Assembly (NCBI RefSeq): GCF_964204645.1
Contig: NC_134034.1
Span: 5,327,414-5,391,413 of the forward strand
DNA length: 64,000 bases
From: Tubulanus polymorphus
Taxonomy: Eukaryota; Nemertea; Palaeonemertea; Tubulaniformes; Tubulanidae
Reading direction: 5' to 3'
Shown here: one piece after another, positions 1-64,000 of the stretch
Position numbering within the stretch: position 1 is the first letter of the stretch
Layout: the number at the start of each line of letters is the position of its first letter
Notes under the pieces: generated by a model
Told to the model about the DNA's origin: nothing
Seen by the model: only the letters and a program-made list of their open reading frames with translations
The model's database searches: none
Made by a program: the position numbers and the translations under genes

Positions 1-894
1 AAGTGGGCGGAAGCCTACCCTATTCCCAATCAAGAAGCCGAAACAGTGGCTGAGCAGCTTGTTACGAATTTCATTAGTCGATTTGGTGTCCCTAGATCCT
101 TGCATTCGGATCGCGGACGAAACTTTCTTTCCAAGTTGATGACAGAGTTATGTGCCATTTTACACATTCGCAAGACAAACACTACTCCCTATAGACCCTC
201 TTCTAATGGTCTCGTCGAGAGATTTAACAAGACGCTAGCTCAGAGTTTGAGAACTCGTGTGAATGAGAAACAGGATGACTGGGATGAGCACTTACATTTC
301 ATTACTGTGGCTTTTCGAGCTACAGTTCATGATGTGACCGGATTCTCACCCAATTTTCTCATGTTCGGACGTGAAGTCGATATGCCGGTGGACCTTATAT
401 CTGGCCATCCGGCGAACCAGGTGGCTTTTCCGTTTACTCAGTATGTAGCTGAAATGAAGCGCGAGATAAAATCTGCATTTGAAATTGTCCGAATTAATAT
501 AGGAAAGAGAGGAAAGAGAAATAAACGGAACTACGACTTACTTAGATCTGGGGGGAAATACAGTGTCGGGGATCAGGTATGGCTATTTCGTCCTGCTGTA
601 GCGGTCGGCTGTAGTAGAAAGCTTTCGTCTTTCTGGAAGGGTCCATTCCCCGTCATCGAAGTAATTAATGACGTGGTATACAGGTTGTCGGTTCAGGGAA
701 AGTCCGTTACAGCTCATTTTGATCGTCTCAAGCCGTATCATGCTGGTAACGTTTGTCCTCCTGAAATTAGAGACAAGAAAATGAGTGAAAGTAATTTTAG
801 AAATTCCGACTTAACCCAGTCGGTGTATGATTCGTCAGATTCAGTTGTAACACGTTCGGGACGTCACATTAAGCGACCATCTCGATACAATTGA
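1..894 (+). CDS. Ty3/gypsy-type integrase, C-terminal part (truncated by window edge)
   Basis: The reading frame is open from base 1 to the stop at 894, so the start lies outside the window. It is the C-terminal half of a retroelement integrase, which inserts reverse-transcribed DNA into the host genome. Visible motifs are HSDRGRNF (second catalytic Asp of the D,D-35-E core), YRPSSNGLVERFN (catalytic Glu), the FGREVDMPVD block, and a chromodomain-free tail with the GPY/F-like segment FWKGPFPVIEV followed by HFDRLKPYH. This order is typical of Ty3/gypsy pol polyproteins. The last ~60 residues are polar, as in many gypsy tails. The segment has no internal stop or frameshift, so it may be a young copy, but the rest of pol and any LTR to the left are not visible. 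Confidence 0.9.
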   Translation, partial: KWAEAYPIPNQEAETVAEQLVTNFISRFGVPRSLHSDRGRNFLSKLMTELCAILHIRKTNTTPYRPSSNGLVERFNKTLAQSLRTRVNEKQDDWDEHLHFITVAFRATVHDVTGFSPNFLMFGREVDMPVDLISGHPANQVAFPFTQYVAEMKREIKSAFEIVRINIGKRGKRNKRNYDLLRSGGKYSVGDQVWLFRPAVAVGCSRKLSSFWKGPFPVIEVINDVVYRLSVQGKSVTAHFDRLKPYHAGNVCPPEIRDKKMSESNFRNSDLTQSVYDSSDSVVTRSGRHIKRPSRYN

Positions 895-1244
895 GATCTC
901 TTTGTTGTTGTCTGTAAGGGTTAACCTTAGCGTTCCTTAGGGCCTGTTGGGTGCAGTGATAACTTGTACTAATCGTTGAATATGTATACATAGTAGTAAT
1001 TAATCTTAAAAATTTTTCTGCTGTGGGTTTCTTATCTTTCTTGCGGTAATCTCGTGAGATGTAACTCGTTTATAGAGATGTATTCCTTCCTCCTTCTCTT
1101 GGAGGGGGTTTAAGACTATTCTCCACTCTTTTTCTGGCTAGAATGCCACCTTATATTCTCACTGACAAGTGGGTTCAATTCGGGTGAAGTTACTTAAGCT
1201 ATATATATATGAACTTTGTTTTCTCTTTTTCTATACATTTTCAG
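895..1244 (+). other. Noncoding stretch after gypsy integrase
   Basis: I see no gene here. It probably includes the 3' end of the gypsy element. A purine-rich GGAGGGGG lies near 1103-1110 and could be a polypurine tract, but I could not define LTR ends. The last bases (CTATACATTTTCAG) form a good splice acceptor ending at 1244. Confidence 0.4.
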
Positions 1245-1419
1245 TGAATATGGACGCCCAGGACAAGTGGACGTGCCACGACTGCGGTCCTAGCCTTAGT
1301 AATACGTACAGGAAATCGCGCCACCAGGTGTCTTGCACCTGGAAGCTTTTCGGTCGCAAAACCTATCCGGCCGGCACGGTATTTTCATGCCTTATGTGTG
1401 GATTTAGTAATCCGAAAAT
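1245..1419 (+). pseudogene. 5' part of a zinc-finger gene, cut by a LINE insertion
   Basis: An exon appears to begin after the acceptor TTTTCAG at 1244, with an ATG at 1250. It encodes a Cys-rich start with two CxxC pairs: WTCHDCG near residue 10 and FSCLMCGFSNP near residue 47. The frame runs into the A/T-rich tail of the LINE at 1420. Removing the LINE and one copy of the GAAAAT target duplication (1414-1419 and 4134-4139) restores an open frame, in which CLMC is followed by THISKSH, giving the Cys-Cys-His-His set of a C2H2 finger. The zinc finger therefore existed before the insertion. The family is not recognised. It could be a host gene or part of another mobile element. Confidence 0.65.
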
Positions 1420-1445
1420 AATAATAATAATAATAATAATAATAC
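1417..1445. repeat. (ATA)n microsatellite at LINE 3' end
   Basis: About nine ATA/TAA units. On the minus strand this is the terminal tail of the adjacent LINE. Confidence 0.9.
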
Positions 1446-1508
1446 TATTTATTTACAGTCCGTTACATAAAATATCTCAACAGACTTTACAAATTGACAA
1501 AAACATAA

Positions 1509-1713
1509 GACAATTGACAGATATATAAAATATTACCCAATAAAATAGATATTTAATTTCAAACGGTTGCTTCAAGTAAAATCATTTGTAGTGCTGATTA
1601 AATAGGTGCGTGACAATTGACAGATATATAAAATATTACCCAATAAAATAGATATTTAAATTCAAACGGTTGCTTCAAGTAAAATCATTTGTAGTGCTGA
1701 TTAAATAGGTGCG
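1509..1713. repeat. Tandem duplication of ~103 bp in LINE 3' end
   Basis: Two nearly identical units (1509-1611 and 1612-1713) cover the last codons, the stop and part of the 3' UTR of the LINE. Both units keep the sequence coding for FNQHYK-stop. Confidence 0.9.
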
Positions 1714-4131
1714 TTTTCAATTGCGAGGTAAAACTATTAAGGGAAGATAAATCGCGCATCGACTGTGGCAAAGCATTCCAAAGGCGGGGGGCTACCACCG
1801 CAAAAGCTCGAGAGCCATAAAATTCTTGGCGGTATCTCGGTTCAAATAATTTAGTTGCCACGGTCGAGCGCGTGTGTCTGGAAGGTGTAAGAGTGGTTAA
1901 AACAGACGAAAGATAGGCTGGAGCTTGGTCATGCAAAATTTTAAAAGTTAACAGGAGAATTTTGTATTCAATGCGCGATTGAACAGGGAGCCAATGTAGT
2001 TCATACAGTATAGGAGTGATATGCTCGTGCTTCTTAGTTAGAGTGACTAGGCGTGCGGCAGAATTTTGAAGCATTTGTAGGCGAGAAATATAACAATTCG
2101 GAAGACCGTAGAGAAGACTATTACAGTAATCTAATTTGGAAGTTATAAAGGCGTGAATCAATCTTTCGGTGCTAGTGCGATCTAAAAGTTTGCGTATTTT
2201 ACCAATGCGATGCAGGGAGTAAGAAATCGATCTACAGACGTAAGATATATGACAAGACATGGTAAAATTATGATCGAAATAAAAGCCAAGATCTCTGACT
2301 GACTGACAAGTAGCTATACTGTCATCTCCTATTCTAATACTTGATAGCTTGTCTCCCTTACGAAATTTTGACGTAAAATGTATAACCTCTGTCTTACTAT
2401 CATTAAAAACAAGTCTATTGCACTTCAACCATTCCTTTATTTCGTCAACACACTTCTCAACTCTTGATTTAGAAGCTGCACAACTCTTGCAGACGAAATA
2501 AATCTGGGTATCATCGGCATATAACATTAAGATTAAGTCGAGTTTATGTTTAATAATAATTTCTTCGATTGGTGCAAGATATAAACTGAAAAGTGTAGGG
2601 CCTAGTACACTCCCCTGAGGTACACCACACATGAGTTTAACATTTTGAAATGACGATCCGTCAATCACGACACGCTGATACCTATTTTCTAAATATGACC
2701 TAAACCATTCTAAAGGAACATCTTTCACTCCATACCGATTCTGTAATCTATTCAATAGAATACCGTGATCTATGGTGTCAAAAGCCGCAGTTAGATCTAA
2801 TAAGACGAGCACTACTTCATCGTGATTATCAAGAGCTAAGAAAATATCATTGTGTACTTTTAAAACTGCCGTTTCGGTGCTATGGAACTTCCTATAGGCA
2901 GACTGAAATGTTGAGAAGAGGTTATTATCGGATAAATACTGACTCAAATCATTCAATACATGCCGCTCTATAGCTTTACTGATAAAAGGTAGATTAGAGA
3001 CAGGTCGATAGTTACATAAAACATTTGAATTAAGACCTGGCTTTTTCAACATTGGCCTGAGTGTTGCTATTTTGAAAGTGTCAGGAACTGTGCCCTCAGT
3101 GAGGGACAAGTTAAAAATATCGACTAACTTTGGTAAAACTTCAGGTAAACATTGTTTTAGAAAAGTAGTGGGAATCGGATCAATTGAACATGACTTATTG
3201 GTCATTGAAGTGATAATGTCGTTGAGAGACTTTTCAGTAACCGTACTAAAACTATTGAAGGAATGACCAAGATCTATAAAAGGAAACCGAGGGAGTGGTA
3301 CATCAATAAAAGAATTACATAGTTTGCCAATTTTCACAACAAAAAAATCAGAAAATCGATTAGCCAGTTCTTTGGGATTGCTGTGCTCTGGCGGCGCGGA
3401 AATTACAGACTTCTTATCACTTGTCCATTCATCGACAAGGGTGAATAACTTTCTCTGATCGGTACAGTCTGCTATCCGACCGCGATGATAGGATCTTGAG
3501 GCTTCTTGCAACAAACTATGGTACTCAATCCGATTGGCATGATAAATCTGTTTATCGACCTCTAATTTGGATGAGATCCACTTCCGTTCGTGGCTACGTA
3601 AAACACGCCTAGCAGCCTGGAGATTGGGTCCATACCATGGAGCGCGAGGCTTATCGGTGAAAGTTTTAGTCTTTTCTGGCGCTAGATAGTCCAAAACTGA
3701 CTTCATCTTAGCATCATAGTCATTCGCCAAAGAATTAACAGTCCCGGTCTCGGTATTCTCAAAAGATATGTTGCGAACTGTTTCCAGTAACACGTTCTTA
3801 TCCACCGCTCGGAGGTTCCTGGACACATGTTCGACCGTCAACGGAAACGGTTTAGATAAAAACGAATTAAATACAATAAGACTATGATCTGACGTCAATG
3901 GCGTATCAACGATAAAATTTGATACACATTTATCGGTTTCACGAGTGATCACTAAGTCTAGGGTGTGGCCCTTCTGATGGGTCGGTCCTTGTAAATGTTG
4001 GACGAACCCATAACTGCGTAATAGATCAAGAAACTGTTGGGCATCGCGTCGCACGGTATCGTCAACGTGAAAATTGAAATCACCAACTATTATCAAACGA
4101 CCTGGCGATATCAAAAAAGTCTCAAGGAACG
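1685..4131 (-). CDS. LINE ORF2: partial endonuclease plus reverse transcriptase
   Basis: A long uninterrupted frame (about 815 codons) is open from the 5' truncation point. It starts inside an APE-type endonuclease (GDFNFHVD, then HTLDLVIT, then TSDHSLIVF). The reverse transcriptase follows, with CNYRPVSNLPFISKAIE, STFQSAYRKFHSTETA, the catalytic LDLTAAFDTIDH, GVPQGSVLGPTLFSLYL, and the active-site box YADDT. The C-terminal part has the LDYCNSLLYGLP...LHWLPV block and ends LKTHLFNQHYK, as in CR1/L2-like elements. Reverse transcription of element RNA at the nicked target is the family's known role. The absence of stops suggests a recent insertion, though truncation of the endonuclease makes this copy unable to act alone. 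No conventional start is needed because the 5' end is missing. Confidence 0.93.
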
Positions 4132-4133
4132 TT

Positions 4134-4524
4134 GAAAATGGCGAGGGTAATCACACATATATCAAAATCGCATCGCGACCGCGTTAGAAGGAACGGTAGC
4201 ACTTATGTCGGCTTGATTCGTTCGTATGAGCCGGAGGGAGTGCTTCGGACGGTTTTCCCGAGCCTCCCTACCGCTAGTTTCGTGTCGGACGTCGGACTGG
4301 ATGAGACTAGAGAATCGTCAGTGTCGGAACTCCCGAAGAAGTTCCCATTTTTTTCGCTGCCGCCGCCGCCACCTCCGCCGCCGTATTCACCACCTCCGCC
4401 GCCTAGTTCGCCGCCTCCGCCCATCGAAACACCTACGTTGTTCGATTGTCTGAACATTCCGCTACCAGGACAAGCTGCGCTGTGCAGCTTTGATGTGTCG
4501 ACTGAGATCATTCTCGACGGTTGA
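4134..4524 (+). pseudogene. 3' part of the split zinc-finger / proline-rich gene
   Basis: This continues, in the same frame, the coding region interrupted at 1419. It begins with the GAAAAT duplication and encodes KMARVITHISKSHRD, supplying the two His of the C2H2 finger begun before the LINE. It then runs through a basic segment and a proline-rich tract (residues from about 75 to 100 of this part, built of PPPP runs broken by Y or S), and stops at 4522-4524. The GC-rich proline tract differs in composition from the surrounding AT-rich DNA. Alternatively a short intron starts near 4518 and coding continues after the acceptor at 4577. The function is unknown; the zinc finger suggests nucleic-acid binding. 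Confidence 0.6.
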
Positions 4525-4577
4525 GTTTGATGGCTGAGGTTGCCCTACTTGGAAAACCAATATTTCTATGATTTCAG

Positions 4578-5183
4578 GTTATCCAGAGTGGAGAAGGGGA
4601 ATTAGTTGTATGCCGACGACCGACCGATAAAAGTTATGTTGCTGCCGATTTCTGTCCACGTGAATTTTGGGCTTTAAAGACTCGTTGCACCAGCATGTAA
4701 ATACGTGTGTGTTTAAACCGGAAAACGTTAAAAAACACTAATTCTATACGAAATGGAATGGCATTGTCGATGCCTTCAGTGAAAGCAACTTCAGAAGAAA
4801 GTGTATTGACTGAATTTTTTGAAGCCATGAAAGAAACCACAGCTTATCCAGGGATAAAAGAAATTTGTCGCAATGATCAGTTAATTCGAGGTTTTGTGCT
4901 GTCTCTTATTGAGAGAATGGGACCTATAGTAGAACAGAGAATCAAAGACATGGACAATGCGCGTACGAAGATTAGGTCTCTCGGTAGACTCTTTGGTCAT
5001 CTGAATGCTAAAAATGGAACGCATACATTATCTGAATATCTTACTGGTGGAAATTTTAATGTATTGGTGGATGGTGTAAAAGATTTGAGTATGGAAGCAG
5101 ATTCTCCCCAATTAGCGATAACTCTTGGCCATTACAATAATTTTATGAGTGGAAAACAAAAAATGAAAAGCTGTTATTTGTAA
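4578..5183 (+). pseudogene. Downstream exon-like remains, unrecognised family with CxxxF/HxxxC finger
   Basis: After a strong acceptor (TATGATTTCAG, 4567-4577) a frame reads VIQSGEGELVVCRRPTDKS, then ADFCPREFWALKTR. A one-base shift near 4687 gives HQHVNTC, so a C...H...C finger seems broken by a frameshift. A third frame (4707-5180) carries MPSVKATSEES, TTAYPGIKEICRNDQLI, and NARTKIRSLGRLFG, and ends KDLS...LAITLGHY. I recall similar RSLGRL/NF-VKDLS blocks in uncharacterised multi-copy invertebrate proteins, which are often near zinc fingers. This recollection is not verified. The part may be the 3' end of the same gene as 1245-4524. Confidence 0.45.
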
Positions 5184-5349
5184 TGTATTATTTAGTAATT
5201 TAGGGGGATACATCATGGAGGTTCAAAGGCTGCGTTCAGAAACTTACATAATTTGTTGAAAAGGGTTATCAGTTTATAATGACTAGGTCCTGTTAAACAG
5301 AATTGTGGTAAGAGACATTCAAATAAAGAGTGATATTCATTTCCAATTA

Positions 5350-7644
5350 CATTTTGGTTGCATTTTAAACAATATCTCTGGTTTTGAGGTGTATTACTTT
5401 ATCTACCGGTAGTTCAATCGGTAGTTTGTGATTACTACATCTAAACCGGCACAATGTGCGTCGCAATGAAATAAGGAGGTCATGCAAATATGGTTCGAAC
5501 TTTAGTTCAGTTTTGATCATAAAATACATTAGTCCTTTTGAGCTGTTGCGGCAATCGGCCCTCCATTTTTGAGTAAATTGGTCTTGAAGACGCTGTTTGA
5601 TCAATTCACCAATAAGTTCAGGATTAACTCGCTCGTGATTTACCCAGTAGTTCATAAAACCACACTCTTCTAGGATGCATTTTATATAACTTAACCACTT
5701 GGTTGTTTTTCCATGGAGTAAGTGCATATTAAAAAGCATTTTATACCATTGACCCGATAATGTCGATACATCATTCCATAGAAGCTTTGCCCAGAACTTA
5801 ACCATTTTACTCTTGATGATTATCGCAAGCGGGGTTCTACCCAAATCACCATAGACCATATAATTTGGGGTAGACCGGTTTAGATGTAGTAAATATTTAC
5901 AGAAACGCAGGTGGTATTTCTCTAAAATAGCAGTTGATTCGTAACCCCATATTTCACATGCATACGTAAGGATTGGTTCGACCATAGCATCAAAAAGTTC
6001 TAAACCTATGTCTGTATCTAAAGAGTACTGTTTTTCAAAACAAAAAAATAGAGTTTTATTTGCACTTTCCCCAATTTTCTTTCGACTTTTTGCAAATGTA
6101 CCAGTGTAATTAAATAGTATTCCTAAGTAGAAAAATTCGTCAACAACTTCTACTTCTTGTTGGTGTATAAAAAAGTTGGTTTTAATCTTGATTTTCTTTT
6201 TTGGAATATTAGTATTTTAGTCCTTGCTGGGTTGATTTTCAATTTCCATAGGTCACAATATTCAGACAAAGAATCAAGTGCTAATTGTAGGCCTTCCGAC
6301 GAGTCAGATAAAACAAGGGTATCGTCTGCATACAAAAGCACTAAAAGTCTCAACCAGAAATTTACCTCATCATTATTATCAATACATACACTTTGACAGC
6401 CTTTACCCAATAGAAAGTTTTCAAGGTCGTTTACATATAGACTAAAAAGAAGTGGGGATTATCTCCCTGCTTGAGACCAATATGACTAATGAAAACTCTG
6501 AATTCCTTCCGTTAGTCGAAACACAAAATTTGACGGACTTATACATATTTACTACGATATTGTAAAATTTTTCCTGTGATTCCGTGGTTATCTAATTTTC
6601 TCCATAGTGCCTTTCTCATGATTTTATCAAACGCTTTTTCAAAGTCAATAAATGCACAGTATAATTTGCGAGTTTTACCCAAAAACAAGTCAACAACTGA
6701 TTTCAGTGTAAATATATGGTCAGTAACCCCATGTTTCTTACGGAAGCCGGCTTGTATAAGATTAAACAACTGGTTGCACTCTAGAAATTCAGATAATCGA
6801 CTGTAGACCAGACTAGTAAATAGTTTCCCTAGACAACTCGTTAGTGAAATGCCCCGGTAGTTATCTGGGCAATTAGGATCCCCTTTGTTTTTAAAAAGTG
6901 GAATTATTGTTGATAGTTCCCAGTCGTGTGGGTAAATTCCTGAGTCCAAGATACGATTAAATAAGGTAGTGAGAACAGGTGATAAATTATTTGCAACTGA
7001 TTTAAGCATTTCGTTGATTATCTCATCGGGTCCGGGTGACTTGTTATTTATTAGTTTTTTGATTGCATTTATAACCTCTTCTCCAGTTATATCTCTATTA
7101 AGGGCATCAAAATTCAACGTTGCAAAATCGAAATCGAAATGTCCATCTGGGGTTCAGTATTATCATAGTTGGGTTTTCTATTTAGTGTATGAAAATGGTT
7201 CACCAAGTCGTCAAAATTGGCTTCTTATTGTAGTGCATTCGCCTTTTTGCGGAAAAACTTCCAGAAACTTTTAGGATCAGACTTCTTTAACATTCTAATT
7301 TCGTGATTAGTTCTTGTCGTGCGCGCATTTTGTTCACGATTAACCGATTGTTTATAGTTAGTGTATGCGTTGTTCAGAGTTTGTTTAGTTTGTCCATTTT
7401 TGATACTCTTATACTGCCTTTTGGAGCGTCTATATGCCCGGCGCTTTTCTATGACATTACGTGAATGGTGACGTGAGGCTTCATCACTGTTGGTGCGTTT
7501 ACCTAATAATCTTTCCCCTATTGTATCTAGAGCCGTTCGCTTTAGCGTGTCACAGAGAAGTTTGTTACAAGAGTTAGGTTCCGCCTGGTTTAATAAATCT
7601 TGCTGGATAATATCAAAGTCCGTACTATTATGGATTTTATCCAT
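5350..7644 (-). mobile_element. Second LINE, decayed, minus strand
   Basis: Four open pieces in the order of one ORF2 are separated by frameshifts and stops. 7644-7225 is the linker between endonuclease and RT (SDPKSFWKFFRKK). 7117-6539 holds RT motifs (NKSPGPDEIINEML, NYRGISLTSCLGKLF, QAGFRKKHGVTDHIF, AFIDFEKAFDK). 6410-6150 has the YADDTLVL catalytic box. 5985-5365 is the C-terminal region (LTYACEIWGYES, NRSTPNYMVYGDLGR). The YRGISLTSCLGKLF and TPNYMVYG motifs differ from the LINE at 1.4-4.1 kb, so it belongs to another clade, which I do not assign. No endonuclease and no target duplication were found. It is not functional. Confidence 0.88.
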
Positions 7645-7650
7645 GTAATC

Positions 7651-9120
7651 AACTATTTTAGTTTAGTTCCAATTAATCTTCCATGATCTTCCATGATCTT
7701 CAGGTTCTTCGTTGGTGTCATTTATTTATTACTGGTACAATCAGAAACATACTTCTTATTTGGTCGGTTTTCGCAGTGAATCGACGCTGAATGAATTATA
7801 CGTATTACAATGTAAATGAAACAAATTCGTGTGACGTCTAATGAAAAAAAAAACCGGTTTAGCTTCAACATTTGTTTCATGTGCAAAATAACTTTGTCGT
7901 AGGTTTCGCGAATCTTATCGACACCGGTCCAAAACTAATTCCCTTTTTCGAGAAGCATTGATATAGGCAGCTGAAATCAAACGGATATTTATGCGATGAC
8001 ATTAGACATGTATCAATAAAGAAAAACAATTTGAAGTGTAAATGCTACTTGCTAGCAACATCCACTTCGCCACATCTGGAGAGAATTGATTTTCTTCCTA
8101 AAAAAATTGACTTTTTGGAATTTCTGGAGTCCAGTATTGTAGACACAATGAAGCCAAAGTGGTCCGGTGTTACTAAATCTCCAAGAATATAAATCGCTAA
8201 AATAAGACCATTGAATGTTTGAGAAAAAAACTGGGTTCTTCAGAACTTATACCGTTTACCTGCCATTAATAATAACACTATACTCGTTAATGCGGGCATT
8301 GGTGCTATGTTAGCACCGACCAACCTTTCCATATTTTCAAGAGCAGCGTTGTCAAAAAAGTCTGACCTCAAATAAATAGATGATCCTACCACAGAGATTA
8401 ATGTGTAAGAACCAGTAGCATCTCCTCCGTTTTGTCCAACACGCTCTGGAAGCACAGACATGGAGCATTCAGGTGGAGCATTCAATTGTGTATAGGTAAT
8501 TGTTTTATTCCCCGATCATCGAATTTTAGACATAATTTCAACTTGAAATTAGATGCCTCTAGACGTATCGGCCCCACTCCGCGCGGTGGCGCCACCCCGC
8601 GGGATTTACGCGAAGCAGCAGAACACAAACACGGCCACTCTCTCAATTTTCAATGATAGAAATCGTGTGTGCATTTCAATTATTTCGGCTGTTAGGGTTT
8701 TAAGGCACAATATAAGTTGATGATGTGATATGGCGATGTTAATTAATGATAATTCCGCAGTGAAGCTTGTCACGAACGGTGCCGATTGAGTGTATAGCTG
8801 CCAAAAACACTGAAATGTGCGTAGTTGCGTAACTATTTGCAGTGAATTGCAGACGAAACATGAAGCCTTAACGGCCGTTTGAAAAAAAGTTATACCAATC
8901 GCAATTGTGAAATAAAAATGAGATAGAACCTAAGTTAAAATTCTGGCCATTTCTTAAATGTTATTAATTATTATTACTAATTTTTAGTCAGTGCGGAACG
9001 TTTAGTTTTCCAACAATAATGAGGGGTGGTAGGTAGTCATGCAATTCAAGTAATCATTTATTGCACGTTACTACCGTGTTGTTGAAAATCTCGCGAGTCC
9101 TGGACCAAACCCCAATGAAC
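7651..9120. other. No supported gene
   Basis: A minus-strand frame at 8240-8485 (81 codons) is open but matches nothing I recognise. A small GC-rich patch at 8560-8610 contains the perfect palindrome GGTGGCGCCACC (8585-8596). A short local duplication of CTTCCATGAT lies near 7678-7700. Confidence 0.4.
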
Positions 9121-9123
9121 AAT

Positions 9124-9160
9124 GTGATCTGTGTGCTGGCCCCAAATGCACACAGATCAC
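9124..9160. repeat. Perfect 13-bp inverted repeat (hairpin)
   Basis: GTGATCTGTGTGC at 9124-9136 pairs perfectly with GCACACAGATCAC at 9148-9160 across an 11-base loop. No gene is next to it. It could be the centre of a small foldback element. Confidence 0.75.
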
Positions 9161-10031
9161 ACTACACTACCCATTACACACTCCAGTACCCACAGCTTTC
9201 ATATATCCATCCAAATATTTAGTGGCTTTCTTCCTGGATAGAAGTTAAACGCATGTGTCAGTGCAGTTCCATACACTGTAGAATTGAGTTAACCATGTGT
9301 TTACGTTTGTGTGAATACAAGTTGTATTTTAGTTAGCTTGTGCGTATACATTTATGTGCGAAGATTAGTTGTATTCGAGCTTGTAAACCATGAACCTTAT
9401 AAGTTTTATTGTGAGTGATTTATGTATAAAATAAAGCTTCGTATGATATTCAGTACCGTGAGTAAGGCATTACTGTAGTTTCTTTCGTTCATACTGGAGG
9501 GAAGCCCTCTAGAATACAGTCAGATCCGTCGCTATCAGGACAGCATGCGTAGCAAACGAATTCTTTTTCGGGGTGAAGACAAAATTCGGGCTTGGCTTTA
9601 ATATACCTTACACAGCCGTGTACGTCTACCATTTTTACTAAGAAGTGAGAAGTCCGGTAATTCGCCGTATATTAATACGCCAGAACAAGTATGGGGCATC
9701 AGTGACTGCGACAGAGAGTGAAACACACAAAGAATCCCGTGGTGACATTGTTGAGAGTAACATTGAGTGACACTAGACAACTGACTAGGGAGGATGCGGA
9801 CGTTCTATAGTAGAAGTGTGGTATTGAATTATTGATTTGTGTCGATTTACTGTTTTTAGTTAAGCATGCTTATATTAGTCAACTCGTTAATTACTCGTTA
9901 CTTTTTAATTGTCCATTTATTTGACCCATCTTTTTATTCGAAATCTGTTAAAATATGAATTATTTCTCACACTTTACTCACACTTTTTATGTTCAAAATT
10001 TATATTTTCTTTAATACTCGTTAATTACTTG
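9161..10031. other. No supported gene; becomes strongly AT-rich
   Basis: I see nothing coding. From about 9840 the sequence is very AT-rich with repeated TTAATTACT/CGTTACTTTTT phrases (for example near 9890-9905 and 10020-10040), a degraded direct repeat. Confidence 0.4.
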
Positions 10032-10379
10032 TTACTTTTTGTTCGAAATATATATCATGGTGCCCTTTTTAATTCTCACCTTTGTATATAAAATAGAAAT
10101 CCCTGAATATAATTCTTCTAGATCTTCACTTGATTATCTATGAAATCTATCTGGTAAATATGTTCTGAATTTATATTTATTTCCTTTTAATCCTTCATAT
10201 TCTAAGTGGATAACTAATTTATCTCCATATTTGTTAGTAACTGTTTCAATATTTGTAATTAAATATTTCTTATGTAATGTTAATTCATTTAACTTCTTAA
10301 AACTATAATCTACTGATTTAGCATTGGTAGTATCTTTTATTCTATCTAAGAATTCACTGTGTATTTATTTACTCTCCAT
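10032..10379 (-). pseudogene. Broken ORF of an unnamed family, AT-rich
   Basis: On the minus strand from ATG at 10379 the frame is open except for two stops (codon 5 and after FHR). Between them it reads DRIKDTTNAKSVDYS, KLNELTLHKKYLITNIE, TNKYGDKLVIHLEYEG, and TYLPDRFHR, followed by SSEDLEELYSGISILYTK. The even codon bias, the low-complexity-free protein and the matched frame across both stops argue that this was coding. I recall a similar ELKxxxxYxIxxxxxxxTKYGxxIxxxL...LPxRF pattern in many invertebrate mobile-element-associated ORFs of unknown function. The recollection is unverified. The region is far more AT-rich than its neighbours, which suggests transfer. Confidence 0.5.
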
Positions 10380-10440
10380 TTTAATAACATATTTTTTTTA
10401 TTAAAATTGATTTCATTTAATATAATATTCATATATATGG

Positions 10441-10585
10441 AGTAATAGGGAATAAGGGGGATCATATCAAAGCTTGAAGGGGCGAGTGAGTAAAAAATAA
10501 AAAATAAATTCAAACATGCGAGAATTTATTTTTTATGAGCTTGACCCTTCGACCTTTGGTATGAACCCCCATATTCCCTATTACT
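10441..10585. repeat. Hairpin MITE-like inverted repeat, 145 bp
   Basis: Both ends read AGTAATAGGGAATA inward, and the arms stay complementary for about 65 bases with few mismatches (AGGGGGATCATA against TGGGGGTTCATA, then AAAAAATAAATTC). The left arm has a 7-base tandem insertion (AAAAATA). The whole unit folds on itself around the centre near 10516. No ORF. It looks like a non-autonomous foldback element. Confidence 0.8.
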
Positions 10586-11884
10586 GTTTGATAGGAATAA
10601 CCATGAGAAATTATGACCTCCGCAAAAAGGAAAAAAAATCATGAATCGATATATTTACTGCCGGGACCAATTTTTAAAAATGTACATTTTCGGTGACAGA
10701 GCAAAAGCATATTTTTCTTGTGGGTGAACTAACATTTTGATAGTGACATACACTAGGGGGGCCTGGGGGTCCTTCCCTAGAAAAATAATAGGCCTTTGAA
10801 AAGTATTAATTGCCCTCACCAATTTTGAAAAAACAAATCATAAGGAACATTTATTGTACACATCCGTCGATGTCTAGGAGACGAAGTTCAAGTAATTGCG
10901 GTTCACGTTTGTATTACAACTCCAACATTATGCTTTATAATAACGGATTCATCATGCTGTTATTTTATTTGGTATTTTTTCAATTATTATTTGTTATTTT
11001 AGACGAATTACTGAAGTTAATGGATGGATTGCTCTGGATGTATTTACTCTGTGCGACTTCCCAACTATGAAGATGTACTCAAGTCGTGTTCTATCGACCT
11101 TCAACGTAAATAGCGAGCATGTCCCTAACGATTTGCTTACTAGAATTACTTACTCTTCTAGCTATCAAGGCACTACAGCACGAATTATAATCATACTCAT
11201 ACACGGAATACTCAGGAATAATACCTTCAAAAAATTTTATTTATGAAAGTAGTCTTTGTGACAACTTTCGCAAGGTCATTTTTCCTGTCCCGAAATTTTA
11301 GCTGACTTTTAAGTAAATATTCTTTGCTTGAAATAAACAAATGATATTGAATGCCGATTATTTGCTATTTTCACTTTCTGCAAAATGCGCACTCGGATGG
11401 CGGCCATGATAGCTGCCATGTTTCGCTTAAATAAGACATCCCTACTGCCTGTCACACATGCTCTCCGTGCGACATTTTGATCTGTAATTTCGTTAATATG
11501 GTACCGATTTACCCTATCCATACTTCAATGTCTTCAGTGTACGCTTTGCATACAGAAATACGAATATCATTTTCTTCGTCGCTATATCTATGTTGTTGTG
11601 TATCGACAGATATTTACGAAGCATACGGAGAGCGCCGATTACAAACTCAATGAGTGAATACAAGGAAAACAAACATGGCTAAAACGCGGACAAGGCTGAT
11701 GAACGGTAAGTGGGAGCGCGTTCAGACGAACAAGCGCGTAATGTCAAGTACATGAACAATCGGTTCGCATTGTCGTGGACGATAAAAAGAAACAGATATA
11801 TCATTTTCGACCAAAGCAAATAGAAATAAGTCCGCAAAAGAAATTTTTACTTCCAAATATGTACCGGTATTCAATTCAAGTAGA
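10586..11884. other. No supported gene; contains one copy of a dispersed repeat
   Basis: Mostly AT-rich DNA. At 11430-11525 (read on the minus strand) it resembles 46365-46465: both contain TATGGATA(A/G)GGTAAATCGGT, then ATTAACGAA and GTCGCACG. Both keep an open frame reading MD(K/R)VNR...NVARR.CVT, so a lost coding exon or a repeat are both possible. Confidence 0.5.
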
Positions 11885-12095
11885 GAAGGCCGTCGATTAA
11901 TTTACTTCGACGAAACGTGGTTGAATAATCACCACACAATTTTGGCCGAGTGGACTGAGAATACTAAACAAAGTGTTTCAGTGCAGGAAATATCGGTTGT
12001 CCGGAATGTGGGGGTCACATCCCGGATAAAAAGGGGAGCGATTAGTTATCCTTGATGCTGGTTCAAGGTATGTAGGTTCCATTAAAGAAAAGGTA
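11885..12095 (+). pseudogene. Tc1/IS630-like DDE transposase fragment
   Basis: A short frame reads RRLIYFDETWLNNHHT, the typical region around the first catalytic Asp (FDETW) of IS630/Tc1-related DDE_3 transposases. After a frameshift near 12030 another frame reads KKGERLVILDAGSRYVGSI, matching the next block of the same family (GERLIVLHAGS). The N-terminal DNA-binding part and the last catalytic residue are missing here. Related fragments at 14300-14560 and 45800-46054 represent the C-terminal and N-terminal parts of similar proteins, so these may be scattered pieces of one family. Not functional. Confidence 0.7.
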
Positions 12096-12099
12096 TGTA

Positions 12100-14299
12100 A
12101 CAGTCCCAATCTGATGAGAACCCAATAACATTACCATATCAAATATTTTAACGATATTCCAGAGAAGGTAACGTCTTGTGTTTTAGACGTATTAATTGTT
12201 CGTGCAAATCCGGTGACTACCACTCCGAGATGAACGGAGAGTATGTATTTTTGCATTTACCGTAGACTTCAAGGGGCACTGAAAAAATTATGAAAAGACA
12301 GTTCGTCGTCGAGAGCAGTGTGTCTAAAATTCATATTAAATGTTTGTATGTTGTAAAATAAAACCTTAAAACGTATTTGTAATTCTGAAGCAAGAATGTT
12401 AAATGCTATGGACTTCGGTCTGGCGGATTAGAAACTATTTTATTTCTATCTTAATGAAATATTGTATGATTTAGTTTGAATTAAACAAACTGTACCTGAA
12501 GACCCTTTCTATGTGTTCGGGTCACTCCCGTGTTGTATTTTTCAAGTGTGCCTAAATCGATATTCCCGTGCTTAAATCGATATTTCTATGCTGTGCTCTG
12601 TGCTCGAGATGGCGCCACTATACGGTTGTTAATTATATTGTGTGCTCGGGGTGCTTTGTTTTAGCCAATTAGATGGGGTTACGTCATAATCTGGGCGCTA
12701 TAAAAGGCAAAAATGTGCTTTATTAATTAGTCCCGGTGCACATTCTTAGGTGTGTATTACTAAGATTTCGAACTATGGGGGAGGTATTAATCTAATTTTC
12801 TTAGTAAGTCATACTTAGCACTGATTCTCTTTAGTTAAATATTTATTGGTCCTTATTCTCAAAGTTGTTTTTCTTCCAAGATGTTTTTCGGAATACAATC
12901 TTTCAGGGTTCAAGGAGGCTTTCTCCTTTGAATTATTCCCCGAAAGTGTTCTTCTTTCCGATTTCCTCTCTTGGTTTATCACTCAACTTTTGAGTTTTCG
13001 GAATAGTGACCATCTCTTACATAAACATAATAAGAAAAATAATTAAATAAATACTTAATGGAACTATGATCACATATAGCGAAAATTCTTATCTTTGTTA
13101 GGAGCACTTAGAGTTACATTTTTTAGCGTAAAAAGAGCGCAGGGTTTAAGCAACTATTATTGAGTCGTAATGTTAGACTATCTGAAATCTTTATTCTTGA
13201 TACTATTGGTTACTGGCGCGAGTCGTGCACTTGTATTAAGGGCAATATGCCCTTTGTTAATCTCCTCCTTTGGTGGCCGGTTGGCCTTCTTATCTACTTA
13301 AAATTTTGTAAATATGAGACAGCTTCGAGGTTCTGTATATATTGTATATTGTTCGAATATTTCAAAAAGAATATTATAATAAATAGTATTTCAAGAATAT
13401 TTTCACAAACATAAAATTCTAAATCTTTGCCTTTTTCCCTAAACTTTTTGGTGTCGGATTTACTATCGTATAACAAGGAGTGGATTTTTGACCTCATATT
13501 CCCTGGAGAATCTTGTGAGTGAAAGTGTTTTTTGGCATCATGTAAGTCTCCCAGAAAGGGGAAAGAATTGAGGGCACCCTCTAGTGGGAGAGGCCAAAAA
13601 TTGGTGAACGTTCCTCGTTTTAATTAGTTGGTATCTATTATTCTCTTTTTAAGCTAAACGCCTACGCAGGTCGGCAGTGGAGGCTGGAAATACTTGTAGC
13701 GCTGGACGCAGTCCTGCATTTCCTCCTCAGTCGGAGAGAAAGCTAGAGGATTTTTATTTTATATAACTTATTCATGATTCTCTTATAAATTCACTGGTCA
13801 CAGTTTTCCATATTTAAGCACTCTCTCTTACTTGGGTGATTTGTGAGGACATTCTGTCACCCAGTTATTACAATTTTCACTGAGTATCGTACTCATTAAC
13901 ACCATTCTCACCAGAGGAAGACTTGACATATTTTTGCGCGTTGAATCTCATGGAGGAAACAAGAGAATCTTCCCCTTCTAGCTTCTTTACCTCCCATATG
14001 CTAGTGACGTGAGCGAACTCTTGAAGCGACGCCTATTTAGTTTATTAGAGATTATTGTTTTTTTTTGAGTCAGAGTTACCTGTATTTTCCCTTTCGGATT
14101 GGGAATATCCGAGAGTTGAGACGTGAGACTTATTGGTATGAATTAAGTAGATTTTCTCGTTAGTCACTTGCCAGTGCACGCTACCCAGAATTCCGGTATT
14201 CCGCTTCACCCGCGTGTGAATGTCCACCGATATTCATTATGGACGACAAACCTTACCAATTCTAGCCGATGCTTCGAAGGTACAAAAATTTGTAACTTC
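12100..14299. other. No supported gene; possible LTR-like block
   Basis: The only structured part is a promoter-like block at 12660-12730. The 13560-13760 stretch is GC-richer and could belong to the leader of an old LTR element, but no LTR pair, primer-binding site or ORF can be defined. Confidence 0.35.
12664..12730 (+). promoter_or_regulatory. Candidate RNA polymerase II promoter (CCAAT, CRE-like, TATA)
   Basis: In order: GCCAAT (12664-12669), TTACGTCA, a CRE-like site (12679-12686), and TATAAAAGG (12699-12707). A start would be expected near 12730. No host ORF follows, so it may be the promoter of a solo LTR. Confidence 0.4.
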
Positions 14300-14560
14300 C
14301 TGCTCTCATACTAAGGTACCCCCGTTATCATCGACGAAAGATATGATATGTAATTGGCTGACGTACCGAAATATCAAAATTCCTGGAAATCCTTTGAAAG
14401 TAGAGCTTGTCGAAATATTGAAACGGAATAAACCAAAACAAATATACTGAAACGGACGAGATAGCTGAACGGTACTTAGAAAAATGCCATTTCTACATAA
14501 ATTCAATATTTGCTTTTAGAGTTAAAGCAATTGATTATGGGAAGCTCATGACAGAAAAGA
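14300..14560 (+). pseudogene. Tc1/IS630-like transposase, C-terminal fragment
   Basis: The frame reads KDMICNWLTYRNIKIPG, then LKVELVEILKRNKPKQIY, then (after a frameshift) DEIAERY and FYINSIFAFRVKAI. In DDE_3 transposases the C-terminal part has a KxxLxxWLxxxxI...LKxELLxLxKxxKP...DEIAxxxGH segment followed by LPPYHxxxNPIExxWxxVK; the order and spacing agree. The catalytic Glu block appears decayed (NSIFAF instead of NPIExxW). No start codon can be chosen. Remnant only. Confidence 0.55.
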
Positions 14561-14639
14561 CGCCAAAACATGGAAAAGAACACGTGATCACGTCATCGAA
14601 AAAGTTAAAAAATTTTGAAAATTTAAGTGATGCATTTTT

Positions 14640-15940
14640 CGTAGTTAAAATGTCTAATACATGTATTTTGAATGTGCTAGGTCGAAGAAAATATTAAGAA
14701 ACCGATAGCTCGATACGTCTGCCGATGGCTTGATACCCACCCATGGCGGTTCAGTCTCAGTAAATTGAGAAGATGATGACGTCAATAAAGGAGATGACGA
14801 TGGAGACGATATGATGACAACGATGGGGAGGTAGAAGGCGATGAAGATGCTGTGTGCAAAATATGCAAAGAACGCGAGCCACCAACCGCGTGTTAAAAAT
14901 TTCACGTTGATATATACATGTATGTGTATATACTATATTTTTGTCTGGTATTCTACTAACGTGTTCGATTGTACGTGGGTGCGTGCGCAATCAATTAAAT
15001 CTCTTAAACTATTTCCAATTGCAAGTCACGTTTTTAAGAGACTGTGTTTATATTTTTTAGGGAAGTGGTTTACATACCAAAATTATTCTTAATCTTATCG
15101 GTGGTTTTGAAACAGCGATTTTTTGACTGAATTGGGATCGAATCATTTTTAAGTGTATTTTGAATACGAATACAGGTTGGCAAGCATTACTATGAGTCGG
15201 AGCGATCAAGGAAAATATCTGACTTTTTCCTAGCAGCCACATTTTTCGAGCACTGTCCGACAGGATTTCTAAAATAAACAATATTAAAATTCTATGAAAA
15301 TGGGTAAAATGAGTAAAATCGGGTCTCACATCAAGAATAATGACTGATATTTGTTACAGATAATCCTATACGTATTCAGTTTTTTTGTCGCGTTTCTGTG
15401 CTCTTAAATGGTCTTATTACTTTTGTCACAGTCATTTTCTAGGGTCCTGTATACAATCTGCTCTTAATCTTAACTCTATGAAACAGTCTGAAAATAACTT
15501 CGTACTATTAAAGTCGACTCTTTAGTTCTCTGCCTAAGGCCAGATTTTGCGTCCACAATATTTTTCTGATTTTAACTGGACCAACGACCAGTATAGATAT
15601 TTTTTTCTTTGTATCCCAATCATTTTCATTCAATTTACACAATTTCCATTGTGCAATCATTCAAACGATTTCATGCGGAAAATATTGGAATGATAAAGCA
15701 AACTGGCGAAAACTATTGGGTGATGTTGCGTGTTTTTATCCAAAACGGAGAAAATAACCAAATATTCGAAAATGAAGAGAAGAATATTTTGTAAAGAAAA
15801 TCTTCAAGGAAGTTTTTGATAATGATGAAAACACGATGGAGACTTAGAGATTATGATTTTCTGCAGAGTACAAGAAAATGGATCCGTCCTTACTCCCAGG
15901 GATAAACCTGTTTCATTTAGTTTGAACAAGAAAATGGCCA
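14640..15940. other. No supported gene
   Basis: AT-rich. Open frames in 14650-15330 overlap on both strands and show no recognisable protein. A short low-complexity GATGATGACG-like stretch lies at 14770-14850. Confidence 0.4.
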
Positions 15941-15959
15941 CAGTCAGCAAGTAGTAGTA

Positions 15960-16349
15960 GTGGCGGTAGTGTTCGTGTGCAACTCCTATTACGCAGTTAT
16001 TTTCGATTCATGCCTTCCAAAAAGACAGCGAGGGAGAAATCAAGCAAGTCCCAGTAGCCTTCGTTTTAATGTTGAGAAGAACCAAAAGAGATTACAAGAA
16101 CATTTTCAAATCTGTGAAACGTATGCTTCCAGAACTGTCGGTGAAACAATTAATACAGACTTCGAGACGGCAATTCGGAAGGCAGTCGCCCGTGCCTTCC
16201 CTACAGTCACAATGAAGGGCCGTGCTTATCACTGGTCGCAAGCTGTCTGGCGAAAAGTGCAAGATCTGACACTGATTTCAGGGCATCCTTGGGATAAAGA
16301 CTCTGGATACCCTCATGATAATCAAATCACAGGACGTACTTTGCCGTAG
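15960..16349 (+). pseudogene. MULE (Mutator-like) transposase fragment
   Basis: Residues 66-105 of this frame read TDFETAIRKAVARAFPTV, then MKGRAYHWSQAVWRKVQDL. This matches the catalytic block of MULE transposases, in which a TDFE Asp is followed by AxxxxFPxxxxxGCxFHxxQ(A/N)xxRKxQxLGL. The usual Cys after the Gly is Arg here. Upstream the frame is poorly conserved, and a run of GTAGTAGTAGTGGCGG-like repeats marks its start. The zinc finger and the final Glu are missing. A separate MULE-like TIR element lies at 42045-43307, but I cannot link the two. Confidence 0.7.
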
Positions 16350-18020
16350 TTTTATTTACATGATGGAAAATGCAAAAAAGGCAATGGCTACTGCGTTGGC
16401 GAAAAATAATGATATGACACACTACCGATGAGATGTTAGCTTCATGAATTGCGAGTATTGACTGTATTAGTGTGTGACCCGGTTTTTAGGTTCGGTAAAG
16501 ACAATTAAATATTTTATACTGCTCTTCTAGATATTCTCTGACGCCTTATAAATCGTCACCATTATGAAACCTAAAGAATGTAAACCATTCAGCGTCATTT
16601 TACAAATCACAACAGTAAATCGATGCGCAAAACGTCACAGGTCTATGTGTGCACATGCAAACTATTTGGCAAAATATTATTGACAAAGATGTAGAATATC
16701 TTCCTGTGATTATATAATGAGCCGTATTTTAACGTCGAAAAATTATATTGCATTGAATATTATTAGAAGTAATGGATGTATGATTATACCAGAAGCGGCA
16801 GGCACAAATCGAAATGATAAGTAAATCGGTCAAAATGGCGGATGTAAACCCGATGGGGTTGTCTGATATTAAGATAAGACCCTAACATGGGTATGCTGGT
16901 GGAAAGACAAAGCTATCTACGATCTGTGTGGGGCCGGCGTGAATTTTATCGGCGGCTACAAGCGGTCAATATTAAAATTTGTAAACATATAATTTTAATA
17001 TTCAGATCTTTTAGAAAATATGTTCGATGTTTGGGGTATGCAGGTTTCATAAGAACGATCCCGATTAGCAATTTATAATAACATAGCTGTCGTATGCGGC
17101 TCGGCGTCCTCTGATGGTATCAGGTGAAAATAAACAGTTGTCTGTCATAAAGTTTCCTGAGTTTCCTTATTGAAGATTTCTTTCTGTACTATTGTAATGT
17201 ACGTAGTTATTTGTACATTGGGATGTTGATCGTTTGATCGTTTGTAGCGGTAGGCCTACACAGCACAGACCCTAGAGGCAAAAGTGAACGAAGACCAACT
17301 TAGTTTAAGACAATAAAAGAGTAGTTACCACGTGGATCATCCGTATTGAAAGTTGACGTGCAAAATCAGAGCAAAGTCAAAGGAAAGTAACGCCAAAAAC
17401 GAAGCACTTATTATTTGAACTCAGCAACCACGTGTCAGCAACAAGAAAAATGATTGATGACGACGACGATGACGACGATGATGCAAGAGAATCGCAAATT
17501 AGGCGCTACTGCATTTTCATTCATAGCTTTAGTTTAAATTTCGTCAAGAAGGCTATCTAACCGGCGATACTAATTACCGACAAGCTATTTCAATCTCTAA
17601 GAAGGTTGGAACTTATAACAACTACAGGGTTACTGGTCTTCTAGTACTTTAAGGTAGCATGTGGCTTGCAAACCCTAGCAACACTGTCTTTTGCATTGTC
17701 CTTAAAATTACAGGATGTCAATGATTGTTCATTAGATTCCCACCGTGGGTTAAAACCTTTGGAACGTATGCCCAACAGTTAATTGGAATGCCAGCAAGTG
17801 ATTTTTCAATATTACCTCTATCAGACCTACAACCAAAACTACAACCCTACAAAATATAGATGTTTCAATCTCCTTATAAAAGGGCGCTGGAACTTATACC
17901 AACTACAGTTTCTGGTCTTGTAGTACTTTAAGGTAGCGGTACCGCCAAAAATATTGAATTCCTTCAATTTTATATTTTTTTGTAATTCTAATAGTATAAT
18001 GTGTTAACTTCATGATGAAT
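16350..18020. other. No supported gene; one direct-repeat pair
   Basis: A ~75-bp direct repeat occurs at about 17591-17660 and 17866-17945 (shared phrases TTTCAATCTC, TGGAACTTATA, CTACAG and AGTACTTTAAGGTAGC). A GAC/GAT-rich run lies at 17457-17482. Confidence 0.5.
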
Positions 18021-18103
18021 GCGTTTTTAGAGTGAAAAATCACTCAAAACAATGTGTACGGTTATACGGTGATAGGTTAGCAATTTTCGACCGGAAGTAA
18101 AGC

Positions 18104-18560
18104 CTAGCCTACATCGACACTGCGATTGGAGACAACTAGTTGTCGGGCAGTTTTCAGCGCATGAGAGCAACTGGCTGGATACAATCAGTTGCTCGAACGT
18201 GTCGATGTGAGCTAGCTTACGATTGATAAGCATGGATCTATCTCCAGTTCCAGCCAGTTGCCCATGTTCTACTTTTGAGCAACTATTTGTACTCAGTTAC
18301 TGTCATATCCGTCGATGTGAGCGCTCTATAATCAAAAACACATGGTTGCAACTGACTAAAACAAACAATTTGTCACGTGATTCGAGATGCCCTGAGAATA
18401 TTTGCTAGATTACACATCTCAGTTGCTGTCGATCTGTGCGCTATGGACCTAGCGACCGGCATGAGCCACGCAGTTGCTGGTTTTCATTAGATTTTCGATG
18501 TGAGCGGGGTACTCGCTCACTAGCAACTAGTTGTCTCCAGTCGCTTTGTCGATGTATGCA
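18104..18560. repeat. Inverted-repeat element with repeated CGATGT motifs
   Basis: Left end TACATCGACAC...GAGACAACTAGTTG (about 18111-18140) is matched in reverse by CAACTAGTTGTCTC...TGTCGATGTA (about 18523-18556). Between them GTCGATGTGAGC or close variants recur (about 18198, 18310, 18425, 18492), each near GTTGC/CAACT phrases. This looks like a foldback element or several small nested copies of one. Confidence 0.65.
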
Positions 18561-18594
18561 TAGCTTAAGAACCACACTTTATCGGCTGCTAATC

Positions 18595-19260
18595 CATTTT
18601 CAACGAACTGTCAGTCGCTTCAACCTTTTGATCGGCGATTTTATAAATTCTACTCACTCCTTAAAAATTTCCCTTTAAATGACAACATCTATTGAGCGGT
18701 CTGAATACTGTCAGAGTTAGTTGGTACGCTAAACCATTAATCATTTTTCACAAATAAGTCAAATCGTGACAATAGAATTTGAATTCCATTGATCGGCAGC
18801 ATAATACTAAAATGCAGATCACCTTGGTACTAGGAGGTAGCACCATATGGCCAATGTTATATTTCACACAACATAATTTTTAAAATAAACACAAAATTAA
18901 GCTATTTTGAAATAGAAGAATGAGAATAAAACCAAAGAAATAACTATGAAAATTCAAAATGATGCCATTAATCCTAAAATATTGATTTGGAATTAATATT
19001 GCGAACATCTATGGATTGGATGGAGTGTACGCGGAGCATACAGCAACCGAAGGTCGCGAATCAATTGAATCCAAGCATTATTGTAATTATTTCACCTGTT
19101 TGTGAAAAATATTAACCATTTGGTATAGCAATGACAGCTTATATTACTTGGACCACTTCATAGATAATGTCAGAAAAAATGAATTTTTAAATATGTGAGT
19201 AGAATCTATAAAATCAACTATCGAAAGCTTGAAGCGACTGACAGTTCACTGAAAATTCTC
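18595..19260. repeat. Long imperfect inverted repeat (foldback/MITE-like)
   Basis: Arms of about 210 bases, 18595-18802 and 19048-19260, are complementary with mismatches and small gaps. The best block is GAACTGTCAGTCGCTTCAA (18606-18624) against TTGAAGCGACTGACAGTTC (near 19230-19248). Others are TAAATTCTACTCAC against GTGAGTAGAATCTA and CATTTTTCACAAA against TTTGTGAAAAATA. Spacer about 245 bases. No ORF. Confidence 0.7.
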
Positions 19261-19264
19261 ACTT

Positions 19265-20499
19265 CCCGTTGAAAACTTCTAACCTATAACCCGTATAAGC
19301 ATTTATCAAATATGTTTCAAAATTCCAAAACCTGGGGTTTGAACCCAATGTGTTTTACCTAATATACAGAACAGCAACTCCTCCGTATGGTAGGTAGTCC
19401 ACTAAATGTACACTTCCTTGACTCAGTTAAAAGTATATTGTGTACTTTATTGTCTATTGTCACTCTACAATAAGTACTATTTTGAACAGTGGTTCACTCC
19501 TTTCTAGGTACATAACTTCATACCTCGCGAATTCTAAATTATCTACTCACTCATAATTTTACTCAATGAACTTTTCATCCCTTGTTTATATATCCATGCT
19601 TTTCTCTATGGTGAGACCGAAACATTCTGTCATTTAATTTTCAATTTCATCAATTTTAATGTTAAATTTCTTATTAACAGTGGGTTTCATCTAATATCAT
19701 ATTGGCGGTCATCTTGGATGCTAATTAGCATTTTCTATGCAAAATGATTCATTAATTTCTGGCTATTTCATCGGTATTGATTATTTTTCATTATGTAATA
19801 TCATCAAACCATCGAATTGATTTGTGCAGGGCACTGCTTCCTTAAATAATTGCCCATCATTTCTTTTCTAGGATTCTCATGATGGTCATATCCCAGTAGA
19901 ATTGCCAAATATAGACATCCGATATTTCCACAATGCAATACTCCAAGTACTTTGACACAGTGGCCTTGGCCATTAGTTTGACCATTTTTTTGCGAAACCA
20001 CAGCTGTCTCCTCACCATGGACACATCTTTCAAAATTACACGTTTACCTGTGAATATTGCTTTAAAACACGAGCTGAAAAACAACTTTACTCTTTGGATC
20101 TACCTGACACTGCAATTTTCATACTCATTCCACAACACAATAATCGTACCATTTAACCCATTATTGCCGCATAATCAGCACAGCTCACCATTCAAAATGA
20201 ACACTCAACAGCATTGCACAACTTAACAACAATTGTCTATCACACTGGCTATTCGGTAGCTGGTGTTCATTATTTTGGCACAACCAAATCACCTAATAAC
20301 ACTTGGACTACAGTGAATGATGATTCGATCAGTAAGTACATCCTGGAAATGATATCGATAATCTCACCAAAGACAGGTATGAATTTCCACAGCCTCACAT
20401 ACAAATTACATCAATTATATGAACAATACGTTGGATAAAGATCAGCTACGTACACGTAATTAACATAATCCAGCAACACACATCGACAGTCTCAATGCA
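19265..20499. other. No certain gene; frames upstream of the Helitron helicase
   Basis: Frames at 19933-20226 and 20214-20438 are open on the plus strand and run into the helicase remnant, so they may be decayed N-terminal parts of the same protein. I recognise no Rep motif in them. Confidence 0.35.
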
Positions 20500-21110
20500 T
20501 AATTAGGCCAGCCTTCCACATCTGAAACATTATATCTACATGTATCTGGGAGGTACATGCTGTGAAAAAGCTCACTTGCTTCATATCATAGCTACCCATC
20601 TTACCAAAACTGCGCTGAACACTAATTCTGTAGTAGTAACTGCTCCTACAGACACAGCAGCACTTAGCATCGGAGGAACAACAATACACAGTGCGTTAAG
20701 ATCGCCTCTTGAGCATGGCTCATCTCCAACATATAAGCCCAAGTAATGAAGCCATTATGGCCATGCGTGATCAATGGAAGTACCCCGTATGTAAAATACA
20801 TGATCATAGATGAAATTAGCATGATTTCCAACAATTTCATACGCAAACGATTGTGTGAACTAAAGTATACTCAACGTACACTTGCAGGTTACTTTGGAGG
20901 AATTTCAATCATAACCTTAGGAGAATTTTCGAACTGAAATCTGTTATGGGGCAATTTATATTTGCAAATACTAATCAGCCATCACCTGTATATCTCTGGA
21001 CAGATTTTTCCTAAGCACATCATCTTACAATGATCATCTTAATCAAAATTACTGAAAATCAGACCAAAGTTGTAAATGCTATATAAACTATCCTAATCGG
21101 TTTAAGTATG
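20500..21110 (+). pseudogene. Helitron PIF1-type helicase fragment
   Basis: Three frames read in order as one helicase. First is GGTCCEKAHLLHIIATHL, a Walker A region in which the GKS is destroyed; then SVVVTAPTDTAALSIGG and TTIHSALRSPLEHGSS. The next frame holds the Walker B block YMIIDEISMISNNFI and FGGISIITLGEF, and a third continues LKSVMGQFIFANTNQP and PVYLWTDF. In animals, PIF1 helicases with IGGxTIHSAL and IIDEISM in repeats are mostly Helitron RepHel proteins. No Rep domain, no TC...CTRR termini and no hairpin end were identified. The damaged nucleotide-binding loop and shifts show it is dead. Confidence 0.75.
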
Positions 21111-21270
21111 TTGAAAGACGTCAAAAATATATTATTATAATTACAAAATTAATTCTTTTGGAAAATACTGTCGTGAAAAGTGGCAAGTTATTAAGGAACT
21201 AATTGGCAAGACTAATGATAAAACATAAATTACGACAAATTTTAAAATCAATTGGAAAACAGTTACTTAT

Positions 21271-24200
21271 GGCCCGTTTCAGAAATTTGAGTATTTTGGG
21301 TGAAGCCAAGGCTTAAGTGGGCATAAAAAAGAACTATGTAAAATAAGTGTACATTTTTTTATCAGACAGGTCCCACATATGTTGTGAATAAATATTTTAA
21401 ATTTCAGCTAGTCCGATGATCGGTTAAAGGCCTATGACTATTTACAATTGTGGGAAACAGCCAAAATGAGCCAAAATGCGTGACATGCTATAAACTATAT
21501 ATTATTATCCGTTTCCCGAAGTAATCCAGTAATTTAATTGAAGAAAAACGTCAATTGGAATCGATTCTATGAATGAAACTGGAAAAAATGATACTAGGGT
21601 GTTCGGATTTACTGTGGATTTAGATTGATCAATACTTTTATGCCAATGAAGCCAGAAATCACTAAAACTAACAATATTATCTATTAGACAAATACCACAT
21701 GCCAAGTGCATTGTTAGACCCAACAAAGTACCCATGAATGCAGTATAACCATAATTTGTATGTATGCACTACTTGATTTCACCTCAGCACTGCATGTCAC
21801 TTTACGGCTAGTATCCTTTTACAAGTCCTCTTTTTGTCGCAACCGTAACGCTAAACTTTCCACCCACCATGCACTTAGGTTAGTAGACTTTGTAGACTAG
21901 GTTGTCTTTGTCCATATATTAACCTTATGATAGTAAATGACAAGTTGGAAAGACTCTTCTCCAGTTGATATTACGCTTTTATTTTTCTACTGCTTATGGC
22001 TGTTCCAGTTCCGGTGTTCTGTCTCCTTCTGTCTCTCCCTCTCTTTCTCTCTATCTCTCTGTTTCAGGGACCTCCCTTATATAGGCACACGCGAAACTGC
22101 CACGTCGCAGTACTGCCACGTCGCGCGAGCACCAATTATATGAATTCCCTTTATGATAACAGCAACTGTTTAAATTTATTAATTCAGTGATTATAGTCCC
22201 TGGTAGCAAGTGAAACTAATGTGAAAACCATATGCTGATCTGATATTAAAATAATGATTTATGAAGAACTGGCGACCCAAAACTGAATGGTTTTCACGGC
22301 TGAATTAGTTCGGTTCAAACTGAGTTTATCAACGATACCAGGAACTATGAATTTGCTCTAAACCTATAGCTGCTGTTACTCACAAATTATGGAATGAATA
22401 TAACTTTCCTAATACTTAACCTATAGAACGCTTTCTGTGTTGCAGTTTAGCTCCAATTTCTAACAATGCCCGTTCGGTGGAGGGAAACATGACCATGTCG
22501 CAACCGTAACGATTTTGTCGCAACTGTAACGGTTATTAATTCATTAATATTCAGTTATCTGTGGGGTTAAAAGGGGAATGATAAGTTTTAGTTTACACAG
22601 ATACCAAATATCTGAGACGAAATATTTTGCTTTTTCAGGTTATAGATATGTATTTTGACAACTGTGAGGGAAAATGCACATTTCGTACATATGAAAAATT
22701 GAAATGTGTATGGTACAGGCCATATTTTACACAGCATAGCTGTGAAATTCATTCATAAATATGGCATTGTTTATCTATCTTCATTTCTAAATCAATAGAT
22801 TATCAACAAACTTGTTTTTGACAGACTAAAATGGCAGAATTTGAGTAAATAAGTAGACTGTTACGGTTGCGACGGAAAGCTAACCTGCTCTCTCATTGGA
22901 TTATCTCATGGTTGAGTCCTAAAAACTGTCCTGATAACTTTCACTCCTCTTGCTGAAGCAAGGCAATACATCTAGTAACAACTGAAACTCTATACCGGTA
23001 TATTATTAGACTAAGCCCGAAAATGCAGTAAATTGGTACCTAAAGGACAGAAAGCACTGTAATTTGAATTATATTTTAAAATCATGGACTCAACGATTAG
23101 ATAATCCAGACGTATCACATTTAGTTTGGAGTTGGAAAGCACGTCAAAATGCACAAGCTAACGGTTAAAATGGACTTCAGCCGAAAGGCATCAGAACGAC
23201 TTAGCAAGTCTACTTCAAATTGCACTAGCCAGTCTAATAGCACATGTACCATGGTTAAGACTAGCAAATTACGACAGGCACGATTACGTTAAAAAAATGG
23301 AAAAACTCTGAAAAAGGTGAAAAACTTAAAGCTGAAAACGTCCTCAAATGTGTAAAGTACAGACAGAACATGAAAGCTAAACGAAGAGTGGATAAGGACT
23401 TAAATCAGAGAGAGTGACAGATTATAACAGGTAGCGCCAGGATATCTATCGGCAGAAAAAGAAGGAAAAGAAATTAATAGAAACTGTCATCGAAAATAGG
23501 CCGAAAATAAGAGGAAATAAAACCGATGAAATCACTCCTGATGGCAGTGAATCTGGAAGCGATTCTAGTGAGGACATTACTATACTGTCATTGAAGCACA
23601 AGTTAAAGAATTTGCAGCAAAACCTGAGGCGCGCCCGTCAGAAACTGATGATGCAGTTTACACACCGGAAGCAGTACGCAAGCGCGCTCAGAGAACCAGA
23701 AAGGTGTGTCCTAGAACCCCATCCAAATGGGCCGAAACAGTTGCCCATTTAGTGAAAGAAAGAACTCCTCAAAAGAAGCATGACTTGATCAGATAGATGG
23801 CTAAGCATCGTCCCATGGTCACCAGAAATATAAGACTGCCACTGAACGAGAATGGCAGGATAAAGTTGAGGCATTCTTGTTACAAGATGACATCTCGCGC
23901 CAGATGCCAAACAAACGAGATGTAGTTAAAGTCGATGAGGTATCTATAGCCAAAGCGAGAACTTAATCTGAAGTTTTCGGAGGCATACCCCGCATATCCA
24001 TATCGTTAAACGACATTCGACAAATCTATCCCTAAGTACTCCTGACGGATGAAGCTAACCGATTGACGCGTATGTGTATGTCTGAAATGTTTCAACATGA
24101 CAGAGCAGCTACGACCAATTAATCCGCATGGAGGAACTATGTCAGTGTCAATCAACGATTTAAAGAAATCACTGTGTGAAAATGGTGACCGTCCGTTCAT

Positions 24201-25535
24201 CAAATTTTCTTGCATAAAAGTAAAATGTCCAGAATGCAAAGACAATATCTCGAAACGGTCCGATGAGATCATACAAGATAATGGTCATAAAATTGTCACC
24301 TACGTGCAATGGGAAAAAGTTAAAACAAAGTATACAAATAGCAAGGGGGTGACAGTTGAAAAAAGGCATGGCGCCAAATTGATTATTCAAAACCAATCTC
24401 TGAAGTTGTCGACAATGTGCTGAAAAACCTGAATTCATTTAACGACCATTTGTTTCGCACTGCATACCAGTACACCCAACACTGAGTTCTTAGAGCTAAT
24501 CTGCCAATGGAGCATCTCATAGCTTACGGTGACTTTGCTCAGCACTATGCATTAGCACCAAATGCTGAAATTGAAGCAGCACATTATGCGATACCGCAGG
24601 TTACAATTCACCCATGGTACATCATTCGTCATTCAAAAGACAGTACGATTGACGAACCCATTTTGATCAGTGAAACACTGGTTATAATCTCTAATGATCT
24701 GAAGCATGAAGCCATTGCGGTATACAACTTCACATTGACGCTCATAGCCTATCTGCGGTCAAACCCAGAGGATGATGACCCAACTGTACTTCATAGAATA
24801 ACAAAATTGTATGTTCATTTACTAAAATTTTGGTTAAAAACGATTGTTGATTTTAAAAATATGCCGATTTTATAAAATTTTGAACTTTTTTCTAACAATT
24901 TATGAACTTTAAGCTCAGATAGTCTTAATTGTTGGACTCCTTTATCAATGACACCATCCATTGCTATAGCTTGGCGATTAAATGTAAAAAAATAATGAAT
25001 TATTAAGATGTGTCGCGACCTTATCGCTGAAATTGTAATTTTCTACATTATCTACATACCAGTATTCCAAATGCATCCAAATTTTTTCAGTTGCAGAATA
25101 AACTATTCTGGTTTCGTTAAATATGAATTGTACTATACTGGGGTTGTAGGAATTATGTTATATAAACTTCAATGGAAGAACCTGAAAATTTGGGTCTTAA
25201 AATGACAGAAAATTGGCTATAAATTGATTTTCTCTGAACTTCCATTCTCATAAAAACCTTCATTTATTGGGCATATATGTTATTGATAAAAAATACCAGC
25301 AAATGATGTATTCTGAAGTTTTTTGTATCATTGTATACGAATTTAATATATAAAGAGTTTTATGGCTATTTTGTCTTCATTGGGCTGAAATTTGGAATAT
25401 CAGGCATTCTTTCTTATATTTAAGAATGCTTTATCTTGGAACTACGAGACTTTTCCTAAATAAAAACCATGTACGAGTGAAAAATAAGAACATCATCTTT
25501 TTAATAAAAAGTCACACTCAAATCTGAAACAGGCC
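21271..25535. mobile_element. DNA transposon with ~27-bp TIRs and TTAT target duplication
   Basis: The left end GGCCCGTTTCAGAAATTTGAGT (21271 onward) and the reverse complement of the right end, GGCCTGTTTCAGATTTGAGT (25535 inward), match with two differences. TTAT lies directly outside both (21267-21270 and 25536-25539). The 4.3-kb interior contains a decayed DDE transposase on plus (23290-24840). The left third carries repeated GTCGCAACCGTAACG motifs (21836, about 22497 and 22523, and in reverse near 22862). A 4-bp duplication is reported for Chapaev-like elements, among others; I do not assign a superfamily. Confidence 0.75.
23290..24840 (+). pseudogene. Decayed transposase of an unnamed DDE family
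   Basis: Pieces in order across frames: a basic N-terminal region (KAENVLKCVKYRQNMKAKRR), an acidic Ser-rich linker, RKRAQRTRKVCPRTPSKWAE, HLVKERTPQKKHDL, FLLQDDISRQMPNKRDVVK, a CPECKD finger segment near 24225, QWEKVKTKY, then YGDFAQHYALAPNAEIEAAH, VTIHPWYIIRH and VIISNDLKHEAIAVYNF. I recall multi-copy invertebrate proteins with the same order (TPxKxA...L..TPRKR, DDISRxxPxKRD, xDFAENY...EIQSAH, SDDLxHD). The Asp of GDFAQ and of SNDLKH are likely catalytic-core residues (inference). Several stops and frameshifts. It sits inside the TIR element 21271-25535, whose transposase it should be. Confidence 0.7.
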
Positions 25536-25639
25536 TTATAACTCTGAAATTAGTCTTGCATTTATTAATTTTTTTCCACCGGTTGGCAAAAAGTATTCAG
25601 ATAAAATACCTCACACTACCACTAATTTTAAGGCATTTC

Positions 25640-26947
25640 TTCCTAATAAAAAATGACAATGTTATGATTCTGCAATCTACAAATACAAATAGTGAGGAAA
25701 TATTTAAAATGATCAACCAGCTTTCCCCGAAACAAAGTACGGGTTCAGATATTTTAACTAATAAACTATTGAAATTTTGTTCCCAGTTAAATGAAAATAC
25801 CAAAGGTTATCCTCCTCATAAAACTGGAAGCAAACAGACTCTAAACAATAATTGTCCGATTTGGCCCTACTACTAGTCTTATCCGAGATCTTGTTCATAA
25901 GCGACTATATAATTTCTTGTTAAAATTTGAAATTCTAAATACTACGCAACATGCCTTTGGACCAAATCATTCTACGGCTCATGCCATAGCTGATTTTATT
26001 GGTAACATTATCTCTAATAAAGAAAAAATACATTTTTCTTTGGGTATGTCTTGACAAGCTACTCTATAAATTGTATCACTATGAAATCAGGGGACGCGCA
26101 TTCAACTGGTTCCATAGTTATCTCAAAAATAGACGATGTATGTTAACTACAATAACTCAACTTTAATACATTTACGCATCGAGTACCGTATGGCTCAGTC
26201 TTAGGTCTGCTTCTTCTTCTTGTTTACGTTAACGATCTTAATCATAATCTCAAACATTCTAGAGCCAACTCAAATGCCAATGAAACAAAGCTCCTATGTA
26301 CTGAAAATAATCTTTCTGAACTACTTCGAAATGCTAATATGATTTAAAATTATTAACCTCCTGGTTTCATGCCAATCACCTTACCCTCAACATGAAAAAA
26401 AATTATATGCTTACTATTCAAACCAAAAATGCATGTATTGGCGTCAGAAAACTTTAGAATAGAATTAGAAAATTTTAATTTAGAATTAACTAGGATTAAT
26501 TATTGATGCTGATCTCATTTGGAATTAACGCATTGAAGCTTAATAAATTGAATAGAAATTTGTACCTGCTAAGGACAGTTAAGAATAAGTTCCCAGGTTT
26601 TTTTAAAAACTATTTACAATTCCTATATTCACTATCATCTTAATTATACACTCATTGTTTGGAGACCACTCCTTTCTTCAATAGTATTTTCAAAATTCAG
26701 AAAAAAAGCTCTACGACTTATAAATAATGCTGCCTTCAATGCACCAACATCCCCTATTTTCAAAAAATACAAAATTCTTAAATTTGCTGATCGTGTCTAC
26801 AATTTACTATATCTAAATTCAAAATTACACGATTATAACACTAGTAACAGGAATAATGCCAGAGTCCAATTTCATACCACGAAACTCTTTCATGATTCCT
26901 TTTTAAGTAGAATTCCAATTTTATGCCAGAACTCTGATTTATCATGA
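25640..26947 (+). pseudogene. LINE reverse transcriptase remnant (Jockey/CR1-like)
   Basis: Frames in order read TNSEEIFKMINQLSPKQSTG (the usual NKSxGxD-like entry to the RT domain), RLYNFLLKFEILNTTQHAFG with NHSTAHAIADF, RAFNWFHSY-like remains after shifts, then VPYGSVLGLLLLLVYVNDLN (the GVPQGSVLGPLLFLIYINDL block). The C-terminal part (SPIFKKYKILKFADRVYNLL, TTKLFHDSFLSRIPILC) ends at a stop at 26945-26947. The catalytic FADD box is not recoverable. Starts immediately after the right end of the DNA transposon at 25535, so one may have inserted near the other. Confidence 0.75.
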
Positions 26948-27156
26948 CTTTATATTTTGTTTTCTCCGATGCCATTTTTCGACGAACTTCTTTCAAAAAG
27001 TCTCAAAAATAATTTCTGCCAACATTTGATATTCTGCGCATGATATAGATTTTTTCATCTTTAGGATATGAACAGCTTTAAAGAAACATTTGACAGATAC
27101 ATTTCATGACTGATCAAACCTTCTGGGTCGATATTTCATAATTATCTGATGTAAAT

Positions 27157-27310
27157 CAGAAATGCTGAAGATGGCTATTAGTATACAGTTGAAACTTTCG
27201 AATAAACCTCCAGCTCAAGGAAACATTTTCGGACTTTTTCATCATTATTGTGGAATCTCGTTATATTATTGTCACAACACTGATCAGTGTTTTATCAATC
27301 ATGTAACTTG
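27157..27310 (+). repeat. Dispersed short repeat, copy 1
   Basis: Shares with 29075-29200 and 36100-36215 the order GAAGATG(A/G)CTATTAG, CGAAAC...GAATAAAC, TTCGGACTTTTT, TCATTATTGTGG and GTGTTTTATCAAT. Likely a SINE or the 3' end of a LINE. Confidence 0.65.
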
Positions 27311-27736
27311 GCTACATTCGATTTATTTAATAAATCTTGTTGCGCTTTCACCCAAGTTATAAAGTTTTCCCGTGGTTATTACTTGGTTGACTTATTTTGC
27401 ATCGTTCCAATGATAAGTCTTTAAACTGACTCCTAAAATGGAATAATCTTGACGAAACCTTGATTGATTACAAAGTACTTTTCACACATCGATGAGATGT
27501 ATTACTATATTTCCTAGCCATTCATTTTTTTCATAGTTTGCCTATCTATGTACCGATTCCTAATAAGACTGCTTCTTTGAACCTCGGGACTCTAAAGTCC
27601 TCTTGTTAAGCTTCTGATGCTCGGTTCAGCCGGACTTCTTATAATCTAATCTATGCAGAAAAGTTAGACCAAGCGTCGTTGTTGACAAACTTAATCACGA
27701 GTGATCATGACGTCGCGTGTCCCTCGTGACCTCTAA

Positions 27737-27837
27737 CCAATGAGGCGCATCAGGGACAAAGAACTCCAACCAATGGAGCGCGTCGGGACAGAAACTTTTA
27801 TCCAATCAAAACGTCGGGGACTTGGAGCCCTATATAA
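27737..27837 (+). promoter_or_regulatory. Promoter-like block: three tandem CCAAT units plus TATA box
   Basis: CCAAT occurs at 27737, 27770 and 27802, spaced 33 and 32 bases, each followed by a related GCGC/CGTC-GGGAC sequence, so it is a degenerate tandem enhancer repeat. TATATAAGG follows at 27831-27839. No recognised ORF is downstream; a retroviral-type LTR U3 region or a gene promoter are both possible. Confidence 0.5.
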
Positions 27838-27839
27838 GG

Positions 27840-29021
27840 GGCGTGGAGCTCTAGTTTGGGAATCATTTTTCTATTAGCACCAAGATACTTAAATCAAGCA
27901 AGCTACTCATTACTTAAAGATAAATCGACGTGACACGATGTAAGCGTTACCTCCCACGTTTCGATAGGGACTCCCCATTGGGGATGTGATTACTACACAG
28001 TTAAGACAGTTTTTATATGTCTAATTATTTATTGTTGCCCTGCAGCGGCCTTGATTGTCCGGTTTTTGCGGTTACCGCCATGTTTCTTTTGTACGAAATT
28101 CCTTAGTCCTAATCAACCATTACTGGACTATCTTTATCTAGGGTTGTTCCTAATGACAACCTTATCAATTTCCATATGAGTGGTATTACTGTCCCGGGTG
28201 GGTGGATTTCGGCGATGGTGGCTGGTGTTCTCAAAGTCTCGGCCCCCCTACAGTCCGGATGGTACATGAATGGAAGATGATGGCTTGGTGTGGAAGGTTC
28301 AACCACTGATGGGAATGGTGCATTGGTCCTTGGAACAGCGAAGGAACAAAGAAGGCCTACGCAATCGGCAGATCAGATGTCCGACGACATTCTTCAGAGA
28401 CTGCAGACCGGCCCTGTCGCCGAATCCATTTCTCCCCTGTTACTCAATCCTTATTCTGTTACTCAAAAGTATTCTATATTGAGTCGCCACAATATTGTGA
28501 TGCTCGGACTGGGACGCACCTTGAACCAATAGGAGGCACGACGATGAGAGGGACCCCGACGTTAGTTTTATGGCCCGGCCCATGCGCAAGGGAGGCTAAG
28601 CTGCACACCAGTAATGAGTGGCGGTATATTGTCTGGTGGAGCCGTTGTGAGAAAATCTGGCCTGGTGTGTTGTCGAGAAACTGACCTGGTGGGCCAGCCG
28701 GTTACTGCGCCCGACCTATTCGGTTACAATTATTCGGATTGATCAGGCGTTAAAAATATCGTAATTCATTACGGATAAATTGTGAAGTGTTTAAAGACAA
28801 TGATCTGAACCGTGACCGAGTAGCTCTAGAACGGAGAATCTGCTAATACGTTTACAACAAAAACACTCGAGTACCGGGTCTTCTTCGTCTACGCCACCAG
28901 ATGGTTGAAAGTAAGACGCTTTTTCGCAATAACAATGCGGTAAAAATAAACGCCGAATTGAACAAGAATGTTATCATTTTTTCAAGAAAGTTGAAAACTG
29001 TAGACGGATTCGAGTACACAA
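27840..29021. other. No supported gene
   Basis: GC-richer than its surroundings at 28180-28720. The plus frame at 28270-28480 and the minus frame at 28109-28306 are open but not recognisable. If the block at 27737 is an LTR, this could be its leader and gag remains; I cannot show it. Confidence 0.35.
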
Positions 29022-29035
29022 TGGCGTTGGAATGA

Positions 29036-29208
29036 GGATGAGGAGAGAATCCCACAATGATAATAAAAAGATTCCTGAAGATGACTATTAGGATATAGTC
29101 GAAACGATGAATAAACTACTATCTCGAAGTTTCATTTTCGGACTTTTTATTATCATTGTGGGATTCTCTCCTCATCGCGTCAACACGGATATTGTGTTTT
29201 ACCTATCG
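29036..29208 (+). repeat. Dispersed short repeat, copy 2, with 14-bp target duplication
   Basis: TGGCGTTGGAATGA flanks the 173-bp insert exactly (29022-29035 and 29209-29222), a length typical of LINE-machinery retrotransposition. Inside, 34-bp arms (29037-29070 and 29143-29176) are perfect inverted repeats enclosing the GAAGATGACTATTAGG core shared with copies 1 and 3. Confidence 0.85.
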
Positions 29209-29222
29209 TGGCGTTGGAATGA

Positions 29223-32125
29223 TTGGCTAAAAGCTTGATAAAAACGAAAACCTCCACGGTTTCGTGAAAACGGTAAGCGGCTGTTTTTCTTTGAGGATGG
29301 AGTTCCCAGGCATGGAATAGAAAGGAAAATGGAGTTCACATTGATGGATTCGACTAGGAGGTTAATTGAGGCAGGAACAACTGTTGCGGAAGTATATGAC
29401 GAATAGAGAGTGTATATACTACGGGTGTACTTGGCATCAAAGAACAAGAATTGACGAAGAATAGTGTGGGAGGCTCCGTTGAGTTGAATTCATCCGGTGA
29501 TAGCGGTGTTATTACATTCCCTCCTTAATCAAAAAATGACGTGGAGTATATAAATGAATTGACTGCTGATTATGCGGAGCTAGCAATGAATGCATATGAA
29601 ATTGAATAAGTGAGCTGACAGGTGGCTGTCGACTCTTGTGATACGCTGCCCATGATTTAAATCATCTATCTTCACGTTTGCTGCATGCAGATGATCCAGC
29701 TACTTCTGCTCTTTTTCAGGTCATGAGTTACCATTGCAATAGTGAATTATACTGTTTGTTAAAGAAAATTATACTATGTACATGTATATGACGTCATGAT
29801 CCTGCAGTACAACCAGATAAACTGACTGATTAAACAAGAAGGGCCTACGCTTGAAATGCGTCACTAATTAGTTCAATGATCATTAGGCATAATTTTCTGG
29901 TAGTTTGTTTTATTTTAATGGTAACTTAATCTAACTAGATAGTGGTTATCATTTGAATAGGGACTTAGATGTTAAATCAGTTAAATAATTTTAATCAGTA
30001 TCAAAGAGAGAAGTCATCACGACAAGGATTCGTATTTGTAAATGTTTATCGCCAATACTGTTGATATAATACACCGCGTGTAGGACAAGACCTAGACGGC
30101 AAAAAATTAGAAATACAATTTGCAACTTTATTTCATTAAAAATAATAATTATTATAATTGTAATTAAAATCATTAAAAAAACAGTAATAACAATTTCCAT
30201 TATATCATTACGTGCAAGTAATTCTTAAGTTTTTGATGTGGCTGCTAGTCTCCAGGCCTTTAGATTGATTTTGTCAAAGTTTGAAATTTCTAATCGGTGT
30301 TTCCGAGAGATTCAGCTCGCATGGCCAGTCTATTGAAATGTACAAAACTGCTGTATTAATAGGAAAATAAAGATAGAGAAAACAACACCAATAAAGAAAG
30401 TTATCCAATTGTTGAACGATGGTGAAAATGCTGGTGGTGATGATCGAGACACAATCAGTATATCGCAACTGAGGATAGTTTTGAAAGTTTGGTTTATGCA
30501 ATCAAGTATAACTAGAATTACTGAAACCAGGCCCTGAAATAAACACGTCCAACAATACTGCATTAAAACATACTTGCCCTTTAGGACTAATCGAAGGCTA
30601 ATATTTGCCAATAATTTAAGCTTAACGAGGTTTTCAATTAATGACAAAAACCATGAGGATGTTTCTCTTCATAACCAGAACCGTGAAAATGAAAACGGCT
30701 TTAAAAAAACAGCATTTCAAAATAAAAACGGGTAGCGCAAATTATTCTTAATGAAATTGTCGAGTCAAAAGTTGAATATAATTTCCTTCTCCATTATAAA
30801 AAATTAAGAATACATTCCATTTGTTTCCTTCATAACGGAAATGGAAACGAAAAAAACAGACTTTTATCGCACGTCGGACGATTCAGAGTAAACGATACTG
30901 GGTAGTTTTTAATTACAGATTGGTCTTGAAAATTGCGAGAAGAAAAAACAGAAGTGATTAAAAGTGTAATTATTTAGTAGTAAGTACAATATTCGATCAA
31001 AAATACAAAAAAAACATAAGTCTTCATTCGAAATTTTACATTAATCCATAGCTTTTGAATTTTTGCTGGAGGATACAAGCTTGCGCGATCTCTCAAAGAT
31101 GACAACTCATCTTAAATCATGAAAGTTTAAGTCTAAGGAAGCAATTATCGGATTAACAGGTGCACATGAATCCATTGTAAGGTAATATAATCAGTTTAGT
31201 AATCATAATTATAACTTTTTAAATATCTTTGATCAAGGTACAACCCCCCCCCCCCCCCCATCAAATGAAGAAAGACTGATGCACACAGAAAGGTAAAAAC
31301 TATGCTCATTCAATTTCGTTAAGGAATGTATTCATTCAATATTGGACATTCTGAATCTATATCTCGACACATAATCATTGTAGTCATCGCTGTGCGGATA
31401 TATCATATAAACAATTTAACCCATCGATCAGTGAAGATATTATATTGAATGGTCAAAAGATATGAAAAGTGAGTGTAAGTACGTCTACACGCTTCGATGA
31501 CGTTGTAGCAGTCGGTGTTTTTTCCTTCAGATCTAGGTTGAGTCAAGTAATATACATGTCATAATTTCAATTGTCATATTTTTTACCATTTTCGTTTTAG
31601 CCTGGTGATGTACTTCTCTCCAACTGAAAAGAATATGGCCCATTCGCTTCCGTAATAACCGAGGACACCAATCCAATGTCATGCGATAATGCCGTTCAAA
31701 ATATTTGGAAGCTTGGTTATAGATAAAGGGTCTATTGAAACGCTATCCTAAACAAACATCGAGCCAATTAACAACCCAGGTGTTACCCGTATGTAAGATA
31801 AGCAGAGCTTCTCATCGTGAAAATCGGATCAATGACATATGTCCAATTTGGTTAACAACTGCCTTGAAAACCTGTAAATTTGTTAAATTCTGAAAGCATC
31901 AGGTTATTAATCATGTAAACAGAAACCCGACTTTAGTTTTAATCAAATATGGAGATGTGTATATATGCCAAGACTGTTATGTGGTATAGATTTTATGCCG
32001 TAAATTTGTCATTTTTGGCTCCATATAATGCATCGGAAAGTAAAAAAGTGCACATAAATCGAGCTCGATCAGCAGAACTTCCAAAGTATGAAGCCAAGAA
32101 CTTGTTGCACGAAATAATTCACAGG
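29223..32125. other. No supported gene
   Basis: AT-rich noncoding DNA. A poly(C) run of about 17 bases lies at 31243-31259. Small open frames (for example 30330-30647 minus, hydrophobic) show no recognisable protein. Confidence 0.4.
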
Positions 32126-32309
32126 GCCTGGTTACACGAACGAGGACTTTTGATTCGAATTAGGTGATAATTCTGCTTATTTGGAATTAGTTAATTCGAT
32201 GATGTTTCACAAAGGCGATTCAGCGAAAAATTTCCAATCCGAATTATCTCCGAAGTTAATTCCGAAATAGCTACCCATAATGCATAATTCCTAGTAATAC
32301 ACTATCGAT

Positions 32310-32735
32310 AATGGAGTGCGCGGATCCAAAGCGTAAACAGCGCGGATCCAAAGCGTAAACAATATTTCACACGAGAAGAGAAGAGCATGATCGTAGATCT
32401 AGTTAAAAACAAGTACGATGAATTGTATGGTCAGTTAAGACTGTTTGCTTATGTATGTAATTCCCATCGAGTAGTCTTAACTGACAAAAGCAAACAAATG
32501 AATTGGAGCGAGATAGCAAGATCCATTTCGAGTTCAGGAGTCGCGTAATAATAAATTTGTTTGAATAACTGCCAAAAAAGGTGAGAAAATTGTCATGAAA
32601 AAAGAAGCAGGAAAAAAAGGTAGTGGGACATCCCCAAAATCGCTGGACAAAGCAATTTCGGCGATAGTCGAATTTTTTGATGGGGCGCCAAATTGGGATG
32701 GAATATTAGCTGTCAACCCAATCGAAAGTTAAAGC
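32310..32735 (+). pseudogene. Myb/SANT-like ORF of a PIF/Harbinger element
   Basis: The frame reads YFTREEKSMIVDLVKNKYDE, then KSKQMNWSEIARSISSSG, which matches the Myb/SANT-like (Myb_DNA-bind_5) domain encoded by the second ORF of animal Harbinger transposons (FTxxEKxxLVxLVxxxK...KxxxWxxIxxxFN). After stops and a shift it continues KKEAGKKGSGTSPKSLDKA and ends ILAVNPIES at about 32733. In Harbinger elements this protein helps the transposase bind DNA. Damage: a 21-bp tandem duplication (GCGCGGATCCAAAGCGTAAAC) at 32315-32359 and a hairpin insertion at 32430-32472 inside the domain. The convergent transposase remnant is at 34170-35350. Confidence 0.7.
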
Positions 32736-34169
32736 ATATTAGCACGTTAAGACATTAGCCATTCAATTCACATATTCCACCTTGGAACTTTATTCATTTT
32801 GACACAAAGGCCACACAAAGAAATTCCTTAGTTTCTCATCAGTGTTTTTTTTTCTGGAAAGTGACAAGGGCGGGCGAATTTTATTTTCATTGCTTTTTGA
32901 AATAAAGAAGTTGGAATCAAAAGCTCAACGAAACTTATAGAACAGACGCGGGAGGAAAGTTTTTTTTTCACCAATGGCAAACAAATGCCAGTAATGCAAG
33001 TAGAACATAAGCACTGTAAGAGTCTACCTGCTATTTTTTTCGGACGTTTTATTCGTCCGGTTCCGGGTCGAGTCCTGGCCCATTGTTTTAGGTAATTTTT
33101 TTGTTTTGCGCCTGCGCGCTGGTGTTTTGTTGGGTTTCCGCCCGGTCGAAGTGAACAGTTTTTCCATGGCCGTCGGGTCTAGTTTCTAGTGTTTAGTGGC
33201 CTCAACGTTTTGGTATGTGTTTTTAGTTTTGTATTTTCGTTAAACGTGTATAGGTCTCATTGCCGGTTAGTTTGTTATGGGCCTAAGCCTGTTGTAATGT
33301 GAATTTTATACAAGTCAATTTTGGCTCATTTTTTACCATGTGCCGAGGTGGCAGCACCTACCGGTCTGTGTGTGAAACTGTATTTCAGTTCTTTTCTTTT
33401 TAGTTAATCATCATTCATTGATCTAACAACGTTAGAGATACTCAGACCTTGTCGTTCGTGTTATTTTATTTGTCTCAGTCGTCGTGGTTTTTAAGACAGT
33501 CTACCGGAGCGGAGTTTGAGGATCTGACATTGACAAACTTTTACAAGCACAAAACTTCTTTTTAGAACTAACTAGCTCCCTATACCTATATAATCACACT
33601 ATATCGAATCATTTAAGCGAAACTGAGACAATCATTTTCGCTGTTTTCACCCGTCCTCGAAATGAGGTAAAAGGAAACGAACCTGGCGCTGTTTTTGTCA
33701 TTGTAAATGTGAATTACCAGTACGTCGAGGATGAGCACATAAACGCAGAAAAAAATAACCACTGTCGTCCACTACACAGCTATGCGAGCGAGCGGATTTT
33801 TATTTCTTAATAAAAGACAATTGATGCTCCGATGCGGGCGGGTGCATTTGTCTTTTTAATCTTTATTAGGGACTTTTTTCATGACGTGGGCGGCATGTGG
33901 CCTTATAAATTTTATCATTCAAGCGCATTTTGTTTGTTTACGTCTGCTAACGTCTAGAATATTTGAGAATTCTATGTATTTTGCGGATTGGTTTGATAGG
34001 TTCCATGGCTCTTAGACGCAACCTTTCACCTCTTCTTCAAATCGTGACCGTCTAAAATTTGTGATTTGAGAGCATGAGTTTGAGCTTGCTTAATACACAA
34101 TCTTAGGAGTTATTGCTCGGCAATTTAATGTTCGAATCCCATTGATTACATATATTTATTTAATTCTAT
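32736..34169. other. No supported gene
   Basis: Noncoding. CGGACG...CGTCCG (33040-33058) can form a small stem-loop. 33050-33550 is GC/GT-richer and may be an old LTR or leader, without defined ends. Confidence 0.35.
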
Positions 34170-35350
34170 GCACTTTAGGCACTGCAGGCTATCCTCGGGG
34201 GAAATCGAATTTCACCATCTAGAATATGGAATCGCCTCTTCCAAACTCCAAATGTCCTTTCAATGAGGCACCTAGTCTTTTTGTGCGCAACATCATACCT
34301 TGACTATGAATCTTTTAGTGCCTGAAAACTGATAAAACCTATAGTGCATGTTTACTGATTCATCAGAGATAGGCAAAAAGTGTCTAAGTGCCTGTACACT
34401 GATTCATCAGTGGTCATTTTTGAAACGACTGTACTAGATTGTGCTAAATATGTTAAATGATTTTGACCTGGATTTTAAACAGTCATTGAGCAGGAGTGAG
34501 TGAAAGGACATTGACTTAGAAGGTAGTTTAGAAAATGATTTTCACTCAAGTTATAATGACGATTCAGACACAGTGAGGAAATTGACGATAACTGAGTACA
34601 TCAAACCTTCCCCAGGACCCCCAGACCTTGCTGGGGACGAGTAGTAGGGGGCGCTGTTGATGACGACCCCCAAGAGCTGGATGGTTGTAATTTCTCGAAA
34701 ATTAAATGACTAAATTATGTTATACTAAGTATCTATGAAGTTTTCTTCATTGTGAATCTTTATAAATGATACAATTTTAAAGATTTTTCCCTAAGAATTT
34801 ACATGAAAATTTCCATGTCTTTTGGATGTTTTCAGTTTCAAACTAATTTTCACAACTTCGTCAACAATAGGGTGATCTCCAAGATTCATTCACAGGAATG
34901 AAGCCAATGTCCGATGTTTTCTATTGCGGCTATTTCCTCTTTAAATTTATCCTTTGTCTCTGTTTGATTTTTTTAGATGAATGTAAAAAGTATACGGAAA
35001 TTCTCCAGGATAGTAATTTTAGAGTCGGGCCTAATTAAGGTTCTTCTACACATGGTAGAATAAAAAAAAATGCCAAAGGTAGTTAGTGACTAGGTGCGGT
35101 TTACAAGCATACCCTCTGTCTCCTAAAAGCCCACCATCTCCAACAAATCCACGATGATTCATTTCAAGGTGTCTAAAATTTTATTTTTCATTAGACTAGC
35201 ATGTGCCTTTAAAATGTATTTAGTCTTTAGGCATAGATGACATCAACCATGGATCCCTTCAATGGCCTACTTGCCAAGTGCAGAGTTGTTGAATATGTGC
35301 GCATCATTTGTAGAACCTGGCCAATTGCTAACGATGTTCAAAAATTTACC
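34170..35350 (-). pseudogene. PIF/Harbinger transposase remnant
   Basis: Reading the minus strand, 35350 to about 35040 gives FLNIVSNWPGSTNDAHIFNN and SALGK, then (shifted) a GLLGDRGY-like block and a Leu-rich stretch. These match the DDE_Tnp_4 core of Harbinger transposases (NIVxRWPGSxHDxxIFxxS, LLGDxGY), including the catalytic Asp positions. A lower block at about 34310-34190 reads KKTRCLIERTFGVWKRRF, then ILDGEIRFPPRIAC, the region with the catalytic Glu (IERxFGxxKxRF). About 500 bases of unrelated DNA (34340-34880), including two TGATTCATCAG repeats, separate the blocks. Many stops; dead. Confidence 0.8.
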
Positions 35351-36099
35351 TAATTTTCACAAAGAATAATTGGTTTAAATTATTTCAACCGGTGAATTCA
35401 TTAGTAGTGAAAAGTGTCATTGAAAATATATTTGTTTTAAGAATTCTAAAAAGATTGCAATTGCAAAAGAAAATTTCTTTGATATTGCAGTGTCAATTAA
35501 TGATAAATGCCATTCTTAGTAACGGCTCTTGGCCAAATTGAGTATTCCCTAAATATTAATATCGTTTAAGCTTGAGCAGAGACACCGCAGTAGACACCGC
35601 TGTAGTTTTATAGAAACGTATCAATGTATAACCAGGGAAGTGTGATGAGATGGAATACGGACGCTATTGTGCAGCTCTTGTCGAATGTGCGTTGTAATTG
35701 CCCTAAAGCCGACAACGGTTCGTCGGCGAGCGCTTTGTTACGTAACGCGCCGATAAGCGATAACCAGCGAGATCGGGAATCTCCGTAATAATTCAGTTGT
35801 TTCCGAATATCGGTTTTTCATCCCATAATAAACTTACATAAAAATTCCTCTGTAAACTGGTTAAACTCAACACCTGATTTCCCCTCATCAATTTTAGTCG
35901 ATCAACTTGTATTCACAATTGTCTTAAATTTAAGTACCCCCTAGTTTGTCTCTTAACTGCTTCTCTTTAATCTGTTTTAGCGTGTAACTGTTTCTACGTT
36001 AATTTTCCTTTAGTTTGTATCATCTCTGATTACTTGAATTAGTCTCTTTGTCTCTGGATTGTATATATCTCTCATAATTTCTGTAGTATTCATTATTTC

Positions 36100-36215
36100 T
36101 GAAGATGACTATTAGGACATAGACGAAACGTTGAATAAACTACTAACATTTTTGGACTTTTTCGTTATCATTGTGCGATTCTCTCTACATCGCTTCAGAC
36201 GGATATAGTGTTTTA
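36100..36215 (+). repeat. Dispersed short repeat, copy 3 (inside the TIR element)
   Basis: Contains CTGAAGATGACTATTAGGAC, CGAAACGTTGAATAAACTAC, TTGGACTTTTTC and GTGCGATTCTCTC as in the copy at 29036-29208. It ends about 35 bases before the first ATG of the plus-strand transposon gene. Confidence 0.7.
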
Positions 36216-36250
36216 TCAATCGTGATATCGGTTCTTTCCGCTGTATTAAA

Positions 36251-36865
36251 ATGGCAACGGTTGTCAACGAAATTATAAATGATGACGATTTTGACGAACT
36301 ATTCTTTGATAGTGACGAATTGGTTCAGATCGATACGGAAATATTACGGGAATCCTCTGGATCAGGATCAACTAATTCGGCCGATTCTAGTGAGTGTTAT
36401 TCCTTTTGAATCAATGTAATATCGGAATAGTTTCCACCTAATTGCAGGCACTTTATTCTTTCCTTTTCTTTTTCATATAGGTACTTCTCAGGCTCAGCTG
36501 ACCAGAGACTGCGATCTGAACACGAGAAAACACACATACAGGTATTTTTTACATTTATTTTTATAATCAATACAATCCTTTTAGGTTATAAAATAATAAA
36601 CGAATACAGAAAATAATATATAAACATAATATAAAAAATCCAGATAAGTACATGTTAAAATAATAATCATTATTATTATTTTCGCAGGAACACTATATAT
36701 TTGGAAAAGGCTATGACTGAAGTGATTAACCATCGAGTATTTAAATTCAGTTCAAATGGAATGGCAGCAGTACATTATGGAAAATCGATCGATAAAATTT
36801 TGACTTCAAATACGTCGCCGTCCAGACTTGGAATTAACCAGTGGTTTACATGTCCATTGTTTTAA
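36251..36865 (+). CDS. Three-exon gene of the TIR transposon, 125 aa, unknown function
   Basis: Exon 1 36251-36389 (ATG after AAA), donor GTGAGT; exon 2 36481-36541 after CATATAG, donor GTATTT; exon 3 36688-36865 after TTTTCGCAG, stop TAA. The exon lengths 139, 61 and 178 add to 378 bases, an exact open frame. The protein begins MATVVNEIINDDDFDELFF, with an acidic, Ser-rich N-terminal half. The C-terminal half is basic/aromatic (YLEKAMTEVINHRVFKF). No domain recognised. The last ~20 codons lie antisense to the minus-strand gene, so the true C-terminus may have been lost by an internal deletion near 36800. Convergent two-gene layout recalls RAG1-like/RAG2-like pairs in ProtoRAG (known), but nothing here looks like RAG2. 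Confidence 0.6.
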
Positions 36866-37084
36866 TTTGATAGTCACAGGGACAGTTTTTTTAACGTTTT
36901 CGTTCTTACGCCATTTTTGTAATTTGACACGACACATATAACAGATATATATCGGGTACTGTTCAGCATCATCATCAAAATCAATGTTGAACAACTCCTT
37001 CACATGGCTTTTGAAATTATTTTTATCGATAGGACGACGATCCGGAGGTTTCGCATTTTTTCCACACAATCGACAAAGATCCAT
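36806..37084 (-). CDS. Zinc-binding protein resembling the N-terminal region of RAG1
   Basis: The ATG at 37084-37082 follows an acceptor-like TTCTTGTTTTTAG, so an upstream noncoding exon is possible. The 92-residue protein begins MDLCRLCGKN (C-x2-C). It continues KELFNIDFDDDAEQYP, then IYICYMCRVKLQKW (second C-x2-C near residues 51-54), then VTIKLKQWTC. The order LCRxCG...FxID...P..(F/I)C..C...L and the following V-T/I-x-W segment resemble the Cys-rich N-terminal part of vertebrate RAG1. That part is known to occur in transposon proteins of molluscs and other invertebrates (the N-RAG-TP group). Insect ZAD fingers share the CxxC...CxxC layout and are an alternative. It lacks any catalytic core: either a real small protein or a truncated transposase. 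Confidence 0.6.
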   Translation of the reverse strand: MDLCRLCGKNAKPPDRRPIDKNNFKSHVKELFNIDFDDDAEQYPIYICYMCRVKLQKWRKNENVKKTVPVTIKLKQWTCKPLVNSKSGRRRI

Positions 37085-37793
37085 GACTAAAAACAAGAAA
37101 AGGTTATTAAATGAGATTGCTGATGCTATTTAGGCAACTTGGTTTATATGGGGGACAATAACTTGTAGGCCTAATGTAAGCGTTATTAAGTAACATTATT
37201 ATGTAGTAAATACACATTTTAAAGATCATACTTCGTGTATATGTTTGTGTCGTAACATAGCAACATGACGTCAGAAACAAAAGCTGCGCGAGTCTGGGCC
37301 GAAATATTTGACATCTTCAAGGCCCAAATAACGCTAAACCCGGAATCGGAACGAACTGGCAAAAACATATGTTTAACACATAAAAACAGACTTTAATCAC
37401 AATATAAATACTTAATGTTCCGATACCGGGTTTCGGAGATATAGAAGGATAAAAATACATACCTTTTTGGACAAATTTTTCGAGAAATTGTTGAATTTCA
37501 ACCGATTTTCTAAAGAAAAATATGTGTATACACAGCCACTTCCACGTTGTTCAATGAACTGCAGTGCGCATGCGTAGTATCGATCGCAGAACATTTATCG
37601 GGCTAAAACTATTGCGGGTTGTTCTGCGACCAAATCAAAGTTGATGTTGACTGGTGTTCAGCTGGTAACACACACTCGATAAGCGTAGCTTACTGCTGTT
37701 GCGGTAACCTTTGATGTACGGGCTGAATTGAATAGCCTACATCCGGCAATTAAAAGCGTCCGTATTCCATCTCATCACACTTCCCTGGTATAA

Positions 37794-39618
37794 CTAAGAC
37801 GATTTATTTACCATTACTATTGCATATAGCTTGAAGGTTTATCGATAGATATGACTTGCGGTTGATGTAGGCAGTCATTTTGCACTCGGCCTTCGTTTGC
37901 GGTTGCGAGTCCCATCTATGCACCGGTATGAGAATTTCCAGCGGATCCGCGGTTTCCAGCGGATTTCGGTGTATTGAAAAATATCATTTTCCATATAGTC
38001 CAAAAATGATGTATCAGTCGGCTGATCCGTTGCGATTGGTAATCGGGTGAACCGTAAAAGTGTTCAGCGCCAATTTTACTTGTCGCGACTGACTTTGTTT
38101 CAACTACGATGTGTAGGTATTTTATCGATCGGGTTGAAGACACAAGCGCGTGGCAACAACAGTAATGTATATAGGCCTACTACTGTTGCTGCGTGCGTAC
38201 GTGGCGAACACCTTCAGGTATTATACGCTGTGTGATGATTTTTAGTGAGCTTCATCAGCGCATTTAATCCGCAAATTTTCAGGGCTCGACCCGTAATGCA
38301 TGAGATGCTCATAACCATCGAATGAGGATGTGCCAGATTGGAAATAGCCAATGCCATTACCTTCCAAAATATGATAGCCATTCGAGATCGTTTTAAGTGC
38401 TCGGAAAACGCTTTTAATTTCTAAAATTTTCATGGGGGAGGGCCCCCAAAAACGTATAAATGTTCATACAAAGATTTTTCGAATGACCGCTAATGCAAGC
38501 ATCCAATGAAGGTAAAAGAAAATTAAAATAATTTTCAAAATAATTTTCAAAAACGTGAAAGTGTTTTATTGTGAAATTTTAATTATGTCAATAAAGAATG
38601 AAATAAATTAGCATCAGCACTATGTCGCGCATGAATACCAATTTCAAGAATGATCCTGCACGCTCGACCAAGGTTGGTTTGGGCTGCTGAAATAACAAAA
38701 CCGATTAAATAAACTCATTAAACAAAGAAAACGACAACCGACATAGCCAATACACGAAAGGAACCTAGATTTTATTACTGCATTAAAATGTGTGTATATA
38801 TCAGAGCCCAAGAAAGTTTCTAATGAAAGTTATCGACTCCCCAAGCAAGTTATCAAACCATGGGATAGCAATATGGGCTTGCAAGCCTGCAACCCCATAA
38901 AAATGTTTTTTTTTCTCAAAATTAAATTCCATTACTAATTAAGGCGGGATTTTAAAAAATGAAACTATTTTTGGAGGTAGTCATGGGATTATGATATCCG
39001 AATATTGTCTATTTGCTGCCCTCATTCGTAACAAACACCGCCATTCTTGCAAGTGACACTATTTACTGACGAACCCGACCAATATATCCATTAGGAGAAT
39101 CATTGTTCACCGCGTTCTTTTTGTGTGGCACGTCCAAAGATGATGTGGATGTGGAAAAAAATTATGAATGTTTGTATTCATTTCCATATCTATGCTTAAG
39201 AATAAGGGGGCGGCGGGAAAAAGTAAAATTAAGTTTTCCCTTTTATACCTAGAATCGGAAAAACCTCGGATCCGTAATCCAACCAATAATAAAAAATCGG
39301 CCTCGATTTACTCTCTGCCGGAAGGGACTCTGGTGTTAGATCTTATCCATCGGATTACTTCACTCGTAAAACCACTCTGGTCAACAGAATGTTTTGTGAA
39401 CAGAATTCAAACAGATATTGTACCCGTTCGTTATATTCCTCGGCTTAAATGTCATAGAGGATAGTTCTTTGTATAGGCCTAAATAATTCTACCACCAAAT
39501 CAACTAATGATAACATTTTCGCTTCTTGTCAGTGAACTGTGCACATAAATCCTGTGGTCCTCACGTGTGTGTCTTGAAAACAAAACAAGAACAATCAGAT
39601 CCCATCAACTATATTCTC
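37794..39618. other. No supported gene
   Basis: Noncoding between the TIR transposon and the GPCR. The minus frame 38242-38433 and plus frame 39168-39464 are open but not recognisable. Confidence 0.4.
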
Positions 39619-40590
39619 CTAGAGCAAAAACAACAATTTTGTACGTTCTCTAAACTTCCTACTGTACACATAATAAAATATACCGTTAAGAGATGAATTT
39701 AGGGCTTGGAAAATATCACTAGCGAGTAATACCGGCCAAGTGGCAGACCAGGGGAAATGAAGTCTTAAAACATTGAATAACATACCAGGGCTTACAGTCA
39801 CCATGAATATAATGGATGCCACCAGCACCATGGTATGTGCAGTTCCATCTTGTTTGTGTTGTTTGGCATTGGCACCAGTCAATTGTTTCCTATTCTGAGC
39901 ATGGATCCGAAGTTTGATTATCATAATCATATTAAATATAGGAACGAGAGTGAATGGCAAATATGACGTAAAAATAGCTACTAATAAATACGAATACCTG
40001 GGTGGAGTATAAATTGTCTTCGAATCACGGACAGTGAGGCCGTATGTACATATCTTGTTAACGTACACTACAATTCGGTCTTGTGCTCGATATGAAGTAA
40101 CCCCACTCCATGCGAGAATCCAAACCGCTGAGAATAAACAACAATGTTTCACATTCCAATATCTTTTAGCTTTAAGCGGGAAACAAATATTAAATGCTCG
40201 ATCGAATGTTACCAACAAGGTCAAACTGTTGCGAATATCAGAACTCCATTTTCCAATGACGTTGCCCGCCATATAAAATTCAGGAGCTCCCAAACCTCCA
40301 TGTAGATAGGCTCCAATGTCTCCATGGCGAATAAGTCTCAGAAGCCAAGTTAGATGGTTAAACATTATGATTGCGAAGCAACAGATGATGTCTGAAATAG
40401 CCAGTAACAATAAAGTGAAATGCGAGGTCGAGGAAATGTTCGTTTTATGAAGTTGATAAAGCACCTTTATAGTAATTGAGTTGGTAATAAGGCCAATCCA
40501 TGCGATCGGTCCTATCAACGTCGTTGCAACGAGCTTCCAAACTACGCGATCGCGGGTAAGGCATATTTTCGCAATAGTCGCGTTCAACAT
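39619..40590 (-). CDS. Class A (rhodopsin-like) G protein-coupled receptor, intronless, 323 aa
   Basis: A plasma-membrane seven-helix receptor that would signal through G proteins; the ligand is unknown. Helices fall near residues 19-46, 55-80, 105-131, 148-167, 198-226, 251-278 and 286-310. Class A landmarks: Asn37 in TM1, Asp67 in TM2 (LLLAISD), a DRA triplet at 130-132 in place of DRY, Trp157 in TM4, and NGIFY at 302-306 in place of NPxxY. Asn3 in MLNATI is a possible glycosylation site. A Cys occurs in the second extracellular loop (KICTYG), but I see no partner Cys at the start of TM3. The TM6 CWxP motif is absent (TVSPGM). The single-exon frame has no defects. It fits invertebrate orphan peptide-receptor-like or chemosensory-type receptors; no finer name is justified. 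Confidence 0.88.
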   Translation of the reverse strand: MLNATIAKICLTRDRVVWKLVATTLIGPIAWIGLITNSITIKVLYQLHKTNISSTSHFTLLLLAISDIICCFAIIMFNHLTWLLRLIRHGDIGAYLHGGLGAPEFYMAGNVIGKWSSDIRNSLTLLVTFDRAFNICFPLKAKRYWNVKHCCLFSAVWILAWSGVTSYRAQDRIVVYVNKICTYGLTVRDSKTIYTPPRYSYLLVAIFTSYLPFTLVPIFNMIMIIKLRIHAQNRKQLTGANAKQHKQDGTAHTMVLVASIIFMVTVSPGMLFNVLRLHFPWSATWPVLLASDIFQALNSSLNGIFYYVYSRKFRERTKLLFLL

Positions 40591-40599
40591 ATTTCAAGT

Positions 40600-42044
40600 A
40601 GATTTGTTGGCGCAGATAAAGACAATGAGTCACAGTCGATACTGCGCGTTTGTCAAATTACACCTTCAGCAATAGTCGACTATAGCTGTGTGGTAAGACG
40701 ATGTACAATCAAATTACATTCCTACGTATATGATGACACGCCAGAAGCAGTGACGCTCCTCAAAACCATGCAGAGTGAGATACCATCCAATCAGTACGTT
40801 TGCACATAACTTTCAACGGTGGGTTTCAGGGCATGTATACAGCACTTCGTAATAATTTCTTGAATATGTCAGATATAAACACGAAATCAGAATTTTCCAA
40901 AGCAAAAGATGTTCGTAGAATATATCTAATTTTACACGTATAGCGATATATCGATCAATTAATTACCTATGCGTTCTCTATTTCCGAGTACGAAGTTATC
41001 CGTTCTATATTTTAGTACAGTGGCCTGGAATGATTTGGTTACATATGCACTGCCCTTGTTGTCATTTCCAGGTAGTTAAGATCCTCTGTCGTGCCAGGGT
41101 ACAGTAGTTTTAGACACAAATACGTAAGACATTCAAGAAACAAATATCATTTACTAAGTTATAGATATGTTAATGGCTTCCTGCGTAAGCCACAATAGTG
41201 ATGCATGTTCTTTGCCACAAGTGGAATCCTTGAAATGGTTGAACGCCGAGTCCTCATGCATTAGAAGCAGAATCCATTGGAAATGTGTGAAATGTTTGTA
41301 TGGAACTAAAATGACACGAATGAAACTCACATCAAACGTTGTCTAAACACCGAGTTAGTTGGACCTACTATCTCAAATCTCGGGTCGGAATCTGGTCAGT
41401 ATGTCAAGTCTAGTGAATAAGTCATACATTTGATAGTAAAAAAGCCAGAAGAGATGGGACAATCTTCTAACAACTGCAAGAAAATGAGGCAATAGAACAC
41501 AACAAGGAGTTGAGAAAAACTGTTATCAGGAAATGCTGCATACATTACTGAGCGTACACTTTTGGTTGCATCAGCACTCAAAATATCAGTAAAAGAGAGT
41601 GGAATAACGGCCTATTAGTTTATTCCATGAAATTAGTGATAGATTTGGAGGAATGATGCAACATTCACTTGCCCAGTTTATAGTATCCGCAACCACTTAT
41701 TGGAAGCTACCACATGCGTAGAATCGAAGAGCAACAAACACTTGGAGTATGGAAGGAATGGCATGGTTTCTCCAGGTACGAGGTTGGAGGTCATCAGTGA
41801 GATCAGTGATGAAAATAATGCCTTCTCTGTCGAAACGAAATCTTTGGTATATCTCTCGATCATCATAGATATCCATGGGATTTTCACGGTCACGAAATAT
41901 TCATTGCCTTGGTACAACGTGTTGTAGTGCCTCTACTTCGAGCAGCCAAGCAATAATGAGCCATTTTATGGCATCGACACCATACACACTAGGATTTAAG
42001 GACTAAATGCTCACTTATCTCAACAGAAAAGGTACCTTAAAGTT
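40600..42044. other. No supported gene; includes upstream region of the GPCR
   Basis: No promoter element is clear. Overlapping frames at 41678-41927 on both strands are unrecognised. Confidence 0.4.
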
Positions 42045-43307
42045 GGCTGTTCGAATATCACGGATACCGGATACCGGACACCTAAATACCGGATACCGGA
42101 TTCTCGAGATTGCGGAGTATATAGCGCATCGGGTCTAACGGTCAGCGGTAAACGGCAGTTCGTGTGATATCAAGTAGAAGAATAAAAGGCCTAGATTATT
42201 TTCATAATACATCGGTATATGCTTTTCAAGTACAGTAGCATACAAATGTTACCGGTATAGACAATTCAATACAGATTTATTGCTTCCGAGTAATAACACG
42301 ATTACATACGACAGACACGGTAACAAACAGTGGACAGAAAATATTTTTTATCATTCTGCCAATTTGAACGGATTACCGAATAGACCGTTACCGTTTTGGG
42401 CAGAGCTACTATACAATACAAAATATCTTTATCATTCAATTTCACGAAGAAGGCCATTTTAATAAAGTTAAGCGTTATTGACGATCTATATTTTCATGAT
42501 CTTTAGAATCAAATTTAACATCAGGGTAAATAGTCATTTAGAGAAATGGTAGGTACCGGTATACGACGAATTGATTTTTGAAGGTTATACCAAAACAATT
42601 GGTGTCCAGGGGTGTTGATTTTCGACGATCGTCATGGACTCAATTTCATTTTTTAGGGACATCGTGATTGAGAATGAAATGTAGACATATCGTCCAATAA
42701 ATAGAATATACCGAATATTCTCCTCCATAAAATACGAAAACGAATTTTAATTCTTTGTTTGTAAATACTTGTATTTCATTGGTGTTCAGGTCAACTATTC
42801 CATCGTAAATCAACAAATACAAAATGTAGAGATCTTTAAAACAAACTTTATTAGAAGAAACGTTAGAACTGCCAGACTCGCTTATGGCTTTCTAACTTGA
42901 GATATAGGGCCTAGCAGTACTCAGCCCTATTAACGAAAGGATTTTACAGAAAAACCAAATAGGGCCACCAATACATATCCATCATCAGTGAAGTGAGAAA
43001 ATAAAAAATGAATATAACGTTTAACTTCACCTAACCAAAGAACAACAGTATTCAGAAAGAAATATGCATAATATTGAGATCGATGATGACACTAAAAACG
43101 TGAAAGCAGGCTGTAATCAGGCTAGCATAAAGACAAATAAGTTGGTTAGCCTCTGTAACAATTTGACAAATAAATTGTATGTCGCGGCAGTACTACTTAC
43201 AACAGCACGGAAACGACTCATTAGACCCGATGCGCTATATACTCCGCAATCTCGAGTATCCGGTATCCGGTATTTAGGTGTCCGGTATCCGTGATATTCG
43301 AACAGCC
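42045..43307. mobile_element. MULE-like non-autonomous transposon: ~90-bp TIRs, 9-bp target duplication
   Basis: The left end begins GGCTGTTCGAATATCACGG. The right end, read inward, gives the same and continues complementary through ATACCGGACACCTAAATACC and GCGGAGTATATAGCGCATC to GGGTCTAA, i.e. 42045-42138 against 43221-43307. The left arm has one extra 7-base copy of GGATACC. CTTAAAGTT lies directly outside both ends (42036-42044 and 43308-43316). Long TIRs with 9-bp duplications are characteristic of Mutator-like elements. No transposase inside; small ORFs reflect the TIR sequence. Confidence 0.92.
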
Positions 43308-43316
43308 CTTAAAGTT

Positions 43317-43987
43317 AAGGAATTTTTCAGGAACAATTTTTATCTTAAGACACTTTATGCATACCGCTTATTTTAAGGATATACTCTGAGCAAGAATTTA
43401 AGGAAATTCTTAATATTTAGGGAATTTTTTATCCTCAAGATGCTTTATGCATACCGGGCCAGGTGTTCCTATTAATGGGAGTTTTTGTTTATAGCGTGAT
43501 AAATGCGGCTCACTTAAAGCGTCTACGAAATCCGAGAGCACATATTGTTCGTGAAATTCCATCTTTTGTAGTAGAAATTGTATAGGCCTTTGTACGTATG
43601 TATACCGTGAAAGTGTCCCGTCCAACATGGCGGCCACATGTGTTACTATAGGCAACAGTCACGTGATCGAAAACTCTGTATTGGTATTGACTTTATGGTA
43701 CATAAGTCAAGCGTTCTTCGACTTCAACTGAAAATTGTTGTTCATTTGCAGTAAATTTTGGGAGTTGCATTTGGATTTGTGCCTAATAACTTTAACAAAT
43801 TGGATCACAAATTTCTTCATAGTCATATAAACAGTATGAATTCGATGAATCACAGTAATTAGGCATAGTTTACTGTACATCAAACTCGTAGGCAAAACTG
43901 AAACTTAATTTCATCGATGCTTGTCAGACCATCATTTCAAACGAAATAAATGTCTACAAATGAATACAGGCAATGAAAATATTCTGA
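43317..43987. other. No supported gene; direct repeat of CTTTATGCATACCG
   Basis: Near 43350-43367 and 43441-43457 similar phrases recur: TTTTTATC(T/C)T(A/C)AGA followed by CTTTATGCATACCG. The MULE-like element inserted beside them, so this is probably an older repeat. Confidence 0.45.
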
Positions 43988-43997
43988 ATTTCATTAG

Positions 43998-45634
43998 GAC
44001 AAGGCAATAGAGTACACGACACAGAAAACCTTCTTGCGAGTGAAGATGCCGCAACAGCAGAAAGAGTACAAGAACAAACGACACAGACAGACTTATCTGA
44101 AGATTATCTGAAACAACTGAATTTATTAAAAGAACAGCTGAAAAATGTCGAAAAGGAAAATGGCAATCTAAAAATCATTAATAGTCGCTTAGAAAACATA
44201 ATGACGGATAATAATGTTTTTACTATCTCTGAAGGTTCTCTAGATGATATATTCAAAGCTAGTATTGCATCAGGTTCTCGAACAAATGAACATCATTTTT
44301 GTAAACTGGAAAAACCAAACATCCATTTCAGAGACAGACTGAGAGCTTCCAAAGCAAAATCAATACTACAATTTATTTCACCCAAAGACCAAAGTATTAC
44401 TGAGGCTGCTAAATTAATTGCACATATGTTGAAGAAAGATGAGAATCTGAAAAATCTTGTAATCAATGAATTTCCAGAAATGAAAGGAACTAAGCTCACT
44501 CCTGAACAGTCAGTTGACTTGAAACTGAATTTGCATCTTACAATGACCAAAATGCTAGAATTAGACCGTAACTTGAAAATTCAAAATCTAAAGGTGTTTC
44601 CCTCATCAGATAAGATTCGAGCAGAACTAAAAAAACACAGTAATCACATCGATCAGAAAATATTCACTGGCGAAATGAATTTGGTGATCAATGCTCGAAC
44701 GCTAGAAGAAAAACTTGTCCCCTATGTATACATAGTGAATTTTAAATCCCATCTTAAATACGTTGTTAACAATTTGATAGTCACCAGAAAATTTGTGACG
44801 GATGAGCATTTTCATGATGAAATTTGGGTAAAGATCGGAGCCGATAAAGGCGGTGACTCTTCGAAGCTAGTACTGTCTGTACTAAATAGTACACTAATAA
44901 ACAGTACCGATCACACCGAGTTGATTTCATATTTCGAAGCTTTAGCTATAAGATTTTTTCTGATCGGCGATTTAGCTTTTCTGTGTACATGTATGGGCCA
45001 CCAGGGTTCATCGGCTTCTTATCCAAGCCTTTGGTGTGAAATTAGATTGGAACAGCTGAGAAAACGTGATGGTAAACCACACACACCTGATCATATGGAG
45101 TGCAGTGTAGAACTGTAGCCGATTATAATGTCAATGCTGAAAAGCAGCAACCAGGGCAAAACCCAAAAAGCATTTGCAATAAAATGCTTGTGAGGATTGA
45201 CGATTTGGACCATTTAGTTCCTCCTCCACTGCACATATCTTTGGGGTTAGGCCTATTATTCTTTGAGATGTTGGAGCAGAAATGCCAGGAAGTCGACAAT
45301 GAAGGTTTGAAAGATTGGGATATCGATTTGTACAGGAACTGGAAAGAAAGATCCCTAGATGTATGTGCAGTGCAGGAGGAATTAAATCAGTACAAGGAAA
45401 TGATTGTGACGCTTAATCAAACTGTTGACCAACTAAAACAATCCAAAAAAAGGGTCATTGTGTTATTAGATTTGTCTGATAAGAAACATTCCAATTGCCA
45501 AACAAAATGATTTTGTTGAGTGCATTGATTGCCACTCCCCCTACCACAAGCGATGTATATTTGGACCTACAGCAAATTTCAAATGTATTGAATGGAATGT
45601 TGTACGGGGAAAACTATGTCAGCGGATAGTATAA
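43998..45634 (+). pseudogene. RAG1/Transib-core-like protein, frameshifted
   Basis: After an acceptor (TTTCATTAG, ending 43997) a frame is open to 45118. It starts with a coiled coil (LLKEQLKNVEKENGNLK) upstream of the first Met at 44201. Later come FPEMKGTKLTPEQSVDLKL, KVFPSSDKIRAELKK, KIGADKGGDSSKLVLSVLN (Asp215 from the Met) and FLIGDLAFLC (Asp257), then GHQGSSASYPSLWC. A shift within 45091-45117 leads to VPPPLHISLGLGLLFFEMLE, and another near 45470-45495 to NDFVECIDCHSPYHKRC, a PHD-like finger. GDxxFL-x2-xxG-GASx-xPxxxC followed by LHIxLGxxxxFFxxLE resembles the zinc-binding insertion of the RAG1/Transib DDE core (second Asp, C-x2-C region, LHxxIGxxxxFxxxxQ). I recall large uncharacterised families with this order in invertebrates. 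Assignment is inference. Confidence 0.55.
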
Positions 45635-45799
45635 TCAAGCAGAAAATACACGAGATGTATAAAAGTGGATTGTTTATCAGTCTGAGAAAATTAAATGTAT
45701 ATGACACAAAACCACTAAGTTACGTCATAGTTCAGACAAATAGCCTACTGACTAGTCAGTGATAGATTAATAATAAACAGAACAACAACATTATACTAA

Positions 45800-46054
45800 A
45801 TGACAATAATTCGCAATGGGCGGCCTATTTATGTTGTGTTCTTGTACTCAATAAAGGTCGTAATGAGACACTGCGGAATTCACTGGAGCCACGAAACCAT
45901 ACGCAGAACTTTAAAGCGTATGAAATTCCGCTTTTACCAAAAATGGATAGGAAAAAAATTCGTAAGTGAGAGGATTGATGTATTGATAGAGCGAGACACC
46001 ATTACCTTCGAAGAATTTGGCCAATTTCAGACCAGAGCATGGACCAGTTTATAA
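45800..46054 (+). pseudogene. Tc1/IS630-like transposase, N-terminal (HTH) fragment
   Basis: The frame reads GIHWSHETIRRTLKRMKFRF, then GKKFVSERIDVLIERD. This resembles the second helix-turn-helix and linker of IS630/Tc1-type transposases (S.(E/S)TVxRxLKxxGFx(F/Y)xK...ERxDVVxxR). The catalytic region does not follow; the frame ends at 46054. It may belong to the same family as the fragments at 11885 and 14300. Confidence 0.45.
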
Positions 46055-46364
46055 TGGTGGAAGGGAACAGGGTGGAAATTATATTCTGTATTATTTTTCG
46101 CCTTGATCAATTTTTGATGCAGATTCAGAATCATGCCCGCGAATATTAATTCAACTGCTACTTTTGCATGCGATATGCACTCCTAATTCAGCGATCCGCT
46201 TAGCAACACGATGTCGACAAATTGGATAGTGCGCATGCACTGTGAGCCGGAAATGGTCTCGCGATAGCATTACGCGGCCGTATGCTGGACAAATATTCGA
46301 CGATAGATGACAACAAAGACGGATTTGACAAAAAAGTAATATATTTTAGAATGCAAATCTTATA

Positions 46365-46465
46365 CTCAAGACATTTATGTATGGATAAGGTAAATCGGTT
46401 CATTATTAACGAAAAAACGGAACAAAACGTCGCACGAAGACCATGTGTGACAGACTTCATCAAAT
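46365..46465 (+). repeat. Copy of a repeat also present at 11430-11525 (inverted)
   Basis: Shares TATGGATA(A/G)GGTAAATCGGT, ATTAACGAAA, AA(A/T)GTCGCACG(A/G)AGA and CATGTGTGACAG with the other copy. Confidence 0.65.
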
Positions 46466-47567
46466 AAAAAGGAAGGGCAAAAAGGCCTAGGCCTACCAGG
46501 TACACTGGACAGTACAGGAGACCTAGTTAAACTGTAATCTGCCTTACAAAAGATCTGATAAATACTTAAACGCTTATTTGGCAGCACACATTTCCTAAAT
46601 AGACTCTCTGCCGTTAAGGGAGAACTCTTTTAAGCTTTTATCTTCGATGAAGCATCGCGTTCATCATCGATTTAATAAACCTGGAAGTAAAAGTAAACGT
46701 CAATATCGAGTAACTAACACACTGCATCTTCCCAAGAATTGTCTCAATTTCAAACATGAACCAATTGAGGTATAAATATGAAGCGATGGTCCGTGTTTAA
46801 CTGAGACAGACATCTAAAATACGCGTGAAACGGCAATAATCCGCAGTCGTGTCGCTAGCGAAAAGGCGGCCATTGTTATTTCTCGGAACCTATGTATCGG
46901 CTTGCTGTCACCGAATCAATTCAATTAAACTTCGGTCAAGGTCATTTATAGTTAGTATTAGCTCTACGGTCGTGACCAAAAACTTTATCGTACTAGCAGT
47001 CCGGGTCTATTTTGATTTCACAGAAACGCATGTATGCAAAAAGAAAAGCAATTTGCTTCGATTTCGGTAAATTTTTGATTATTTCACAAAAACACGATGT
47101 CAGAATTCTATGAAATTTTCAGATTATAAAATAGATACTATATGACACCTCTGATAAAAAAATCAGATCTCAGGACCATCTAAATAAAAAGTGTGCCACC
47201 CGTTTTACTGAAATTTTTCGCGATAGGCAAATGCATGACGTCATCAGCTAGTGATAGCAAAAGCGAACTACTTTTATATCTTTGGCACCATATCCACCGA
47301 CAGAAATGCATTCGGAGGAAGAATAATGTTACCAATACTTGAATCTATTAGCAAATTCCCTCATTATTTGGAATGTCTACATTCCACACGATGATGGCTG
47401 TTAGTCAACAGTCAAAATGTGTCAGTTTTATATTGACAAATCTTATCATATTGAAAATTCTATTACGGGATTTCTGACTAATTAATACCGTATAGTGCTG
47501 GAGATAATTTGAAAATTTTTAAAATTCCACCCTAGTGTGCTGAATAACTGGAATACCACTATAAAGC
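46466..47567. other. No supported gene
   Basis: Noncoding, AT-rich. The frame at 46849-47070 is open but not recognisable. Confidence 0.4.
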
Positions 47568-47737
47568 GTCTACACCGCGGCGCAGTGTATCGTTAGTTAC
47601 TAGCTTTTCACTTTGTTTGACAGGTGCTGCCATTTTTCAAGATAGATAATTACTAATTACATCAATACACCACAATGTGGTGTACTAGCAAAATCTATCA
47701 CTGATTTATACACCGGACTGCGGTGTAGATGCACTGA
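47568..47737. repeat. Small inverted-repeat element around a palindrome
   Basis: GCGTCTACACCGCGG near the left end pairs with CTGCGGTGTAGATGC near 47720-47735. The interior holds TACACCACAATGTGGTGTA, a palindrome with a 3-base centre (about 47667-47685), and CTAGC phrases on either side. Confidence 0.55.
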
Positions 47738-48006
47738 AAGGGTTAATTGAAAAAGAAATCAATTCTTTCCTGATAAAGGCTTTTATCTCCTTACCTAGGA
47801 CACAGGCCAGTCAAGATTCATTTGTTCACATAAGCGTTGGAAAACTCCTAATGCCACGCAGTTAGAACAAAAACCGATGACAGAGCACTACTGGAAAAAT
47901 AACTTGTCAGTGCAAATCTACCCGAGGAGCCTAGATGAGAGAATTCGGAACCCAGAAATAAATCTGCTCCAAGTTACCAAAGAGCATTCAACATAACAAG
48001 GTCTCG

Positions 48007-48640
48007 TTGAAATTGCTTAAGTTCACGGTAAAGAATCAAAACTGGAAGTCATCTAAGAATCCACCATGGTCGAAGAATATATGTATGCATTATAGTTTTG
48101 ACTACATGCAGCAAATCGATTCAATGCAGCCAGGACCCAATGTACCTTTTGGTACCGAGAAAGTGTGGTTTGTTTGGGATATGCTGCGAGGCATTTCCCA
48201 AACCGGTTGAATTCTAGATAAATCTGTCACCATCGGAAGGGGATTGAACACAGTGAGCAGCTATTTAGGTCACTTTTTGAGAACTATGGATTAGGAGAAA
48301 CAGAATAACGCATTAGCTGTGAAAATTTGTACAGGCCAGAATAAGAATAACTTCATGGCCTGGTACTAAATGTGGCGTGTTATGTAAGGTCTGCACACAT
48401 CGAAACGCATTTCCTTGTAGCTTGCCATACAAATTTGCATCAGACTGGTGTTTCGGTCTGATCAAACTATGGTATAGAAGGACATTTTTGTCATGCTTAG
48501 ATGTGATGCTATAAATTACAGTACCTTACCAAACGTCAACATTTCACAGAAGGTTGCTCTGCAAGAAAGGATATCTGGAGTACCACAGAGTGATTTTCAG
48601 AAAAGTTTCTCGCTAAATCCGTAGGAAAATGCCTGCTATA
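48007..48640 (+). pseudogene. Decayed protein of an unnamed, multi-copy DDE-like family
   Basis: The first frame reads MHYSFDYMQQIDSMQPGPNV and WFVWDMLRGISQ. Frames after several shifts read SYLGHFLRTMD, then KICTGQNKNNFMAWY, MWRVM and GLHTSKRISL, and finally an ASDWCFGLIKLWYRRTF-like string near 48430-48485. I recall uncharacterised invertebrate proteins with HYSFDxAQQxxxPxxPxQPGPIYF, CDNCxGQNKNxxxxWYxxWR, and FxPDWCFGLxKxxxRR in the same order, probably transposase-derived. The recollection is unverified. The FD, CxGQNKN and DWCFG Asp residues could be an RNase-H-like active site (inference). Not functional. Confidence 0.6.
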
Positions 48641-49125
48641 AAGATGTACAATCACTTCAGGTGCCCAATAACATGTATTTCTATATCATGTTGTACTAGG
48701 CCAGTAAGAAGTTGTTATTGGCTGGTGCTCAAACAATGTCATAGCTTTTTAATAACCGGTGTTCAATTTTACGTCTTTCAAATTCAGTTCTCAAGCCCCA
48801 GAATTAGTTTTCCTACATGAGAATTCCGATTCAGAGGAATAGCTGTAAACGTCATGAAAACTGGCGTATGAACTGTGGCTCCAGTATATGCTGATTTCAT
48901 TCCACCTCCAGAATTAGATATAAAGACAAAACTATCTGTATAAGACAATTCACGAAGGCCATAACATGCCCAGCTCCCGAAATTGACATTGATTCTGTGA
49001 TGAGTACCCATATATATATATTAAATGCATTTCTTATATTATATGCATTTCTCACTACATAATTGATAATCAGAAAATACGAAATTTTGTCATATTTCAC
49101 CATTTTTGTTTCCAAAAACATTAAA

Positions 49126-50169
49126 CAGGGATGAAAACAGCGGTGTTTAAAAAACGCAGAAAAATTTGAAATAAAGTATTGCAACACGGAAGGTGCGAAG
49201 CCCCTAAAGGGGGGTTTGGGGAAAATATTAAAATTTCAAGGAGTTTTTGGCGCATTTGAGGCCCATTTTCCAATGACAAAATAAAACTGCTGATGTCTTG
49301 AGTACATGAAAAGGATGGCTCCAACGATATCTAAATCACTAGAACATGTTCATACTTAAATGAACTTGTCAATAAATAAGTCGCAAGAGGAGCCCCTATC
49401 TATAACTTTCCAATTTATCACTCAAGCCAGGGATGAAAACGGCCCATATTGAAAAAGTCGGAAAATATTTTCAAAAAAAAAGAATTTTTTTGTCAGTAAC
49501 TTTTAGTCAAAAAACTTACTTCCTCTTGGTCAAAAAGTTAATAGTTTGGGACTCAATTAGAGCCGCTTTTTGAATGAGACGCCATATTGGTTTCTCCAAC
49601 TCCACAGTTGTGCTAACAACTGCCGAAAAACCGTCTTAAGGAGCACTCCTAACTACAGAGCGCTCCAATGTGACGCCCGCGATTGAGGTGATTAAAGCGA
49701 TTGAGGTGATTTACACTGTTCTCAGGAATAAAGAAAATGTTAGAAAAGGTCGGAAATCCATCTATGGTCGGAAGATTTTCATCCCTGTCAAGCCAAGCGT
49801 ATTGCGCCTGAATTAAAACAATGACTACTTTTATTGAGCACGTAGACTATGCTTTGTTGGATGAATTGAAGAGCGCGACCACAGATTCTTAGATTTCCTG
49901 CGCAGCGCTATTGCATGTATATATATTATTGATCTGCACAGTGATTCTAGACAATGATCTTGTAAAAAAAGATTTCAGAGATTGTAGCACCGGTTTTATG
50001 AGACGATTTCACGGTCTGTTTTTTTAAGTATGCTATGATCTAACATCAACTTTTCCCCAAGACCCTTACCCCCCCCCCCCTATCATTTTCTCAATGGATC
50101 TACATCGATCTCAAGAATAATAAAAATGGACCTCCAACCGTGGAAATCGGCGGAAGATTATCATCCCTG
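49126..50169. mobile_element. TIR element with CAGGGATGA ends, outer copy
   Basis: The left end begins CAGGGATGAAAACAGCGG; the right end read inward begins CAGGGATGATAATCTTCCG. Flanks ATTAAA (49120-49125) and ATTAGA (50170-50175) are a likely 6-bp target duplication with one change. It is interrupted by a second member of the same family at 49428-49787. No ORF. Not assigned to a superfamily. Confidence 0.7.
49428..49787. mobile_element. TIR element with CAGGGATGA ends, nested inner copy
   Basis: Ends CAGGGATGAAAACGGCCC and, inward from the right, CAGGGATGAAAATCTTCCG. Exact 6-bp duplication TCAAGC on both sides (49422-49427 and 49788-49793). The right-end sequence (AATCTTCCG) is shared with the outer copy, so both belong to one family. 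360 bp, no ORF. Confidence 0.85.
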
Positions 50170-50189
50170 ATTAGAGGCCTATACAAGGA

Positions 50190-50919
50190 TTAGGGATGTT
50201 CCATTAAGTACGTACAAATGGTCAACGTAGGACCTCATTGTACAATGCCTGAAATACGTACCATAGGTAGGGTCAATTTAGATTTAGTGGAAGTAATGAA
50301 TGAAAGACAATCTAATCAAAAGCAGTGTCAGGCCTTATCTCATTGCTGAGCAACACTCTAACTTTCACTTGGTTTGTATTGATTATGAGGCCTGACAGCA
50401 GTGAAATAAATGCATTTATTTAAAGTATATATAAATTCATTTATTTGTCCAATTGTTGTTAACTGGTTAACTATGGTTTTCCTTTACGCATGTGTGTTGT
50501 CTTGTGTACAAGACATGAAGACACCATGTCGGAATTAAAAGTGTGTGTACATGTCCTACGGTCCTAAAATGTGATTCAATTCGAGATAATAATAGAACCC
50601 ATTGAAATCTATCGATGTGTATCACGTATATTCAAGTACATATGTTTTACATATCAAAGACAGTGTCTGGATTAAGTAACGTAGATTTATTAACTTTGCG
50701 TACACAGGGACCAGTTAAACATATGCGTACCTCATGCATACAAAAGGAAGGACCTCATATCTTTAGCCACTTCCAAGCATACGTACTTTATGGACCATCC
50801 CTTACCAAACTCTCTCTTTGCTACCTTAACCGTAAAATAAACGACACTCTTGCTATGACATCTAAAACAAGCAGTCACGTTGTTTTTTTCTATACCTCAC
50901 CGTTACCATCGTAACGACA
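50190..50919 (+). other. Possible 5' LTR/leader of a BEL/Pao element
   Basis: Noncoding. It lies between the CAGGGATGA element and a primer-binding-like TGGTGCCGTGACCAGGAT at 50920. It ends ...AACGACA, compatible with an LTR ending in CA. An inverted GTCAGGCCT/AGGCCTGAC pair lies at about 50328 and 50388. No second LTR was found. Confidence 0.4.
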
Positions 50920-52050
50920 TGGTGCCGTGACCAGGATACTATCAAACCGAAAACCTCTAGGCGATCAAAATGCCGAAGAAAAAAAAACGCTGGACTAGCT
51001 CCGAAAACAACGACAAGCAGACATCGTTACATTTGATACAAACTACGAACAAATCTTAATACATATGCAAGTAGTCAATGTCGCTGAAGACGATGCAACT
51101 AAAATTGGAGCACGATTGGACGAGATGCGACTGGTCCACGAATCGAGAGAAACACTAGCAGAAAGAATCCAAGAAATGCGAAAAGACAACGATGAATTCG
51201 AAAAAGAAATCAAAGATTCGAATGAAAGACGCAGCCAGGAACGTATAATGCTCTTGAAAATCAAAAATTAGCTCCACAATCGTAATCATCAGAACATCAA
51301 GCCTGAGCAGATCCAGGATACCGACATTCAGAAGACCACGCAGCTACCCAAACTCAAATTACCAACGTTCAGTGGGAATAATTCTGATTGGACATCATTT
51401 TGGGAGACAATACAAGCTAACGTATTGATGGGAAAATTCTCCCGAATCACGAAATTCAACTACATAATCGGCAGCTGAGAGGTAATGCACTTGATGCCGT
51501 CAAGGGTATCCACGTGTCCGGTTCTAATTTGGACTCTTTGATATCAATACTTACGGATCGATTCGGTCAGAAACGAAAAATAGTTTGTGCTCACGTTAAC
51601 CACCCTTACGAATTACCAGCAGCAGCTATGAACCTAGCGTCGCTACGCATGTGCCTCATTTATTGTAACATCCTTGGAAAAGAAAATTCCAAGAGTCTAT
51701 CTCAAAAAGATGGGCACATGTGGCCAAGCAGGTGATTTTGAACTCGATAATTTACTAAGAAATTCGAAGAACAACTTAAAAACATCGGAGAAATCACATC
51801 AACATCGTCTAACCAACAGTGACCGAGAATGACAACTATGTCTTTTGTCGGAAACCAGCGAGGATACCAGTGTCCATTCTGCGACGGAGAACATGGACCT
51901 ACCAGATGTAATCGAAATCTCGAAATCAAAAAGCGAAAACAGAAGAGAGGCAACTGTGTATTAATTGCCTGAAACCGAACCATCGAGTAAAAGATTGCCG
52001 GAATTCGGGTAGATGTATGAAGTGCAACAGTCATCACACGAGTCTACATA
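50920..52050 (+). pseudogene. BEL/Pao retrotransposon gag remnant
   Basis: Gag builds the retroelement capsid and binds its RNA. A coiled-coil-like acidic/basic stretch (51065-51271) is followed by LPKLKLPTFSGNNSDWTSFW, FNYIIGS, a GNALDAVKGIHVSGSNLDSL-like reading, and ILTDRFGQKRKIVCAHV, the DUF1759-type capsid region of BEL/Pao gag (PKLxLPxFSGDxxxWxxFW...FNYLxxxL...L..RFG). Later frames give YQCPFCDGEHGPTRC and NCLKPNHRVKDC followed by GRCMKCNSHHTSLH, the paired zinc knuckles that precede the protease in this superfamily. Several frameshifts. The element ends near 52050; protease, RT and integrase are absent. Confidence 0.85.
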
Positions 52051-53888
52051 GTCTACATTCAAGCCAAATTTGGCAAAATCTGGGCAATGGTTGCTAAGGA
52101 GAATATGCATATACCACAAATGAAGCTTCAACTAAAAATTTTCTCAAAAGTTCCGTCTAAAAATTGGCGCTACATATATTTTTGTTATGTTAAATTGATC
52201 CTTTTTTAACAATTTTCATCCTAGATTAAAATTCTATATACCATCGGAAAGCTTAGGAGATATGCTCTTGTATCAACTAGGAATAGAGATAAATTTAGAC
52301 ATAGATATCCGGACACTAAGTCATTTAAAATTCAATCAGTTTGTTCATTGATTAGTGTTCATTGATGAGTATGACACCTGACAACGCCTGTCCCGCCAAG
52401 GACTGGCTGTCTCATTTTGTATTTTCTCTGGTTGAGACTGCTTATGCTTAGCTATTCTAGTGAGAAACATATTGTCCTGTCTTCGTTTGAGTACTAGGCC
52501 TATCCGTGTATAAATGTGATGTTAATGTTCTGAACGGGGGAATATTGTATGATTGTCAACCCGGATCCAATTCAGGATACAGAATCATGGGTGGCATAAG
52601 GAATTTTCCACGGGGTGCGTACGCAATATTTAACTAAAAATCGCCGAAGGGCGGAGCCCGCGAGGGGGGCACAGGGGGAGAGCGAGAGGGGAATGTGCAA
52701 ATTATGGAGATGCATTCTGACGCTATCTACTAGGCCCATAACCAACGAATACATCAAGAACAATGGGACCTAACCATCCACAAATATCAATGATTCCATC
52801 TAATATTTGCCCCTCACCGAGCTGGATCTGCCCTTCAGGTAGAAATATTTTAGGCTTCATGACAAACGCTACTTGTCATATGACATGTATTACAACACGT
52901 GCCACTTCAAACTGGCACAGTTCAAAGCCACATGGCAGTTGCTGGCTCGCAACAGCTATTAGAGAAGTTTCGCAATATCACGAATACAACTATCATCACT
53001 TACTGATTGAGACACCCGCTAATAAAAGTTTAGCCCATCAATTTTGACAGCTGTTCAATGTGATAGGCCCTATGGTTTAATTGATAATGATGAACTGAAA
53101 TTGGTTGACTGGTGACGACACATCAACGATTGTTAAGTGCTGCCACCGCATTATCAGACCTGCCAACCCCGTGTCTGACTTAATCAGAACAATATCATAA
53201 ATTTTCAGTAATATCTGAAGTTTTTTCAAGCGTGTAATGTATAATATGACGCCGGATGAAAAAAATTGTTAATCTTACTTGATTTTGCGTTGTTCTTTCA
53301 TTTCAATTGATATTGTACATTAGTAATACCGGCATGAGACGTGTAGATTATAATTGTCAACTCCTAACACTTAACTCGTCACTAGTCTGTACAAAAAAAG
53401 GTGCGAGGCTCTACGAAAAATTCATGCAAGTAAACTTGACAACAGTGTATCATCTTCAAAATGGTGGGCTTCCTGCTCTTTGTTGCCGGTCCGTTATAGA
53501 TTAGGTTCATCACTTATATCAGATAAAATGATGTCTAAATCTATTTAATCAATGCAATCCTGGTCGCGGTAGCCACCATGTACAGACACACTGATAACAG
53601 CAGACAACCAATGCCACTGGTTGGCGGTGAGAGGTCGTTGTTAAGAAATATTTTTTTTTCCAATTTATTTTTCATTTTGACCAAATAAATAACACAGAAT
53701 CATTGATTGATATACAAATAAATGAACTTAGTCAGGTTACAACTTCCATAGAAGTGTAAACTGAAGGGAAGGCCGACTCCCTTTCTTGCCGCTAGGTACC
53801 GCTAGTAGTCTTGTGATTTACACCGGTTGCGATAAACCCGGAAGTAAGTTGTCATTTTCAAGGATTTTTAAGAAGTAATTTAGTAATA
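52051..53888. other. No supported gene; left end of an inverted-repeat unit
   Basis: At 52586-52623 CATGGGTGGCA...GGGGTGCGTACG is matched in reverse at 54519-54554, enclosing the THAP exon. The minus frame 52572-52763 and plus frame 52763-53047 are unrecognised. Confidence 0.4.
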
Positions 53889-54554
53889 ATGCACCGAGGA
53901 GGTCTGAATTGCTGTGTTCCCGGCTGTACAAATTATTATGTAAGACCAAAGGATCGATTATCAGTTATGTGGGTTTCCCGCAGGCCGGTGGAATACACGA
54001 CGATTGGAAGAGGCAGCTGATTCATGCTGTCAGTCTTGCTGACAGCAAATTCAACCGGGATAAGCATAAAATCTGTACTCTTCATTTTGAGCCCCGTTCT
54101 TTGCTTTTTCACGGTAAGTGAAGTGGAATACCTGGACTTAAAGGGTTGAATTGTAAACTGTTGTAGGCCTCTCCATCATTGTTTCATGCTGTCTGGTAAA
54201 ATGTTTTGAACGATAAATGGCCTTAATCTTAAATGATAATGTTTAATAGCAATTAATAGTATTCTCCTATTTTAGTTTCTGATAATAAAATCACCAGGTT
54301 TGCTTTTTTGCGACATATTTTTTAAGAAATGTAACATAGCTTGAGTTTTTCATAAAACTTAATGAAAATACATTAAAAAATCGTATTTTTGACCACCCAC
54401 TCGTAACACCGTAATTTGTGCTGTCAATCCGTAACCATTATGGGAAAATCGTAACAGTCTGCATTATCGAGGTCAATTCCCTATGTGATGATCATTTGGG
54501 AATTTTTTAAAGGGGGGACGTACGCACCCCGACCCCCTTCTGGTGCCGCCCATG
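52586..54554. repeat. Inverted-repeat-bounded unit (~1.97 kb) with THAP exon
   Basis: CATGGG(T/C)GGCA and, 13-15 bases further in, GGGGTGCGTACG occur at both ends in opposite orientation. No clear target duplication was found, so a transposon is likely but unproved. Confidence 0.45.
53889..54113 (+). pseudogene. THAP zinc-finger first exon, frameshifted
   Basis: From ATG 53889 the frame reads GLNCCVPGCTNYYVRP, the start of a THAP domain (C-x4-C). After a shift near 53950-53970 another frame continues GFPQAGGIHDDWKRQ, ADSKFNRDKHKICTLHFEP and LLFHG, with the C-x2-H pair (ICTLHF) and the FP and W residues typical of THAP. It stops at a consensus donor (ACG|GTAAGT, 54113/54114). THAP domains bind DNA; the domain is shared by host regulators and P-element transposases. 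The frameshift means the exon is dead unless it is a sequencing error. It lies inside the inverted-repeat unit 52586-54554. Confidence 0.75.
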
Positions 54555-56790
54555 AGAACGAGAACAAGAGCCCCAAGGGGCACTGTGGCCAGCCTGTCAG
54601 CTTTTCATAAAATGGCAAATGATGCATTCTGTGGGTTAAATTTGTCCAAATACACAGCCCAGCTCATAGACTAGTCAAGCCCAGGCTAATAATTTACACA
54701 ATTCAATCTTGTTTTCATAAGTAGCACAGACAGCGACTGGAGCTGGCAGGAAAAAATACCTCAGATAAATCTTTTTCACTTGGTCGTATTGATTTGAATG
54801 CGGAATAGAATTGCATTTTCTGAAATTTGCTCAATAAAACAAAATTGAATTGGATTTGCTGTTTTACCTTGTTCAATAGAGTAAAATGGAACTGGATTTG
54901 ATATTTTTTTGCAGAATAAAATTTGATTGAATGTGCAGCAAATGGCCAATTAGCATATCAAGGGCATCCATCCGATTTGAGAAAAAAACTATTTTTCCTG
55001 GACTTTGCACAAATGTCAATGATAATTTCTGTAGTGCAAATAAAGATATTTTTCCCAAAAAACCAAATCAACTAAAGACTTCACAGAAATCAATATTGAA
55101 ATACAATTTTAGATCATAGAATAAAACCCGTAAGTAAAACGGTAGACGATACCGTGGGTTCATGTGAACACCTGCTGATCTCTGTGGCTAAGCCAATCAT
55201 AGAGGAGTCTTTGTTTTCTGATTGGCTTTTAAAAACAGATATTTTTGTGATCAGAATCGGGTGAAAAAGCTCATATAAATTTTTACGAGGCCCTATTTCA
55301 AAATCCAGCTTCATAGGGGTTGGAGAATGGATAATGCTTAATGAATTTGTTTGAATACATGCTCAGTTGCACAGTCAATGGGCCTTAGCTCTGGAAACCA
55401 TGTCATTTAAATTCGCTCCACTTGTATAGTAATAGGCTCAGCCTGCGGCTGGCCTAATAAAACTGCTTTAACAAATGTCCTACATCAGTTGTCAGGTTGT
55501 TAATCGCACCGTCGAGCTACGTTCCCCTTGCAACGGTGGAAAATACAAGTTGCTATACTCTTTCAGAATATGTATATCTCCATGCACCAAGCTTGCTACA
55601 AGTGACTCATTTGGGTATCACCGAACCGGCGGTCACATATCAGTTTATCAATGGAACAGGGTTCATAGCCAAAATTCAAGGCCATTTGAGAGGTACCTTT
55701 AAGGCAATTACCCGTAGAAAAACCTTTTTACAGCACTATATCCGCACTACAACCATTCAGAAACAAAAAATAAATTGCCCATGGGCAAAGTGTGGTTTAC
55801 CTTGAAAGCTAGAGGTGGTTTGGGGTAAGGGCATTGCTTGAAAAATCTTTTTAATTCGTAACTTCAAAGTTCTTTATTGTATTTCATCTTTCTCAAAGAA
55901 TTATTTTGTAGTCAAATAAGACCAAAAATATACATTTGTTTACGGTCAACGTCCAAAATTTCGCAAGGTACATGTAGGCGCGGCAAAGAAACTATTTTAA
56001 ATTTTCAAAGAAACGTTTTTCACAATATGAAAAAATATTCAAATAAAATTCATATGATGTCACATATCAGAGGGTGGCTGAATATTTAGTCTTTGAAACC
56101 TCTTCCAATGCATGGCCGCGGAATCTAAACCGGCGCAGTAAGAAATCGGCGTATTAGATCGTTTTAAATCCTGGAATTTTCTACTACAATATTCAGACCT
56201 CGACCTATAGCTATAGTTTGCTGCTTAGTATTTTCAGGTCACAATAAATTACAATTTATTATAAATTATATCAAATAGAAAACACAGCGCTCATCTTCTG
56301 CCGATGAAATGTCAAACGCGCCAGCAAGCAAGCAGCGTTACAGTATCACTATAGTAGTGTATACTGTACGAGCGTGTGTTTGTGTGTGCAACAGTCTATA
56401 GCACTCTGCGCGCACGTGGAGGCCTCGTGTAAGTGAATGTTTTCGATGTCAATCAAAACAATCACCGGGTATTAAAATGAAACGATATGGCCTATGGCGG
56501 ATAATAATTACATTCTCGCCAGCAATGAACATTTGAAATTCGCACGTATACGGCACCAGTGGCATGCCTAGTCCAATGAAACGTTCGCCATTCTTATGGC
56601 TTTCTCATCATTTTAGTAGCGCTGGAATTCCCCGTAAATCCCAAAAACAGCCAATCACATTTGCTTGTAGAGATGCGCCCCCAATCGAGGTCATTGCAAT
56701 TTTATACGCGAGAGCTAAGAATTTTCCCGCCAAAAACAGTTTTTCGTAGAATTTTTACAATGTTGACCATGTCATCAACGGAGGTTCGTC
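54555..56790. other. No supported gene; two repeat fragments
   Basis: CAAGAGCCCCAAGGGGCAC...GCTTTTCATAA (54568-54610) and CATTTAAATTCGCTCCACTT...GGCTGGCCTAA (55404-55457) are both matched, close together, at 61632-61768. This suggests one repeat family, here split by ~800 bases. Frames at 55475-55805 are unrecognised. Confidence 0.5.
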
Positions 56791-56854
56791 ATGTCTTCAA
56801 TCACATCGATTATACGTCGTTTATGTCTTCAATCACATCGATTATACGTCGTTT
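56791..56854. repeat. Perfect 32-bp tandem duplication
   Basis: ATGTCTTCAATCACATCGAT... occurs twice in a row with no difference (56791-56822 and 56823-56854). Confidence 0.95.
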
Positions 56855-56952
56855 AAGCGGAGAACCATTGAAACAAATGCTCACATAAAAAAACGTACCG
56901 CGATTTTACATGAATTGGCTCAATGCCAACTTCATATCGCTGACAAAGGTAA

Positions 56953-58065
56953 ACCAACCAGGAGTCCAGGGACACCGTGCCCACTTGGGAAGTGGTTTCA
57001 GATGCTCAACAATCTAACAATTTCAATATTCAATGCCCCATCCAATGACCTTAAACAAATCCAATGACCTTGAAACTCACCACAATTGTAGAACATGTCA
57101 GCAGCTACAATTTTGTAATTCATTGTGGTAACAAAATATGCCTAGTTACCAATATGATATGGAAATACTAAGTTATTCTACTATTCAACGCCCCCTGGTA
57201 ACCTGTGCGAAGCCCAATGACCTTGAAATGTCATGAGCTACAACTGTCCAATTGATTGTGGTAACAAAATATGCATAGGTACATTGTAATAAAGAAATAC
57301 TAAGTTATTGCATTGTTCAACGCCAGCTTGTGGCCATATACCAAAACCAATGACCTTGAAACTCAACACGATCATAGACCATGTCATGAGCTACACCTTT
57401 CCAATTGATTGTGGTGACAAAATTTGCATAGGTACGAATATAATATAGAAATACTAAGTTATTGTATTGTTCAACGCCCCCAGGTGGCCATATACCAAAA
57501 CCAATGACCTTGAAACTCAACACGATCATAGACCATGTCATGAGCTACACCTTTCCAATTGATTGTGGTGACAAAATATGCCTAAGTATCAATATAATGT
57601 GGAAAAACTTTTTCCACCAACGAATTAGTACTTATGACACCAAGATGGCTGCCAATTGTGTCATAATTGCCTAATCAAATATACCTGTCCCGGGTATAAA
57701 ACATCCCTTTCCAAAATATACCTACCAAAAATGACAATGAAAAAAGGCAAACCATTAGGAAGCTTCAGGACTCAGAATTCAGGCCAAAATTGAAATTTTT
57801 GGGCACAAAAAAGGTCACAGGACAGCCATCTTGAGTCTGATCGGCCCAATTTTTCTCATGCTGATGGGCCTTTGGGGGATACAAATAAATACGAACAATC
57901 AAGGTAATTGATCAAAGCGTCTTAAAAATTTCCCTCGAAAACTTCAAAAATGTGTAAAAAGTGCTGATTTTGGCAAACAACAATGGCTGCCAGTCGGCAA
58001 TCTTGAATCTGACAGGGCCAGTTTTTAGGTTGAAGATGCGCCTAGGGTAGATACATGTATAAACC
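56953..58065 (+). repeat. Dispersed repeat with internal tandem array, copy A
   Basis: Head GTCCAGGGACACC(A/G)TGCCCAC, then 3-4 units of about 130-155 bases with CCAATGACCTTGAAACTCA, CATGTCATGAGCTACA, AATTGATTGTGGTAACAAAA and CAACGCCCC. Two units at 57331 and 57485 are nearly identical (period 154). Then a unique tail (ACACCAAGATGG, TATAAAACATCCCTTTCC). Same layout as the copy at 62795-63960. Confidence 0.85.
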
Positions 58066-60805
58066 AAGGCATTACCTAGAAGCGTCTTCAAAACTTCCAA
58101 AAATAACTGGATTCCGTCTACGGACGGATGCAATAGCCCGCTGGACTAAAGTCCCAAGTGGGCTAACAAAATCAGTGTTGAAATACGCATTGAAATGCAA
58201 TATGTGACGATCAGTAAAACAGTGCAAGACAAGCTGAGTGAGACCATCTTCATCCCCCTATAGTTTCAAATCATTCTTGGACTACTTGACAAATGATGCT
58301 TTCAGTACCGAAATCCCGAGAAACCGCGGGGAATTCTCATCCCTGATTTACGATATCTGGGGGGATTATTAGTCATAAACAAGGAAAAAGTGTAGAAAGA
58401 CTTCTAAACAAGTCCAGTGGAGAGGGCACCTTAACACCAGGACTGACAACCAGAAAGAAACTTTCCATGATGGGTTTCGGTATTGACTTAGAACTTGAAA
58501 AGTGAATGGAAATAAGTGTGTTGATGCAGTGCATGTTAAATCCATACTATCAAGGTAAAACATCAAAAGTATACTTACAATGGCCACCGGATACAGTCTG
58601 CTGTCGGCACTTTCGCCAAGAACCCATGGGGTACAAGCTTCACATCGATGATTCAACACAAATGTTTTGAACATCATAACATTAGCTGTTCACAGGCTGA
58701 ACCTTAAGGCCAACTGCTAGCTGTACCCTGAGGCTATAGCTAGTCTTATGATTGACCAGGTGGAACAGGAAAACAATATTCACCAGCAAAAGAACGACAA
58801 TTAATTATGGGCGTTTAGAACTAGACAATTTTGATCTCGTGAGACAATGACATAAAACAACTAAAACTACTCGGGACAAACAAAATCAGAAGCTGCTATA
58901 TAAGTTTTTCAAATTTCAGGGTAGTACATATTAAACCAGGACGGCCAGTTACTGTTGAAATCAAGTTCATCAACTGAGTGAATGTGGCTTCCAATAGGTT
59001 CATTCATGATAGGATATCTTTTAATCGTATAGCAATTTAGGCCCAAGCATAAAATGTTTTCAAATGTGACACCATGTCTTCGCATGACCATTCGACTATT
59101 AAAATGTGGGTCTGTTGATGCATGTCTGTGTGCATGCGGTACAAACACTAATCTGCTCCATGGGAAGCGTTATCTATTACTACACGTAATTGATACATAA
59201 ATGGTTAATAACGGTTGACGCTTTATTGCAGACAATGCAATCGACTCATGTTGTGTGTTAAGTAATAAAAATATCAAAATCATCAGTGTTGCAAACTAAA
59301 TACAAGATAACGAATGCCAACATAAGGGCATAAAAAATGACGGGTTCAATTGATAACATTTAACGCCATCTTTAATTACTCAAGATTAGTTCTCAGCATT
59401 GATCAAAACATGGACCTCGGGTGTATACCGCGTGTGGTGTTATCACTGCAGAAAATAGTGGATGCACGCTACTTGCTGTGGTGCGCTTATTTCGGTGTTT
59501 AAATGATATTTTTTTCAAACAAAATAAACTCTATTCAGCAAAATACCGCGTTTGCTTTGTGGAATATGTAATTTAACTTCGACCATGTCATCAACACGAC
59601 TGTCATTATGTTCACCCAGTCCTTTAGTGTGGCTGTCTCCACAGTGATCTAAATCGCTGATCTTAATCTAAAGCGCTCTACGATCCTAGTGTACCCACGT
59701 GGTACATCTGGCTCCCGTAATCAGTAAATTCGAGTCTGTGATATAATCAGGGCGGAAATCTCAGCTGGCCAATTAATCTACCCTGGTTAAGTTAAGAGTA
59801 GCGACCGTCTGAAACTACGGAGAATGATCCGGCCTTATCCAAATTCCAAAACTTCTCACTGCGTAGTTGTGTCCGGAGCCCTCCCCAGTCTCTCGGCATT
59901 AGCGCTGAATATCACGCGCGAGGTGTTAGAGTAGATCAGCGCGTGCGCTGCACGATCAATACCTCCATGTAGGCCTATAAACATATTCTGTGTTACACAC
60001 ACACAGCGAGTGTATTGAGCATCACCGTAGAATTATTTTATAACAAATTGGAGGTCTTATAAACATCAGAATCAAATATAAACCAAGGTGCACGATCTAC
60101 ACCAAGTACAGATTGTATGTGTCAATTTACAGATCAGTCCATACAAACAGCTTAAATCGTGTCATAAAGAAACATCCACAGAGACAGACAGACATGACGA
60201 CCATGCCATAGACGGGACGAAACCCATCAAAAAGCCCATGTTTGGCCTGCAAGAATCGGTATAATTGGGCTTGACAGGGTAAAAATTCACCACAAACAAA
60301 GCACTATATGATCATATACCGGTACTTTCTCACTCCTGACTTTATTTGATCTATTGATTACATTTTTGTAAGATCTACGGATTAAATTTTCTGATACTTT
60401 TCAATTAACAACTACTGAGGTGATTCCTGACGATTCCAACAATGCTGTCAATGAGTTTGTTGCCATTTTCCCAAAATGTCTCCTTCTCGGAACAAATGGT
60501 ATTCCTGAAAAGGGCAGAAGAATTTTTTTCTAAACTCAAATCTTTGGAGAGAGGTTTATTTTTTACTTATTTGGATTGGAAGAAAAGACCTGTCCACCGA
60601 AAACAAATTGGTGTATGGTATACTGGATTTTTTCAAATTGATAATCTCCTCAGAAAATTTGCTTCAAATTCAATTGAAATTGAAGCAAGCTAACCCAGTA
60701 ACCATATAAGCAAACATGGCGGGTCATCACAGAATCTGACTTGCCACAGTTGCTGTGCCATACCCTTCGAAATATGCACCATTATATGCAAGATTTAATC
60801 TTTAC
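58066..60805. other. No supported gene; probably the 3' intron of HSPE1 or flank
   Basis: I searched by eye for the last HSP10 exon (LFRDGDILGKYV-like) and did not find it. CATCCCTG at 58339 with inward CAGGGATGAGAATTCC may be a lone right end of the CAGGGATGA family. Frames at 58369-58677 and 60442-60693 are unrecognised. Confidence 0.4.
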
Positions 60806-62026
60806 CTCCTCCTCAATCGTCACTTTAGTTCCTCCATACTCAGGTAGTAAAACCTGTTCTCCAACAGACACATTCATTTTTCTTACATCACCATTCTAAA
60901 AGAAAGAAATAATTAAGTCACCAACAGTACTCCTTATGCAGCCGTCAACTGCTCTCATTACCAATCCCTTCAGATGATCGATGTCGAGAGTGTCGATATC
61001 CTGATGATCAGTTTTTGTCAGCATGGCGAAAGCCTGTGTAAGGATATGTCATCTGAATGTCGATTATATAGGATTTTGAACAACAATAATAATAATGATA
61101 ATAAAGATTTGTATCTGTATGTGCCTGTATCTCATGACAAGTTCACCAGATGGTTGATAGGCACTATGCACTTTGCACTTTGAACTGGAAATGTTTTAAT
61201 GAACATGAACATAACTAAATTCATAAGGAAAGCTGGGGACTATTGACTGTCAGAAGGGGTGGATCGGTGTTTTCATGAATTATTTCTAATTGTCAGGTCA
61301 TTAACAAAAACAGCAGAGCCAACCAACTATGGCCAAAGGCCGAAACAGGGTTCATAGTTGTAAGGCTGTAGTCAAAATGAACACTTTTTCCAAACCGAAG
61401 TAAGCACTTTTTACAAGAAAATTAGGCTAGAAATTTTGATAAGTTACCAGTAGCCAGTTTCTTGGAAAACTTGACGAGGCCACCATTGTGGCAGTACATC
61501 TGGGGTTGGCCGTACATTTGTTTGCAGTTCATATCCGAATTAAGTTCATATCCAAGTAAGTGGAAAACATTCTTTATTGAGAGGAAAATATTTTTCTTAT
61601 CACCGATTTTAACTTCAAGCACAGAGCGAGACAAGAGCCATAAGGGGCATCACAGCCAGTCAATTGGCTTTTCACGAATCATGTAATCCTGGCTCAATAT
61701 GATTGACACGTGTCATTTAAATTTGCTCCATTTGTATAGTAATAGGCTTAGCCAACGACTGGCCTAAAAATAATGAAGTGTTATAATAACTACGTTGGTT
61801 AGTTACACATGGACCAATGATCTGTAGACAAAGAGTGATATATAAAACACAAAATTAAACTTACGTCAGTTCTTGTACCTTCACCAACAGCTTTAACTTC
61901 GGCGATCAAGACCTTTCCCATTGACTTTTCAGGTATCAAAATTCCTCCTTTCGATTTGGCTTCCGGCAACAAACGTTGAACAAGAACACGGTCAAATAAA
62001 GGTACAAATTTCTTGAATGCGGATGC
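60806..62026 (-). CDS. HSPE1: HSP10 / chaperonin 10 (mitochondrial co-chaperonin), two internal exons
   Basis: Cpn10 caps the HSP60 chamber in mitochondria and helps fold imported proteins. Exon 61865-62026 (54 codons) reads ASAFKKFVPLFDRVLVQRL, then KSKGGILIPEKSMGKVLIAE and VKAVGEGTRTD, including the mobile-loop region (KSKGGI). Exon 60806-60895 (30 codons) reads NGDVRKMNVSVGEQVLLPEY, then GGTKVTIEEE. Both are phase 0, with acceptors TTTTTTGACAG and TCTTTTAG and donors GTAAGT and GTAAAG. The 84 residues cover most of the ~100-residue family, lacking only the first few residues and the C-terminal RDGDILGKYV strand. The intron between them (968 bp) contains other repeats. The first exon should lie beyond 62027, and the last was not located. 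No frame damage, so probably a live gene. Confidence 0.93.
61632..61768 (+). repeat. Repeat in the HSPE1 intron, matching 54568-55457
   Basis: Contains CAAGAGCCATAAGGGGCATC, GGCTTTTCACGA, and CATTTAAATTTGCTCCATTT followed by GTATAGTAATAGGCT, like the two fragments near 54.6 and 55.4 kb. Just upstream, an (AAT)n-like microsatellite lies at 61083-61105. Confidence 0.65.
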
Positions 62027-62191
62027 CTGTCAAAAAACAAACAAAATGATTTAGTGTACGTCAATTTTCATACATTTTAGGACAGAATCCATTAACGTTA
62101 AATGGAAGTTCAAGATGGCAGAAAAATCTAGTCTAAATCAGTTCTCATCACAAATTTCAATGAAAATTGGCCTATCATTTGAAAGCCACAG

Positions 62192-62690
62192 GTATAACTA
62201 GATGTCCTGGGACACCACACCAATTTAGGAAGTGGTTTGAAATCTTCAACAAACAGAAAATTTCAATATTCAACATCCCTGGTAAACTAGTCAGTAACCT
62301 GTCTGCGGTATATGCACTAGTCGATGAAAGTTCCCACCCTACAGGGGCCGCGAACAGAAAAAAATTAGCGATCCATAGCGCCGGGACAGAAGCGATCCAA
62401 TCTAACAATCTCACTATTCAATGCTCCCTGGTGACCATATACAATACCAATGACCTTGAAACATACCACAATCATAGAACATGTCTACAATATAAGTTAC
62501 AACTTTGCAATTGATCATGGTAGCAAAATATGCCTAAGTAGCAATATAATAAGGAAATACTAGGTTTTTCTCCTGTTCAACACCCCCCCGGTGACCATAT
62601 AGAGCAACTAATGACCTACAACTTTCTAATTGATTGAGGTTACGAAATATGCTTAGGTATCAATATAATGTGGAATAAAGGACCAATGGT
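62192..62690 (+). repeat. Dispersed repeat with tandem array, copy B (short)
   Basis: Head TGTCCTGGGACACCACACC resembles the other copies; about two array units (62414 and 62575 start points of the CCTGGTGACC phrase); no tail. Begins about 165 bases upstream of the HSPE1 exon, on the opposite strand. Confidence 0.75.
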
Positions 62691-62794
62691 CCAGTGGCTC
62701 GCCAAACTGGTGTGAAGTAAAAAATCTGTCATGTAGGCTACCGGTATGCAAAAATTCATTTCATTGAAAATTAATCAAGAAAAAAATATATAAA

Positions 62795-63960
62795 CTAGAG
62801 GTCCAGGGACACCATGCCCACTTGGAAGTGGTTTCAAATGCTCAACAATCTAACAATTTCAATATTCAATACCCCTTGAAATGCCCCTATCCAATGACCT
62901 TGAAACTCACCATAATCATAGAACATGTCAGCCGCTACAATTTGGTAATTGACAGTGGCAATAAAATATGCCTTGTTACCAATATGATATGGAAATATTA
63001 AGTTATTCTACTATTCAATGCCCCCTGGTGACGATATGCAAAGCCCAATGACCTTGAAACTCACCATTATTATAGAACATGTCATGAGCTACAACTTTGC
63101 AATTGATCATGATAGCAAAACATGCCAAGATAGCAATATAATAAGGAAATACTAGGTTTTTCTACTATTCAACGCCCCCTGGTGACCATATAGAATAACC
63201 AGTGTCCTTAAAACTCACCACAATCATAGACGATGTCATGAGCTACAACTTTGCAATTGATTGTGGTAACAAAATATTCACTGGTACAAATATAATATAG
63301 AAATACTAACATATTGTATTATTAAACGCCCCCTATCAATCCAATGACCTTGAAACCCAACACAATCATAAAACATGTTATAAGCTACAACTCTCTAATT
63401 CATTGTGGTAACAAAATATGCTAAAGTATCAATATAATGTCGAAGAACTATTTCCCACCTACGAATGAGTACTGATAACACCAAGATGGCCGCCAATCGC
63501 ATCATAATGGGCTGATCAAAAATACCTGTCTCAGGTATAAAACATCCCTTTCCAAAGAATACCCATCAGCAATTGCAATGAGAAATGGCAAACCAGTAGG
63601 AAGCTACAGGACTCAGAATTTGGGTCAAAATTGACATTTTAGGCACCAAAAAAGGTCATAGGACGACCATCTTGAGTCCGATCGACCCAATTTTTCTAAT
63701 GTTAATGGGCCCTTGGGGATTCACGAAAAATCAAGGTAATTGATCAAAGCTTCAAAAATGTGTAATAAGTACTGATTTTGCGAACAACAATTGCTGCCAG
63801 TTGGCCATCTTGATTCTGAAAGGTCCAGTTTTTGGGCTTAAGATGTGTCTAGGGTAGATACATGTATAAACCAAATATCAAATGTCATTTTTCAAGGCAA
63901 TTTTTATCAGCCAATTTGACTTGACGGAGTTATTTGCCTGTCATTTTGTAGTCTGTTGAT
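62795..63960 (+). repeat. Dispersed repeat with tandem array, copy C (full layout)
   Basis: Head AGGTCCAGGGACACCATGCC, array units near 62863, 63013, 63166 and 63319 (period about 150), then the tail ACACCAAGATGGCCGCC and TATAAAACATCCCTTTCC, as in copy A. Confidence 0.85.
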
Positions 63961-64000
63961 ATGAGCGTCTACTCTTTGTTGTCATCAATGCACAACAGCT

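Follow-up and report, generated by a model that had tools for sequence, protein, structure and literature searches.

The window, the whole stretch of 64,000 nucleotides of Tubulanus polymorphus DNA analysed here, raises a question of affiliation: two convergent frames, one of them encoding a protein likened to the N-terminus of RAG1, led the first-pass annotation to propose that a transposon at this locus belongs to the Transib/RAG/ProtoRAG lineage or mimics it. To which family of mobile DNA does the element belong, and what is the zinc domain that it carries?

The limits of the element were set by genome alignment with its other copies. Their common sequence ends at query base 2162 and starts mostly at base 8 or slightly before it; because these are the usual limits across copies, the element is placed at 35633–37787 with a perfect repeat of 33 bp. 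The features of this copy are:

35626–35632: left target-site duplication, GTATAAC, the same letters standing at 37788–37794
35633–37787: transposon body, CAGGG...CCCTG, 2155 bp, ends set by alignment with other copies
35633–35665, plus strand: left terminal inverted repeat, 33 bp
36251–36389, plus strand: first exon of the second gene, which is convergent and truncated (open reading frame; splice site from sequence)
36481–36541, plus strand: exon 2 of the second gene (splice sites from sequence)
36688–36865, plus strand: exon 3 stump of the second gene
36806–37084, minus strand: 92-residue open reading frame with two CxxC pairs, the N-terminal zinc domain of the transposase, truncated at about residue 77
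about 36850: internal deletion junction, where about 3.67 kb of the long copies is missing (L001 1127–4797)
37755–37787, minus strand: right terminal inverted repeat, 33 bp
37788–37794: right target-site duplication, GTATAAC

Elsewhere in the window are a seven-helix receptor frame about 1.8 kb from the element (39619–40593, minus strand; Pfam 7tm_1 1.2e-7, Srw 8.9e-8), a frame of 821 codons that resembles a non-LTR retrotransposon in matching endonuclease and reverse transcriptase (1685–4150, minus strand), and a 376-codon frame matching DUF1280 (43988–45118, plus strand; 1.1e-19). Rfam and tRNA scans of the window gave no matches.

Searching the 268-Mb genome with the element returned at least 26 near-full-length copies (97–100% identity, the window's included) and at least 14 further partial copies, 13 of the 14 ending at query base 1225; both counts are lower bounds, drawn from the 40 of 1,166 candidates that were scored. 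The 23-bp element end, allowing up to two mismatches, occurs at 121 genomic places (61 forward, 60 reverse). Copy number alone suffices to exclude a chance origin, and with its inverted repeats, its flanking direct repeat and its near-full-length copies the element is the terminal-inverted-repeat transposon that had been annotated. It had also been called young-looking: the copies of the window's size (n = 19) differ by 1.2% on average, in keeping with that description, and the window's copy departs by 0.5% from the majority sequence of these. At G000:C4:18603060-18626656 two element ends face each other across 23.6 kb with element pieces between them, perhaps a nested or composite unit.

Exact 7-bp target duplications flank 29 of the 31 copies whose flanks were compared (the window's and L001–L030; 28 by script, plus L027, where a footprint adjoins the copy and GTCAAAC was recognised by eye on both sides). 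Of the remaining two, L007 has an 8-bp duplication and L001 lacks one; flanks matching over 5 bp were found in 0 of the 31. The annotated repeats are indeed long and perfect, but they measure 33 bp rather than 34, their supposed outermost bases being part of the target duplication; similarly TATAA, which had been taken for the duplication, is the core of the 7-bp GTATAAC. Sister elements L031, L035 and L038 have 7-bp duplications too, while L036 and L041 were left out of the count because their ends are not fixed well enough. Two members of the set, L005 and L006, are not independent: they are copies of a 181-bp miniature element (G000:C5), 35.5 kb apart and with mutually inverted target repeats, and look like an inverted segmental duplication of one insertion.

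A genome search with the terminal repeat was the check that the first-pass annotation proposed. Among the first 100 of the 121 places of the 23-bp end, pairs of ends standing further apart mark copies of 5.5–5.9 kb with the same ends: L001 and L002 (each 5,910 bp) and L003 (5,511 bp). These full-length copies encode a transposase different from that of the annotated lineage, one of the P superfamily. In L001 the sole P-type Pfam model over its cut-off is TNP-like_RNaseH_N (E 2.4e-26); RNaseH_C (1.7e-4), the Tnp_P_element HTH (5.8e-4) and the GBD, or GTP-binding insertion (0.03), fall under theirs. The N-terminus of the same protein matches zf-AD (E 5.7e-6; 26.9 bits in one search, 32 bits in another); in the PDB the L001 transposase matches nothing at E≤10 except the Drosophila P transposase (1.8e-7). 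The motifs FDEMK, VSDG and DPLEE follow one another in that order, the last being, by its motif, the presumed site of E531. The catalytic residues of P transposase are given as D230, D303 and E531 (PMC7776569), and alignment to the Drosophila protein lets FDEMK and VSDG be taken as the probable D230 and D303 sites. All three long copies are damaged in the sequence read: in L001 the transposase is interrupted by a late stop and the first exon of the second gene no longer keeps its frame, L002 has a frameshift near transposase residue 388, and L003 combines a frameshift in the third transposase exon with a deletion in the second gene.

It is here that the Transib/RAG affiliation can be weighed. 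An element of the N-RAG-TP type, working with RAG-like chemistry, would account for the convergent frames, the RAG1-NTD-like protein and the TATAA contained in the duplication. Transib and RAG-like elements, however, make 5-bp target duplications, whereas those here are of 7 bp with no 5-bp flank match in any copy; protostome RAG-like ends begin CAC (according to PMC7204232), whereas these termini read CAGGG; and the catalytic core is P-type, not RAG1-type. No RAG1 core above cut-off was found in this genome (nor in 14 control genomes), and among the matches shown at E≤1 for five second-gene family members there is no Kelch match of the RAG2L type. Duplication length, termini and transposase together rule the affiliation out in our judgement, leaving it hardly any chance of being right.

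Known P-superfamily elements (Drosophila P, Galileo, the THAP9 elements) resemble the present one in their P-type RNase H, although the match to the GTP-binding insertion is weak here (0.03), in their duplications of 7–8 bp and in their internally deleted derivatives; for Galileo, 7-bp target-site duplications are given in PMC4168063. By its catalytic core, as judged from these matches, the element is a P-superfamily variant and not a typical member: it is filed as a variant because THAP is absent, a domain like zf-AD and the RAG1 N-terminus standing in its place. The second, convergent gene is a further difference from the superfamily.

Signs of excision may be a further point of resemblance. 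Two abutting element ends, separated by no more than 15 bp, occur at 129 places, compared with 0 for a reversed control pattern (the pattern spans at most 35 bp; it is palindromic, so that each of the 129 places is matched once on the forward and once on the reverse strand). In a sample of 20, chosen from the 50 listed and favouring the window's end variant, exact 7-bp repeats flank 19; the matching arms are 11–19 bp long, longest where bases at the joint can be assigned to one arm as well as the other, and when the left arm is set at 20 bp, with the total again limited to 35 bp, the genome has no match. The centres vary in length and letters from place to place (50 listed, 20 inspected), and some of the listed footprints have GTAATG in place of GTGATG; their source may be a related family. 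Drosophila P transposase is described as cutting 17 bp inside its repeats with a 17-nt stagger (PMC7776569). Read as scars, the footprints would fit a P-type excision of this long-stagger kind, the repeat being cut some 17 nt from its end and the ends then joined.

That the 129 palindromes are instead tiny self-standing mobile units, a reading to which their 7-bp duplications might seem to point, appears very improbable: among the 50 listed and the 20 inspected the centres differ by place, and the arms end near 17 bp, as repair of a staggered cut would give. A 35-bp palindrome at a target shared with a full element also speaks against it. At this site (L044, G000:C8:4798900-4799200) the footprint directly adjoins the 2221-bp copy L027, and each of the two is flanked by GTCAAAC on either side, as if a single target had received two insertions and later lost one by excision.

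How the copy in the window relates to the long copies is seen by comparison with L001. To the left of the junction lie the first exons of the second gene, to the right the N-terminus of the transposase, and by this comparison both frames are truncated stumps left by one internal deletion. The plus-strand frame that had been annotated as a three-exon gene does join across GT-AG splice sites (125 codons and a stop), but it is cut off at the junction: its exon 3 stump matches residues 1–57 of the third-exon protein of L001 and then runs on past the junction to a chance stop. The convergent minus-strand frame with its two CxxC pairs also lies where it had been annotated, so that the convergence of the two frames stands, whereas calling them two genes is misleading, each ending at the junction. 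Two types of deletion occur, leaving copies of 2155 and 2221 bp; compared with the window's type, the 2221-bp copies retain a longer part of the second gene but a slightly shorter part of the transposase, and neither type can therefore be derived from the other by simple deletion. The earlier suggestion that the element may be non-autonomous agrees with this structure: the window's copy is internally deleted and would make no catalytic protein.

KP is a short repressor in Drosophila. The stump proteins might likewise repress the autonomous element, and of the 19 copies of the window's size 13 have an open zinc-domain frame; in the other 6, however, it is broken. Changes within it (5 synonymous, 14 non-synonymous) lie near the ratio of 3.6 expected without selection, and its variability (0.082) is not below that of the whole element (0.075). 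The stump frame thus shows no sign of selection, and the repressor reading, which the substitution pattern does not support, was dropped as improbable.

Together, the common ends, the 7-bp duplications, the P-type transposase of the long copies, the footprints and the single deletion joining the two stumps make it very likely that the element in the window derives by internal deletion from a DNA transposon of the P superfamily with two genes, and that this derivative is non-autonomous and was amplified recently.

The second gene, or its remains, lies on the opposite strand, in convergent orientation, at 15 of the 17 P-type loci read (L001, L002, L003, L031, L032, L034–L041, L066 and L067, the match being weak or short in L039, L041 and L067); L033 and L065 are without it, and L043, with pieces of second gene and zinc domain, was left out of the 17. 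THAP has 115 matches in this genome. One of them, in L066, lies about 2 kb upstream of P-type transposase matches on the same strand, and downstream of these the opposite strand carries an open reading frame that is a homologue of the second gene (hhalign 95%, score 55, shuffles reaching at most 18); L065, which holds the best RNase H match, has no THAP match listed there and is not counted as a THAP locus. The two-gene layout seems to be common to the THAP form and to the zf-AD/RAG1-like forms. Since the THAP-bearing L066 shares it with the zf-AD/RAG1-like loci, the simplest reading, with one THAP locus as its basis, is that the N-terminal domain may have been exchanged, as the shared layout suggests.

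The second protein itself exceeds no Pfam cut-off, and the PDB offers nothing useful for it. Two members touch Tnp_P_element_C (0.045 and 0.15, both under cut-off), and comparison with the joined C-terminal pieces of L065 gave 1.5% in hhalign, with a score of 20.8 against a shuffle maximum of 19.4. The gene encodes a conserved protein, only weakly similar to the P-transposase C-terminal domain. We considered whether it is that domain split off from the transposase; given the weak Pfam matches and the want of a match to the L065 C-terminus this was not adopted, and a transposase divided into two subunits is kept as a possibility.

What, then, is the zinc domain? At least three families of it occur in the genome: a (the window and L001–L003), b (L031–L034 and L038) and c (L035 and L040). 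The 92-residue window protein matches Pfam zf-AD (PF07776) at E 3.1e-7, with 31 bits against a curated cut-off of 28, and no RAG1 Pfam model at E≤10; the profile search put forward in the first-pass annotation as the check on its RAG1 identification therefore scores zf-AD and not RAG1. Family b matches zf-AD at 3.3e-6 (27.7 bits) and RAG1_imp_bd at 0.0027 (17.8 bits, cut-off 23.3), and family c matches zf-AD only (8.2e-5, 23.2 bits), all under cut-off; RAG1's own N-terminal domain also touches zf-AD under cut-off (E 0.0032). An open frame with two CxxC pairs in L042 has no Pfam match at E≤0.1. By these profile matches the zinc domain is in one superfamily with the insect ZAD and the RAG1 N-terminal domain.

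Within that superfamily the domain could be an ordinary ZAD, its likeness to RAG1 being no closer than that of any ZAD; the Pfam results for the window protein and for families b and c are all of the kind that this predicts. Structural databases give a different order. Against 177,635 PDB sequences, family b finds the RAG1 N-terminal domain (21wb) first, at 0.089, and the ZAD 7po9 second, at 0.64. A five-row family profile searched against the same set again places 21wb first, at E 6.5e-4, and returns no ZAD chain at E≤10. This E-value is the sum of two stretches, the better of which alone gives 0.11, and the next matches are USP12 chains at 0.008–0.011, which look like chance, followed by full-length RAG1 chains at 0.26; the single-stretch value and the USP12 chains weaken the RAG1 match of the profile. 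The window protein alone has no PDB match at E≤10, and its predicted structure has a pLDDT of 44.

Local hhalign comparisons of the P-type set gave 93% with human and mouse RAG1 and 1.3% with ZAD, the latter represented by two chains, a thin sample. Taken singly, families b and c reach 74–93% with RAG1, whereas the focal family stays at about 10% and scores low against both (L003, 9.9% RAG1 and 12.7% ZAD; window, 10.6% RAG1 and 3.2% ZAD). The RAG1 score of 42.0 was not approached in any of 200 shuffles holding the cysteines, and when CRICG and CHNCW were held 0 of 200 reached it, one coming near at 37.1. A RAG1-like tail past the second CxxC is convincing by eye but proved unusual in only two of six comparisons (b with human, 177/5000 shuffles; c with mouse, 8/5000), the other four being unremarkable against shuffles.

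A donor for an ordinary ZAD might be sought in the host. All 36 zf-AD matches listed at E≤0.001 in the genome fall at places of this transposon family, and among them there is no host ZAD zinc-finger gene (14 control genomes were likewise empty); Pfam RAG1_imp_bd has no match in the genome, the controls being empty too. We put the ordinary ZAD a little short of an even chance. That RAG1 is the nearer relative of the domain, the reading we prefer, appears to have moderate evidence in these comparisons. The annotated RAG1 N-terminus-like protein is in this sense partly upheld, by the first place of 21wb in both PDB searches and by the touch of family b on RAG1_imp_bd; against it stand the zf-AD match over cut-off and the missing RAG1 model for the window protein itself.

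With the RAG1 N-terminal domain (CND, residues 87–217) the domain shares a core, CRxCG ... F-ID...D...P..C..C, and the first place in the PDB profile search; it differs in standing on a P-type and not a Transib-type catalytic core, and in having its CxxC pairs closer together than RAG1, whose intervening stretch is longer. Chapaev/TransibSU has the Chapa domain, which is set beside the RAG1 domain, the sequence comparison being with RAG1 only. Like the insect ZAD, the window protein exceeds the zf-AD cut-off, but it belongs to a transposase, whereas the insect domain is found on a C2H2 zinc-finger transcription factor. The CND of RAG1 is described as coordinating zinc and binding DNA without detectable sequence specificity (PMC3124419).

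Mobilization might proceed as in Drosophila P. Transposase supplied by a long relative would bind the terminal repeats, with the zinc domain as its probable DNA-binding domain at the place that THAP takes in the Drosophila P transposase, and would cut the repeats with a long stagger, as that enzyme does; insertion would follow with a 7-bp stagger. The window's copy, which should encode no catalytic protein, would be mobilised in trans.

A transposon protein with RAG1 N-terminal resemblance has a precedent in N-RAG-TP of Aplysia, reportedly from the work of Panchin and Moroz in 2008. That protein is described as resembling the RAG1 N-terminus only (PMC8355894, PMC2996935), and it is by this description only that the present element is likened to it. 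According to a passage of Kapitonov and Koonin (2015; PMC4411706), the Chapa domain, the N-terminal part of RAG1, and the RING finger occur in no known transposable elements beyond the Transib superfamily. Among the titles and abstract openings listed from the open-licence literature, no RAG1-like or ZAD domain joined to a P transposase was found.

One joint reading, which we offer tentatively as possible rather than probable, would make the RAG1 N-terminal module a mobile DNA-binding domain swapped between transposon superfamilies. A P lineage would have lost THAP and now carry the module, and Aplysia N-RAG-TP would be a member of it that is partial or has undergone internal deletion. The front end of RAG1 and its Transib core may then trace back to two transposons that are unrelated, or have travelled by way of them, and the transposase of the same P lineage would be split into two convergent genes.

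A related domain heading P-type transposases would widen the range of Chapa as given in the passage of PMC4411706, and P-type elements with this domain would be a concrete candidate identity for N-RAG-TP. Where the N-terminus of RAG1 came from would then become testable, by trees and by DNA-binding assays. Should the footprints be true excision scars, the genome would preserve more than 100 natural ones left by a P-type element.
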